Shown piece by piece: positions 1 to 40,118 of a DNA stretch of 40,118 nucleotides. The position numbers were made by a program, and so were the translations under genes. The DNA comes from a virus: the IMG/VR virus record IMGVR_UViG_3300043436_001843, positions 1 to 40,118 of that record; one strand, 5' to 3'. Numbering within the stretch: position 1 is the stretch's first letter; the number at the start of each line of letters is the position of its first letter. The notes below the pieces were generated by a model. That model worked only from the letters and a program-made list of their open reading frames with translations. It was not told where the DNA came from and did not search any database.

Positions 1-178
1 TCAGCCCCGTTTCTTGTCACGCCTGAGACATGGCATGACGAAACTAGGTTCCTAGACCTAGCCTTGACCGATGGTATCTGTACTCAGTGTTTCGCACCTA
101 TCGGGTGGGAATCCGTGCCAATGGGAGACAGTGACGGGCAAGTATGGCACGACTACTGGACAGTGAACGAGGACATGG
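1..178. repeat. terminal direct repeat, left copy (matches 39941-40118)
   Basis: Bases 1-178 are repeated at 39941-40118 with one difference (C at 51, A at 39991; Phe versus Leu in the gene it crosses). This is the usual sign of a circular or circularly permuted molecule assembled past its starting point. A true 178-bp terminal redundancy is possible but less likely, because the repeat lies inside a coding gene. The unique length would be 39,940 bases. Confidence 0.9.
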
Positions 179-240
179 AAGAGGTGCTATGCCCTCAGTG
201 TTACGAGGCAACAACGGAAGAGTTAGGACTTAAGTCATGA
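1..240 (+). CDS. small zinc-ribbon protein, 3' part (gene crosses the circle junction)
   Basis: Open from base 1 in frame to TGA at 238-240. Its 5' end lies at the right end of the window (ATG at 39920), so the closed genome encodes 86 residues. Two Cys-X2-Cys pairs (CTQC and CPQC) suggest a zinc ribbon, perhaps binding nucleic acid or protein. The last codons (Leu-Lys-Ser, stop) are formed by a CTTAAGTCATGA element that also starts the next gene, giving a 4-base ATGA overlap. I do not recognise the family; the function is unknown. Confidence 0.75.
   Translation, partial: SAPFLVTPETWHDETRFLDLALTDGICTQCFAPIGWESVPMGDSDGQVWHDYWTVNEDMEEVLCPQCYEATTEELGLKS
229..239 (+). promoter_or_regulatory. start-associated element CTTAAG-TC-ATG
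   Basis: Reads AGGACTTAAGTCATGA. CTTAAG lies exactly 2 bases before the ATG of the next gene, with a weak AGGA ribosome-binding core directly before it. The same arrangement occurs at 510, 725, 2459, 39756 and 39912, and on the minus strand at 20720-20730. Confidence 0.6.
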
Positions 241-521
241 GAGACAATGCAATAACAGAAGAACGAGGTCCCGTGAGAATCACGGAGCACGAGGGGGTGA
301 CACTTGCGAACGGGTTGCCACTTGACTACCACCGATGGAGCCTTGAGCATTACACCGAACTAATGTCCGACCTTAAGACAGGTAAGACAACGCCCGTGAA
401 GATTATCGGCAGGGGCTACGGGTCACGGGGCAGGCGTATCGCTACCGAGTGGGTGCAGTACGGCATTGACGGGGCACGGGAGTGCATTGAAACACTGGAA
501 GGGTTAGGTCTTAAGTCATGA
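237..521 (+). CDS. hypothetical small protein
   Basis: 94 residues, mixed charge, no signal peptide or membrane segment. The ATG at 237 overlaps the previous stop (ATGA) and is placed by the CTTAAGTC element just before it. A basic patch (GRGYGSRGRR, about residues 57-66) could contact nucleic acid, but I recognise no family. The gene ends with the same Leu-Lys-Ser-stop sequence as its predecessor, coded by CTTAAGTCATGA, and so overlaps the next gene by 4 bases. This tight packing indicates one rightward operon with coupled translation. Confidence 0.75.
   Translation: MRDNAITEERGPVRITEHEGVTLANGLPLDYHRWSLEHYTELMSDLKTGKTTPVKIIGRGYGSRGRRIATEWVQYGIDGARECIETLEGLGLKS
510..520 (+). promoter_or_regulatory. 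start-associated element CTTAAG-TC-ATG
   Basis: AGGTCTTAAGTCATGA, the same layout as at 229. The upstream gene reads through it as Leu-Lys-Ser-stop. Confidence 0.6.
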
Positions 522-721
522 CTATCATCGCAAGAATCAGGACAGAATCAGACCGTGATACGGGGCTATTCGTTCGCACCTTTGACACAATGGAGGAGGC
601 AGACACCTTCAGCGACAACGCCCTAGGCAAGTGGACAGATACGGGGCAGGTGAAACTCATATCATTATTTGACAGTGAGACGGGCAACTCTTCCGACTGG
701 GAACTAGAGACGGGGAAGTGA
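518..721 (+). CDS. hypothetical small protein
   Basis: 67 residues, acidic, no Cys, no hydrophobic segment. It starts at an ATG two bases after CTTAAG and overlaps the preceding stop by 4 bases. The central part (TFDTMEEADTFSDNA) looks like a short alpha/beta unit, but no family is recognised. It is followed 11 bases later by the next gene, again through a CTTAAGTC element. Confidence 0.7.
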   Translation: MTIIARIRTESDRDTGLFVRTFDTMEEADTFSDNALGKWTDTGQVKLISLFDSETGNSSDWELETGK

Positions 722-724
722 GGT

Positions 725-735
725 CTTAAGTCATG
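725..735 (+). promoter_or_regulatory. start-associated element CTTAAG-TC-ATG
   Basis: AGGTCTTAAGTCATGA in the 11-base gap between two genes. Here CTTAAG is non-coding, so its conservation cannot come from protein sequence. Confidence 0.65.
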
Positions 736-936
736 AACGAGGAACTTGAACTCTACCTAGACATGCTGAGGGGTGACCTTGAGGTAGAGGTAGACCTACA
801 CGGCGGGCGTACTGAAAAGTCACGGACTCTTCGTGAGTTAATTATCTACACCGAGAAGGAACTGTCGGTACTTAAGTCAGATGCCGATGAGTTTGCGGGT
901 GAGAGAATCTCAGCCAGTATGGAGGACATGTCTTAA
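733..936 (+). CDS. hypothetical small acidic protein
   Basis: 67 residues, rich in Glu and Leu, probably largely helical (ELELYLDMLRGDLEVEVDL near the start). CTTAAG occurs twice in it: in frame as Leu-Lys near codon 47, and at the end, where the stop TAA is part of TCTTAAG. It is the last gene before a 172-base gap holding a promoter, so it closes the first rightward gene group. Function unknown. Confidence 0.7.
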   Translation: MNEELELYLDMLRGDLEVEVDLHGGRTEKSRTLRELIIYTEKELSVLKSDADEFAGERISASMEDMS

Positions 937-971
937 GACAGGTGGTGTGCCAAATGTCACAGCAAATAGGC

Positions 972-1000
972 TTGACATATTGTTACACACTAGGTAGTGT
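972..1000 (+). promoter_or_regulatory. rightward promoter, TTGACA -35 with overlapping dyad operator
   Basis: TTGACA at 972-977 is a perfect sigma-70-type -35 box. With a 17-base spacer the -10 would be TAGTGT (995-1000, 3 of 6 matches). The -10 is the right arm of a perfect inverted repeat ACACTA-GG-TAGTGT (987-1000), the expected place for a repressor operator. It lies in the 172-base gap upstream of the 1109 gene. The -35 is clear; the weak -10 suggests need for an activator or dual control. Confidence 0.6.
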
Positions 1001-1108
1001 AGTACACATACCAACGGGTGACCAGTAGGCAGGGGAGTGCAAGCCTCCCGCACCCACCATGCGAAGCAACAACGCCGAGCAGTAGAGAATCCTAGAAGGG
1101 GATTAACA

Positions 1109-1687
1109 ATGAAGAGACAAGATATCCTAGAGATAATCGTGAGCAACCCTGAGGCGGTCTTCAAGAACGCCAATGCGGAGGCGGGCAAGTACAGCGAGTA
1201 CCCTACCTACTTCCAAGTGGTAGGCATGGCACACGACAAGGCTTATGTCCGAGTCAAGGAAGTGAACCCAGTGTCCGCTTACTACCAACTCAACGAGGCA
1301 GGCAACCCAGTGCACGATGAGGACGGCAAGGTTCTTTACGACACCCGCCCTATTGCGGAGCGTTCCTTCCTTAAGTACGGAGCAATCAAGACCATGCCAT
1401 CACGGTTAGTTCTTAAGTCAGACAAGACAACCGACTCGTTGCTTGCAGACTTCATCACATACCACGAGACCCGTGAGCGTGAACGAGCAGAGCGTCAGGC
1501 AGAAGAGGACAACTTCACGAATGTCCGTGACACCTTCGCTAACGCCTTGGTCTGTGCGGGTATCTTGCCCAACGATGACGAGGTTGGTAGTGCTTGGGGT
1601 TACAAGGTGAATGTCTACTTCACCGAAGAAGCAATGACCCGTATGACTTCGCTTCTTAAGTCAGCACTCGTAGAAGTGGGGGTGTGA
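1109..1687 (+). CDS. hypothetical protein
   Basis: 192 residues from the ATG at 1109, chosen because GAAGGGG (1095-1101) sits 7 bases before it. An in-frame ATG at 1037 has no ribosome-binding site and would add an unlikely Arg-rich leader. The protein is soluble and charged, with a Glu/Arg-rich helical stretch (ETRERERAERQAEED, about residues 120-134). CTTAAG occurs three times in frame as Leu-Lys. It is the first gene after the promoter at 972, so it is probably well expressed. No family recognised. Confidence 0.75.
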   Translation: MKRQDILEIIVSNPEAVFKNANAEAGKYSEYPTYFQVVGMAHDKAYVRVKEVNPVSAYYQLNEAGNPVHDEDGKVLYDTRPIAERSFLKYGAIKTMPSRLVLKSDKTTDSLLADFITYHETRERERAERQAEEDNFTNVRDTFANALVCAGILPNDDEVGSAWGYKVNVYFTEEAMTRMTSLLKSALVEVGV

Positions 1688-1688
1688 G

Positions 1689-2180
1689 ATGTTAGCGACA
1701 CGAGAACAACTCATTGACGCTGGTGCCTCCATCATCATTGACGCATACGAGGGCGGGTCATGCGGGCTTGCTTCATGGGCGGTGTGCTATGGCACCTACA
1801 AGTGGACGACAGACAAGGGCGACTATGAACTAGGCGAACGCAACACTGGCGCAAGCGTGACGCTCTACGACTTGGAGGCATGCGAACCTCAAGACGATGA
1901 AGGCGAGGAAGGCACGGGCTTCTGGTCAGGCGGTGACTGGTACAAGTTTGGCAAGCCTCTCCCGATTGACGCTGAGATGGTTGCTGACTTCATCGTGAAG
2001 GTAGGCAAGGGTGACCTTGACTTAAGTCAGGTACCTGATTACGGCAGACTGAATGACTCAACACTTAAGGCATTAGTCTCCATGTACCACGGCTGGGACT
2101 CAGCCTTTGACGATTGGGATTGCATTAACGCTGACCAAGTTATCCAGTTCATGCTCTTAGGGGAGGTCACCTATGGGTAA
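1689..2180 (+). CDS. hypothetical acidic protein
   Basis: 163 residues, strongly acidic, rich in Trp, Tyr and Gly (GFWSGGDWYKFGK in the middle). It starts one base after the preceding stop and overlaps the next gene by 8 bases, so translation is coupled. CTTAAG occurs twice, once read as Asp-Leu-Ser (frame D-TTA-AGT) and once as Leu-Lys, so the motif is kept in more than one frame. Small acidic phage proteins sometimes mimic DNA or inhibit host proteins; for this one that is speculation only. Confidence 0.7.
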   Translation: MLATREQLIDAGASIIIDAYEGGSCGLASWAVCYGTYKWTTDKGDYELGERNTGASVTLYDLEACEPQDDEGEEGTGFWSGGDWYKFGKPLPIDAEMVADFIVKVGKGDLDLSQVPDYGRLNDSTLKALVSMYHGWDSAFDDWDCINADQVIQFMLLGEVTYG

Positions 2181-2463
2181 GTACAAGGTTGTCTTCTCCT
2201 ACTCGGTAGAGGTAGAGGCAGAGGACGAGCGTGGTGCAGAGGACATGGCGTGGGAACTGTTTGGTAAGGGTCTTGACCCAACGAACACTGATGACTTCGC
2301 TTGCATCGTTGATGAAGTGGAAGATGTGTGGGATACCAACGAGAACGGCAACCACACCTGTGTAGATTGCATGGACGAGGTATCACCTGATGATGTATTA
2401 GGTCACAGCAAGTGGGGAGAACCACGATGCGAAGGTTGCTATGAGAATTGGAAGAGGTCTTAA
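2173..2463 (+). CDS. hypothetical protein with C-terminal zinc ribbon
   Basis: 96 residues. The N-terminal half starts with a beta-strand (YKVVFSYSVEVEAED) followed by an acidic helix. The C-terminal half carries two Cys-X2-Cys pairs (CVDC near residue 63, CEGC near 87), the layout of a four-Cys zinc ribbon. Its stop TAA is inside TCTTAAG, and the next gene starts 3 bases later. A nucleic-acid or protein contact role is likely from the zinc ribbon; the specific job is unknown. Confidence 0.75.
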   Translation: MGKYKVVFSYSVEVEAEDERGAEDMAWELFGKGLDPTNTDDFACIVDEVEDVWDTNENGNHTCVDCMDEVSPDDVLGHSKWGEPRCEGCYENWKRS

Positions 2464-2469
2464 GTCATG
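2459..2469 (+). promoter_or_regulatory. start-associated element CTTAAG-TC-ATG
   Basis: AGGTCTTAAGTCATGA. The TAA of CTTAAG is the stop codon of the upstream gene here, a different reading frame from the copies at 229 and 510. Confidence 0.65.
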
Positions 2470-2808
2470 AACTATTCACCTAACCACCCCGCCGTGCGAG
2501 CATGGCAAGACAACCGTAGGTGCGACCAATGCTGGGGCACTGACCTGCCAGTGGTACGCAAGTACAACATGTGCACCGAGTGCGAGCCACTCACAATCCG
2601 TGAGCGTAAGAACCTAGTGAACCTCCGAGCAGGACGACAGATGATGAGGTCAGGACTTAAGTCCCGTGCACTCGTTGGACTGGGGCTGTTTATCGCAGGG
2701 TGCTACGCCTTGGACATCACCTACCTCGGTGGGCTGGTGCTGTACGGCATGTGCTTTATCTGTTGGCAGACAGGACTCAACCGTTGGTTCAAGGAGCAGG
2801 GACTATGA
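2467..2808 (+). CDS. zinc-finger membrane protein
   Basis: 113 residues. The N-terminal part has Cys-X2-Cys pairs at about 19-22 (CDQC) and 36-39 (CTEC), a zinc ribbon, followed by a basic linker. The C-terminal half holds two close hydrophobic segments (about 68-84 and 86-104), so a cytoplasmic zinc ribbon on a membrane hairpin is likely. The gene ends in an ATGA overlap with its successor. It could anchor a phage or host complex at the membrane; no family recognised. Confidence 0.7.
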   Translation: MNYSPNHPAVRAWQDNRRCDQCWGTDLPVVRKYNMCTECEPLTIRERKNLVNLRAGRQMMRSGLKSRALVGLGLFIAGCYALDITYLGGLVLYGMCFICWQTGLNRWFKEQGL

Positions 2809-3002
2809 GCGCAATCATCAGACTGCAATGCGACAAGTGCAACGGCATGTCATCACTCACCCACTACGGGACAGCGACAGACGCACGAGTGGTGGAGTTC
2901 AAGCACGGCTGGTTCTACGACTACCTACACGGCGAGCCTGCTGACCTGTGCCCTGTGTGTTCAGGTCGCAACCCTAACTACTGGGTAGAGGAGCCATTCT
3001 AA
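2805..3002 (+). CDS. small zinc-ribbon protein
   Basis: 65 residues from the ATG at 2805, which overlaps the previous stop (ATGA) and has AAGGAGCAGG 4 bases upstream, the best ribosome-binding site in this operon. Two Cys-X2-Cys pairs (CDKC near residue 9, CPVC near 50) form a zinc ribbon around an aromatic central part. It overlaps the next start by one base (TAATG). A possible adaptor or nucleic-acid-binding protein; not assigned. Confidence 0.75.
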   Translation: MSAIIRLQCDKCNGMSSLTHYGTATDARVVEFKHGWFYDYLHGEPADLCPVCSGRNPNYWVEEPF

Positions 3003-3307
3003 TGAGGTACTGGAGACTGTTCATCAACGGCATACGAGAGTGGCTTGCCCCCGTAGTCAAGGCATACCAATGGATAATGAAGAATGTCCGTAAGCCTGAA
3101 GAGAGAGAGGAAGGCTGGGTCATAGCGTTAGCAACTTGCGCCAACGGGACACCATACAAATACTTTAGGTACTGCCCGTATGAGGTGTGGCGTTGGACAA
3201 CCAAGAAGTCAATGGCTGAGATATTCCCAAGCCTTAAGACAGCAGAGTATGCAGCAATGAACTCATCTGTCTACTACCAATCTGCGTACAGGATAATGGA
3301 AATCTAA
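3002..3307 (+). CDS. hypothetical protein
   Basis: 101 residues, last gene of the rightward operon. Rich in Trp, Tyr and Arg/Lys (MRYWRLFINGIREWLAP), with an amphipathic N-terminus but no clear membrane helix. It starts at a TAATG overlap with the preceding stop. A CTTAAG is read in frame as Leu-Lys near residue 78. A strong terminator hairpin follows 27 bases after the stop. Confidence 0.65.
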   Translation: MRYWRLFINGIREWLAPVVKAYQWIMKNVRKPEEREEGWVIALATCANGTPYKYFRYCPYEVWRWTTKKSMAEIFPSLKTAEYAAMNSSVYYQSAYRIMEI

Positions 3308-3334
3308 TCCGTATCTGATACGCTCATAGATAGA

Positions 3335-3374
3335 GCCTCTGGCTGGTGTTCCCCCTTCGCACCAGTCCAGAGGC
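3335..3374. terminator. bidirectional terminator between convergent operons
   Basis: GCCTCTGG-C-TGGTG (3335-3348) pairs with CACCA-GT-CCAGAGGC (3360-3374) around an 11-base loop, followed by a T-rich stretch on the plus strand (TTCTTCTATTT). It separates the end of the rightward operon (3307) from the end of the leftward operon (3380), so it probably stops both. The leftward tail is less clean (A/T-mixed). Confidence 0.8.
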
Positions 3375-3379
3375 TTCTT

Positions 3380-3646
3380 CTATTTCCAATAGATAGTCTG
3401 CGGTCTACGGACAAACTCTTCCCGTTCCTTCGGGGTCATGCCACCCCACATACCATCACGGCGTTTAGTCTCAGCCTCAAACGGAAGTTGGAACTTAAGA
3501 CACTCAACTCTCACGGTGCAGGCATCGCAGAACTCTCGTGCCTTAAGCCAGTAGAAAGTACGGACATCACCTGTTGGTATCTCAGGGAAAAAGATACTGG
3601 TGTCTACGCCCTTGCAGTTTGCTTTATCTTGCCAAGCCTCGCTCAC
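3380..3646 (-). CDS. whiB: WhiB-like iron-sulfur transcriptional regulator
   Basis: 88 residues. Four cysteines in WhiB spacing (Cys11, Cys40, Cys43, Cys49; C-X28-C-X2-C-X5-C) bind a 4Fe-4S cluster, and GMWGG (65-69) is the family's Gly-Trp turn before a basic DNA-binding tail. WhiB proteins occur only in Actinobacteria and their phages, so this gene is the best host indicator in the window. They usually act by binding the primary sigma factor; phage versions can displace host WhiB proteins. GTG start, overlapping the previous stop (GTGA). It is the last gene of the long leftward unit. Target promoters are not known. Confidence 0.93.
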   Translation of the reverse strand: MSEAWQDKANCKGVDTSIFFPEIPTGDVRTFYWLKAREFCDACTVRVECLKFQLPFEAETKRRDGMWGGMTPKEREEFVRRPQTIYWK

Positions 3647-3828
3647 TTGCGCCTTGCTCGTTTCTTTGGTTGTGTCCGTTCATACTCACGCTGTCTCCGT
3701 GCCTCGTGGCACAGGCAGGGACAGTCTCCGTAGACCTCAGGGGGAGGCGGGCTGATAGCCAGCGTCACCTCCCCACAGTGGTCACAGATACCCATTCTTT
3801 TTATGGGTTGCACAGAGGGTTGCGCCAT
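3643..3828 (-). CDS. small zinc-binding protein
   Basis: 61 residues with CDHC near residue 15 and CPCLCH near 36, plausible ligands for one zinc, followed by a strongly basic tail (about residues 43-61, Arg/Lys-rich). It overlaps whiB by 4 bases and its predecessor by 28 bases. The basic tail and zinc site suggest a nucleic-acid-binding accessory protein; no family recognised. Confidence 0.7.
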   Translation of the reverse strand: MAQPSVQPIKRMGICDHCGEVTLAISPPPPEVYGDCPCLCHEARRQREYERTQPKKRARRK

Positions 3829-4046
3829 ACCGATGGCGAGTGGTTCTCTTCAATCGCTTGCTTGTGCTCAATGCTTTCGTAGACACGGATGATGTGGATA
3901 CAAGGGTCATCGCCCTCCTCAAACATCTCGTCTTCTTCTGCCGACTGAGGCAAGCCATCATGGGTGAAGCACACGGGTGGGCTAATGAACCCGTTGATTA
4001 ACCCGATGTCCCGCCACAAGGTGAAACTAATTTGGGTGTAGTCCAT
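3801..4046 (-). CDS. hypothetical protein next to ssb
   Basis: 81 residues from the ATG at 4046, which overlaps the stop of ssb by one base (TGATG). The reading frame stays open upstream to 4151, but those codons lie inside ssb, so the coupled start is preferred. Mixed alpha/beta composition with an acidic middle (AEEDEMFEEGDDP). Probably translated together with ssb; function unknown. Confidence 0.65.
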   Translation of the reverse strand: MDYTQISFTLWRDIGLINGFISPPVCFTHDGLPQSAEEDEMFEEGDDPCIHIIRVYESIEHKQAIEENHSPSVWRNPLCNP

Positions 4047-4450
4047 CAGAAGAACTCGTCTTCGCTCACCTGTGATGCGGACGGGAAGACCTGTCCAATC
4101 TTTGCCATTGTCTGCTCGCTGTTGTCCTGCACCCATGCGTTCCAACGACACGACACGCCGACCTCATCAGCGATTAACTTCAGGCTCTTGCCCTTGGTGC
4201 CGTCCTTCTTGGTGAACTCGTCCTGCTCGTAGCGACCCACGATGATGACGGTTGAACCCTTGGTGATGGTGTTGGCTACATTCTCTGCCAACTTGGAGAA
4301 CACCGTGATGTTGTGCCATGTTGTCTTCTTCTTGTCGTCCTTGCCGTAGGTGTCAGCGACTGAGAAGGTGAGGATTGCCATGCCCCCTTGGGAGTAGCGC
4401 AGTTCAGGCTCTTGCCCGACCTTGCCATTGACTGTGATTTGATTACTCAT
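4046..4450 (-). CDS. ssb: single-stranded DNA-binding protein
   Basis: 134 residues. The OB-fold covers about residues 1-105 with typical SSB strings (VGQEPELRY, GMAILTFSVAD, TTWHNITVFSKLAENV, KGSTVIIVGRYE). A short linker leads to the acidic C-terminal tip SEDEFF, which in SSBs recruits partner proteins. It coats single-stranded DNA during replication and recombination. It belongs with the annealing protein and exonuclease 2.5-4.5 kb upstream in the same leftward operon. Confidence 0.95.
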   Translation of the reverse strand: MSNQITVNGKVGQEPELRYSQGGMAILTFSVADTYGKDDKKKTTWHNITVFSKLAENVANTITKGSTVIIVGRYEQDEFTKKDGTKGKSLKLIADEVGVSCRWNAWVQDNSEQTMAKIGQVFPSASQVSEDEFF

Positions 4451-4658
4451 TTGATTCCACTTCTTCTTTCTGTAATGGTGTTATCCGTCCTGCTTTCTTA
4501 AGGCAGGTGTGTGTTGGCGCATGTTTAACTGCGACAAACAATGTTACAGATGTCTTACAACTCATGCAAGACCATCTTGTTCTTTCGTTCTTTCCTACAC
4601 GCCCGACATTCTCGGTTGCCCGATGGTCGGCGGTAGGTGTTGGTTTCTGTGTACTCAT
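4443..4658 (-). CDS. small Cys-containing protein overlapping the HNH gene
   Basis: About 71 residues if the ATG at 4658 is used (AGAGG three bases upstream); a shorter start at 4565 gives 40 residues and would be coupled to the HNH stop. CMSC, then His and Cys farther on (CMSC-X13-H-X4-C), could form a zinc finger in the longer version. The stop overlaps the start of ssb by 8 bases. It overlaps the end of the HNH gene by about 100 bases in another frame if the long start is right. The start is uncertain. Confidence 0.5.
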   Translation of the reverse strand: MSTQKPTPTADHRATENVGRVGKNERTRWSCMSCKTSVTLFVAVKHAPTHTCLKKAGRITPLQKEEVESNE

Positions 4659-4983
4659 GTCCTCTTGGGCAGTGTGTCTTGTTGGCATAGAAGTGTCTCC
4701 CTCTCTCTACTACATCTCTCATGTTCTCTGTCTGTGTCCCGCCCTCTAGGTGGTGGGGGTTCACGCATACTCTGTTGTCACACTTGTGTCTTACGACAGG
4801 TGGGTAGTAATAATTTGCCATGAAGAATGAGAAGCGATGGGCTGCCCTGTGTTTGTAGTTCACATACAACTGACCGTAACTGTCGCCTCGGCGTGAGCCT
4901 TGCCACTCCCAACATTGGTCGGGTGTGCTGACGGCTACCTTGCGCCAAAAGCGTTGGCTGTCTTTGTATGATACTGAGTCCAC
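4555..4983 (-). CDS. HNH endonuclease
   Basis: 142 residues, GTG start with AGGGGGAAA just upstream. The HNH core is RHKCDNRVCVNPHHLEGG (about 65-82), followed by TQTENMRDVVERGR, the usual C-terminal half of phage HNH nucleases. A second Cys group (HCPRGHEY and CRACR, about 104-130) makes a zinc-binding module. The family makes DNA nicks or breaks, either as free-standing homing endonucleases or in packaging and host-DNA cutting. It is inserted between ssb and the transglycosylase, far from terL, so a homing or host-attack role is more likely than packaging. Confidence 0.88.
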   Translation of the reverse strand: MDSVSYKDSQRFWRKVAVSTPDQCWEWQGSRRGDSYGQLYVNYKHRAAHRFSFFMANYYYPPVVRHKCDNRVCVNPHHLEGGTQTENMRDVVERGRHFYANKTHCPRGHEYTETNTYRRPSGNRECRACRKERKNKMVLHEL

Positions 4984-5021
4984 AGGTTTCCCCCTATGCG
5001 TACAGTTCTACCTTAGCAATA

Positions 5022-5411
5022 TCATTTGCTCCCGCTAGTGATACGCCAGTGTCCCAGCCCCCCGTTCTCGTAGAGATAGCGTGAAACTTTCAGGTTGCAG
5101 TCAAACTTAAGTAAGGACTTCTTGACCTGTCGGTATGGGCGTTGGCATACCCGTGCTGTGACTGTGCGCCAAGTGCTGTTCACTTGGAGTGCGCCATAGT
5201 CGTAGGAGCCGTCACCGTTTTGTGATGACACTGCCTTGGGGTTGCATCGGGATTCACGCCACATGATGTAGGAGAATTGCTTGACGGGCAGTCCGTGCTT
5301 GCGGAGTTGTGCCTCGTACTGGGGGCAGGAGGGGGTGGCTTTAGCCTCTGCCACTGGAGGTGTTGTTAGTAGGGATAGGGCGATGATTGAGATAGTGATG
5401 CGTTTGAGCAT
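5022..5411 (-). CDS. secreted lytic transglycosylase (SLT/lysozyme-like)
   Basis: 129 residues from the ATG at 5411 (AAAGGA 7 bases upstream). An N-terminal signal peptide (MLKR then a hydrophobic core, cleavage likely near Ala-Glu-Ala at about 23) precedes a lysozyme-fold domain. MWRESRCNP (Glu53 as catalytic acid) and DYGALQVNSTW are the family signatures. It would cleave peptidoglycan glycan strands outside the membrane. It lies apart from the main lysis genes, among nucleic-acid genes, and carries its own export signal, so it may remodel the wall independently of the holin or act in superinfection exclusion. Confidence 0.85.
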   Translation of the reverse strand: MLKRITISIIALSLLTTPPVAEAKATPSCPQYEAQLRKHGLPVKQFSYIMWRESRCNPKAVSSQNGDGSYDYGALQVNSTWRTVTARVCQRPYRQVKKSLLKFDCNLKVSRYLYENGGLGHWRITSGSK

Positions 5412-5492
5412 GGGTTTCCTTTCGTAAGTCAATAGGTCAAGTAGGTTCCATAGTTCTCCTGTCTTAAGTGTTTAACGGATTAGAAGAGTTTA

Positions 5493-5906
5493 TCAGTCGT
5501 AGTCTTCGTTAGTCTGCAACTCAAGCACATGGCTGGGTTGCAATAAGAAACCCCGTGCTGGATTGTCAGACCCACTAGCAAACTCACGCTTCTCCAACCA
5601 TGAGTAGTTAGTACGCAGGAAGTTCTTCAACCGTGCGACAGAGATGAGGACATAGGAATCAGGTGCAAACCTGTATGCCCACCACTCCGCCTTGGTTACA
5701 TTTATTCCCGATGGCTTCCACTCTCCACCACGAGGGCGTTGCTCTGTCTCCACTGCCATGCGCCCGTTGCGGTAGCGGTCAGCCTTGACTTCCACCGCCC
5801 CGTTGTTGAACGCATTGAAGAAGTCAATAAGGTTCTGCTCCCCCTCGTGACCATACGATAGGTCAGCCTTGAAATCAAACTGTGGGTTATACCCCCCGAC
5901 CTCCAT
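5493..5906 (-). CDS. putative PD-(D/E)XK-type nuclease
   Basis: 137 residues. GEQNLIDFF near residue 22, VEVKADRY (about 38-45), a following ETEQRP strand and the later KAEWWAYRF have the order of a restriction-endonuclease-like fold (Glu, then acidic-X-Lys, then a Trp/Tyr-rich strand). The start overlaps the stop of the resolvase-like gene by one base (TGATG), which supports a joint role in DNA processing. The core motif is degenerate by eye, so the nuclease call is moderate. Confidence 0.5.
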   Translation of the reverse strand: MEVGGYNPQFDFKADLSYGHEGEQNLIDFFNAFNNGAVEVKADRYRNGRMAVETEQRPRGGEWKPSGINVTKAEWWAYRFAPDSYVLISVARLKNFLRTNYSWLEKREFASGSDNPARGFLLQPSHVLELQTNEDYD

Positions 5907-6241
5907 CAGTACCCTGCTTCCTTAAGTAAGTCAACGAACACATAGGCGGGCATCACTGCGTACCAGTCAGCAACCTGCATAGTGCCCCGCTTCTTAGCGA
6001 TGACAGCACCGATGTGGACTTCAGCGTTAGCCATCTCCACCTTCAGTTCTTTCATCCACTCAGACAGCGTGATGCTCTTGTGGTCTTTCACTTCAATCAC
6101 AACAGGCGCACCCATGTTGATGTCACCCTTGTCAAGATTGCCTGACAATGCACGGCGTTCTGCATGTACCCAACCTTCTGCCTTAAGCCATGCCACCACA
6201 TCGCTTTCGGCTTTGGTTCCTTTTTGTTTAGCCTTGGACAT
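5906..6241 (-). CDS. Holliday junction resolvase-like nuclease
   Basis: 111 residues from the ATG at 6241 (GAGG 4 bases before it). Motif order fits Hjc-type PD-(D/E)XK resolvases: KGTKAESDVVAWL with Glu12, GNLDKGDI with Asp40, then VVIEVKDHK with Glu50 and Lys52. It would cut branched DNA made by recombination-dependent replication before packaging. It overlaps the upstream gene by 14 bases and the next by one, inside the recombination cluster. The frame is open upstream to 6334, but that part lies in another gene. Confidence 0.75.
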   Translation of the reverse strand: MSKAKQKGTKAESDVVAWLKAEGWVHAERRALSGNLDKGDINMGAPVVIEVKDHKSITLSEWMKELKVEMANAEVHIGAVIAKKRGTMQVADWYAVMPAYVFVDLLKEAGY

Positions 6242-6545
6242 AATCCTCACATCCTTGATAGAAGTCATCGCCCCATATTTCATACGGGTGATAACCAAGT
6301 TTAACTGCCCACCTATCAGCGTTGTAGACATCAAGCCCTATGCGCTTCCACTTACCCAGTTGGCTGGAGGTGATAGCAGATAGCCGACCATCAAGCATCA
6401 AGCGTTGGACAAAAGGTTCTGACTTAAGTCTGATACCTGGTGGTATGTACTCGGCACGGTATCTCCGTGCACCTTCAACACAGATTTCGCATCGGCACTT
6501 GTGCTTCAGATAGGAAGAGCGACCATGATTTATTGGTCTAGACAC
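6228..6545 (-). CDS. putative DNA-binding protein with Cys-rich N-terminus
   Basis: 105 residues, GTG start. The N-terminus (HGRSSYLKHKCRCEICVEGARRY) matches a motif I know from many actinophage proteins of unknown function, with a Cys-X-Cys-X2-Cys group. The rest (SSQLGKWKRIGLDVYNADRWAVKLG) looks like a helix-turn-helix, ending with HPYEIWGDDF. Such proteins are thought to bind DNA. CTTAAG is read in frame as Arg-Leu-Lys-Ser. As one of the few DNA-binding candidates, it could be the protein that reads the CTTAAG sites, but nothing proves it. Confidence 0.6.
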   Translation of the reverse strand: MSRPINHGRSSYLKHKCRCEICVEGARRYRAEYIPPGIRLKSEPFVQRLMLDGRLSAITSSQLGKWKRIGLDVYNADRWAVKLGYHPYEIWGDDFYQGCEDYVQG

Positions 6546-6759
6546 CGAACCAATCCTTATGCTTGGATTCCCACTGCTTGTAATACTGTTTCATCCACTG
6601 TGGCTGTGGCTTCTTTTCATCTAGCAAAGCGAAGGCATGGGCAAGGGCGTTAGAAATCTTGCGCCAATCCTCCACCTCTTGCTGTGCTTGCTTAAGTCTG
6701 AACTGGAGAAGTTTTACTTTCTCCTCCATCTCATCAAGTAAGTCCTCGTACCTAGCCAT
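6538..6759 (-). CDS. small coiled-coil protein
   Basis: 73 residues. Residues 4-45 form a heptad-like helix (EDLLDEMEEKVKLLQFRLKQ), followed by a Trp/Lys-rich tail (QWMKQYYKQWESKHKDW). It overlaps both neighbours by a few bases, so it is translated with the recombination genes. It could be an oligomerising accessory factor; no family recognised. Confidence 0.65.
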   Translation of the reverse strand: MARYEDLLDEMEEKVKLLQFRLKQAQQEVEDWRKISNALAHAFALLDEKKPQPQWMKQYYKQWESKHKDWFGV

Positions 6760-6992
6760 CAGTCCCCGTGGTATCTATTCGGTGGATAGATGTGGTCATA
6801 GTTTTTAACCTTGGGCTTTTCAATCTGCTCAACAGCAGTACGAAGAAGGTCACGGAACAACTGCGAACGCTTGACATTCTTCGCCTGACATAAGAAAGCA
6901 ATCTGTTCCAACTGTGTCTTAGTGACACGCAAGCCGATGATGTGAGCCGAGGCTTCACTAGCAGTCGGGTCTACTGTGCGCTTGTTAGCCAT
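6759..6992 (-). CDS. ribbon-helix-helix-like regulator
   Basis: 77 residues from the ATG at 6992 (TGATG overlap with the preceding stop). HIIGLRVTKTQLEQIAFLC then KRSQLFRDLLRTAVEQ (about 19-59) is a strand followed by two helices, the ribbon-helix-helix pattern of small dimeric DNA-binding proteins. Such proteins usually repress by binding short palindromes. It sits just after the annealing-protein gene and could control the promoter at 8622-8650 that drives this cluster. Target not known. Confidence 0.65.
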   Translation of the reverse strand: MANKRTVDPTASEASAHIIGLRVTKTQLEQIAFLCQAKNVKRSQLFRDLLRTAVEQIEKPKVKNYDHIYPPNRYHGD

Positions 6993-7636
6993 CACTGACC
7001 TTCCTTAAACGCTACGAGTTCCTTAAATGCTTTACGCAATGCAGGCAGGTGTGACTCCATCCACTGCTGACCCTCAGGGATTTCAGCGTTAACGGCTACA
7101 ACCTTGGGGTCAATGCCCTTGTCGGTACATGCTTTGTTGAACTGCTCTACCTGCTCAGGTGACAGTGGTGTCATCGCTCGTGGCTTCTTAGATGGTGCGC
7201 TTTCCTGCACTGGCTGTGGCTTAGGCGCAGGTGTGTGGCTTGGGATGTCATCCCATTCCTGCTTAGTCCACAGGCTGAGGCAGATACCAAAACGCATGGC
7301 TGCATTACGGATGAAGTCTGATGCTAGTTCCTTAAGTAAGTCAGGCTTGTTCGGCATACATGAGCCGATACCTAGACGGCGTGTGCCGTGCACTGTGAGC
7401 CAGCCAGCCATGTGTGCCATGCCATTCTCAACACGGTATGCAGGCAGACCGTCAGTGTCAAACGCTACTGGTTCCCATGACCACAGTGGGTCAATCTCAA
7501 TGAGCATCTTGGTGACATCGGCATGACCAACAAAGTCAAGTTGGATTCCACCCTTAGGTAGTTTGCCAACAATGCGTGGGTCAGGGACACCATATGTGAC
7601 GAGGACTTCTTCAAGTCCGATGGTTTTCTTTTCCAT
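6992..7636 (-). CDS. single-strand annealing protein (Rad52/Erf-like)
   Basis: 214 residues. The N-terminal domain (about 1-130) contains LDFVGHADVTKMLIEIDP, WSWEPV and LKELASDFIRNAAMRFG, typical of Rad52/Erf-superfamily annealing proteins of actinophages. A Pro/Lys linker (about 131-155) leads to a helical C-terminal region. It would anneal complementary single strands made by the exonuclease encoded just before it (shared boundary at 7636), the classic two-component phage recombination pair. The exact subfamily was judged from motifs only. Confidence 0.7.
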   Translation of the reverse strand: MEKKTIGLEEVLVTYGVPDPRIVGKLPKGGIQLDFVGHADVTKMLIEIDPLWSWEPVAFDTDGLPAYRVENGMAHMAGWLTVHGTRRLGIGSCMPNKPDLLKELASDFIRNAAMRFGICLSLWTKQEWDDIPSHTPAPKPQPVQESAPSKKPRAMTPLSPEQVEQFNKACTDKGIDPKVVAVNAEIPEGQQWMESHLPALRKAFKELVAFKEGQ

Positions 7637-8586
7637 TATTTTTCCCCTTTCAAAAGGAATGTACGGGTTTGTACTTCTTTGGTGTATTGCTTTGCCAGTT
7701 CAGGATTCTCGGCACGGAATGTCTTTGAGTCAAACGACTCACGCTTCTGTCCCTTCCATGTAGCAACTGTCGTACCGTTCAGGATAGCGGTATCGGAGTC
7801 ACCAAGCAAATCGCAAATCTCTGCTTTCAATTCATCTTCCAACTGTTTGTATGACGCAAGTTCAGAACGGACATGACGCAACCTCTGGATTAAGTCAGAT
7901 GCTTCTTCTGGCAGTTCAACACTGCGGGACACAGGGCGTTGATAGCGGGTCTGGATTGTTTCGTATGACCACTTCACACCTGCTGGTGTCATGCCAAGTT
8001 CAATGCTGTTCAACCAGTCGGTCACTGCACCGATGTGCTCGTCAATTTCTTGCTGTGTAATCTCCTGCTCAACGAGGGTGAGGCGCAGGGTGTTGTCAAA
8101 GATTGCCCATGTCACACGCTTAGCATCGGAACAGATGGCTTGAGTGATGCCTTGGATACGCCAGTAGTCAGGCAAGGTACCTGAGTATTCACGGCTGGTG
8201 GTCTTCACCTCAAGGATGTGTCGTGTCTCCTCGTTCCACCCGTCAAGGGTAGAGATGAGATGGCACCCTGCTTCTGTGTCGTAGCAGAACAGTTCGCTTG
8301 GTGTCTCAAACTTTACGCCGAGCCTGTCGCCTGCCCACACAATGATGGTGTCTTCCAAACGGTTGCCTGTTTCCATAGCAGCGTTCGGTGTGATGGGGCT
8401 AGGTGCCACACCTGAGAGTTGCTCTGCGGCGTAGTGGTCTTTCTTCACGAACGGGTGTAGCCCGTAGATAGCGGCTGCTGCACTGGCGGAGATACGGCGG
8501 TTGCCGTTCTCATCCATGTATCGCTGGTCAAGCCATGCTTGAGAACCGTGTGGTTGTTTGTGGATGCGGTAACGCTTGAAAGTCAT
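7636..8586 (-). CDS. YqaJ/lambda-Exo-like recombination exonuclease
   Basis: 316 residues. The PD-(D/E)XK nuclease covers about residues 10-200: QAWLDQRY and ISAS at the start, METGNRLED with Glu78, TLDGW with Asp115, EVKTT with Glu126/Lys128, then WRIQGITQA. The C-terminal third is helical. It would resect double-stranded DNA 5' to 3' and hand single strands to the annealing protein encoded immediately downstream. First gene of the recombination operon, with a promoter and inverted repeat just upstream. Confidence 0.85.
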   Translation of the reverse strand: MTFKRYRIHKQPHGSQAWLDQRYMDENGNRRISASAAAAIYGLHPFVKKDHYAAEQLSGVAPSPITPNAAMETGNRLEDTIIVWAGDRLGVKFETPSELFCYDTEAGCHLISTLDGWNEETRHILEVKTTSREYSGTLPDYWRIQGITQAICSDAKRVTWAIFDNTLRLTLVEQEITQQEIDEHIGAVTDWLNSIELGMTPAGVKWSYETIQTRYQRPVSRSVELPEEASDLIQRLRHVRSELASYKQLEDELKAEICDLLGDSDTAILNGTTVATWKGQKRESFDSKTFRAENPELAKQYTKEVQTRTFLLKGEK

Positions 8587-8604
8587 GTGACTCCCCTTCT
8601 GTTG

Positions 8605-8629
8605 TGTAACTGTTAGACACGAAGTTACA
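8605..8629. promoter_or_regulatory. inverted repeat (operator-like) upstream of the exonuclease gene
   Basis: TGTAACT (8605-8611) and AGTTACA (8623-8629) are perfect inverted arms around 11 bases, lying over and just after the -10 box of the leftward promoter. The string GTTACACA on its minus strand also occurs next to the rightward promoter (983-990), so one regulator could bind both. Confidence 0.5.
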
Positions 8630-8650
8630 GGAGGGGTGTGTCAAAGTCAA
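8622..8650 (-). promoter_or_regulatory. leftward promoter for the recombination operon
   Basis: On the minus strand TTGACT (8645-8650) and TAACTT (8622-8627) are separated by 17 bases. It overlaps the end of the preceding gene and lies about 40 bases upstream of the exonuclease start. The match to the -35 is good, to the -10 moderate (3 of 6). It would allow early expression of the recombination and ssb genes separately from the late genes upstream. Confidence 0.55.
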
Positions 8651-8916
8651 GAGTTCAGAACAATTATTTTTCTAACCATTTCTACGGGGATGTAGAACAG
8701 GTTGATTCCTTCACCTTCGTGGATGGATTGGAGCAGAGTGATGTGCTTTTCTTTCGCACCATCGTCACCGACAGGGACGAGGAAACCAGTTGATTGCACA
8801 ACTACTTCGCCGTCATCTTCAACACCGTCCAATGTGAGCCAACCTGCATCACCACCGTGTGCATCAGCCCAGTAGACGAGAACGATTGGGTATCGCTGTG
8901 GTTCAAACTCAGTCAT
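8647..8916 (-). CDS. hypothetical protein
   Basis: 89 residues from the ATG at 8916, overlapping the preceding stop by 8 bases (two consecutive ATG codons are available). Beta-rich with RYPIVLVYWADAHGGDAGWLTLDGVED near the start; acidic overall. It follows a short zinc-ribbon gene and precedes the recombination promoter. No family recognised. Confidence 0.65.
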   Translation of the reverse strand: MTEFEPQRYPIVLVYWADAHGGDAGWLTLDGVEDDGEVVVQSTGFLVPVGDDGAKEKHITLLQSIHEGEGINLFYIPVEMVRKIIVLNS

Positions 8917-9028
8917 CATTAGTTGCTGGCTCACCTTCAGTGCGACACTCAGGGCAGTAACGACCTTGTGATTGGTGCCATGCCTCACCACATGTGGGGC
9001 AGATGTAGATGTAGCGAGGGTCTGTCAT
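8909..9028 (-). CDS. 39-residue zinc-ribbon protein
   Basis: Short ORF read by hand: ATG at 9028, TGA at 8909-8911. It contains CPTC (residues 10-13) and CPEC (25-28) with 11 residues between, a compact four-Cys zinc ribbon, and little else. It overlaps the next start by 8 bases, so translation is coupled. The perfect Cys-X2-Cys pairs in so short an ORF make chance unlikely. Function unknown. Confidence 0.7.
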   Translation of the reverse strand: MTDPRYIYICPTCGEAWHQSQGRYCPECRTEGEPATNDD

Positions 9029-9048
9029 ACCCCGATAATAGTCGCTGG

Positions 9049-9183
9049 TTATGCGGCTCGCTTTTCCTTACCACGCAAGGCTGCCAACCGTTCTACAGCC
9101 TTAAGAAAGGAGTCATGGTCATTAGGTGGAACGACTGCTTTGACTAGATATTTAAGAAGAATGTCAATGTCTTGCTGAGTCAT
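9049..9183 (-). CDS. 44-residue helical protein
   Basis: Short ORF read by hand: ATG at 9183, TAA at 9049-9051. It reads as two helices (QQDIDILLKYLVKAVV and HDSFLKAVERLAALRGKEK) with a basic end. CTTAAG lies 4 bases before its ATG on the minus strand, and another CTTAAG codes Leu-Lys inside. It fills an otherwise empty 170-base gap. No family recognised; the start element supports it being real. Confidence 0.6.
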   Translation of the reverse strand: MTQQDIDILLKYLVKAVVPPNDHDSFLKAVERLAALRGKEKRAA

Positions 9184-9193
9184 AGGACTTAAG
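9183..9193 (-). promoter_or_regulatory. CTTAAG element near a start codon
   Basis: On the minus strand TGTCTTAAGTCCTATG: the hexamer lies 4 bases before the ATG, not 2 as in the rightward genes. It sits in the 13-base gap after the stop of the upstream gene. Confidence 0.45.
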
Positions 9194-9196
9194 ACA

Positions 9197-9427
9197 CTAC
9201 CACGGCTTTGTTATAAAATCCTCAACACGGTTCAAGCGATTCTCAATGCGGTCAATAGCATCACGCATAGACGACCCGCCGTTGTTCTTCATGTTCATCT
9301 CAACATGGGCAATGGCTTTATCTAGTCTTGTTGCCCACCGATATACAGGTCGCACAACACCACGATAGATAATGCCAATAGATACAATACACCCAGCGAT
9401 GGAACCAAGAACACCGACAAGACCCAT
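9197..9427 (-). CDS. membrane protein with coiled coil (possible holin or spanin-like partner)
   Basis: 76 residues from the ATG at 9427 (TGATG overlap with the endolysin stop). One hydrophobic helix (about 3-25, VGVLGSIAGCIVSIGIIY) is followed by an amphipathic coiled coil with NNGGSSMRDAIDRIENRLNRVED, a string common in small membrane proteins near actinophage lysins. Placed directly after the endolysin, it probably assists lysis. Whether it is the true holin is unclear, because two other candidates lie nearby. Confidence 0.6.
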   Translation of the reverse strand: MGLVGVLGSIAGCIVSIGIIYRGVVRPVYRWATRLDKAIAHVEMNMKNNGGSSMRDAIDRIENRLNRVEDFITKPW

Positions 9428-9954
9428 CACACTTCCTTAGGCAAGGAACGCCAAGCGGCTTCAAACTTCACTGCGTCTTTAGCCATCTCAGGGGAAAGTT
9501 CTACATGCAACCACATCCCTCCAAAACTTCCAGCGTTATCGGACTCGGTAAAAATCTTCGTACCGTCATCCGACTCACCTCTTGACGAACGGTAACCTCT
9601 GCCATACCCAGGCTTATTGTCCTTAGGGTTTCTGTCATAGGCGTAGTCGTGAATCTCTACGATGCCAAGGGCTTTGGTGTTCTTAAGAAACCAGTTCCAC
9701 ATCTCAACGCCGACTGCCCGCTTGCTGTACCCAAGGTCTACGGCTGCGCCCGTAGCGTGGACACTCAGCCACTTCTCCATGCCAGGGTCACCAATCTTCT
9801 TGCCTGCAGTGTGGGAGTTACGCATTAATCGTGGGGAGTAGATGCCAAGGTTCTTCGCCTTGTACTTCTTCTTTGCTAGTTCAGCCAACTTGACTGTGCC
9901 TGGCTGTGCCTTGCCACCATCAAAACTTGGATAATATGGGTACGGTCTTGTCAT
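9427..9954 (-). CDS. endolysin, M15 D-Ala-D-Ala carboxypeptidase-like
   Basis: 175 residues. SVHATGAAVDLG (about 64-75, ligands His66 and Asp73) and WLHVEL (His150) are the zinc motifs of the M15 family. There is no signal peptide, so it needs a holin. It would cut peptide cross-links of peptidoglycan at lysis. It is flanked by two small membrane-protein genes with 4-base and 1-base overlaps, a standard lysis cassette. No separate wall-binding domain is visible at this length. Confidence 0.85.
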   Translation of the reverse strand: MTRPYPYYPSFDGGKAQPGTVKLAELAKKKYKAKNLGIYSPRLMRNSHTAGKKIGDPGMEKWLSVHATGAAVDLGYSKRAVGVEMWNWFLKNTKALGIVEIHDYAYDRNPKDNKPGYGRGYRSSRGESDDGTKIFTESDNAGSFGGMWLHVELSPEMAKDAVKFEAAWRSLPKEV

Positions 9955-10127
9955 TCTTCTTCTTCTATCCCTATGCCAAAAGCGATGGCGATGATGTTGA
10001 TAACGAAAGCAATAAGGCTGATGAATAAAGCCTTGCTCAGTGTCTCACCTGAGAGGGTGATGAGCATGAGGGCAGTGCTGGTTAGCCATAGTGACAGGCT
10101 AATGATGGCTCCTAGATACTTACGCAT
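9951..10127 (-). CDS. 58-residue two-helix membrane protein, holin candidate
   Basis: Short ORF read by hand: ATG at 10127, TGA at 9951-9953. Two hydrophobic helices (about 5-27 and 33-54), a short turn between them, a basic start (MRKY) and an acidic end (EEEE). This is the shape of a class II holin. It overlaps the endolysin start by 4 bases (ATGA), the strongest positional argument for holin function among the three small membrane proteins here. Confidence 0.7.
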   Translation of the reverse strand: MRKYLGAIISLSLWLTSTALMLITLSGETLSKALFISLIAFVINIIAIAFGIGIEEEE

Positions 10128-10137
10128 GGGTTTTACT

Positions 10138-11151
10138 TTACCACTTTCTTCTTGTGACGGCTGGCATGGTGCTGATAACTGTTAGGGCGATGAGGGTACG
10201 GCGGGTGCTAACTGGAACCGTTGAACCGATAGGGACATAGGTATCCACTGCACCACCGAAGACATTGACCGAGGCTTCAAAGGATTCACGCACGGCATCA
10301 GGGGCATCCTGGACTGCTGAGACAAGAGCGACCAGTTGTTCCTCACTTAAGTCCTCAACTACGAGAGCCTCAAAGATTTCGGTTGCTTCCTCTGCTGTCA
10401 CCTCAGCCAAGACTTCAGGGTCGGTAGCCAACTCAGTAGCCTGCTCAGGGCTTACGATAGGAGGAACCACAACAGGCTCAGGGATAGTAGTTACTGGTAC
10501 CGTTGTAGTAGTCGTAGTGCTAGTGGTAGTGGAGGTAGAAGATGTCGTGGTTGTTGGCAGGATTGTTGTCGTTGTTGGCGCAACAGTTTGAGGCACAGTT
10601 GTGGTTGGAGGCAGAGTAGATGTCGTGGTTGTTGTTGGTGCCACTGTTGTTGTGGGCACTTCTGTTGTGGTGGTGGTAGACGATGTTGTCGTGGTTGTTT
10701 GAGGTGGCTCCGTGGTTGTTGTTGGTGGGAGCGTTGTTGTGGGCAACTCTGCAACGGTAGTTACGGAACCTTGCCCGTACCCAAGTTCATACTGCACATT
10801 CCATGAAGTCCCGTCACGCCAAACATCGGGCTGGTGACAGCAGGTGCCCGCCCGTAGACGGTACCTACCTGGCTCTAACGACACAGACAAATAGGATTGC
10901 AAACCGTTGTAGTCATCGTTGCTGACAATCAGTTCACCAGCCTCTGTGTACAGCCATAGTTGAGGGTCGGATGGGTAGCCTTCAGACTGGTAGGTCTGCG
11001 CTACGAACTGTGTTGTTTCTGTGTACTCAAACCAAACATCTGTTGGTCGGGTGATGATTGGGTTTTCCGCTTTAGCACTGGATGACAGCAGTAAAGCAGA
11101 AGCAATAACCCCTATGAAAAGTAGTGTGGCTCTACTGAGCCTGTGGGTCAC
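10138..11151 (-). CDS. secreted Thr-rich protein with C-terminal hydrophobic anchor
   Basis: 337 residues, GTG start. Signal peptide (about 1-28, ending SSAKA), then a beta-rich domain (about 30-128) with a Cys-Cys pair (RAGTCCHQPD). A low-complexity Thr/Pro linker of roughly 90 residues follows, then a Glu/Ala-rich helical domain and a C-terminal segment with a hydrophobic stretch and basic end (TRRKW), resembling a membrane anchor. Thr/Pro linkers of this kind are typical of Acidimicrobiia and related actinobacterial surface proteins. Lying between the lysis genes and the tail-collar fibre, it may be a late exported cell-surface or lysis-related factor. Confidence 0.6.
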   Translation of the reverse strand: MTHRLSRATLLFIGVIASALLLSSSAKAENPIITRPTDVWFEYTETTQFVAQTYQSEGYPSDPQLWLYTEAGELIVSNDDYNGLQSYLSVSLEPGRYRLRAGTCCHQPDVWRDGTSWNVQYELGYGQGSVTTVAELPTTTLPPTTTTEPPQTTTTTSSTTTTTEVPTTTVAPTTTTTSTLPPTTTVPQTVAPTTTTILPTTTTSSTSTTTSTTTTTTVPVTTIPEPVVVPPIVSPEQATELATDPEVLAEVTAEEATEIFEALVVEDLSEEQLVALVSAVQDAPDAVRESFEASVNVFGGAVDTYVPIGSTVPVSTRRTLIALTVISTMPAVTRRKW

Positions 11152-11401
11152 GCTTCACACCGAAGGCTGCGTCCACTTCGCTTGCGTCCAACTTGCCATC
11201 AAGGGATGACTTGGCGAGGTTCACGAGAACATCTGCGATGGCATGGAAACCACCAAGGGCTGCCGAATACCACAACGGGATTGACACGCCCGTACCTACA
11301 GAGTTGATAATGCTAGAGCCTGTAATGATTGTGAGGCTGGACATGATGAACAACGCTACGATGCGGCTCGCTACATCCTTGGCAATTTTCAATGACAACA
11401 T
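11132..11401 (-). CDS. small membrane protein, holin-like
   Basis: 89 residues. Two hydrophobic segments (about 12-32 and 40-62) are followed by DGKLDASEVDAAFG, an EF-hand-like turn often seen at the end of actinophage holin-like proteins. It overlaps the Thr-rich gene by 20 bases. It may be the holin, an antiholin, or a membrane partner; there are two alternatives nearby. Confidence 0.55.
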   Translation of the reverse strand: MLSLKIAKDVASRIVALFIMSSLTIITGSSIINSVGTGVSIPLWYSAALGGFHAIADVLVNLAKSSLDGKLDASEVDAAFGVKRDPQAQ

Positions 11402-11454
11402 GGGGTTCTCCTATTGGTTAGCCCCTTGCGACTTAAGTCAGATATTACCAGGTT

Positions 11455-12678
11455 TTAGTCGTGCTTGATGATGTAGTTGACCACAACATGAGGCTGTAAG
11501 TAAGCCTCGGCACCGCCTGTGTCGGCGTTGGTCATCGTGATGGCTGTACCAACTGTTCCTGAAATGCCAGTAGTTGCTGACGCTGTTGATTCCGTATATC
11601 CGAGTTCTGGGCTGGCTCCACCGTTTAGGGCATCAACTGTAAAGTCTAAACCTGACAATGTTTGAACACCGTTGATGGTGTGGGCGTGACCAGGGTCCGT
11701 AATCGTCACCGTTCCTGAGGCGAGAACTGCAGTGTTTGCGTGGCTGTGGCTTGGCAGGTTGTTGGTACCGATAGTGGTAGAGCCACCTGTAGCCAGCAAG
11801 GTCAAAGAAGCACTGTCGCCTAATGCAAAACGCCCCTTAAAGTCAGGGGTGGTAGCACCGACAATCGCAGCAAGGGCTGTGTATCCAGTGGTGCTTGTGC
11901 CATCACACAAAAGCCAACCAGTCGGGGCAGTGGCACCACCGTACATGGCGATAGTGCCGACAGGGACAAGAGCGTTAGCGACAGCAGTAGCAAGGTCTGC
12001 TAACGCAACAGTGCCATTAACAAGGTTCGCTGATGCAACAGTTATGTCGGTAGGCAAAGCACCTGTAGCCAACTTACTTAAGGCGATAGCAGCAGAGGCG
12101 TTAATGTCTGTATTAACGATTGCACCATCTGCAATCTTGCCTGATGTAACAGCCGAGTCAGCAATGCTGTCTGCACCTACGGCTGCCCACTTGACACCAC
12201 CGTCAGTCACCGTAGAATCGGCAACCAACACCTTGTTGTTGTTCCCTGAACCACCAGTAGAAATTGTCTTAAGACCCGATGAGCCATGAACAACGATGTC
12301 GCCGTTGACTGTGTATTTAGATACAAGGTCGTTGGCTTGGTTTGCTTCAGTGGCGGTGAACACTGGGTAGATGGTTGCTCCAACATCATGCGCCCTGTCC
12401 GTGGTGTCATCAGCACCACGACCATTAACTGATGCCGTCCATGCTGAAGTAACAACAGGGTCAACAACAGTCAGTGTTGTTGAAGAAGCATAGATGACGC
12501 AAATCTTTTCTTCTTTAGATGTGCCTGGGTCAACAACAACGAAGAAAGGCGAACTGCCTGTTGTCCACCCTGACATTGCGGATGCAAGAGTAATGCTTGT
12601 AGCGTTAGCGGCAAGACCGCCACCACCTAAAGCGTTTGTTACTGCTGCACCTTTATAAGACCTGCGTGAATAAGCCAT
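11455..12678 (-). CDS. tail fibre with phage tail-collar domain
   Basis: 407 residues. The N-terminal part (1-120) has beta-structured repeats; the middle (about 150-240) shows short repeats (DSIADSAVTSGKIADGAIVN) typical of trimeric fibre shafts. The C-terminal collar domain carries VPVGTIAMYGG, APTGWLLCDG, PDFKGRFALG and PSHSHA, ending with PHVVVNYIIK. It likely binds the host surface. It is encoded directly after the tail protein gene at 12688, separated by 9 bases. Confidence 0.88.
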   Translation of the reverse strand: MAYSRRSYKGAAVTNALGGGGLAANATSITLASAMSGWTTGSSPFFVVVDPGTSKEEKICVIYASSTTLTVVDPVVTSAWTASVNGRGADDTTDRAHDVGATIYPVFTATEANQANDLVSKYTVNGDIVVHGSSGLKTISTGGSGNNNKVLVADSTVTDGGVKWAAVGADSIADSAVTSGKIADGAIVNTDINASAAIALSKLATGALPTDITVASANLVNGTVALADLATAVANALVPVGTIAMYGGATAPTGWLLCDGTSTTGYTALAAIVGATTPDFKGRFALGDSASLTLLATGGSTTIGTNNLPSHSHANTAVLASGTVTITDPGHAHTINGVQTLSGLDFTVDALNGGASPELGYTESTASATTGISGTVGTAITMTNADTGGAEAYLQPHVVVNYIIKHD

Positions 12679-12687
12679 TGTTATCTC

Positions 12688-14562
12688 CTAGTTTTCCACT
12701 GAACGCAATGTTACTGTAAGCGTCCCGTTAAATTGCCATGTGTTCCCTTGCGAATCTGACGCTTCCCAAGTCAAATCTTCCAAGATGACAGAGTGTGTTG
12801 ACGAACCCATTTGCAGGGTGACGATACGGGGGGAACCAATCAAACCATCAAAGAACGATTGCTGTTCATCAACATCGTAGTAATACTCTTTGCCACGGAC
12901 ATTGACGGTTTGATGGAGCATCACGGGGATGACGAACACTTGTGAACGGAACGGGGCAGCGTATGCTCTAGCCATCCAACGGGTGAATGTAGGACCTGTT
13001 GATGTGGCGGTGGATGACCTGGCAAGGGCGAACTTGAACGCTGCTTCAATGGCTCGTGTGTCCGAACCGTCAAAGGAGTTTTCAATGTCGTTGCCCGAAT
13101 CCCATTCTCCTACTTCTTGGTAGTCGCCATCGTCAAGTTTTAGATACGAGGTAATAGAACCAACAAGGGGGGTGGAACGGGTATCAATCTTGGCTACGAA
13201 CTTGCGGTCTGGGATACCCCAACGCCATGTCCCTGTTTCAATCTCACCCGATGCAACAAGTTGTGTTGAGTCTTCAGCAACAACGCCGACACCCGAAATT
13301 GTAAAAAGTCTTTTGCCCGAAAAAGTGGCGACTGACTGGACATCGCTATTGGATGCGTACATTAAGTCAGTAGAGAAAGCGGGCGTGTTAGGTGCGATAA
13401 AACTTGACAAGTCAAGGCGACCTAAACCACCTGATGTGCTGTCATATCTTGACCATGCGAACCAAACAAAACGGTCTTCACTGCTAAAGCCTTTAACATC
13501 CCCTGTTGTTGGTATCAGTGAACCAGCAACAAGGTTTCCTTCAGGGTCGGTTGAACAATATCGGACACCTTTGTTCGTACCGACAATGATAAACCCAAGG
13601 TAACCATGCAATGCTGTTGGGTATTCACTGTTGGGAAGTTCTAAAGAAACAATAGCGACATCAACTGTACCGTCTGCCTTAATACCCAAACGGTAAACAA
13701 TGCCGACATCGTTTGCATGACCAGAAATATAAATATGGTTTTGCCCACCAACAATTCCTGTGCAAACAAAGTTAGGGTCACGCAATGTTGCCACTGCTGT
13801 ACCGTGAGAGGTGCTAGCGGCGTAAGGGATGATGTGCACATGGGTGTTAGCAGTGTCGTTATGAACACCGATTACAAAACCTTTGGCGAAACCAAGTTTT
13901 GTGTAGTTGTATGTTCCGCCTGATGTGGCGTAATGGTCGGTTAAAGTTGAACCGCCGATGGTTGTCATCAGGATGCCTTCGTTTGCGTATGCAACATAAA
14001 CTTGTTTACCATCAGTAGCAATGTCGTTTATGGCTGCGGCAGGCGCACCAGTTGTCACTGATGTCCATGTCGGTGAAGAATCGTATGGGTTAGTGCTGTA
14101 CTTTAAAGTTTGACCATCAGCCACATATATGTACCCATTGACTTCAATCATTTTCAGGTTTGTCCCTGTCATCGCAGATGAAGAAGGAAGTTTTGTGGCG
14201 TTAAGAAGCGACAACTGACCCTTCACCCAAGGGTCAATACCTTTAGATTTATAAAAACGATACGGTTGGTGACCAGCAGTGTCGGCATACTGTTGACCAG
14301 CACCAAGGTGCCAAGAGTCTTGACCACGCCTCCACAAACCACCAGGGTTAATGGCACCCTCGCCAGGGGTGGTTGAATCATCCGTTGAATCACGCACACG
14401 CTGTTCATAGCCACGCTGGAACTTCCCTGATTTTTGGTCAATCATAAAAGGGCGACCATCAATGGCTACAGGGAAAACATTAGGTACTAGGTTGGTTGAA
14501 CTTGTACCCGAAAAGTATGGCGGTGTCCCAACATACGGGAGAGTAAATGTTGGTACAGCCAT
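12688..14562 (-). CDS. tail tubular/nozzle-like structural protein
   Basis: 624 residues, rich in beta-strands with repeated aromatic-Gly patterns (SPTWTSVTTGAP, GYLGFIIVGTNKGVRY), suggesting a beta-propeller or nozzle fold as in the large tail tube proteins of short-tailed phages. The start shares bases with the stop of the 295-residue tail gene (TAATG). By its position after that gene and before the collar fibre it matches the gp11-gp12 pair of T7-like tails. The assignment rests on gene order and composition. Confidence 0.6.
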   Translation of the reverse strand: MAVPTFTLPYVGTPPYFSGTSSTNLVPNVFPVAIDGRPFMIDQKSGKFQRGYEQRVRDSTDDSTTPGEGAINPGGLWRRGQDSWHLGAGQQYADTAGHQPYRFYKSKGIDPWVKGQLSLLNATKLPSSSAMTGTNLKMIEVNGYIYVADGQTLKYSTNPYDSSPTWTSVTTGAPAAAINDIATDGKQVYVAYANEGILMTTIGGSTLTDHYATSGGTYNYTKLGFAKGFVIGVHNDTANTHVHIIPYAASTSHGTAVATLRDPNFVCTGIVGGQNHIYISGHANDVGIVYRLGIKADGTVDVAIVSLELPNSEYPTALHGYLGFIIVGTNKGVRYCSTDPEGNLVAGSLIPTTGDVKGFSSEDRFVWFAWSRYDSTSGGLGRLDLSSFIAPNTPAFSTDLMYASNSDVQSVATFSGKRLFTISGVGVVAEDSTQLVASGEIETGTWRWGIPDRKFVAKIDTRSTPLVGSITSYLKLDDGDYQEVGEWDSGNDIENSFDGSDTRAIEAAFKFALARSSTATSTGPTFTRWMARAYAAPFRSQVFVIPVMLHQTVNVRGKEYYYDVDEQQSFFDGLIGSPRIVTLQMGSSTHSVILEDLTWEASDSQGNTWQFNGTLTVTLRSVEN

Positions 14563-15449
14563 TAGACCCTGCTAAGGAAAGTAGGGTATTGCCTCTTAAG
14601 TTTGGCTGATTCAGAAATGATACGGTCACGGCGCATACGAATAATATTGTTAACGGAGTTAGACACACCGCCAACTGGCACTTCTTCGGAACGGCGGGTA
14701 TCACCTTGCGACTCGGTAAAGTTGCGCTTCACTTCTCTTGGGGATACAAGTCTGATTTGTGCACCCATAATAAGGATGTCTTCACATGAGGACGGAAGAC
14801 CAGTCATGTTCTGAATGTTCTGAGAATCAGATGTGACATTAGAAAATGGTGCTTTGTATACGACAACCATGCGCCCTGCACGAACCTGTTCGTCAAAGCG
14901 GATGCCATACCCTGAGTTGAAGTCATCGTTCGGGAGGTCACGGATTAATCGGCAACGGCGAATCTTGGGGTAGTCGGTGGCAATGTAACGCAACGAGACC
15001 GATACGAGGTCAATGATTGTGTCTGTGGTTGGCAGGTTAATCATGGACCATGTGCCGTTGTAGTTCAATTCCAAAGATTTGATTTGGAATAACCCATTGA
15101 CAGGGCTAGACAAATCGTCTAGTTCTGCGTTGATGGCTTCAAGGATTTGAGCACGAGGGAACTTTGGGTCTACCGTCACAATGGCGTTAGCAGAATGGGC
15201 GGCTGCAGTTGTACCGTTCCATCCACGCTCAATAGTCACTGACTTTGAACCAGCAGAGATTTCCCACACATACATCAGTTCGTTATCTATCTGGATAACG
15301 CCACCAGGTCGGATACCACCAAGGTCGTACAGCATGGCAACAGAAGTAGAGGTAGCAGTAATAGAAGAAACAGTTTTGTTTCTTTCTTCTACCGTCCCCG
15401 ACATTAACTGTCGGACGGTGCGGTCTACAACTGTGCCAACTGTGGACAC
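14562..15449 (-). CDS. head-tail adaptor / tail tubular A-like protein
   Basis: 295 residues, GTG start right after the preceding TAA. The N-terminal part has short beta-strands (IQIDNELMYVWEI, VTIERGWNGT), then a helix (QILEAINAELDDL) followed by beta-rich structure. This mix and the position upstream of the large tail protein fit an adaptor that joins the portal to the tail. Function by context; no residue motif is diagnostic. Confidence 0.5.
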   Translation of the reverse strand: MSTVGTVVDRTVRQLMSGTVEERNKTVSSITATSTSVAMLYDLGGIRPGGVIQIDNELMYVWEISAGSKSVTIERGWNGTTAAAHSANAIVTVDPKFPRAQILEAINAELDDLSSPVNGLFQIKSLELNYNGTWSMINLPTTDTIIDLVSVSLRYIATDYPKIRRCRLIRDLPNDDFNSGYGIRFDEQVRAGRMVVVYKAPFSNVTSDSQNIQNMTGLPSSCEDILIMGAQIRLVSPREVKRNFTESQGDTRRSEEVPVGGVSNSVNNIIRMRRDRIISESAKLKRQYPTFLSRV

Positions 15450-15590
15450 TTACTTCATCTTCTTCTTACGGACAGAACCTTTAGCCTTGGAACCTGTGTC
15501 CATCTTCTTGCCTGTCTTCTTGGCTTCAGCCTTTGCCATAGCCATTCCCTTAGAATTGTATGGGAACTCTTTTTTTCCTACCTTGGGCAT
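15450..15590 (-). CDS. 46-residue lysine-rich protein
   Basis: Short ORF read by hand: ATG at 15590, TAA at 15450-15452, directly followed by the GTG of the tail gene. Begins MPKVGKKEFPYNSKGMAMAK, a string common to small basic proteins of many tailed phages next to structural genes. About one third of the residues are Lys or Arg, fitting a DNA- or virion-associated peptide. Function unknown. Confidence 0.7.
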   Translation of the reverse strand: MPKVGKKEFPYNSKGMAMAKAEAKKTGKKMDTGSKAKGSVRKKKMK

Positions 15591-15616
15591 TAGGACTCCT
15601 TTGTCGGTGTGGCTAA

Positions 15617-16657
15617 TCATAGCCGATAATGGTCTAGGTTTGCTTGAAGCCTTAAGTCAGCAGGAGAAAGGGACAGAGCAATAGAACCTTGGAAGAACGC
15701 TTCGTCTGAGTCGCCAAGATGGTGCAGGGAGATGGCGGCTAGGTCATGGAGCAGTGGACCCCAAGCCTCCGCTTCACACAGATAGTCAAGTGGCTTCTCA
15801 GAGATGAGCAGTCCTTGTCTGCTGGCATGGAGGCACCTGTCCCAGTCTTCTTTGGCGTAGTAATGCTTGGCTAGGTCTGCCCATGATTCTCGGCGTAGTG
15901 GGTCTTCAGCAATGGCTAGGTATAGGTGGTGCTCACGGGCATCGGGTCGCATCTTGGCTAGGTAGCGGTAAGACGCTGCTCGTTCGGGGTGCCACATGGA
16001 TAGTTTGAGATGCTCTGAGAAATGGTATTGGGCTAGCCCTGTCTCGCCGTTGAAGTAATACTCACGGGCTAGGTAGAACTGATTGCGGTCATCACGAGGG
16101 TCTTCCTCCACTGCCATCTTCAACAAGGGGAGGTACTGTGACCTTGACTTTGAACTGTCAGGGTGGTGGTGGATTTGTAGACTATCGGTCCAATACTGGG
16201 TTTCGGTTTCGGTGCACTTGATGACTTCGTGGACTGGGTGTTTCCAGTAGAAGTTGTGGCGGGCGTGAATCTTATCTCCGCCGTAAGTCAGACCTTCCGA
16301 CCCATCTTCGTTCCATGACCATACATACTTGTAGCGCAGGCGGGCGTTGGTTGGTAGTGGCTGTGCTTCTATGGCTTCTCGCCACCCTGGTTGAAGAACC
16401 TCGTCCATGTCAAGGGCTATGCAAAGGTCTATGTCATGAGGGAGAAGGGACAGCGCAGCGTTGCGGGCATGGTCAAATCTCCACGGGTCAAAGATTTGGA
16501 TATGGGTAGTAACGCCTGAATCCCATGCGATTGTGGTTGTTTTATCTGTTGACCCTGTGTCAAGGATAAGGCGATAGTCAGCATCGGCGCATGATTCAGC
16601 CCATCGTTTAACAAACTGTTCTTCGTTCTTGGCGATTGTATATACCGCTATTTTCAT
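15617..16657 (-). CDS. GT2-family glycosyltransferase with TPR-like C-terminus
   Basis: 346 residues. The N-terminal GT-A domain has KIAVYTIAKNEE, LDTGSTDKT and the metal-binding DMDE (Asp83-Asp85). The C-terminal half (about 190-340) consists of helical repeats resembling TPRs (DRNQFYLAREYYFNGETGLAQ, SWADLAKHYYAKEDWDRCL). It would transfer a sugar to an acceptor, either a virion protein or a host envelope component. It is embedded in the tail-fibre region, which favours virion glycosylation or receptor masking. Confidence 0.85.
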   Translation of the reverse strand: MKIAVYTIAKNEEQFVKRWAESCADADYRLILDTGSTDKTTTIAWDSGVTTHIQIFDPWRFDHARNAALSLLPHDIDLCIALDMDEVLQPGWREAIEAQPLPTNARLRYKYVWSWNEDGSEGLTYGGDKIHARHNFYWKHPVHEVIKCTETETQYWTDSLQIHHHPDSSKSRSQYLPLLKMAVEEDPRDDRNQFYLAREYYFNGETGLAQYHFSEHLKLSMWHPERAASYRYLAKMRPDAREHHLYLAIAEDPLRRESWADLAKHYYAKEDWDRCLHASRQGLLISEKPLDYLCEAEAWGPLLHDLAAISLHHLGDSDEAFFQGSIALSLSPADLRLQANLDHYRL

Positions 16658-16665
16658 AGCCCCTC

Positions 16666-17709
16666 CTAAAGATTTAAAACAGTTTGCTTGTTCCTAAAGA
16701 ACCTTACCTGATTATCAAAGAAAGGTTTATCTGCGGCACTAACTGGTTCGGTGTAGTAGTCGTTAAACCTTTGGATGCCAGCGTCAAGTTCTGCCTGCTC
16801 CAATGCTTGCAAACCGTAGGTGTCTTCAATACCGTGAATCTTGAACAGGGCTGACAGCGATGATGAAGCCATGCGCTTGAACACCATTGTCTTAATAGCG
16901 TTATCTAAGGCGGGGATGTTTGATGGTCGGACACGGGCTGTCTCGCTACCTGCCAAGTAGTTGCTGATTTGCATAGGAGGCAAGGAGGCTAGGGCTGTGC
17001 GTTCCTCGGTGGTGAACCCAAGGGAATCAAGGAATGTCTTGGCTGCTATTGCTGCACTGTCTGTGCTGTTAAATGGTTCTTCTGTGAGGGCTGACCATTC
17101 GTAGATGAGTCGCATGGTTTCTTGGATAGTAAACCCTGTTGCTGGATAAAAACTATTGTTTACTTTTTCAAGAGCCAAGTCTTTTTTGTTTTTCCCTTCT
17201 GTATAAAGCAAATGCGCCGCACCGTTTACACAAAGAAATGGTTCATACACAATTATTTCAGTGACACCAGAAAACACACGGTCAACATTTTCTTCTACAA
17301 ACATTTTGGGACCGTACATTCCCCTATCACATCTCCAGTCGCCACCATTCACGGCTACTGAATCAGTAAAAGAAAAAGCCCAAAGGTTATTATCATCTTC
17401 GCTTACAGACAAAGGCTTGTCGTAGATGTCAATGATTCTTTCAATAGGGTAAAGATTCAATACCTGAGTTACGCCATCACAGGAAGCGGTGAGGTTATGT
17501 AAAGGAAGTTTTAGGAATGGATGTATCCATGCAGCCAGAAGTGTTCCGTCTTGCAGGACAAATGCGTCAATGAAATCAACTGATTCGTTGCCTGTTGGTG
17601 TTTGAATCCACACATCTAATTCACTTGCAAACTTAGGAAGTTTGTCAAGAAGAAAGAATCCTCTGTGTGTTGACAAGATTTTTGTTGAGAATGGTTGTGT
17701 TTGAATCAT
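16666..17709 (-). CDS. hypothetical tail-region protein
   Basis: 347 residues, overlapping the glycine-rich fibre gene by 4 bases (ATGA). The N-terminal half is beta-rich; the C-terminal half is helical (SDSAAIAAKTFLDSLGFTTEE). By eye the DNA of its 5' half is richer in A/T than its neighbours, which may mean separate acquisition. It could be an adhesin, chaperone or sugar-related protein working with the glycosyltransferase encoded next. No family recognised. Confidence 0.6.
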   Translation of the reverse strand: MIQTQPFSTKILSTHRGFFLLDKLPKFASELDVWIQTPTGNESVDFIDAFVLQDGTLLAAWIHPFLKLPLHNLTASCDGVTQVLNLYPIERIIDIYDKPLSVSEDDNNLWAFSFTDSVAVNGGDWRCDRGMYGPKMFVEENVDRVFSGVTEIIVYEPFLCVNGAAHLLYTEGKNKKDLALEKVNNSFYPATGFTIQETMRLIYEWSALTEEPFNSTDSAAIAAKTFLDSLGFTTEERTALASLPPMQISNYLAGSETARVRPSNIPALDNAIKTMVFKRMASSSLSALFKIHGIEDTYGLQALEQAELDAGIQRFNDYYTEPVSAADKPFFDNQVRFFRNKQTVLNL

Positions 17710-18719
17710 GGTGCTAAGTCCGAACTTGCATAGTATTGGAAGTAGGCACGACCTGGTGAACCAGACCCGCTTCCTTCTCCATTGCCACCAACACCATAGT
17801 TTCCTCCACCGCTACCGCCGTTACCATTTCGTCCGTCACCACCGCCGCCGCCCCCGAATGTACCGCCACCGTAGGTGCAAGAAGATGCTCCTCCACCACC
17901 ACCACCGATTTCGTAGGTTCCATCTCCATTGCCACCGCCGCCAGCGTTGCCACCACCGCCACCACCAGCCCATGCAATCAATGCGCCGTTCTTGTCGTTG
18001 GCTCCATAACCAACTCCACCAAGGTTCCCTGAGCCACTAGACCCGCCACGACCATTGTAAAGGTCAGTGCTTGCACCACCGCCACCTGCTGCCGAAACAC
18101 CAAGATTAGAAATAGAAGACGAGCCACCAGACGCTGCGGCTCCACCGCCTGCTCCGACAACTACAGAAATTGCTGTGCTTGAACCACTAGCAAAAGTTAA
18201 TGATGCAGACGCATAGCCCGCACCACCGCCGCCACCGCCACCTTGGTTATACCCTCCACCACCTGCACCAACCAACTGAACGGAAGTAATTGATGGGACA
18301 ACTATTGAGCCGCCAGTTGGGGTGACAGTCGGGATAGTGATGTTCCAAGTGCCTGATGCTGTCTTGCTGAATGTTTGCTTCGCCCATGTAACGAATGAAG
18401 ACACCGATGTCGTGGTTGTCCCGATGGCATTGGTTGCGACACAACGAAAATAGTATGTTGAGTTTTCATCTAAGCCAGTGATGTTGGCATATGAAGAAAC
18501 ACTTTGCCCAGTAATCGGTGTAGTAGCAGCATTGACTTCTGAGTACGAAGAAAAGTTATTGGTTTTGTTGTACTGAAACTTCACTGTTGTTGAGTAGAAG
18601 TTTGCGCTAACAGTTGCGTTGAGTGTCGCTATGGATTGGTTGAAGTTGGTTGCAGCCGACAAGGAAACCGTTGGTGCCAGTGCAACAGACGAAGCAATAA
18701 ACCCGTGTCTGATGGGCAT
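17706..18719 (-). CDS. tail fibre with Fn3-like domain and glycine-rich region
   Basis: 337 residues. After a short N-terminus, residues about 15-110 look like a fibronectin type III domain (VKFQYNKTNNFSSYSEV, STYYFRCVATNAIGTT). A short beta segment leads to a glycine-rich stretch (about 150-325) with runs of 5-7 Gly broken by Ser/Asn/Ala. Such sheets resemble the polyglycine sandwich adhesins of some tailed phages, which bind receptors. It overlaps both neighbours by 1-4 bases, so all fibres are co-expressed. Confidence 0.75.
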   Translation of the reverse strand: MPIRHGFIASSVALAPTVSLSAATNFNQSIATLNATVSANFYSTTVKFQYNKTNNFSSYSEVNAATTPITGQSVSSYANITGLDENSTYYFRCVATNAIGTTTTSVSSFVTWAKQTFSKTASGTWNITIPTVTPTGGSIVVPSITSVQLVGAGGGGYNQGGGGGGGAGYASASLTFASGSSTAISVVVGAGGGAAASGGSSSISNLGVSAAGGGGASTDLYNGRGGSSGSGNLGGVGYGANDKNGALIAWAGGGGGGNAGGGGNGDGTYEIGGGGGGASSCTYGGGTFGGGGGGDGRNGNGGSGGGNYGVGGNGEGSGSGSPGRAYFQYYASSDLAP

Positions 18720-19843
18720 TACGAACTCAAATCGCCAATAAGCACATAATCGTTAGAGCCAACACAGAACAGTGTGGCTGCTGAATACCTATCACGAAAC
18801 TTGGGACCAGGGGTTCTGTTCACCGTTACGCTAGAAGCAACAACAGTTACTTGACCTGCGCCTATTTGTAGAAGGTCAATAGCCTGACCAGCAGACAATG
18901 CTGTTGTTCCGTTGACGGTAACAGTGATTGCTGATGCGTTACTGAGGGTCACCATCTTGCCAGCGTCACTAGATGCAAGGGTGTATGTAGTGCCTGTTTG
19001 TGCGTTTATGGTTTGGGCATTTGTAAATGTGCCTGTTGGACCTGTTGCGCCCGTTGGACCAGTTGGTCCTGTGACTGTTGAATCCGCACCAGTAGGACCT
19101 GTTGGACCTGTAGCACCAGTAGGACCTAAAGGTCCAGTCGGACCTGTAACAGTTGACGCTGCGCCTGTGGGACCCGTAGCACCCGTAGCACCCGTGTCGC
19201 CATATTCCCCTTGTGGACCAGTGGGACCAGTTGGTCCTGGAACTGTGCTGTCTGCGCCCGTAGGACCTGTAGGACCAGGGGTGCCAGGTGAACCCTGAAT
19301 ACCTTGAGGACCAGTAGGACCTTGGAAACCAATATCTCCCTTAGGTCCTGTCGGTCCTGTTGGACCAGTAGAGCCAGTTGGTCCTGTGACACCTTGGATA
19401 CCTTGTGAACCTGTAGGACCTGTAACACCTTGGAAACCTTGAGAACCTTGTGCACCAGTAGGACCTGTAGGACCTGTGACAGTAGAAGCAGCACCAGTGG
19501 CACCAGTGGCACCAGTCGGACCAGTGACACCTTGGATACCTTGGATACCTTGTGTGCCTGTTGGACCCGTGATTCCCTGCGCCCCTGTTGGTCCTGTAGG
19601 ACCAGTCGGTCCTGTGACACCTTGTGTACCAGTAGGACCTGTTGCACCTACAGCCCCTGTTGGACCTGTAACGGTAGAGGCTGCACCCGTAGGACCAGTT
19701 ACACCTTGTGGTCCTGTAGGACCTGTATTGCCCGTAGGACCTTGCGGTCCCGCACTAGAAGAACCAACAACCGTAACAACATTAGAAGTAATTAAGCCAA
19801 ATGTTTCAGTTGTCCGTGTGATGACAATGTTTGTGGTAGCCAT
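18719..19843 (-). CDS. collagen-like tail fibre
   Basis: 374 residues. About residues 33-272 are Gly-X-Y triplets, mostly [10 protein letters not shown] with GAASTV or GADSTV insertions that interrupt the helix at intervals. The N-terminal 30 residues form a beta segment for virion attachment. The C-terminal 100 residues ([20 protein letters not shown] onward) form a compact trimer cap seen on many phage fibres. It would make a rigid trimeric rod. Repeats at DNA level make it prone to length change by recombination. Confidence 0.88.
19020..19770 (-). repeat. degenerate 9-base repeat array coding Gly-X-Y triplets
   Basis: Many copies of variants of CCTGTTGGACCAGTAGGA on the plus strand, interrupted by segments such as GTAGAAGCAGCACCAGT. 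The array is coding (collagen-like), not CRISPR: the unit is 9 bases and in frame throughout. Confidence 0.85.
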
Positions 19844-19845
19844 TA

Positions 19846-20184
19846 CTACCTCGTCACATCAGCAAGAACCGTGACATTGCCTGCCAAGATTGTTGAAATA
19901 ACACCTGACGCATTTTCTTCAAGGTCCCAAAAATACAAACCAGCAGACAAAGCAGCAGAAGAAGTAGCCGACAAAGTACAAGTTACCTGACCAGAAGTCC
20001 CAAAGGCAACAGTGCAAGTAAACGAAGCCTTGATAGTGGTGGAGTCCTGCTGGGTACGAATCTGTGCACGATAGGTGCGTCCTGTAATATCAACGGGCGT
20101 AGACCCATCAGTCGTGATAGTCACGACCAGGGTTTCTGTGTCACCACGGGTGATAATTAGGTCTTGGTCAGCAGGTTGAGCCAT
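19846..20184 (-). CDS. small virion beta-domain protein (BppU-N-like)
   Basis: 112 residues. [38 protein letters not shown] and a late [13 protein letters not shown] pattern match the Ig-like N-terminal domain of baseplate upper proteins, which serve as attachment or decoration modules. It directly precedes the collagen-like fibre and could anchor it to the tail. The fold is inferred from strand pattern. Confidence 0.6.
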
Positions 20185-20202
20185 ACGGTAAGAATCATAG
20201 CA

Positions 20203-20475
20203 CTATTGCGGTGCTGGAGTTCCCTCAATTTGGTGACGAGAAGTCGCTAACTGTTCCACAGCATGACACCCATCAATCGTTTTAGGCTGAAGTCCTTCGG
20301 CACGAAGACGCTTATAGGCAGGCATATCTTTTGACCAGTTCTTTTCACGCTGGTTAATAGCCGCAACTGACTCACCCTTGGTGGTGGTGGAGTTAGCCCC
20401 CATCTGTACCCCCGCAACTCGGCATCCGAAACAACCCTCAACATCCAAGTTTGGATGTGTTTCTCTATGCTTCAA
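20203..20475 (-). CDS. conserved actinophage structural-region protein
   Basis: 90 residues from a TTG start at 20475, overlapping the previous stop by 11 bases. HRETHPNLDVEGCFGCRVAG followed by AYKRLRAEGLQPKTIDG is a pattern I recall from small proteins in actinophage capsid-tail regions. CFGC could bind a metal. The frame is open farther upstream, but those codons lie within another gene. Function unknown. Confidence 0.6.
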   Translation of the reverse strand: MKHRETHPNLDVEGCFGCRVAGVQMGANSTTTKGESVAAINQREKNWSKDMPAYKRLRAEGLQPKTIDGCHAVEQLATSRHQIEGTPAPQ

Positions 20476-20722
20476 TGTAATCCCCGTATCCTGCAGCCCG
20501 AAGGTCTGCTTCTTCCTGCGCTGTGATTTGATGAACATGACCACCGTGGTAGGTGATAGCGATGTCTTCTTGTTCTGATGGTTGGAACTCAGTGAACGAA
20601 CCATCGTTTAGTTTGAACACATTGCGTCCACGCCGACCTGGTTTTAAGACAGCCAAGATTCCACGCTCACCTGGCAACGCCCAGTTCACATAGTTATCTG
20701 TGGGCGGTTTAAAGGTAGTCAT
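20465..20722 (-). CDS. hypothetical structural-region protein
   Basis: 85 residues, the first gene after the capsid terminator. CTTAAG lies exactly 2 bases before its ATG on the minus strand (CTTAAGACATG), the same spacing as in the rightward operon, and there is no obvious ribosome-binding site. It could serve in the head-tail connector or capsid surface, but no family was recognised. Confidence 0.65.
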   Translation of the reverse strand: MTTFKPPTDNYVNWALPGERGILAVLKPGRRGRNVFKLNDGSFTEFQPSEQEDIAITYHGGHVHQITAQEEADLRAAGYGDYIEA

Positions 20723-20730
20723 GTCTTAAG
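20720..20730 (-). promoter_or_regulatory. start-associated element CTTAAG-AC-ATG
   Basis: The same spacing as in the rightward genes but in the leftward unit and without an AGG core before it. It lies 7 bases after the capsid terminator. Confidence 0.55.
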
Positions 20731-20736
20731 AATAGC

Positions 20737-20764
20737 AAAAGCCCCCACCTTTCGGCAGGGGCTT
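20737..20764 (-). terminator. intrinsic terminator after the major capsid gene
   Basis: On the minus strand AAGCCCCTGCC-GAAA-GGTGGGGGCTT followed by TT: an 11-bp stem with two G-U pairs, a GAAA tetraloop and a T-run (TTTT in total). It lies 21 bases after the capsid stop. It would lower expression of the tail genes relative to the capsid gene or isolate the capsid transcript. Confidence 0.9.
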
Positions 20765-20785
20765 CCACTTGGTCCTTATCGGGGA

Positions 20786-21769
20786 TTAGGCGGCGTTTGC
20801 ACCAATGCTGGATGCAGACTCAATGCGGCGGAGTGCTTCCTGACGGAACACACCGTAACCCACGAAGTGCTTCCAACCGACTGGGCGGAAACGCTGGAGG
20901 AGGTCGGTCACTGTGCCGTACACAATGGTTGGCTGCTCGCCGTACTCGCCACCCATAGAGACAGCCTTGGCAAGTGCCTGCTGACCCATGATGAGGGTAC
21001 CGTAAGAGTCACCTGTTCCTGCGGCTCCTGAACCATTGAACGCATTTGCGAAAATTGGTGCACGAGGTGATTCCATGAAACGGACACCTTCAAACATTCC
21101 AATTTCACCGTTGTAAAGAGGCATTGCGTTGGTGTACTTGTACGAGTCACGCCAGCCTGAAGCATCGGTGATGCTACGAAGGTCGTAGGAAACATCTGGG
21201 TGGATGAAGCCGACATAGTTGCCACCGATTGTTGGAACATTTGCTCCACGCAACTGTGCAACTGCACGGCGGATGTCCTTGGCGGTGATGGTGTCATCAA
21301 CATCCATGTCAACACGGGCAGCGGCAGTGTCTGAACCACCTGTTGCGTAGATGACATTTGTACCAGCCTGAAGAACATTACGAGCGATGGTGTCAATGGA
21401 CAAACCAGCGTTGTAACCAACAGCGTTAGCGGCTACTGGGTCTACAGGGAGGAACGAAGATGCACGGAGTTTCGCCGTGGTAACTGTTGCGTTACCGTAT
21501 TCTTCCAATGTCACCGTGACCTGGCTGTCGCTCATTGCGACTGGGGTCACATCTTCTGCCTCACCAAGAGCAGTTGTTGCTGCTGCAAGGTCAGCGAAGA
21601 CCGTGAACTTAACGGATGCACCTGGGTTAGTTGCGTTCGTTGCACGAACATCTGCGAACTGGTCAAAGTACATTTCTGGACGAAGGGCAAAGTATGCCAA
21701 CTTCTCAAAAGCAACCTGGTCAACCGAGAGGTTGGCGGTGCCTGTTTCTGCTGCGTAGTAATCAGCCAT
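20786..21769 (-). CDS. major capsid protein, N4 gp56-like
   Basis: 327 residues with AAGGAA upstream. ATVTTAKLRASSFLPVDP in the first half, and the C-terminal strings PTIVYGTVTDLLQRFRPVGW and HFVGYGVFRQEALRRIESAS, match the N4-gp56 capsid family (HK97 fold). It forms the icosahedral shell. Together with the scaffold gene just before it and the terminator just after it, it forms a compact high-expression unit. Confidence 0.88.
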   Translation of the reverse strand: MADYYAAETGTANLSVDQVAFEKLAYFALRPEMYFDQFADVRATNATNPGASVKFTVFADLAAATTALGEAEDVTPVAMSDSQVTVTLEEYGNATVTTAKLRASSFLPVDPVAANAVGYNAGLSIDTIARNVLQAGTNVIYATGGSDTAAARVDMDVDDTITAKDIRRAVAQLRGANVPTIGGNYVGFIHPDVSYDLRSITDASGWRDSYKYTNAMPLYNGEIGMFEGVRFMESPRAPIFANAFNGSGAAGTGDSYGTLIMGQQALAKAVSMGGEYGEQPTIVYGTVTDLLQRFRPVGWKHFVGYGVFRQEALRRIESASSIGANAA

Positions 21770-21804
21770 GATTTTTTTTCCTTAATAGGTAGAGGTTTGG
21801 GTTG

Positions 21805-22260
21805 TTATCCCAGGTCAACGCCCTGGGCTTGTGCCTCTGCAAAAATTGCTGAAATCTCTTCGGAAGATGAAGCATCTCTGATTCGCTTAATCCAAGATGG
21901 TCCTTCTGATGCTGTCTCGGCTCCTGCTGCAATCCTATTGGTTTGCTGCCAGGCTGCTTTGTCTGCATCCATTGGGTTTGCTTGGGGTGTAATCAACTGT
22001 GCTTCTGCGGCGGCTGCCCTGATTGCTTCTGGGTCAAGTTCACCGTCATAACCTTTGACGAAATACTTGGCTTGAGGTGAGGCTGGGTCAATCCCTGCCT
22101 TTACAAAAGCCAACTCTCGTTGGGCTACTGCGAAATCCGCAACTTGTTTGCGTAGTTCTTTGGCTTCCTTTTCCAGTTGCTTCATCCGTGCACGAACTGG
22201 GTTCTGCTCGGTTGCTGGCTGGTCGTCTTCTTCGTAGTATTCATCTGCGAAATCTGACAT
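21805..22260 (-). CDS. capsid scaffolding protein
   Basis: 151 residues, acidic N-terminus (DFADEYYEEDD), a central coiled coil (RARMKQLEKEAKELRKQVADF) and a helical end. Small, helical, acidic and encoded immediately before the capsid protein, as scaffolds are. AAGGAGAG 6 bases before the ATG is the strongest ribosome-binding site in the leftward unit, and it is fused with a CTTAAG (CTTAAGGAG). Confidence 0.75.
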   Translation of the reverse strand: MSDFADEYYEEDDQPATEQNPVRARMKQLEKEAKELRKQVADFAVAQRELAFVKAGIDPASPQAKYFVKGYDGELDPEAIRAAAAEAQLITPQANPMDADKAAWQQTNRIAAGAETASEGPSWIKRIRDASSSEEISAIFAEAQAQGVDLG

Positions 22261-22408
22261 ATGGCACTCTCCTTAAGTCCACACCGCACTGGAGGGTTAC
22301 GGTGGCTACATGATTTACACCCCATTTACGACAGTTAACTAGGGGGGCTGCTAACTGTGTCTCCCCATCGGGGTCAAGACTTAAGTTAGCACATTGTTGC
22401 GGTGTGCG
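22261..22408 (-). promoter_or_regulatory. intergenic control region of the scaffold-capsid unit
   Basis: 148 bases between the internal-protein and scaffold genes, one of the few gaps in the leftward unit. It holds ACAGTTA/TAACTGT arms (22331-22337 and 22352-22358), a CCCC-ATC-GGGG hairpin (22363-22373) and two CTTAAG sites (22272, 22380) bracketing both. No convincing -10/-35 pair was found, though TTGACC is present at 22372-22377 on the minus strand. A capsid-specific promoter or attenuator is likely by position. Confidence 0.45.
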
Positions 22409-23272
22409 CTACTGCCCTACTGTGCCAAGCCCGACATTGCCTGCTTGTGTGGCTACAGCAGAACCGCCACCCTTGAAACCAGCAACTCGCTTTTGTCTGC
22501 GTTCTTCAATTTTTTTGCGGGCTTCAGCGTTAGTGCTGAAAGTACCAGAGATTTGTTCTGCGACACCAATGTCAGTTTCGTTAACAGACCCAGTGAAAAG
22601 TTGTTGCTCGTCACGGATTTTGGCGAAGCCTGTTTGAGCCACGGCTGTAGATACACCTTGTGCTGCAAGGTCTTCTGCGGTCTGCAGACCAAGTTGCAAC
22701 CCTGCCTGGGCTTGACCTTGGGCTGCAATCTCGGCAGCCTGAATCTGACGACCAAAGAGGTTGGCGTTCTTCTTGCGACCAATGATGTCTGTCGCCCTTG
22801 TTGGGTCTAGGAAGTATGCAGCAAGGTCTGACTCAGTTACACCGTAGATGCTTTGCAGTTGCTGTTTAACGCTTTGCGGGGCGTTCATGGCAGCCTGGTA
22901 TCCCTGCCTCAGACGGGAATCAAACTCGGTTGGGGCGACATCGCCACCAATTAGTTTTGCTAAATCATCAGGAGAATCGTAAAACCCTATAGGCATCCCG
23001 CTATTCTGCAAACGCAAAATATAAGCCTGCTCCTGCTCAATGTACTCAGATGGCTTCAAAGCCCGCAAACCATTGGCGACACGGATGTCATTGCCCTTGA
23101 AGCGTTCCTTGATAAGAACCTGTGCGTCAGGGCTTGCATCAATAAAAGTAGAAAGTTGGTCTTTGTTATTGACATCAATAGTAGGGTCTATATTTGCCCT
23201 GCTGAGAATGTCAAAAAGAAATCCAAGACCAAGGGAATCAAGCGTTCTTTGGAGGTCTGCAGCACTAGCCAT
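22409..23272 (-). CDS. internal virion protein (ejection-type)
   Basis: 287 residues, mostly helical with long Gln/Ala-rich stretches (QIQAAEIAAQGQAQAGLQLG, about 175-194) and a Gly-rich C-terminus. It lies in a run of four large helical genes between portal and capsid, the place of internal or ejection proteins in short-tailed phages. It overlaps its predecessor by one base (TAATG). No enzymatic motif is visible. Confidence 0.55.
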   Translation of the reverse strand: MASAADLQRTLDSLGLGFLFDILSRANIDPTIDVNNKDQLSTFIDASPDAQVLIKERFKGNDIRVANGLRALKPSEYIEQEQAYILRLQNSGMPIGFYDSPDDLAKLIGGDVAPTEFDSRLRQGYQAAMNAPQSVKQQLQSIYGVTESDLAAYFLDPTRATDIIGRKKNANLFGRQIQAAEIAAQGQAQAGLQLGLQTAEDLAAQGVSTAVAQTGFAKIRDEQQLFTGSVNETDIGVAEQISGTFSTNAEARKKIEERRQKRVAGFKGGGSAVATQAGNVGLGTVGQ

Positions 23273-24381
23273 TAGCGAACCTTACCAAACAAAGTCTCAA
23301 CATTCTTGATGATGTTGTCATAGCCAGTCTTCGCCTCTTTGGTTTCCTGCCACTCTGGAAGTTTACGCAGATAGCCAGACCACTCCGTTGAGTTCATAAG
23401 ACGAGGCTGCTTAGTGAGAGGGTCGGTGTAGGTAAGCAAACCTTTAAACTTGTCGTTGGTGAAATCAACCATTGAGTCGTCAATGCCAAGGGTCTGGGCG
23501 GCTACCGCCTTGTAGGAAGACAGAGCATCGTCAAGCGAACCTTCGTCAAGTTGGGGAGCCAGCGAAGGGTACAAGTTTTTAGCCTGGTTGCGGAACTGAA
23601 TCCCAACCTGCTCTTTACTTAAGGTCCCGTTCAACATAGCCTGGACATAACCCTCAACCATTGAATCAGTCAAGGTAATGCCGTACTTCTTTGCCGTGGT
23701 ACGAACAGAAGCAGCATCGTTGCCAGTCTGCAGTTCGGTAGGTGCAGCAGCAGTTGGCATTGCAGGGACCATGCCAGATGGTTGTGCGCCCATCGGATTG
23801 TTTCGGGCATTGGTCGCAATGGTTTTGTTTATCTCTTGAGAAATGATTGCTTCATCCCAGCCACCTTTTGTGGCTGACGCAGCCAGGCTTGATACCTGCG
23901 CTTCAGACAATGTGTACCCAGACTTTGCAGCAACCGACTTAATATAGGTGCCTCTTGCAGCAACCGTGTCCAAGTAAGAACGGTCATTGGTTGCTGTCGC
24001 CTTTAGGAAATCGTACTCGCCTACTTGTAAACCAAGTGCCCATTTTGAGTTGTTGAGTTTTTGCGTTACAACATCGGCTGGTTCATCATTGATGTAGGCG
24101 TTGCGGATAAGTTCAGCAACCTCTGGAACCGTGTTGTAAATACTTACAATCCACCCGTACTTGTCCTGTAAAAACTTTTGCCAATCACCACCAGCAACAT
24201 ACTTCTCACGCTTGCTCTTACCACGAGCATTTTCCACCAAGGTAAGGCGTGACTTGTAACTAGCACTTGTTGTCTTAAGACGACCATTGTCTGTCAAGTA
24301 TTCAGTGATTGTTTTGTAATTCTTTTTTAAGCGAGTATTAGCCTCTGCAAGAATCTTTTTATCTGTTGCGTTAATAGCCAT
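23272..24381 (-). CDS. internal virion protein (ejection-type)
   Basis: 369 residues, almost entirely helical, Ala/Lys/Asn-rich, for example LVENARGKSKREKYVAGGDW and WDEAIISQEINKTIATNAR. Several helix-rich repeats with conserved Tyr-Gly (KKYGITLTDSMVEGYVQAML) suggest a rod-like virion component. It follows the peptidase gene after 2 bases. Role assigned by context only. Confidence 0.55.
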   Translation of the reverse strand: MAINATDKKILAEANTRLKKNYKTITEYLTDNGRLKTTSASYKSRLTLVENARGKSKREKYVAGGDWQKFLQDKYGWIVSIYNTVPEVAELIRNAYINDEPADVVTQKLNNSKWALGLQVGEYDFLKATATNDRSYLDTVAARGTYIKSVAAKSGYTLSEAQVSSLAASATKGGWDEAIISQEINKTIATNARNNPMGAQPSGMVPAMPTAAAPTELQTGNDAASVRTTAKKYGITLTDSMVEGYVQAMLNGTLSKEQVGIQFRNQAKNLYPSLAPQLDEGSLDDALSSYKAVAAQTLGIDDSMVDFTNDKFKGLLTYTDPLTKQPRLMNSTEWSGYLRKLPEWQETKEAKTGYDNIIKNVETLFGKVR

Positions 24382-24383
24382 TA

Positions 24384-26492
24384 CTATTGACCTCCACTAA
24401 GAACTTTGTCAAAGTTGGCAAAGATTGAATCAAGTTTGTTAACATTAACTTCTCCCCCAAAATCTTTTTCAATTTGAGATTGAGCAAATGTTGTTGGGTC
24501 TGGGGCGGCAGTTGATGCCCCACCAGCAGAGTATGTTCTTTGATACGAAAGTTCGTTTGACTGGTATGCCTCAATCATGCGGTTAAGGTCACCCTCACCG
24601 ATAGTGCGACCAAGTGAGTCTTGAGATACTTTTCTGAAGATTGCCTTAAGGTCGGTAGGGCTTGTTACCCTAGTTGGGTTTGCCCCGCCACCAGAAGAAT
24701 CTGAACTTGAGGACATAGGGAATTTGGCTAGTGCAGCAACGGCATCGGTTGTTGCTTTCCCTCGGATGTTAATACCGTAGGCATCGGTTTTGTCTATAGA
24801 GAATTGGTTGATTCGTGACAACGCTTCTTTGAATTTGCTGATGGTCTTAGGGTCGTACCTGTTGCCAATTTGACCTGGTTTAAACCCTGGGAACGCTTTC
24901 ATCAAGTTGCGTTGGATAGAAATAACATCGTCTTGTGGTAAGGAAAGAAGTAATTGCCAGTCTTGTGTTTTATAGATGTACGGGCTATTGGGGTCTTTCA
25001 TTGAGGCGGTAGTCGGTGGCACATAGTTGGGGTCAATGCCACCTGCAAAGGAGTTGCCGCTGCCAAAGTCAATGCCTGCAGTGTCGTCAGTTTCTCCTGG
25101 CAGAGTGTTTTCTGTAGGGGTTTCGTTTTTTGGTTTTGGTGCCATAGATGTTGTCGCTATCGGGATAGTTGTCGTGGTTGTAGTAGTGCTGCTGGTACTA
25201 GATGTCTTGGGTACAACAGTAGTGGAAGTGGTAGAGGTTGCTTGTGGTTGCATCCTGCGTGGTCCATACTCGGCTGCAGACGGTGCCATGCTTCTTTCGC
25301 CAGCCGTGCTTTCTGGAACCGTAGTAGTGGTTGCAGGAATAGTGGTTGTAGTTGTTGGCAGAACCGTGGTTGTAGGGGCAACAGTAGTAGTAGGGACGAT
25401 GGAAGCATCCTGTTTGCCGAACTGTGTGGTGACATCTTTCAAAGCCTGCTTGTCTGCTTTTGCCTGCGACATTCCAGTTGCAACCAAAGCATCAGAACGG
25501 TCCATCACCCAGTCAGCCCGCAAGCGGGTATCACGAGCCTCTCGTGTTTCCTTGTTACTTGGTTCTGGCAAATCAGGAAGTGTGCTAGTAGTAGTGGGAG
25601 TGAGCGTGGTCGTTGTTGGCTTAACGGTTGTGGTTGTTGGCTTAACGGTTGTCGTTGAAGAGGTAGTGGTCGTTGGCTGCTGGACAGGCAAAGGGTCAAC
25701 ACCAAAGTTGTATGGCTCAACCTTTTTACGGTTAAAAGCACTGGTCAAAATGTCAATAGGTTTTGGTGCTATTGATTTTTTGTATTCATCAATACGAGCA
25801 TCTAACTGGCTGAGAATACGAGTGGGGTGACGAGGGACATTAGAAGCAACTTCCGAGTCAATCCAATCAATAAGTTCCTGAGGCAAAGGGGTCTTGATAG
25901 GGTCAAGTTTGTAGCGTTCTCTCAGATATTGGAACATCCGTTTAGATGTGGGCAAGCCAGCAGGCTGGAAATGGTGTACCTCATCTGTTCCAAGAATTTG
26001 CTTAATACCGTATTTCATTGAGACTTTAGCGGCTGTGGCAAAGTCGCCAGTAAAGTCAACGGCATACCCGCCCGTGTGCCAACTGCCGCCTGGCACAGCG
26101 TAGACACCCCTGCCTGTCATCTTGTACCACTTCTTATCTTCAGGGTTCCATTTGATTTTCCCTGCTTTAATTTTTGGGTAGAAGTCAGGCATGTTTTCAT
26201 AGTCCTGCTGTTTAGCCATCTTCGTATAGTTGGCATAAAAAGCATCTCTGACTTCAGGTTCGGGTCGGTCTGCCCCGCCCTGGAGAATCCCGAAAGTAGG
26301 GTAGTCACGAATTAATTTAAGAACACGGCGAGCAAAAGTTGGTTCAAGAGACTTGAACTCTTTAGTCTCAATCATCTGTGCAATAGTGATTTTTGTTTTG
26401 CCATCAATACCGTAAGGGACTTTAGTGATTTTGTCTGAAGGCAAGACAACAATATCCATGTTGTCAATTTGTTCAAGGTCTATCTCAGCCAT
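24384..26492 (-). CDS. virion-associated M15-like peptidase with Thr-rich stalks
   Basis: 702 residues from the ATG at 26492 (AGGTAGG upstream; a GTG 6 bases earlier is also possible). The N-terminal domain (about 20-200) carries GGSWHTGGYAVDFTGD (His and Asp zinc ligands near 139 and 146) and EVHHFQP (His near 173), the M15 D,D-/L,D-peptidase motifs. Three Thr/Pro/Ser-rich stalks (about 265-305, 365-395 and 415-445) separate helical segments, with a helical C-terminal domain after about 500. Because it lies among internal virion genes, it probably loosens host peptidoglycan during DNA entry. Thr-rich linkers are unusual in virion proteins. Confidence 0.75.
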   Translation of the reverse strand: MAEIDLEQIDNMDIVVLPSDKITKVPYGIDGKTKITIAQMIETKEFKSLEPTFARRVLKLIRDYPTFGILQGGADRPEPEVRDAFYANYTKMAKQQDYENMPDFYPKIKAGKIKWNPEDKKWYKMTGRGVYAVPGGSWHTGGYAVDFTGDFATAAKVSMKYGIKQILGTDEVHHFQPAGLPTSKRMFQYLRERYKLDPIKTPLPQELIDWIDSEVASNVPRHPTRILSQLDARIDEYKKSIAPKPIDILTSAFNRKKVEPYNFGVDPLPVQQPTTTTSSTTTVKPTTTTVKPTTTTLTPTTTSTLPDLPEPSNKETREARDTRLRADWVMDRSDALVATGMSQAKADKQALKDVTTQFGKQDASIVPTTTVAPTTTVLPTTTTTIPATTTTVPESTAGERSMAPSAAEYGPRRMQPQATSTTSTTVVPKTSSTSSTTTTTTTIPIATTSMAPKPKNETPTENTLPGETDDTAGIDFGSGNSFAGGIDPNYVPPTTASMKDPNSPYIYKTQDWQLLLSLPQDDVISIQRNLMKAFPGFKPGQIGNRYDPKTISKFKEALSRINQFSIDKTDAYGINIRGKATTDAVAALAKFPMSSSSDSSGGGANPTRVTSPTDLKAIFRKVSQDSLGRTIGEGDLNRMIEAYQSNELSYQRTYSAGGASTAAPDPTTFAQSQIEKDFGGEVNVNKLDSIFANFDKVLSGGQ

Positions 26493-26494
26493 CG

Positions 26495-29400
26495 TCACCC
26501 TACCTCTGGAGGACTAAATTCTCTGCTTAAAATATTTTCCCACATAGCAGCAAACTCAGGAGTCTTAGCGATAATTTCTTCTCCCTTGTCAATCAAGATT
26601 TGACGGAAACCAGAAGCACGAGGGGATTCTTTCCAGGTGTCGTTATCCATTGACGGTACAGCCTTGGTCATTCTGTCAACTTTTAAGTTGCGGAAATCCC
26701 AATACTCTTTCAGGGCTTTGCCACCAGGTGTAGCAAGAACTTTTTTATCTCTAACCATTCTTTCAATTTCTTGAAGTTGGTCAATTTGTTCTTGGTCGCC
26801 AGACGCAGAAGGGGACCACATAGGGTAGGTCTTCTTCAACGAAGCATTTAATTTTTTCATTTCTGCTTTAAAACCAGGAGAGTTTCTTACTTCCTTTTCA
26901 GTCAAGCCTTGCTCTGCACCCATCTTAAAATACTTTTGCTGCCTTGTCCTGTTGATATTCCAAGCAAGATTTTTAAAAGCCTTGTCTTGGCGTTCCTTAA
27001 TATCTTTAGGTGCACGGTAGCCAGATGCTCGTTGTGAACTGAAAGCCTTAGGGTCGTACTCGCCTGTTTGTGGTCCGAAATATGAACCGATGAGAGGGTA
27101 ATTGTCAACGATGTGACCGTTCTCTGATTGCCAGTCTGCGAACTCTTTTGTTGCTTGCATACCTGGGTTTGCGGTTGATGCACCAGAAAGATAAATCCAT
27201 GCGCTTGGTCCATACTTTTCTAGCATGAGTGTTACAGCCTGGTTGAAGTCCCCTGTTTCTTCTTGGAACTTACGGATGTCATCCAGGACGGTGCCAGAGG
27301 TGACATTCTCTTGACCAGTTTCAACAAAGAACTTTGTCATTGACGCTGTTGGGGAGATAATACGGAATGTGGATTTAAGAAGAGAAAGCCAATCTGTTCT
27401 GGATTCAACAATGTTAAGAAGGGCTTCTCGTTCTTCAATAGTTATCGGGATACCGTCCCAGTTGTAAGCCATGTTTGTTAGCACAGAGTTTTTCAATCCT
27501 GCTTTTTGACGCTCGCTCATGTCGCCTACCATCATGGCTTGGATGTTGTCAATCAAATCAGTTGATGGCAATACCCCTGTGCGTTTTGCAATACCAAGAC
27601 CACCAGAGACAATTCCCTGTCCGAAGGCTGGAACAACATAGTCAGCAATTTTATTCTTTACTTCTGGGTCCCCGTAAGCAAAGAGAAGACTTCTTAAAGC
27701 CTGAAAATTTTCTGATTTAGGGAGCATTGAATCAACAGACATAGCACCAAAACCAAAGAACCCTGGGATTGCTTGACCAAGCAATGTCAAGTTCTTAACT
27801 GAAATTCTTTCTTCAGCGTTCAGCCCTAGCATGTCATAAACTTCTTTGCTGAATGGGACAGTGATGAAGTGTTGTTCTGAGTCTTCGTCTTTGAAAAGAA
27901 TACCGCCATCGTTATTTTGCCATGCGGCGGGCAATTCAGTTTCTTCTAATCCAGTCTTAGCAAGACTTGCTTTTTGGAGAAGTGATGGTTGCTGAATAAT
28001 TTGGCGTGTCCATACAGACCATTGTTCAAACCAGGCATCAAAGAAACCAAACAGAAGATTGTGCTTGGAACCAAAGTACGACTTCTTTGAGTAGTCGTAA
28101 AGCACATCTGCCATGCGTTGTTGACCGTGCATCTCGCCAAGTGTCTCTACTTGCTTGCGGGTAGCAGTACCTTTAGCATTTGGCAGTTGTCTCTTAATTG
28201 AATCAACGAGCCATTCTGGGGCATCTGATTTGTCAATGGCATCAAGCATCTTCGCTGCTTCGGCTGGGTCCATAACTGGCATTAGTTCAATAATGCGCTT
28301 CCATTTTTCTGATTGGCTGAATGGGTTGCGAGCGTACTTTGCTGAAGCATTTCGGTAAACACTAAACAACTTTGTAAACCAACGGTCCAACTCTTCAGAT
28401 TCTGCGATTGCCTTTGTGTAATGGAAAGGCGCAACAGCGGCGGAGCGTGGGTCGGGGAGAGCGTTTGTTTTTACATAGTCAATAAGTTCTGGGGATGCCT
28501 TGTATATATTCGTTGCGCTTTTTGTTGAAGCCGCTGCCGTACCAAGTTTTCCATTTGCTATAACTTCAATTAGTCTTGTGTCCATGCCAGAACGGACAAA
28601 GATATCTTCAACGATTGTTTGCACCCATGCCGAGACACCATCAATAGATGTCAATGGAATCATAATGCTCTCGTTGCCAAGACCTTTGCGGTAATTGTCA
28701 AGAACTGTTTTAAGGTCACCATTGAGAAAACGCTCTGGGAGAGCAACTGAATCTGCTACAGAACCAGTCAGTAGAACACCAGCGATAACACGGTATTCTT
28801 CTGATGCGTTCATACGAACAAGGTCTGTCGCTGTCCCTTCAACCCACTCGGTTGGGTTGCGTTCTTTCCAAGCATGTTGTGTAACCGTTGAGCGTTCGTA
28901 ACGCATAACACGGGGGTCTTTGCGTTCTTTAGCCATCAGACCATCTATTTGTTCGGCAACCATTTTGTTTGCGCCAGGGAGAACTGTGTCCATGCGTTCC
29001 TGGTATGTCTTGATATATCCAAGAAGTTCATCAAGCGTCCCATGCTTCGCTTCAATTTTTGCTATTTCGTTAGCAATGTCTGTTGCTTCTCCTGCTTTAC
29101 CAGCAGCAACAAGGTCGTCAAGTTTTTTTGCTAGTTCTTCAAGGTGCTCAACAATAGGGAAAATCTTTGTGATTTCTTTAGCACTTTTAATAACTGCACC
29201 GTGGGTGGTGTAGTTTACATGTCCACCTACGCCAAGAATCTTTAATGATGTATGGTCCATCCCGCCTGTGGCGGCAACACGGAGCATCTCGTCAGGAAGA
29301 ATACGGGTCACCATGCGGATAGGCAAAGGTGCACCCATAGCAACAGGCTTAAGGTAGTTGCCTTGTATCTCTGCAAGTTTATTAGTCAACTGCTGGTTCA

Positions 29401-31981
29401 GTAATTTTTCTAATGCTTCGTTGCCACGGAAAGGTTTGAATATGCGCCAAAGATTAGTTGTCTCACGGATAACTTGATTCAAAACATCAGGGTTAACCAT
29501 TAAGAAACCTTGATTCAAGAAATCAATACTGCGGATAATGTCGCCTGTTCCGTCCTCAAGCCACGGGGTTGGATATCCCATACCGATAGCGTCCATTGTC
29601 CACTGGCGGATTTCATTAGACCAGTTAGACCATGTAGATACCTGCTTAATCCAAGCCTCGTCAACACCGTTCTTTCTTAAGGCAGGTGAAAGAACTGTTT
29701 CCATCCAGTCGTTAGCCAATTCAAAGCGAGCACCTGAACCTCGTTGTGCTACTGCCCGCATAGCGGTGTTAAGCATTGCGTGTCGTTGAGCCTCAGGAAC
29801 TTTCATAATTATCATTAATCGGTTCATGTCTTTGATGGAACCCATTGGGTCATCAAAAGAAAAGAATGTTGAGCCAGGCATTGTTGCAAATTGACGGGTT
29901 CTGCCAGATACAGCCTGTGCAACTTTCTTGCCTGTTTGGTTAACCGCTTGAGTTAACCATCCTGGTACTTCTGCAACACCGTAGAAAGGGTCGGCAGAAA
30001 GAACACCATCAACAAGAACTTTGTGGATTTGGTTTAGGTCAACTTCTGTCCCTGCGGCACGGGCTGCTTGAACGATGTCGTCAATTTGTACTGCGGCACC
30101 TGGTGGGATGTTCCCAAGAAACGCATCGTATATTTGACCAGCATTGTCGTAAGAAGCAAGTTTGGCAAGAGTCCTGCGACCATCACGGGTGAATGGCATG
30201 TTGTCAATAGCCATAGGGTCAGGGCGAAGACCATCAGGTCCGTCAACTAAACCAACAGCAGATTCAAAATCTCCTCGTGAACCTGAAGGTGGGGTGTAAG
30301 CAATGTCGTTTGGTGGTGCATCAAGGGCAGCCAATGACTTTCCTTCTATCTCACGGGCTGCTAATGCTTGTGCTGCATTTTCAATTTCATCTGGGAGTAC
30401 GGTCCCAGGTGGGAGAATCCCAGCAAATCTTGGTATCTCGTCTGCCATCATTGCACCGCCTGCAGGACCGTAGCGTCCTGTTGTCGGGTCAAAAACCATG
30501 TCAATAACATCAGTTATCAATGTTGACTGGTCTGCCGCTAGGCGTTGTGCAGCCCATGCGTCACGAACGATGTCTGCTTTGCGAGCGTTGAGAAGTGTTG
30601 TTGACCCTGTGCGTGTCAGATTAAAAGTTTTCATCGCTATTCGTACAGGGTCAAAATAGATTGATGGGTCTGTGGCAACAGTGAAAACTGCGTCTGTTAA
30701 ACCAGAAAGAGCAGAAGCAACAACTCCGTCACGGTCAATCCAGTTTTCTTGGATAAGTGGTTCTACTGCTGCTCTACCAAGTGTCCATGTTTTGCCAGCA
30801 ATCTTTGGCAATCCAGCATCGTGGGCGATACGGGCTTCTTCAGCAATTTTTCCTTCAGGGAAGAAACCAGAACCAAGGTCTATTCTTTCGTTGCTTAACG
30901 CTGCTTCAGCAACTTGACTAATAACATTGCCTCGGATAACGGTGTTGATGTAATCCTCGTCACCAAAGTTAGGCATGAAAAGTGACATTTGGTTAGGGTT
31001 TAAAAGGGAAGCAAAACCATTCTTTGTGATGTTGTATTCAATGTTTGCTTTTGTGAACTGTGCTGCACCCGTGAATCCTGTGGTTAGTCCACGGGCGGCA
31101 CCACGAGGGATGTCAGCGGCAAATCGTAATTGGTCTGGGGCGAGGAATCCAAGGAAACGGAATGGAAGAGCGACAACATCTTTTGTCATTGCCATCGTGG
31201 GTCCAAGGTCTGCAGTCATTGACTGGATAAGGCTTGGCTTTGGACCTGCTTCTGCTTCATCATATGCTTCCGACAATTTCTTGAATGATGGGTACTTCAT
31301 AAAAAGCATTTGTCTTGCATCGTTCTTTTCACTGCCAGGGACTAAGCCTTTGCCAGTGAACATTGCACCATTGTAATCTGTAGAGAAATCAGCGTTTTTA
31401 ACTATTTCCCCTGTACCCCGTACTCGCTTATAACCGTCCCAGTTAGGGAGTGCCAATCTTACGACACCCATATTGCCACCGTTGCCGATAAACCATTTCA
31501 TCAGTTGGGCTTCAGATAAATTTAAAAGGTCACGAGCATCAGTGATTTCATCTCTGTTTGGTACATAGAGACTGCGCCAATAACCAGTTGGGTCAACCTT
31601 GTCGTACCACCAAGGGTCTGGGACACGAGGACCATCACGGTCTTTAGACTTTTGTTCACGGACAAACAAGTCGTTTAGTGAACCAGGGGTTCCTTTGCCA
31701 GCATCTGCTGGTGTAAAAGCAGAAAAAACATCCGTGTTGAACTTGTAGTTTTCACGAACTTTTTTTACCGAATTAGCATGAATCTGTTGTGGGTCTACTG
31801 GTACACCAGATAAACCAAGTGCTGCCTTAAGTTCTGGGTTTGTGTATTTACCGCCAGGTACAAATGAAGATACACGCTTTGCAGTTTCAGGTGTAATTGT
31901 TGATTCAAACTCTGCCCGTTTAGTTTTAAGAATTTGGGCTTCTTGTTCTTGTTGAATTAATTGTGCTTCACTCTGTCTCAT
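26495..31981 (-). CDS. giant internal virion / ejection protein
   Basis: 1828 residues, the largest gene. It starts in an ATGA overlap with the preceding gene. Mostly helical, with Ala/Arg/Lys-rich stretches, several possible membrane-active segments (LLFGFFDAWFEQW, GQAIPGFFGFGAMSV), a long N-terminal part rich in Asp/Gly, and a charged C-terminus. No lysozyme or polymerase motif was recognised. Size, position and composition fit the large ejected proteins of short-tailed phages (T7 gp16-type) that form a channel across the envelope. A polyprotein or unrecognised enzyme cannot be excluded. Confidence 0.55.
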   Translation of the reverse strand: MRQSEAQLIQQEQEAQILKTKRAEFESTITPETAKRVSSFVPGGKYTNPELKAALGLSGVPVDPQQIHANSVKKVRENYKFNTDVFSAFTPADAGKGTPGSLNDLFVREQKSKDRDGPRVPDPWWYDKVDPTGYWRSLYVPNRDEITDARDLLNLSEAQLMKWFIGNGGNMGVVRLALPNWDGYKRVRGTGEIVKNADFSTDYNGAMFTGKGLVPGSEKNDARQMLFMKYPSFKKLSEAYDEAEAGPKPSLIQSMTADLGPTMAMTKDVVALPFRFLGFLAPDQLRFAADIPRGAARGLTTGFTGAAQFTKANIEYNITKNGFASLLNPNQMSLFMPNFGDEDYINTVIRGNVISQVAEAALSNERIDLGSGFFPEGKIAEEARIAHDAGLPKIAGKTWTLGRAAVEPLIQENWIDRDGVVASALSGLTDAVFTVATDPSIYFDPVRIAMKTFNLTRTGSTTLLNARKADIVRDAWAAQRLAADQSTLITDVIDMVFDPTTGRYGPAGGAMMADEIPRFAGILPPGTVLPDEIENAAQALAAREIEGKSLAALDAPPNDIAYTPPSGSRGDFESAVGLVDGPDGLRPDPMAIDNMPFTRDGRRTLAKLASYDNAGQIYDAFLGNIPPGAAVQIDDIVQAARAAGTEVDLNQIHKVLVDGVLSADPFYGVAEVPGWLTQAVNQTGKKVAQAVSGRTRQFATMPGSTFFSFDDPMGSIKDMNRLMIIMKVPEAQRHAMLNTAMRAVAQRGSGARFELANDWMETVLSPALRKNGVDEAWIKQVSTWSNWSNEIRQWTMDAIGMGYPTPWLEDGTGDIIRSIDFLNQGFLMVNPDVLNQVIRETTNLWRIFKPFRGNEALEKLLNQQLTNKLAEIQGNYLKPVAMGAPLPIRMVTRILPDEMLRVAATGGMDHTSLKILGVGGHVNYTTHGAVIKSAKEITKIFPIVEHLEELAKKLDDLVAAGKAGEATDIANEIAKIEAKHGTLDELLGYIKTYQERMDTVLPGANKMVAEQIDGLMAKERKDPRVMRYERSTVTQHAWKERNPTEWVEGTATDLVRMNASEEYRVIAGVLLTGSVADSVALPERFLNGDLKTVLDNYRKGLGNESIMIPLTSIDGVSAWVQTIVEDIFVRSGMDTRLIEVIANGKLGTAAASTKSATNIYKASPELIDYVKTNALPDPRSAAVAPFHYTKAIAESEELDRWFTKLFSVYRNASAKYARNPFSQSEKWKRIIELMPVMDPAEAAKMLDAIDKSDAPEWLVDSIKRQLPNAKGTATRKQVETLGEMHGQQRMADVLYDYSKKSYFGSKHNLLFGFFDAWFEQWSVWTRQIIQQPSLLQKASLAKTGLEETELPAAWQNNDGGILFKDEDSEQHFITVPFSKEVYDMLGLNAEERISVKNLTLLGQAIPGFFGFGAMSVDSMLPKSENFQALRSLLFAYGDPEVKNKIADYVVPAFGQGIVSGGLGIAKRTGVLPSTDLIDNIQAMMVGDMSERQKAGLKNSVLTNMAYNWDGIPITIEEREALLNIVESRTDWLSLLKSTFRIISPTASMTKFFVETGQENVTSGTVLDDIRKFQEETGDFNQAVTLMLEKYGPSAWIYLSGASTANPGMQATKEFADWQSENGHIVDNYPLIGSYFGPQTGEYDPKAFSSQRASGYRAPKDIKERQDKAFKNLAWNINRTRQQKYFKMGAEQGLTEKEVRNSPGFKAEMKKLNASLKKTYPMWSPSASGDQEQIDQLQEIERMVRDKKVLATPGGKALKEYWDFRNLKVDRMTKAVPSMDNDTWKESPRASGFRQILIDKGEEIIAKTPEFAAMWENILSREFSPPEVG

Positions 31982-32400
31982 ATAAGCGGCTGGTCTTCCA
32001 ATTCAAGAATTAATTGCAGCAAAGCAGTGTTTGGATACTTTGAGTATGCAAATCTTACTTGGTCAATTAAGTCTTGGCGAGAACCATTGGCGTAATCAGA
32101 GGGCATCTTGTTCATGTCTGGCATCATTGAAGGACCAAACACTTCTGGTCCTGGTCCTGCACCATACGCTGCTCCAGAACTAATAGGTTCATTGGGGCGT
32201 TGGGTAGGTCCAAGCAAATCACCTAGTTGACCAGGTGCAACCTGTGGGATTTGAGTGTCGGTAGGTGGGGCAGCGATAGGCATTGCAGATTGTGATGCGA
32301 GTTGTTTACCTGCTTCACCGTATGTTTGCCCTGGTACAGCCTGCTTAGCGACCTTCATTGGGTTGCGTAGGTCTGAACGATTTGGATATGCCTGTGCCAT
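31978..32400 (-). CDS. small Pro/Gln-rich protein downstream of portal
   Basis: 140 residues. The first 100 are disordered, rich in Pro, Gln, Gly and Met (AAPPTDTQIPQVAPGQLGDL); the last 40 are helical (RQDLIDQVRFAYSKYPNTAL). It abuts the portal stop and overlaps the giant gene by 4 bases. Such proteins often act as portal or ejection-protein accessory factors; not assigned. Confidence 0.6.
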   Translation of the reverse strand: MAQAYPNRSDLRNPMKVAKQAVPGQTYGEAGKQLASQSAMPIAAPPTDTQIPQVAPGQLGDLLGPTQRPNEPISSGAAYGAGPGPEVFGPSMMPDMNKMPSDYANGSRQDLIDQVRFAYSKYPNTALLQLILELEDQPLI

Positions 32401-34224
32401 TTACATTGCCCCCATTGGTGATGCGCCCATTGGCATTGGTGCTCCTCCCATTGGAGGTGCTCCACCGCCACCAAGTTGGGCTAGAAGTGATTGAAGGTCT
32501 GGTGGTCCAGAAGGTTCTGGCATCATTGGTTGTTCTGCACCCATGCCTGGCATTGCAAGACCTGGCATTGTCTCTGGTGCACCCTCTGGTGCAGGTGTTG
32601 CCTGTCGTGCTTGCGCCCGCTTTTGTGCAGCCATGATTGCTTCAGGCAATGACATCATGTTGGAGCCAACTTTTTCTGCGATAAACGCAAGGTCATCAGG
32701 CTGGTATGGACCGTTAGGGTCCGAAGCCTGTGCCTGAATTGATTGAAGAAGTGCTGATTCAATACCTTCAGCAACGATGCGGTCCCGTTCTAGTTCTGGG
32801 TCACTGACCATTGGGTCTGATTCACGGGCTGATTCTTTGGAAATGATTCCTGCGCCAAGACGCTGACCCAATCCGATAACAAGGGAGTTCACATCGGAGC
32901 CTGCTGCTGGGAAAGATACATAGTGAAAGTCTGTTTCCCACAGTTTGTTTGGGGTGTAGTCCTTCATTCCACCACCCATACCTGGGATATAGAAAGACTT
33001 TGCGTTGTTACCCCAGTATGCCTTTTCAATAGCGATGGCTACTTTGTCTTCTTCAAGGATTGACGCAGCCAGAATCTCTTGTGATTCTTGTACTCGGAAG
33101 TCCACTGTTGCTGAAAGAACTGATTCTCCACGGCGACCTGTACGGATATTGGTACCTGATTCTCCACCGAACTCGGCAGGGATAGCACCTTCAAGACGCT
33201 CTTGGCGTTCAAGGCGGTCAAGTGCGACATCTGTTTTGTATCCTGGGTTTGTTGTTAACTGTTGGATATCTCCACCTTTAACAACTCCCAACTGTCCTGC
33301 TTTGCCGTCTGCAACCTGGAGGATTTCAGGGTTTTCTCCTGGTCGTGCTACAAGGTATTCGTCAGGGAAGATGCCACGCTCAATAGCGATTTCGGTGAGT
33401 GCTTGGAGGCGGGCACGGGTGTAGTACATACCGAGCAAACCGTCAAACTGTCCGTGTGGCTTGTCAAGTGTGATGCGTTGTGGGACGATTACTAGCGGCA
33501 TACCTGTGCGGTTGCTGATGCGTGACAGTTCTACTGCTGGTGCACCCATGTATGAGGTTCCGCTAATTGGGTCACGGTCTTTTTCATATCCCAAAACAAG
33601 GGTAACGACTTCGGTGGCACATACATATTCAAGGATTGTGAACATGTCGTCATATTGTGGTTGTCCAATACGGAGCATACCGTTGATTGCATAGCCAAAG
33701 TTTTGTGATAGCCAACGGTATGAACGGCTGTAGGAGAAAATTACATCGTCTGGTACTGGGTTATCTACATCAACAACAGGTGAGGCGAAGGTATCAAGTG
33801 GGTTGCGTAACTGCCACTCTGGGATTCGCTTATCAAAGTTAGGCTTGATATAGACAGGTGAGTTGCTATATGCAAGTAAGTGACGGGCACGGCGGCGCAT
33901 CTTCATACCCATACGGTTCTGGTCCCAGATAGCAAGCATTGCTCGCTTGCGGTCACGAGCCAATTTCATGGAACGGTCTTGACCTTCACGCAATGCTGGG
34001 AAGTATGGGGTTGGCATCGTGGAAGATACACGCATAGACATCTGGTCTAGACCCTGAACCAGTAGGTTTGCCACTGAAGACTTAGTGTTACGGTCCAGTT
34101 CGTTCAACGGAACAACAACATCGCCATTAGCAAGTTGGCGTACCTGACGCATTTGGCTGAGAATAGGACCTTGAGCAATTACCCTTTGGCGGTACAGGTC
34201 AACTATTTCTTCAACTGATTTCAT
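32401..34224 (-). CDS. portal protein
   Basis: 607 residues. The N-terminal part (RNTKSSVANLLVQGLDQMSM, ALREGQDRSMKLARDRKRAM), a central RNPLDTFASP region and the beta/alpha middle are typical of portals of short-tailed actinophages. The C-terminal 80 residues are Pro/Met/Gly-rich and disordered (PMMPEPSGPPDLQS). It forms the dodecameric DNA gate at one capsid vertex and follows terL by 47 bases. Called from order, length and composition. Confidence 0.8.
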   Translation of the reverse strand: MKSVEEIVDLYRQRVIAQGPILSQMRQVRQLANGDVVVPLNELDRNTKSSVANLLVQGLDQMSMRVSSTMPTPYFPALREGQDRSMKLARDRKRAMLAIWDQNRMGMKMRRRARHLLAYSNSPVYIKPNFDKRIPEWQLRNPLDTFASPVVDVDNPVPDDVIFSYSRSYRWLSQNFGYAINGMLRIGQPQYDDMFTILEYVCATEVVTLVLGYEKDRDPISGTSYMGAPAVELSRISNRTGMPLVIVPQRITLDKPHGQFDGLLGMYYTRARLQALTEIAIERGIFPDEYLVARPGENPEILQVADGKAGQLGVVKGGDIQQLTTNPGYKTDVALDRLERQERLEGAIPAEFGGESGTNIRTGRRGESVLSATVDFRVQESQEILAASILEEDKVAIAIEKAYWGNNAKSFYIPGMGGGMKDYTPNKLWETDFHYVSFPAAGSDVNSLVIGLGQRLGAGIISKESARESDPMVSDPELERDRIVAEGIESALLQSIQAQASDPNGPYQPDDLAFIAEKVGSNMMSLPEAIMAAQKRAQARQATPAPEGAPETMPGLAMPGMGAEQPMMPEPSGPPDLQSLLAQLGGGGAPPMGGAPMPMGASPMGAM

Positions 34225-34271
34225 GCGTGACCTTTACAAGACTCAAACAACATAACGATAACATACTACCC

Positions 34272-36245
34272 TTACTTAAGCCAGGATGGTCGCCACTGGC
34301 GGGGCGGTGCCTTGGCTTGTGTCAAATTAGGCAAGTTAAGAATCGCCATCCATAGTGCCATCACAATGTCGGTTCCATGTTTCTTGTCTCTGTGCCACTT
34401 AGTTAGTTCATCTTGGGCTGCAAGAGTCTTCCAGTTGCCCTTCATAGATGGGAACCGTAACGCTCCAGACCTGATAACTGGGGGGAGCAGGGCTTCCACA
34501 CCAAGGGTTTCGTCAATCTTGTTGCGGTGAGTTGTGTGCCCTAAGACATTAACTCGGTGCAGTGCCTGCCATTTACGCACAAAGTCGTGGGCTAGGAGGA
34601 AACGCTGGGCTGCGTTAATCTCTACAACCCAATGGGAGATGGGGTAGCCCATATCATACGAGCGTTGTTGCCACTGGTCCATAAGACCTGAGTATTCACC
34701 TGTGCTGGTGTTGTAACCAAGTACCTCTTCGGCTGTCAACTTCACCCGTTCAAGGTCCACGATGTAGTACATGTTGGTTTGTGGCTGGTAAATAATCCAC
34801 ACAAACGCCCAGAACATAGTAGGGCTGGGGTCTACTGCCACAATAGATATCCACGGGTGGGCTAACCCCTCAGGGATATACCCTGGTTGGCGGTCAACAT
34901 CCACACACCCTGGGTAGTCAACCCCGTCTAGACCTTTACCGCCAGTAATCCAAGTACGGTCCACCAGACGAGAGTCCAAATCCAAGTCTTCTTGCTGATA
35001 AACAACTTTAAAGACATCGGGCTTGTTGTATCTGATGAAAGATAGGTCTTTCCACGGTAGACGCTTCGGGTCTAGTAGCGGTCCGTCTGGATACGGAAGA
35101 GATTTGAAAGAACGAGATTCTTTGCCCGTGTCAAGTTCCTCATAATACGCCTTATAAATAATATGACGGTACTTTCGTTGGCGAGTCGGTAGCCCTTCCT
35201 GTACATCTTCAGGGGTAATGACATCTGACCCATCATAATTGAGGTCCTCGTCAATATCGTAAGTTTCTTTGGCGAGACAATGAGCGTAAAGGTCCCCCGA
35301 ACCGAGTCTTTGCCCGACAACAGCCAGCAACCCCCCTGGGTCGCAACGGGCTTCTGCCACACCGTCCCATCTTTCCAGAAGTTTGTCCCTAGCCACGCTT
35401 TCTCTCGCATTGTCAGGAGAGGCAACATCGTCAAAGAGACATAAGTCGGCTCGGTGACCGATAAATTCTGCTTCAATTCCATACGCACGGACAGTCGGCT
35501 CTTTGTTGTCAAGCCCGTTCCCGTCAAGTTGTTCAACAACGAACTCTTCAGCCCGCCAAAGGGCACCTTTGTCCACTGGTTTGAATCTTCCATAGTCAAT
35601 CGTCAAGCATCCTTCTGCGTTTACCGCTAAACCTTTTTCCACCATACCTGGGTCTGGCTCAATCGGCATAGTTCTTTCCAAAGTTTCACGGATACGGCGG
35701 GAATACATCTTCGCCATGTTCTGTGAAACAGACCCAATCATCACACGCACCCTACGGTTACGGCAAATAGCCCACACCGCAACATCATGGAACAAGGTTG
35801 ACTTGCCCGCACCAGGGGGAACATTGATAACTACGAATTCTTTTTCCTCAGACTCCAATAGTTCTACAAGAGTTAGGGCTGCTTCTACCTGCCAAGGGGA
35901 AGGGACACGCCCAAGATAGTGGGAACGGAAGAAGTCAAAATCTTCTAACCCTCGTAAAGCATTTTCACATAACTGGTCATGGGGGATAGCAGATGGGAGG
36001 TCAATGGCATCCATGAAGTTCATGTGCTCTAGTTCCTGGCGACCACCAGAACCACGACCCGTAGCGGCTTTATGAACAGCCTCTTTACGACCCGCTTCTA
36101 ATTCTTTAGCCTTCTTAACCCAACGGGTACCTGTGTTGTAGTGGACACCAGTTGCGGCACACGCATCTTTGATGTTTCTTCCCGCAGCAATCAGGGCAAA
36201 GAACTTTGCTTTGTCTTGAGGCGGGACTGCTCGTTTAGTCCCCAT
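34272..36245 (-). CDS. terL: terminase large subunit with N-terminal helix-turn-helix
   Basis: 657 residues. An N-terminal helix-turn-helix (about 12-45, AAGRNIKDACAATGVHYNTG) resembles a small terminase DNA-binding domain. The ATPase has Walker A PPGAGKST (143-150) and Walker B LCLFDD (268-273). The C-terminal RNase H-like nuclease shows IVAVDPS and HWVVEINAAQ. It cuts and pumps DNA into the capsid. No separate small terminase gene was recognised next to it, so the fused domain may replace it. The stop codon is read as Leu-Lys-stop through a CTTAAG. Confidence 0.92.
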   Translation of the reverse strand: MGTKRAVPPQDKAKFFALIAAGRNIKDACAATGVHYNTGTRWVKKAKELEAGRKEAVHKAATGRGSGGRQELEHMNFMDAIDLPSAIPHDQLCENALRGLEDFDFFRSHYLGRVPSPWQVEAALTLVELLESEEKEFVVINVPPGAGKSTLFHDVAVWAICRNRRVRVMIGSVSQNMAKMYSRRIRETLERTMPIEPDPGMVEKGLAVNAEGCLTIDYGRFKPVDKGALWRAEEFVVEQLDGNGLDNKEPTVRAYGIEAEFIGHRADLCLFDDVASPDNARESVARDKLLERWDGVAEARCDPGGLLAVVGQRLGSGDLYAHCLAKETYDIDEDLNYDGSDVITPEDVQEGLPTRQRKYRHIIYKAYYEELDTGKESRSFKSLPYPDGPLLDPKRLPWKDLSFIRYNKPDVFKVVYQQEDLDLDSRLVDRTWITGGKGLDGVDYPGCVDVDRQPGYIPEGLAHPWISIVAVDPSPTMFWAFVWIIYQPQTNMYYIVDLERVKLTAEEVLGYNTSTGEYSGLMDQWQQRSYDMGYPISHWVVEINAAQRFLLAHDFVRKWQALHRVNVLGHTTHRNKIDETLGVEALLPPVIRSGALRFPSMKGNWKTLAAQDELTKWHRDKKHGTDIVMALWMAILNLPNLTQAKAPPRQWRPSWLK

Positions 36246-36254
36246 AGGGTTATT

Positions 36255-36521
36255 CTACCACTTAACTTTGTCAGCCCAGTATGCGGCAGACATTTTCCCT
36301 TTAGCAATGTTTTTAGCATGGCGGTCTTTGAACGCTTTGTTACGGGCAGAGCCATCAGGAGAACCTGACACACCTTGCTGACCAAAACGAATTGTCTTCA
36401 CTTGGTCGCCAACTTTGGCTACAACAACATGAGATTTAGTTGGGTGCTTAGGGGTTGCCTTCGGCTGGTTGAACCCTGACACTCCTGCCCGTTCAAGTCG
36501 GGAATCCTTCTTCGCTGCCAT
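36255..36521 (-). CDS. conserved basic phage protein upstream of terL
   Basis: 88 residues. AGVSGFNQPKATPKHPTKSH, VKTIRFGQQGVSGSP and the end KMSAAYWADKVKW are strongly conserved strings that I recall from many tailed phages (possibly the DUF6321 group; from memory). It is basic and probably binds DNA or the virion. It lies just before terL in the packaging region and shares one base with the preceding gene. Confidence 0.75.
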   Translation of the reverse strand: MAAKKDSRLERAGVSGFNQPKATPKHPTKSHVVVAKVGDQVKTIRFGQQGVSGSPDGSARNKAFKDRHAKNIAKGKMSAAYWADKVKW

Positions 36522-36946
36522 TACTTCTTTTTCTTAGGCTTTGGGAAAGGAACAACTTTTCCGTTGGCATCCATGCCACGGATTTCAGTAGAAATACGCT
36601 TATAGGCTGCCTTATCTGGACCGCTTTTCATCAAGCCTTTCATGCCTGAAGATTTACCAGACCAAAAATCCATCTTCGGGCTGTTTGCTTCAAGGTAATC
36701 CCAAATAGGTTGCTGACCTTTGAAAGAGCCTGTTGACTTTGAATACTTCATAGGGTCAACACCCTTAGATTCAAGAACCTTCTTTGCTGCGTTCCATGTT
36801 GCATCTCCCTTTTTAAAGTAGAGAGGAGCAGTGGATGCGCCCATACCTGAACGACCTGCCGCATCTGTGCGGGCTGCCTTCTTCTTGTCGGCTTCTTCCT
36901 TCATACGGAAGTCTGCTGCTGATGGGGTTTTCTTTTTTGCTGCCAT
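36521..36946 (-). CDS. basic hypothetical protein, first gene of the leftward unit
   Basis: 141 residues, Lys-rich at both ends (AAKKKTPSA at the start, PKPKKKK at the end) around a Gly/Ser-rich centre. It could be a small terminase substitute or a DNA-bound virion protein, since it comes before terL, but there is no diagnostic motif. As the first leftward gene it lies opposite the promoter-like sequence at 36948-36975, so both strands are used there. Confidence 0.65.
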   Translation of the reverse strand: MAAKKKTPSAADFRMKEEADKKKAARTDAAGRSGMGASTAPLYFKKGDATWNAAKKVLESKGVDPMKYSKSTGSFKGQQPIWDYLEANSPKMDFWSGKSSGMKGLMKSGPDKAAYKRISTEIRGMDANGKVVPFPKPKKKK

Positions 36947-36947
36947 G

Positions 36948-36975
36948 TTGCAAACGATAACACACCTGCTACACT
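36948..36975 (+). promoter_or_regulatory. rightward promoter-like sequence before the RNA candidate
   Basis: TTGCAA (36948-36953), 16 bases, TACACT (36970-36975): moderate matches to -35 and -10. A short inverted repeat ACAC-TCC-GTGT (about 36971-36981) covers the -10, echoing the ACACTA/TAGTGT operator at 987-1000. Transcription would start near 36983, just before the structured stretch. Confidence 0.45.
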
Positions 36976-36982
36976 CCGTGTC

Positions 36983-37354
36983 ACAACTTCACTCTCGCAG
37001 GGCTGTATACCGATTGCATGGTACGGGGCAATTCACACCAGGGAACTGGGGTAGATGAACCCTGCAATCAAGCACATCTGAAAAAGATGGTTGTGCCCCT
37101 ATTGCGTAAGAGGTTCAAGCAGCGTTGAATGAACGACTAAACATTTCTACCTTTCAGGTGTCGGCTAAAAGAACTTGGCTACGGCGACCTTGGTATCAGT
37201 TAGATACCTAAACCGTGGGGGAGGCTAATCCATGACTGCTAACCATCCAGTTCCACCTACGGTGGCTAACGCCCTCGGCTACGCCATCGGTTGTTTGCAA
37301 AGAAGTGAGGCACAAGGTTTCAGATAAACTTCCAAGTCAGTGGTTTTCTTTTTT
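36983..37354 (+). ncRNA. candidate structured non-coding RNA, about 370 nt
   Basis: No coding potential but dense self-complementarity: a long-range stem GGGGCA (37025-37030) with TGCCCC (37094-37099), enclosing hairpins CAGGG/CCCTG (37039-37064) and CATCT-GAAAA-AGATG (37075-37089). Farther on come GTTCA/TGAAC (37113-37134), GGTATC-AGTTA-GATACC (37192-37208) and ACCGTGG/CCAC-CT-ACGGT (37212-37263). It ends in a T-rich run (37344-37354). A promoter-like sequence precedes it. It matches no RNA family I know (tmRNA, RNase P, 6S and group I intron cores were looked for). The opposite strand, as a leader of the late transcript, is the alternative. Confidence 0.55.
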
Positions 37355-37458
37355 CATCTTCTCTGCCACTTAGGTCGGTAGTTAACAAGCCCGCCAGCCA
37401 ACCGTACAACAACCCACCCGCACACCACACCAGTCACACACAAAAAGAGTGAGTCCAT
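37354..37458 (-). CDS. possible 34-residue membrane peptide
   Basis: ATG at 37458, TGA at 37354-37356. It would have one hydrophobic helix (LFLCVTGVVCGWVVVRLAGG) and a basic end (RPKWQRR). The frame is open upstream to 37707, but that part is low-complexity and unlikely to be translated. There is no clear ribosome-binding site. It ends exactly where the RNA candidate's T-run begins, so it may be chance. Confidence 0.3.
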   Translation of the reverse strand: MDSLFLCVTGVVCGWVVVRLAGGLVNYRPKWQRR

Positions 37459-37596
37459 CTTTGTCACATACCACACCCCCACACCCACGGGTGCCTCGGC
37501 AGAGGGCGGGTTCGGGTCTGCATACCCCCTAGGGTATCCCCGATTAGACCGATGGTCTATGAAAATAACATAACTAACATTATGGGCGGAGGCATA

Positions 37597-37633
37597 CCCC
37601 CCACGGTACCCCGCCGAAATACCCCCCTCCCCC
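37597..37633 (-). other. G-quadruplex-capable tract
   Basis: On the minus strand there are four G-runs (5, 6, 4 and 6 Gs) separated by 1, 9 and 6 bases. This meets the usual pattern for a stable G-quadruplex. It lies within the control region, 2 bases from the first iron-box-like palindrome. Confidence 0.5.
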
Positions 37634-37634
37634 T

Positions 37635-37652
37635 TGTTAGGTGAGCCTAACA
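37635..37652. promoter_or_regulatory. iron-box-like palindrome, copy 1
   Basis: TGTTAGGTGAGCCTAACA: 7-bp perfect arms around 4 bases. TTAGGT-AGCCTAAC matches 14 of the 19 positions of the DtxR/IdeR consensus TTAGGTTAGCCTAACCTAA. Second copy 101 bases to the right. Confidence 0.5.
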
Positions 37653-37735
37653 CTTTCCGCATGGTGGAGAGTCGTGGGCTGTTCGGGCGGTTGCCTTGTG
37701 CTTGCAATAGTTAGCACTGTGTTTGCAAGTGTTGT

Positions 37736-37753
37736 TGTTAGGTGTGCCTAACA
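37736..37753. promoter_or_regulatory. iron-box-like palindrome, copy 2
   Basis: TGTTAGGTGTGCCTAACA, identical to copy 1 except one loop base. It is followed 5 bases later by a CTTAAG (37758). Arms conserved twice in non-coding DNA point to a bound dimer. Confidence 0.5.
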
Positions 37754-37956
37754 CTGTCTTAAGGCTTGCCCGTTGTCTCATATTGTGGGAATCCTCTTAG
37801 CGGGCTTGAGACCCCCTCTACTCGTGAGTAACCCCCCTTGCGCATGGAAGGGTACCTAATAATTGCGTCATGACGATATTAATTTCCCCCTATCTTTATT
37901 AGTTGCACACTACAAATAGAAATATTGGAAATGGGGTAGCGGTGAGCGTTGTGAGG

Positions 37957-37972
37957 GTGTACCGTGGTACAC
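37957..37972. promoter_or_regulatory. operator-like palindrome upstream of the rightward operon
   Basis: GTGTACC-GT-GGTACAC, perfect 7-bp arms, 41 bases before the ATG at 38013. Immediately after it a GGGGGA-ACC-TCCCCC hairpin (37979-37993) precedes the ribosome-binding site. The promoter boxes themselves are not clear. Confidence 0.55.
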
Positions 37973-38012
37973 AACAGCGGGGGAACCTCCCCCACTACCG
38001 AAGGGGTAGAGA

Positions 38013-38711
38013 ATGACAACAGCAACCACGGAGGCAACGGAGACGGTGAGTCTCTCCCGCCTCATTGAGACACTCACCGAGGGTGCCCGCCAACTTGCGG
38101 AGCATGCCGAGGAACTTGACGGCACCGTAATCCCTCAAGTTCTCGTGACAGTGGCACGAGATGAAGAGCGCAAGGGTGGCGGACTTAAGTTAGGACATAT
38201 CACCACGGTTCCCGCATGGGAATCAACCGAGGGCGAGGGGTTCCTAGAGTTGCTCATAACGGGGCAAGGACTTACACGAGGCGGGCGGGCAGTGTTCGGA
38301 ACACTTGCCCACGAGATGTCTCACGCCTACAACATTGCGAAGGGCATCAAGGACACCGACACCAACGGCAGACACAACAAGCGTTTCAAGGACACCGCCG
38401 AACGAGTGTTCGGGCTTGAGATTAGTAATCACAAGTCAATCGGGTGGAGCCTCACCGAGGTTCCCGACACCACCGCCGAATTGTGGGCGGGACTCATTGC
38501 CGAAATTGACGAGGCGATAACGGCGGTAGCGGGCGGACTTAAGACAGCACCTAAGACGAAGAAGAGGAACAAGAACCTACTTAAGGCAGTGTGTGAGTGT
38601 GGCAAGGTAATCCGTGCTAGTCGGACAGTGTTGGAAGAGTGCGAACCCCTCTGCAAGGTATGCGAGACAGTGTTCAAGGCAGAGGGCGAAGAAGAAGAGG
38701 GGGAGGACTAG
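38013..38711 (+). CDS. SprT-like zinc metalloprotease with zinc ribbon
   Basis: 232 residues, GAAGGGG 7 bases before the ATG. HEMSH (100-104) is the HExxH zinc-protease motif, within TLAHEMSHAYNIAKGIKD and followed by NGRHNKRFKDTAERVFGL, as in SprT-like domains. The C-terminal 45 residues have four Cys (CECG and CKVC, about 194-217), a zinc ribbon, and an acidic tail. SprT-like proteases cleave proteins on DNA; a phage copy could remove DNA-bound host proteins early in infection. First gene of the rightward unit. CTTAAG occurs three times in frame. Confidence 0.8.
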   Translation: MTTATTEATETVSLSRLIETLTEGARQLAEHAEELDGTVIPQVLVTVARDEERKGGGLKLGHITTVPAWESTEGEGFLELLITGQGLTRGGRAVFGTLAHEMSHAYNIAKGIKDTDTNGRHNKRFKDTAERVFGLEISNHKSIGWSLTEVPDTTAELWAGLIAEIDEAITAVAGGLKTAPKTKKRNKNLLKAVCECGKVIRASRTVLEECEPLCKVCETVFKAEGEEEEGED

Positions 38712-38720
38712 GACGAGGCT

Positions 38721-38740
38721 CCCCCGCCTACGGGCGGGGG
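38721..38740 (+). terminator. G/C-rich hairpin, first intergenic cassette
   Basis: CCCCCGCC-TACG-GGCGGGGG right after the protease gene, without a T-run. A near-identical hairpin stands after the next gene (39068). It may attenuate rather than fully terminate, since the operon continues. Confidence 0.6.
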
Positions 38741-38823
38741 GTTGCCTAGGGTGCCTCGCTCAGGCGGGCGGGGTGCCTTAGGGAATCACAAGGGTTCCGA
38801 CTTAAGACCGAAGGGGTCACACA

Positions 38824-39054
38824 ATGAAAAAGAAGAAGACAATTTACAGCGACAAGAACTATCCACTCCAAGCGGGCAGACAGTACGAGGTCACCCCCGT
38901 GGACTACTGGATTCCGTCCTACTCGGAGAATGTCTCACTGATGAAGATTAATCGCTACGGGCAGGCGACTCTATCGGTGGCGACAGATTCCGCCCTCGTA
39001 GGGGTTCAGACCGTAGTAGTTCAGGCGGATTCGCTTATCTGGAGGGAGGCGTAA
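38824..39054 (+). CDS. hypothetical small basic protein
   Basis: 76 residues, N-terminal Lys run (MKKKK), then beta-rich (YEVTPVDYWIPSYSENVSLM, QTVVVQADSLIW). GAAGGGG 7 bases before the ATG. It sits between two duplicated intergenic cassettes. Function unknown. Confidence 0.65.
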   Translation: MKKKKTIYSDKNYPLQAGRQYEVTPVDYWIPSYSENVSLMKINRYGQATLSVATDSALVGVQTVVVQADSLIWREA

Positions 39055-39067
39055 AGGTCACGGGGTT

Positions 39068-39089
39068 CCCCCGCCTACGGGCGGGGGGG
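39068..39089 (+). terminator. G/C-rich hairpin, second intergenic cassette
   Basis: CCCCCGCC-TACG-GGCGGGGG, the same sequence as at 38721, followed by TTGCCTAGAG; no T-run. Confidence 0.6.
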
Positions 39090-39092
39090 TTG

Positions 39093-39131
39093 CCTAGAGT
39101 TCTTCGGACTTAAGACCCGAAGAGTTCTAGG
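39093..39131 (+). promoter_or_regulatory. 15-bp hairpin with CTTAAG in its loop
   Basis: CCTAGAGTTCTTCGG (39093-39107) pairs fully with 39117-39131 (two G-T pairs), leaving the 9-base loop ACTTAAGAC. It lies between the second G/C hairpin and the next gene's ribosome-binding site. In the first cassette the corresponding place has a different, G/C-rich hairpin. Confidence 0.6.
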
Positions 39132-39172
39132 GAATCACAAGGGTTCCGACTTAAGCCTAGAAGGGGCAGACA

Positions 39173-39478
39173 ATGACAACAACAACAACAACGGGGCGCA
39201 CGGCACTAGCGCAAGAATCGGGAAGAGTTTCCCTAGTGTGCAAGTACCTCCCCACTACTAACCACCGTGGCACCCGTATCACGGTACAGCGCAACGACTC
39301 CCCCGCATACGGGAAAGACCCGCACAAGGTAACGGTCTCATGGGACTACGCCCTAGGAATCACCGAGAACTACACCAAGGCGGTGCAGGTGTACCTTGAC
39401 GGCGCACAGTGGCGGGGTATCTGGAAAGTTGCCACCACTCACAACGGTGCAGTGGCAGTATTCGTGACGGAACTCTAA
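39173..39478 (+). CDS. hypothetical small protein
   Basis: 101 residues, a Thr run at the start (MTTTTTTG), then beta-rich (RITVQRNDSPAYGKDPHKVT, WKVATTHNGAVAVFVTEL). GAAGGGG 7 bases upstream. No Cys pair and no membrane segment. The next gene follows 18 bases after its stop. Not recognised. Confidence 0.65.
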   Translation: MTTTTTTGRTALAQESGRVSLVCKYLPTTNHRGTRITVQRNDSPAYGKDPHKVTVSWDYALGITENYTKAVQVYLDGAQWRGIWKVATTHNGAVAVFVTEL

Positions 39479-39496
39479 GAGTTAGGACTTAAGACA

Positions 39497-39760
39497 GTGT
39501 ACGCAAAGTATGAGATAGGTATCTGTTCCGATTGCTTAATGGCAACGGCGAACGGAGTGACAGAAGAACAAGGCGTAGAGTTCGCAGAGCGTTACGCCAA
39601 GGCGGTGGAGTTAGAAGGGCAAGAACCTAGCCTCAGTGATGACAGTGAGGGGTGCTTCTCGTGGAGTGGTTGCGGGTTCTGTCGTGACACTCTTGGCGGG
39701 CAACGGTACGAGGCGTACCTAATCCCAACAGCAGAAGAAGTCATGAAGGGTTGGTCTTAA
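39497..39760 (+). CDS. actinophage zinc-binding protein
   Basis: 87 residues, GTG start 3 bases after a CTTAAG. CSDCLMATANG near the start and FSWSGCGFCRDTLGG near residue 55 are strings I know from a widespread family of small actinophage proteins; the Cys residues likely bind zinc. Its stop TAA is part of TCTTAAG. Function of the family unknown. Confidence 0.75.
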   Translation: MYAKYEIGICSDCLMATANGVTEEQGVEFAERYAKAVELEGQEPSLSDDSEGCFSWSGCGFCRDTLGGQRYEAYLIPTAEEVMKGWS

Positions 39761-39766
39761 GTCATG
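39756..39766 (+). promoter_or_regulatory. start-associated element CTTAAG-TC-ATG
   Basis: GGTCTTAAGTCATGA; the TAA is the stop of the upstream gene and the ATG starts the 50-residue gene. Confidence 0.6.
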
Positions 39767-39916
39767 AAGAATGATGGAGCAATGAGATTAGTAATAAGCC
39801 CCGAAGAGGCAAAGTCACTGATTAGGTACTACAACAGAACAGAACAAGAGTTGCCTAAGTGGGCGGTGGATTATGACGGGGAGTCCTGCGTATGGTTGGA
39901 AGAGGATGAGGCTTAA
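39764..39916 (+). CDS. 50-residue acidic protein
   Basis: Short ORF read by hand: ATG at 39764, TAA at 39914-39916 inside CTTAAG. Reads as a helix (EEAKSLIRYYNRTEQEL) followed by an acidic end (WLEEDEA). It is bracketed by CTTAAGTC elements at both its start and end, which supports it being real. No family recognised. Confidence 0.65.
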   Translation: MKNDGAMRLVISPEEAKSLIRYYNRTEQELPKWAVDYDGESCVWLEEDEA

Positions 39917-39922
39917 GTCATG
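39912..39922 (+). promoter_or_regulatory. start-associated element CTTAAG-TC-ATG
   Basis: GAGGCTTAAGTCATGA; starts the zinc-ribbon gene that crosses the circle junction. Confidence 0.6.
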
Positions 39923-40118
39923 AGTTACTACGAGCAAACTTCAGCCCCGTTTCTTGTCACGCCTGAGACATGGCATGACGAAACTAGGTTACTAGACCTA
40001 GCCTTGACCGATGGTATCTGTACTCAGTGTTTCGCACCTATCGGGTGGGAATCCGTGCCAATGGGAGACAGTGACGGGCAAGTATGGCACGACTACTGGA
40101 CAGTGAACGAGGACATGG
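39920..40118 (+). CDS. small zinc-ribbon protein, 5' part (continues at base 1)
   Basis: ATG at 39920, open to the end of the window. From base 39941 on it repeats bases 1-178, so the full gene has 86 residues when the circle is closed. It contains the first Cys pair (CTQC); the second (CPQC) is in the left-end copy. One base differs between the copies (Leu here, Phe there). Confidence 0.75.
   Translation, partial: MSYYEQTSAPFLVTPETWHDETRLLDLALTDGICTQCFAPIGWESVPMGDSDGQVWHDYWTVNEDM
39941..40118. repeat. terminal direct repeat, right copy (matches 1-178)
   Basis: 177 of 178 bases identical to the left end; the difference is at 39991. See the left copy for interpretation. Confidence 0.9.

Follow-up and report, generated by a model that had tools for sequence, protein, structure and literature searches.

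Among the phage RNAs that invite comparison with the one described here, the pRNA of phi29 is similar in size and the put RNAs of HK022 are far smaller. GOLLD and ROOL are elaborate, pseudoknotted, phage-encoded RNAs, known largely from metagenomes, the function of which is not known (PMC12286853). Vibrio phage ICP1 produces an abundant non-coding RNA of ∼800 nt, a strong transcript from a space without ORFs and also with no known function (PMC7567579).

Here we analyse a viral stretch of 40,118 nucleotides (IMG/VR record IMGVR_UViG_3300043436_001843, positions 1 to 40,118), referred to as the window. A first-pass annotation, made from the letters alone, had picked out positions 36983-37354 as a candidate structured non-coding RNA. 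Covariation and an independent model match, both on the + strand, indicate that this element is almost certainly a real structured RNA. As judged by sequence comparison, it belongs to a previously uncatalogued family, found so far solely in uncultured phages of Actinobacteria.

The late genes of the window run leftward: TerL at 34272-36245 (phrog_38), the portal at 32401-34224 (phrog_104) and the capsid at 20786-21769 (phrog_1357). The leftward genes also include tail fibre genes and recombination genes (RecE-like and annealing protein). The rightward genes begin at 38013 and are small and mostly without an assigned role; a divergent gap (36947-38012) parts the two gene directions. A WhiB gene at 3380-3646 (PF02467, E = 1.5e-15) indicates an actinobacterial host. 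Remote relatives of some late proteins occur in Streptomyces phages and in two phages of Nanopelagicales, E7 and F5 (PMC10202952).

Several other features of the window can be recorded here. Beside TerL, 36255-36521 (− strand) encodes an 88-aa protein with 80-88% identity to proteins from alphaproteobacterial phages (Roseobacter CRP-4 and Celeribacter P12053L) and 78% identity to one from Nanopelagicales phage F5, whereas the F5 TerL is merely 25% identical; such cross-host conservation is odd for a phage protein. TerL itself (− strand) has an N-terminal HTH that matches the small-terminase and HTH_23 profiles; a separate small subunit was not recognised, and TerL is perhaps a fused terminase. 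Downstream of the portal gene, 26495-31981 (− strand) encodes an 1828-aa protein without a PHROG or Pfam match; in Streptomyces phages, too, a giant gene with no assigned function occupies a similar position. Within the gap, short blocks in 37407-37640 (for example 37561-37590) recur in many relatives amid palindrome-like ATACCCCC/GGGTAT repeats, and are possible early promoters, operators or an origin.

Anatomy of the RNA and evidence for its structure

IMG/VR holds 352 relatives of the window TerL, 80 of which were kept. Beside TerL in most of these 80, the stretch from 36997 to about 37354 is 69-88% conserved; the other 600 nt of the gap is mostly unconserved. The features are as follows.

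36948-36975, + strand: candidate promoter; −35 TTGCAA at 36948-36953, a 16-nt spacer and an extended −10, TGCTACACT, at 36967-36975
36982-37354, + strand: proposed transcribed RNA with predicted ends, delimited by the promoter position and the limits of conservation; the end at the T-run is a guess
36997-37229, + strand: family core; match to covariance model R1 with 117.8 bits, E = 4e-40, model positions 1-177 of 177
37002-37029, + strand: hairpin P1; GCU 37002-37004 with GGC 37027-37029, and UACC 37008-37011 with GGUA 37020-37023
37014-37122, + strand: pseudoknot; UUGC 37014-37017 in the P1 loop with GCAG 37119-37122
37038-37049, + strand: hairpin P2, CCAG-GGAA-CUGG, with a GNRA loop (E < 0.05, 100% paired)
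37056-37117, + strand: helix P3; UGAAC 37056-37060 with GUUCA 37113-37117, four covarying pairs
37128-37145, + strand: hairpin P4, AAUG with CAUU; a conserved AACG opens the loop
37157-37189, + strand: near-invariant signature GGUGUCGGCUAA...UUGGCUACGGCGACC and hairpin P5
37192-37208, + strand: hairpin P6, GGUAUC with GAUACC, four covarying pairs
37213-37226, + strand: conserved 3' element CCGUGGGGGAGGCU; GUGGGGG is invariant in the 24 model sequences
37253-37290, + strand: 3' module, optional in the family; P7 37253-37265 and P8 37272-37290
37344-37354, + strand: T-run 3' of the 3' module, read directly from the sequence

The region as a whole is ∼370 nt long with a 233-nt core inside. Compact members of the family have a core of ∼175 nt; that of the window is longer because P3 carries an insert, with an inner hairpin at 37072-37096, which the compact members lack. 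The first-pass annotation had counted six helices; the near-perfect helices confirmed here are P1, P2, P3 (enclosing inner hairpins), P4, P6, P7 and P8. The pairs of P1 covary at E < 0.05 and are formed in 100% of the 24 compact members. The GCAG of the pseudoknot sits in an AGCAGCG linker and its pairing is found in 24 of the 24 compact members, with the second pair being UA in 20 and CG in four; the register is identical across 82 sequences. Similarly, the variable base S in GGCSACC is partnered by its counterpart S in AASYGUGG (37213), as GC in 17 cases and CG in seven, with no mismatches. The 3' module (P7 and P8) is present in 50 of 115 distinct relatives, and covariation in P7 is a by-eye reading of the alignment. 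A 5' hairpin, P0 (GGGA loop, several alternative stems), is found in 59 of 101 relatives and is absent from the window.

The first-pass annotation had proposed folding both strands against shuffled controls. The energy of the single sequence proved to be no lower than that of shuffled sequence (z = −0.81 on the + strand and +0.07 on the − strand). Genuine structured RNAs often have unremarkable energies, and an energy criterion would wrongly have dismissed this one; the folding energy being uninformative, comparative evidence was sought, and the actual proof is covariation. A set of 82 non-redundant sequences (168 columns) was examined by a G-test with APC, against a null of alignments simulated along the tree from the substitutions observed. 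The alignment was anchored by hairpin-seeking rules that could favour P2 and P4, and gave 17 pairs at E < 0.05 in P1, P2, P3, P4 and P6, with 91-100% standard pairs; the covariation suggested as a check was thus found in the homologues. The few remaining pairs below 0.05 are off-register neighbours inside the same helices. As an independent check, a MAFFT alignment of the 24 compact members had 97.4% paired cells, compared with 80.2% on shuffling and 27-43% when the partners were slid, and 161 double changes versus 49. Covariation beyond phylogeny is found on one strand, and the + strand alone fits the wobble pairs and GNRA loops. Model R1 was built from 24 distant compact members, leaving out the window and its close group.

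A reading without any RNA, in which the helices arose by chance or the conserved stretch serves as DNA or as a gene, might seem to be favoured by a minimum free energy no lower than that of shuffled sequence and, in the case of a gene, by a 31-codon window ORF that has a ribosome-binding site. The compensatory changes, however, lie far above the phylogenetic null, the wobble pairs and GNRA loops suit the + strand only, and chance is countered by the independent match at 4e-40. The ORF (at 37231, with a good ribosome-binding site) was rejected as a gene as it is unconserved, being absent in the relatives, and the core lengths represent all three classes modulo 3; the lack of coding potential read from the letters alone was thus borne out. 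Such an explanation is extremely improbable: it is refuted unless the alignments are grossly wrong, an error that the slid controls exclude.

A promoter-like sequence ahead of 36983 had also been noted, and it can be identified with TTGCAA-16-TGCTACACT, the extended −10 of which is conserved in relatives. Among 101 distinct relatives, 76 have TGnTAnnnT ahead of the core, against 5.7 after shuffling, and 49 have a −35 together with a −10, against 3.7; a strict promoter scan of the window did not call the site at 36948-36975. The conserved sequence directly upstream thus appears to be a sigma-70-like promoter, from the position of which a start near 36982 is predicted. The T-run in which the element was said to end is present, without a preceding hairpin, and no intrinsic terminator was called in the window scan. 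A conserved intrinsic terminator was not found in the family either (23 of 202 downstream windows in the sense direction versus 28 antisense); the 3' end at the T-run is therefore provisional.

Distribution and exchange between lineages

The RNA is present at 50 of the 51 TerL-selected loci with at least 1.5 kb of upstream sequence. It lies divergent from TerL, 0.1-3.4 kb upstream, at 102 of 102 loci with at least 2.6 kb, a set that includes loci retrieved through the RNA itself. The sole TerL-selected exception has 1817 nt upstream and no RNA by either profile HMM or covariance model. By profile HMM, 278 of 349 loci contain the RNA, and some loci overlap on the same contig; distinct RNA sequences with a TerL label number at least 162. 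The signature pattern GGUGUCGGCUAA...UGGCUACGGCGACC has at least 119 matching stretches and a variant pattern has 70. Eight contigs end in or beside the RNA gene; such ends are expected where a conserved stretch breaks assemblies, and may also mark a physical genome end.

The first-pass annotation had recognised no RNA class, and the Rfam search that it suggested agrees. None of the 4227 families of Rfam 15 was above the gathering threshold in the window, nothing of note appeared at E ≤ 10 over 36900-38050, and the RNA in 14 relatives gave no match. Together with the covariation, the conserved promoter and the 278 loci, this strongly supports a structured non-coding RNA outside the known classes. 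ARAGORN found no tRNA or tmRNA in the window. A scan of 84,980 prokaryote species genomes for the exact signature gave no match (such a scan may miss variants), and bacterial genomes had no TerL relatives. GenBank phages gave nothing past a 24-nt chance match, and plasmids gave no match to a composite probe of the 5' half. The RNA was not found in the isolated phages E7 and F5 (OX376640 and OX376641) or in the Streptomyces phages WRightOn and Immanuel3; with filters off, E7 and F5 gave 12-14-bit matches in a G-rich repeat-like stretch with poor alignment. As these two isolated Nanopelagicales phages lack the RNA, it is dispensable for some phages of such hosts. No prior description was found in the open-access literature searched.

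The RNA is also carried by phages with other packaging and capsid genes. A genome of 42,769 bp (G001) has no TerL of the window type; its TerL is phrog_979/2, its portal phrog_156 and its capsid phrog_14242. BLASTP against the window gave E = 2.5 for TerL and E = 15 for the capsid, that is, no similarity, and the portal is likewise unrelated. G001 nonetheless carries the RNA at 155-161 bits. In this second TerL lineage, the RNA was found in 25 of 80 loci, among them most loci that combine long upstream sequence with a closer TerL, and is again divergent from TerL, about 2.6-3.5 kb upstream; the covariance model adds diverged copies in two loci. Three further sequences have the RNA and neither TerL in the part examined. 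RNAs from the two lineages reach 86% identity over 183 nt. When the TerL label is mapped onto an 86-RNA tree, at least four changes are required, all forced by well supported branches, and constraining the second-lineage RNAs together is rejected (AU p = 0.016). These computations show, at the level of sequence, that the RNA has been exchanged repeatedly between at least two unrelated phage lineages. Of the window proteins, WhiB alone has a homologue in every carrier compared. The window and G001 have tail/adsorption genes in common (one with 76% identity over 346 aa), and the hosts of the two phages therefore probably overlap.

A second RNA architecture was observed at seven loci and in both TerL lineages. 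Its 5' half differs (GUGGCCGGAAACGGGGACCGAC...CCCCAUGCA...GAUACGU), and the 3' signature and GNRA hairpin are retained. A likeness of three short motifs to 23S rRNA was rejected: their order differs and the second subtype lacks one motif. One contig of 79,213 bp encodes the two unrelated TerL proteins and is roughly as long as two such phages combined; it probably arose by chimaeric assembly of one lineage with the other.

Possible roles of the RNA

Packaging, replication and host regulation had been offered as roles by the first-pass annotation. We favour host regulation, since the RNA is shared by, and has moved between, phages whose TerL, portal and capsid are unrelated, and give a probability of about 0.5 to the RNA acting in trans on the host. 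Host RNA polymerase would make the RNA early in infection as a separate transcript, which would then act in trans on a host component shared among actinobacterial hosts, most likely a protein or ribonucleoprotein that takes part in transcription or translation; carrying the RNA would benefit every phage that infects those hosts. Swapping between unrelated phages makes an action on the host during infection probable, and, taken with the RNA's own promoter and its free-standing position in G001, suggests that the action is in trans and early. In G001, a terminator (19436-19454 plus a T-tail) stands behind the RNA, and the next conserved gene downstream (20519-20836) is on the opposite strand. 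A link to the host is further suggested by the WhiB encoded by all carriers compared and by the tail/adsorption genes shared with G001. Against a host role, the TerL neighbourhood is constant in the window lineage, which also fits packaging, a conserved terminator is lacking and the two isolated Nanopelagicales phages do without the RNA.

The constant TerL neighbourhood keeps packaging under consideration: like phi29 pRNA, the RNA might bind the phage's own portal/terminase motor, or it might mark a genome end or packaging start. The divergent placement upstream of TerL (102 of 102 loci in the window lineage, 50 of 51 when TerL-selected) recurs in the second lineage, and the small-subunit-like HTH of TerL, with no separate small subunit recognised, would also suit such a role. 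We nevertheless regard it as unlikely, as the RNA is exchanged between lineages without BLASTP similarity in TerL, portal or capsid, its host-like sigma-70 promoter suggests early expression, and the phi29 pRNA family found no match in the Rfam search. We are more doubtful still of a leader acting in cis on the rightward early operon, whether by antitermination like the put RNA of HK022 or by sensing a ligand. The window RNA does head a rightward gene block, co-directional with the genes from 38013 onward, with no hairpin terminator behind it; yet more than 600 nt, mostly unconserved, separate the RNA from the first gene, and G001 has the terminator and opposite-strand gene described above. 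A conserved co-directional gene immediately downstream, as expected of a riboswitch or cis leader, is thus not found; a leader function in the window lineage alone is possible. Lower again we place a link to replication, such as a primer or copy-control RNA acting at a phage origin in the divergent gap. Short conserved palindromic blocks do occur in that gap and the RNA lies near an SSB gene in one lineage; however, no origin was identified, the placement of the RNA differs between lineages and the conserved blocks downstream are outside the RNA.

Returning to an action on the host, a bolder proposal, which we put forward tentatively and would sooner doubt than accept, is that the RNA is a portable, RNA-only host-takeover factor. 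It would constitute a new functional class, exchanged by unrelated actinophages, that shuts down or diverts a machine universal in Actinobacteria. Its target would be RNA polymerase, the ribosome or RNA decay, and it would act by its shape and not by antisense pairing.

The analysis adds a well supported family to the few phage structured RNAs, carried by viruses whose hosts are probably abundant aquatic Actinobacteria. Exchange across unrelated packaging and capsid genes, with shared adsorption genes, points to a host-acting RNA, of which documented cases are rare. With the alignment and model, metatranscriptome detection, structure determination and pull-downs should be straightforward.

Comparison with known phage RNAs

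Like the put RNAs of HK022, the RNA is structured and stands before early phage genes, in the window lineage only; put RNAs act in cis, whereas the RNA of G001 has a terminator behind it and then a gene on the other strand. The resemblance to phi29 pRNA is a gene near packaging functions, in the window lineage. Unlike that RNA, which is of a type specific to a single packaging motor (ATPase and portal), the present one has no Rfam match and is common to phages with unrelated TerL and portal, which speaks against the phi29 type. The ICP1 RNA is also a phage structured RNA without a known function; it is longer, comes from another host and is likened here by description and not by sequence.

There is also a resemblance to GOLLD and ROOL: the window RNA is likewise phage-encoded, structured, pseudoknotted and known largely from metagenomes, with no assigned function. 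GOLLD and ROOL exceed roughly 500-800 nt and are often near tRNA islands and in prophages, whereas the window RNA is about 175-370 nt, has its own fold, is in a window without tRNA and has an exact signature that is absent from bacterial genomes. The GOLLD and ROOL models, both in Rfam, showed no homology to the RNA of the window or of the 14 relatives. We would thus place it among the phage structured RNAs without a known function, as a new family within that kind.

Follow-up and report, generated by a model that had tools for sequence, protein, structure and literature searches.

The sequence analyzed was the IMG/VR virus record IMGVR_UViG_3300043436_001843. The window is the whole of this record, positions 1 to 40,118 (40,118 bases), and the genes and cassette parts located below are all on its + strand. 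The two ends, 1–178 and 39941–40118, repeat the same 178 bases with one mismatch; therefore, the window probably represents a complete genome, about 39.9 kb long. Three open reading frames, 38013–38711, 38824–39054, and 39173–39478, are separated by two gaps, 38712–38823 and 39055–39172, which exactly fill the spaces between them. The first gene encodes a SprT-like metallopeptidase of 232 aa with the motif HEMSHAYN (Pfam SprT-like, E 2.2e-4, a match below Pfam's curated cut-off). The second (76 aa) has no Pfam match and no relatives in the viral_contigs collection, and the third encodes a protein of 101 aa.

The two gaps and their predicted fold

The initial annotation described the two gaps as a non-coding cassette duplicated in front of two unrelated early genes, and both parts of that description held. 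The genes following the gaps gave no mutual match at E 1e-3, and every listed part of the cassette was found in both gaps in a common order: CCCCCGCC-TACG-GGCGGGGG, TTGCCTAG, a second hairpin, GGGAATCACAAGGGTTCCGA, CTTAAG, and GAAGGGG. The longest blocks common to both gaps, GGGAATCACAAGGGTTCC and CCCCGCCTACGGGCGGGG, each occurred in the window at these two sites and nowhere else, even with up to 3 mismatches allowed (chance means of 0.02 and 0.00, respectively). Predicted folding of each gap was better than that of all 200 of its own dinucleotide shuffles (z of −4.9 and −4.1). What the initial annotation treated as spacers, TTGCCTAG and GGGAATC, proved to be the arms of the second hairpin, which exists as proposed but is larger than described, with a stem of 20–22 positions when these arms are included.

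The first hairpin, P1, is CCCCGCC-UACG-GGCGGGG, with 7 bp and a UACG loop. It lies at 38722–38739 in copy 1 and 39069–39086 in copy 2, where the pairs C38721/G38740 and C39068/G39087, respectively, could each add one more; P1 begins 10–21 nt 3′ of the upstream stop codon. The second hairpin, P2 (38740–38787 and 39088–39136), starts with GGUU-G-CCUAG and ends with CUAGG-G-AAUC (UUAGG-G-AAUC in copy 1). Its 4-bp base, GGUU/AAUC (GGTT-G-CCTAG.../...AGG-G-AATC in the DNA), is separated from the stem by one G·G mismatch (G38744·G38783 and G39092·G39132), and this mismatch is invariant. The P2 stem has 17 bp in copy 1 (38745–38761/38766–38782, loop AGGC) and 15 bp in copy 2 (39093–39107/39117–39131, loop ACUUAAGAC), so that with base and mismatch included P2 spans 22 and 20 positions. 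When the window copies were compared over 15 aligned P2 pairs, there were four two-sided and three one-sided changes, and no pair was broken.

P1 and P2 can be closed into a three-way junction by a helix, P0, between strand a, located before P1 (38715–38720 and 39062–39067), and strand b′, the GGUUCC after P2 (38793–38798 and 39142–39147). In copy 1 this pairing is also present in the MFE fold. The segment GGGTTCC has alternative partners, either the stretch just 5′ of P1, which closes the junction, or GGGAATC; in the latter case strand b′ becomes the 3′ strand of a competing helix, P3 (with 38782–38787 in copy 1). Downstream of strand b′ are CTTAAG (38801–38806 and 39150–39155) and the Shine-Dalgarno sequence GAAGGGG (38810–38816 and 39160–39166), the two together occupying 38801–38816 in copy 1 and 39150–39166 in copy 2. 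There is weak evidence that the copy 1 Shine-Dalgarno sequence falls in a small predicted hairpin, ACC-GAAGG-GGT. A hairpin of at least 4 bp over the ribosome-binding site was predicted at 4 of 50 distinct sites, compared with 1.5 in shuffles, and a family-wide rule of this kind was rejected as only weakly above the shuffles.

CTTAAG is present in both gaps, as the initial annotation noted, but it is not specific to the cassette: there are 53 copies in the window versus 8.8 expected, with 26 in the early region and the highest density at 37758–39917 and 229–3547. The context is often GWCTTAAGWC, and at stop/start junctions the sequence occurs as CTTAAGTCATGA. Among 31 early regions of at least 2.5 kb, 20 had no CTTAAG (17.4 expected in sum), 9 had at least four times the expected number, and 2 were between; thus the palindrome is either enriched or absent among the relatives.

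Distribution among relatives

Relatives were collected by a terminase search, from which the best 80 of 352 matching stretches were taken as loci. A pattern scan based on P1 found the cassette in 8 contigs. Of the 13 loci found by a search with the SprT-like protein, 8 had the cassette (one cut by the contig end) and 5 lacked it (L107–L111). The cassette is thus present in nine other IMG/VR contigs, complete in eight and cut by the contig end in one. The same SprT-like peptidase gene is directly upstream of it in all nine, and the genes on its 3′ side vary among the eight complete contigs: L084, L086, and L088 have a gene of the 39173 type, L085 has one of the 39497 type, and L083, L052, L087, and L106 have others. 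Whatever gene follows, the cassette stays in the interval from a stop codon to the following ribosome-binding site. Window copy 2 is an exception in placement, being located after the extra 38824 gene rather than after the SprT-like gene.

According to the initial annotation, relatives that carry these genes without the cassette would argue against it, and the answer depended on the distance of the relative. All three close homologues of the 39173 gene (82–85% identity) have a cassette in front of them, whereas diverged homologues (36–51% identity; L058, L107, L009, L007, L040, and L102), some of which match over part of the gene only, are preceded by other leaders. The cassette is therefore tied to its clade and to the SprT junction, and not to gene 39173 in general.

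Further scans gave no additional true copies. A search with a model of the cassette in 100 sources (the window plus 99 loci) found no site elsewhere above 21.5 bits. A scan with the 3′ half (AGGGARYCACAAGG..TTCC) gave 13 stretches, 3 with the cassette and 10 unrelated (L089–L098), and a scan with P2 only gave 8, of which 7 were contigs with the cassette and one, L115, matched by chance. The P1 pattern had no matches in 84,980 bacterial and archaeal genomes, and an exact cassette fragment had none in the viral_contigs collection, which may exclude the window itself. Likewise, a scan of the 84,980 genomes revealed no terminase relatives, and the nearest named terminases had less than 60% identity. 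The cassette region had no meaningful DNA match in the annotated phage collection, where the sole DNA match of 36000–40118 was 36255–36534. This segment, which includes an 88-aa gene adjoining the terminase, has 67–78% DNA identity with phages of Roseobacter, Celeribacter, and Lentibacter and with a few unclassified phages.

The five SprT-like loci without the cassette have other structures in the corresponding gap. In L107, in L109 and L110, and in L108 and L111, the gap after the SprT-like gene contains unrelated multi-hairpin structures, some of which fold as three-way junctions. Because these gaps hold unrelated hairpins, structure seems to matter more than sequence at the SprT-like junction.

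Two other kinds of early leader were observed in these phages. Upstream of the terminase in L014, L015, L017, L025, L049, and L054, early-gene leaders contain, in this order, a GTGAC..GTCAC hairpin, a hexamer resembling TTGACA, and a short inverted repeat ahead of the ribosome-binding site; in sequence they look like operator-controlled promoters. Other early genes have tRNA-like leaders in front of them. These combine an acceptor stem with a T-arm whose loop is T-loop-like (UUCGANY or UGCRANY); they lack an anticodon arm and have ACCA, ACTA, ACAA, or GCTA as the tail. In 15 of 50 regions, 18 such elements were detected with a descriptor, compared with 0–2 in each of 10 shuffles and none on the reverse strand. 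One lies in the window at 1016–1059 (+ strand), before the gene starting at 1109; L017, L025, L040, L041, L042, L054, L068, L072, L075, L076, and L078 have one each; and L035, L079, and L080 have two each. The acceptor stem and T-stem together make 11 bp in 12 of the 15 distinct elements. The descriptor itself requires pairing, but among 11 elements tabulated out of the 15, two-sided variation occurs at 10 of the 11 paired positions. ARAGORN found no tRNA in the window or the 15 loci scanned, and Rfam found none in the window or 10 loci. The tRNA-like leaders are possible RNase P substrates.

Selection on the RNA fold

Covariation was examined in ten full copies from nine contigs (the window plus eight others) aligned with MAFFT. 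Standard pairing was present in 98.8% of 260 cells, and 13 of 26 pairs had changes on both sides, a number matched by none of 500 shuffles. The covariation score was 0.452, compared with 0.206 in the shuffles, none of which scored as high; indeed, none of the five measures was reached by any of the 500. These values come from copies of which five (L084–L088) are mutually close, so that the cells are not independent and the effective number of sequences is 1.48. In a control in which the structure was slid along the alignment, 38–61% of cells could pair, and RNAalifold, given the same alignment and no structure, returned P1 and P2.

The kinds of pairs present show which nucleic acid is involved. 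In a hand alignment of P1, the P2 base, and P2, the 270 cells comprised 220 Watson-Crick pairs, 47 G-U, 2 A-C, and 1 other. The asymmetry is informative because a G-U pair on one strand is an A-C pair on the other; therefore, the selected pairing is that of the + strand (sense) RNA and not of a DNA palindrome. Judging from these sequence comparisons, we consider it highly likely that the sense-RNA fold is real and selected. This agrees with the suggestion of the initial annotation that selection keeps the non-coding cassette, since the relatives alter its letters by compensatory changes. The sequence of P1 is nearly invariant among the copies, which is partly a matter of ascertainment, because the first scan used P1. 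L106, which came from the protein search, retains UACG and has two P1 pairs changed on both sides.

The wobble asymmetry also bears on the proposal that the cassette is a mobile regulatory unit, or more generally a recombination or mobile DNA element whose palindrome serves gene exchange and is selected as DNA. Such an element would account for relatives in which the downstream gene differs and the cassette stays, and for the second window copy around the orphan 38824 gene. However, 47 G-U against 2 A-C pairs indicate pairing in RNA, the cassette was found nowhere among the 100 sources away from the SprT junction (except window copy 2), and there were no matches in the 84,980 genomes. A DNA-level palindrome or mobile element was rejected on the basis of the wobble asymmetry and the fixed location, and we regard this explanation as very improbable.

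Rfam gave no matches at the gathering score, and at a permissive threshold the only match in 37400–40118 was mir-202 (E 1.9); a known RNA family was thus rejected. Like candidate structured RNAs of the Rfam type, the cassette has a conserved sense-RNA fold with covariation, but it matches no Rfam family. As an RNA family it is new, although of a known general kind.

Conservation as RNA also sets the cassette apart from the start-associated sequences (SAS) and extended elements (ESAS) described in cluster K mycobacteriophages, with SAS-like motifs in Microbacterium cluster EF. There, too, repeated non-coding elements precede unrelated early genes of one phage, with a short part at the ribosome-binding site and a longer inverted-repeat part upstream (PMC3203893, PMC7302621, PMC11373665). 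The cassette is likewise repeated and non-coding, its Shine-Dalgarno region is conserved, and it lies beside the start codons of early genes that are unrelated, so it could be a DNA or mRNA signal of this kind acting at translation or transcription starts. However, the ESAS inverted repeats are reported not to support RNA pairing (PMC3203893), and they are described as containing promoters and as probable protein-binding DNA or promoters (PMC3203893, PMC7302621, PMC11373665). ESAS do not co-vary as RNA, whereas the cassette pairs strongly and its fold is conserved while its letters change. The 13-bp SAS consensus, GGGATAGGAGCCC, which lies near start codons, had no match in the window with 2 mismatches allowed, and the cluster EF variant, GGGAAAGGACCCC, had one, at 31687, against a chance mean of 1.23. 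A scan of 37400–40118 for promoters, limited to the sigma-70-like type, found no site of the SigA-like sort expected with ESAS. With the consensus absent and the variant at chance level, SAS/ESAS membership was rejected; we consider it quite improbable.

The helices were also examined separately with strand-swap controls. For P0, 52 of 60 cells were paired, a value reached by 58 of 5000 controls, and for the P2 base 40 of 40 were paired (233 of 5000). For the competing helices the controls were not exceeded: P3 (GGAAUC/GGUUCC) was paired in 58 of 60 cells (1338 of 5000) and P1ext in 36 of 40 (974 of 5000). The computed base-pair probabilities for P2 base and P3 ranged across the ten copies from 0.06/0.94 to 0.95/0.01. 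Many copies are thus predicted to have an ensemble in which the P2 base and P3 both take a share, and the data do not single out one fold.

This competition is compatible with a two-state RNA switch coupled to upstream translation. Strands a, b (GGUU), a′ (AAUC/AGCC), and b′ (GGUUCC) would pair either as P0 plus P2 base, giving the three-way junction, or as P1ext plus P3, giving three hairpins in a row; a ribosome finishing the SprT gene would cover strand a, bias the fold, and set access to the downstream leader. Strand a lies no more than about 20 nt downstream of the stop codon, all four helices are possible in nearly every copy, and P2 base and P3 do compete in the computed ensemble. However, P3 and P1ext are within the range of the strand-swap control and could be by-products of the other two helices combined with relatedness, the balance goes between extremes from copy to copy, and the ribosome-binding site is outside both helices. 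We regard the switch as rather unlikely; the three-way junction is better supported.

Possible roles and comparison with known elements

The initial annotation suggested an attenuator or antitermination site, and paired hairpins of this sort could halt RNA polymerase or modify it as put- or nut-like sites do. The sense RNA does have two adjacent hairpins, the first of which, with its UACG loop, is very stable and lies shortly downstream of a stop codon. The antitermination RNA put of phage HK022 likewise consists of two adjacent hairpins in phage early RNA, a similar layout. The cassette, however, is located after a gene and not at a recognized promoter, none adjoining it, and the middle of P2 is unconserved in sequence, unlike what a site contacted by polymerase or protein would need. 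A scan of 37400–40118 for a G+C-rich stem with a T-run found two sites, both on the minus strand (shuffle mean of 2.5). No sense-strand hairpin there is followed by a T-run; the sequence immediately 3′ of P1 is GGUUGCC, and that 3′ of P2 resembles CACAAGG. An intrinsic terminator in the cassette was rejected on these grounds. The suggestion of an attenuator therefore found no terminator-like site on the sense strand to act through, leaving it a terminator without a U-tract, and we consider attenuation or antitermination unlikely.

The mechanism we consider most likely, with slightly less than even confidence, is intercistronic punctuation of the mRNA, that is, RNase processing and/or stabilization of the downstream early message. 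Each gap would be transcribed within the early polycistronic mRNA, and its RNA would fold through P1, P2, and P0 into a three-way junction just 5′ of the ribosome-binding site. The P2 stem might then be a double-strand substrate or a barrier for a host ribonuclease, by RNase III-like cleavage or by blocking an exonuclease. As a result, the SprT message would be separated from the early message downstream and each would be stabilized independently, with the downstream gene translated from its own leader. In the window, the extra small gene is flanked by two such elements, hence the duplication.

A processing or roadblock role is suggested because the stem keeps its length and pairing while its letters drift. 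RNase III processing sites are double-stranded stems of about 20–22 positions in an intercistronic gap. P2 with its base has 20–22 positions in all ten full copies, and this geometry in an intercistronic gap is thus present in 10 of 10, cleavage itself being a candidate only. We infer the processing role from geometry and place. The near-invariance of P1, in part a matter of ascertainment, is more than a purely double-strand role would need.

In this uncultured phage group the RNA boundary itself is under selection, as shown by a covarying element without an Rfam match that is fixed at one early-operon junction while the next gene is exchanged. The cassette provides a defined substrate for studying how phages set separate expression levels within one early transcript. 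The cassette and the tRNA-like leaders jointly suggest that structural punctuation of mRNA may be a general habit of this phage group. A broader version, which we hold to be doubtful, is that the early operon of this phage family is punctuated by several unrelated structured RNAs, each separating a stop codon from the leader that follows. RNase P would read the tRNA-like acceptor–T-arm elements and a double-strand RNase would read the cassette, possibly with a built-in two-state fold sensing upstream translation. A search of open-access papers found no description of the cassette or of tRNA-like leaders in phage early operons. If true, this broader version would amount to a phage equivalent of the tRNA punctuation of mitochondria, with interchangeable marks.

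A known parallel for the cassette alone comes from the T7-like phages, whose early mRNA has RNase III processing sites between the early genes. Those sites resemble the cassette in being stable hairpins of about two helical turns that lie downstream of one gene's stop codon and upstream of the ribosome-binding site of the next. The cassette differs from them in having a three-way junction and a separate UACG hairpin, and the likeness is one of layout.
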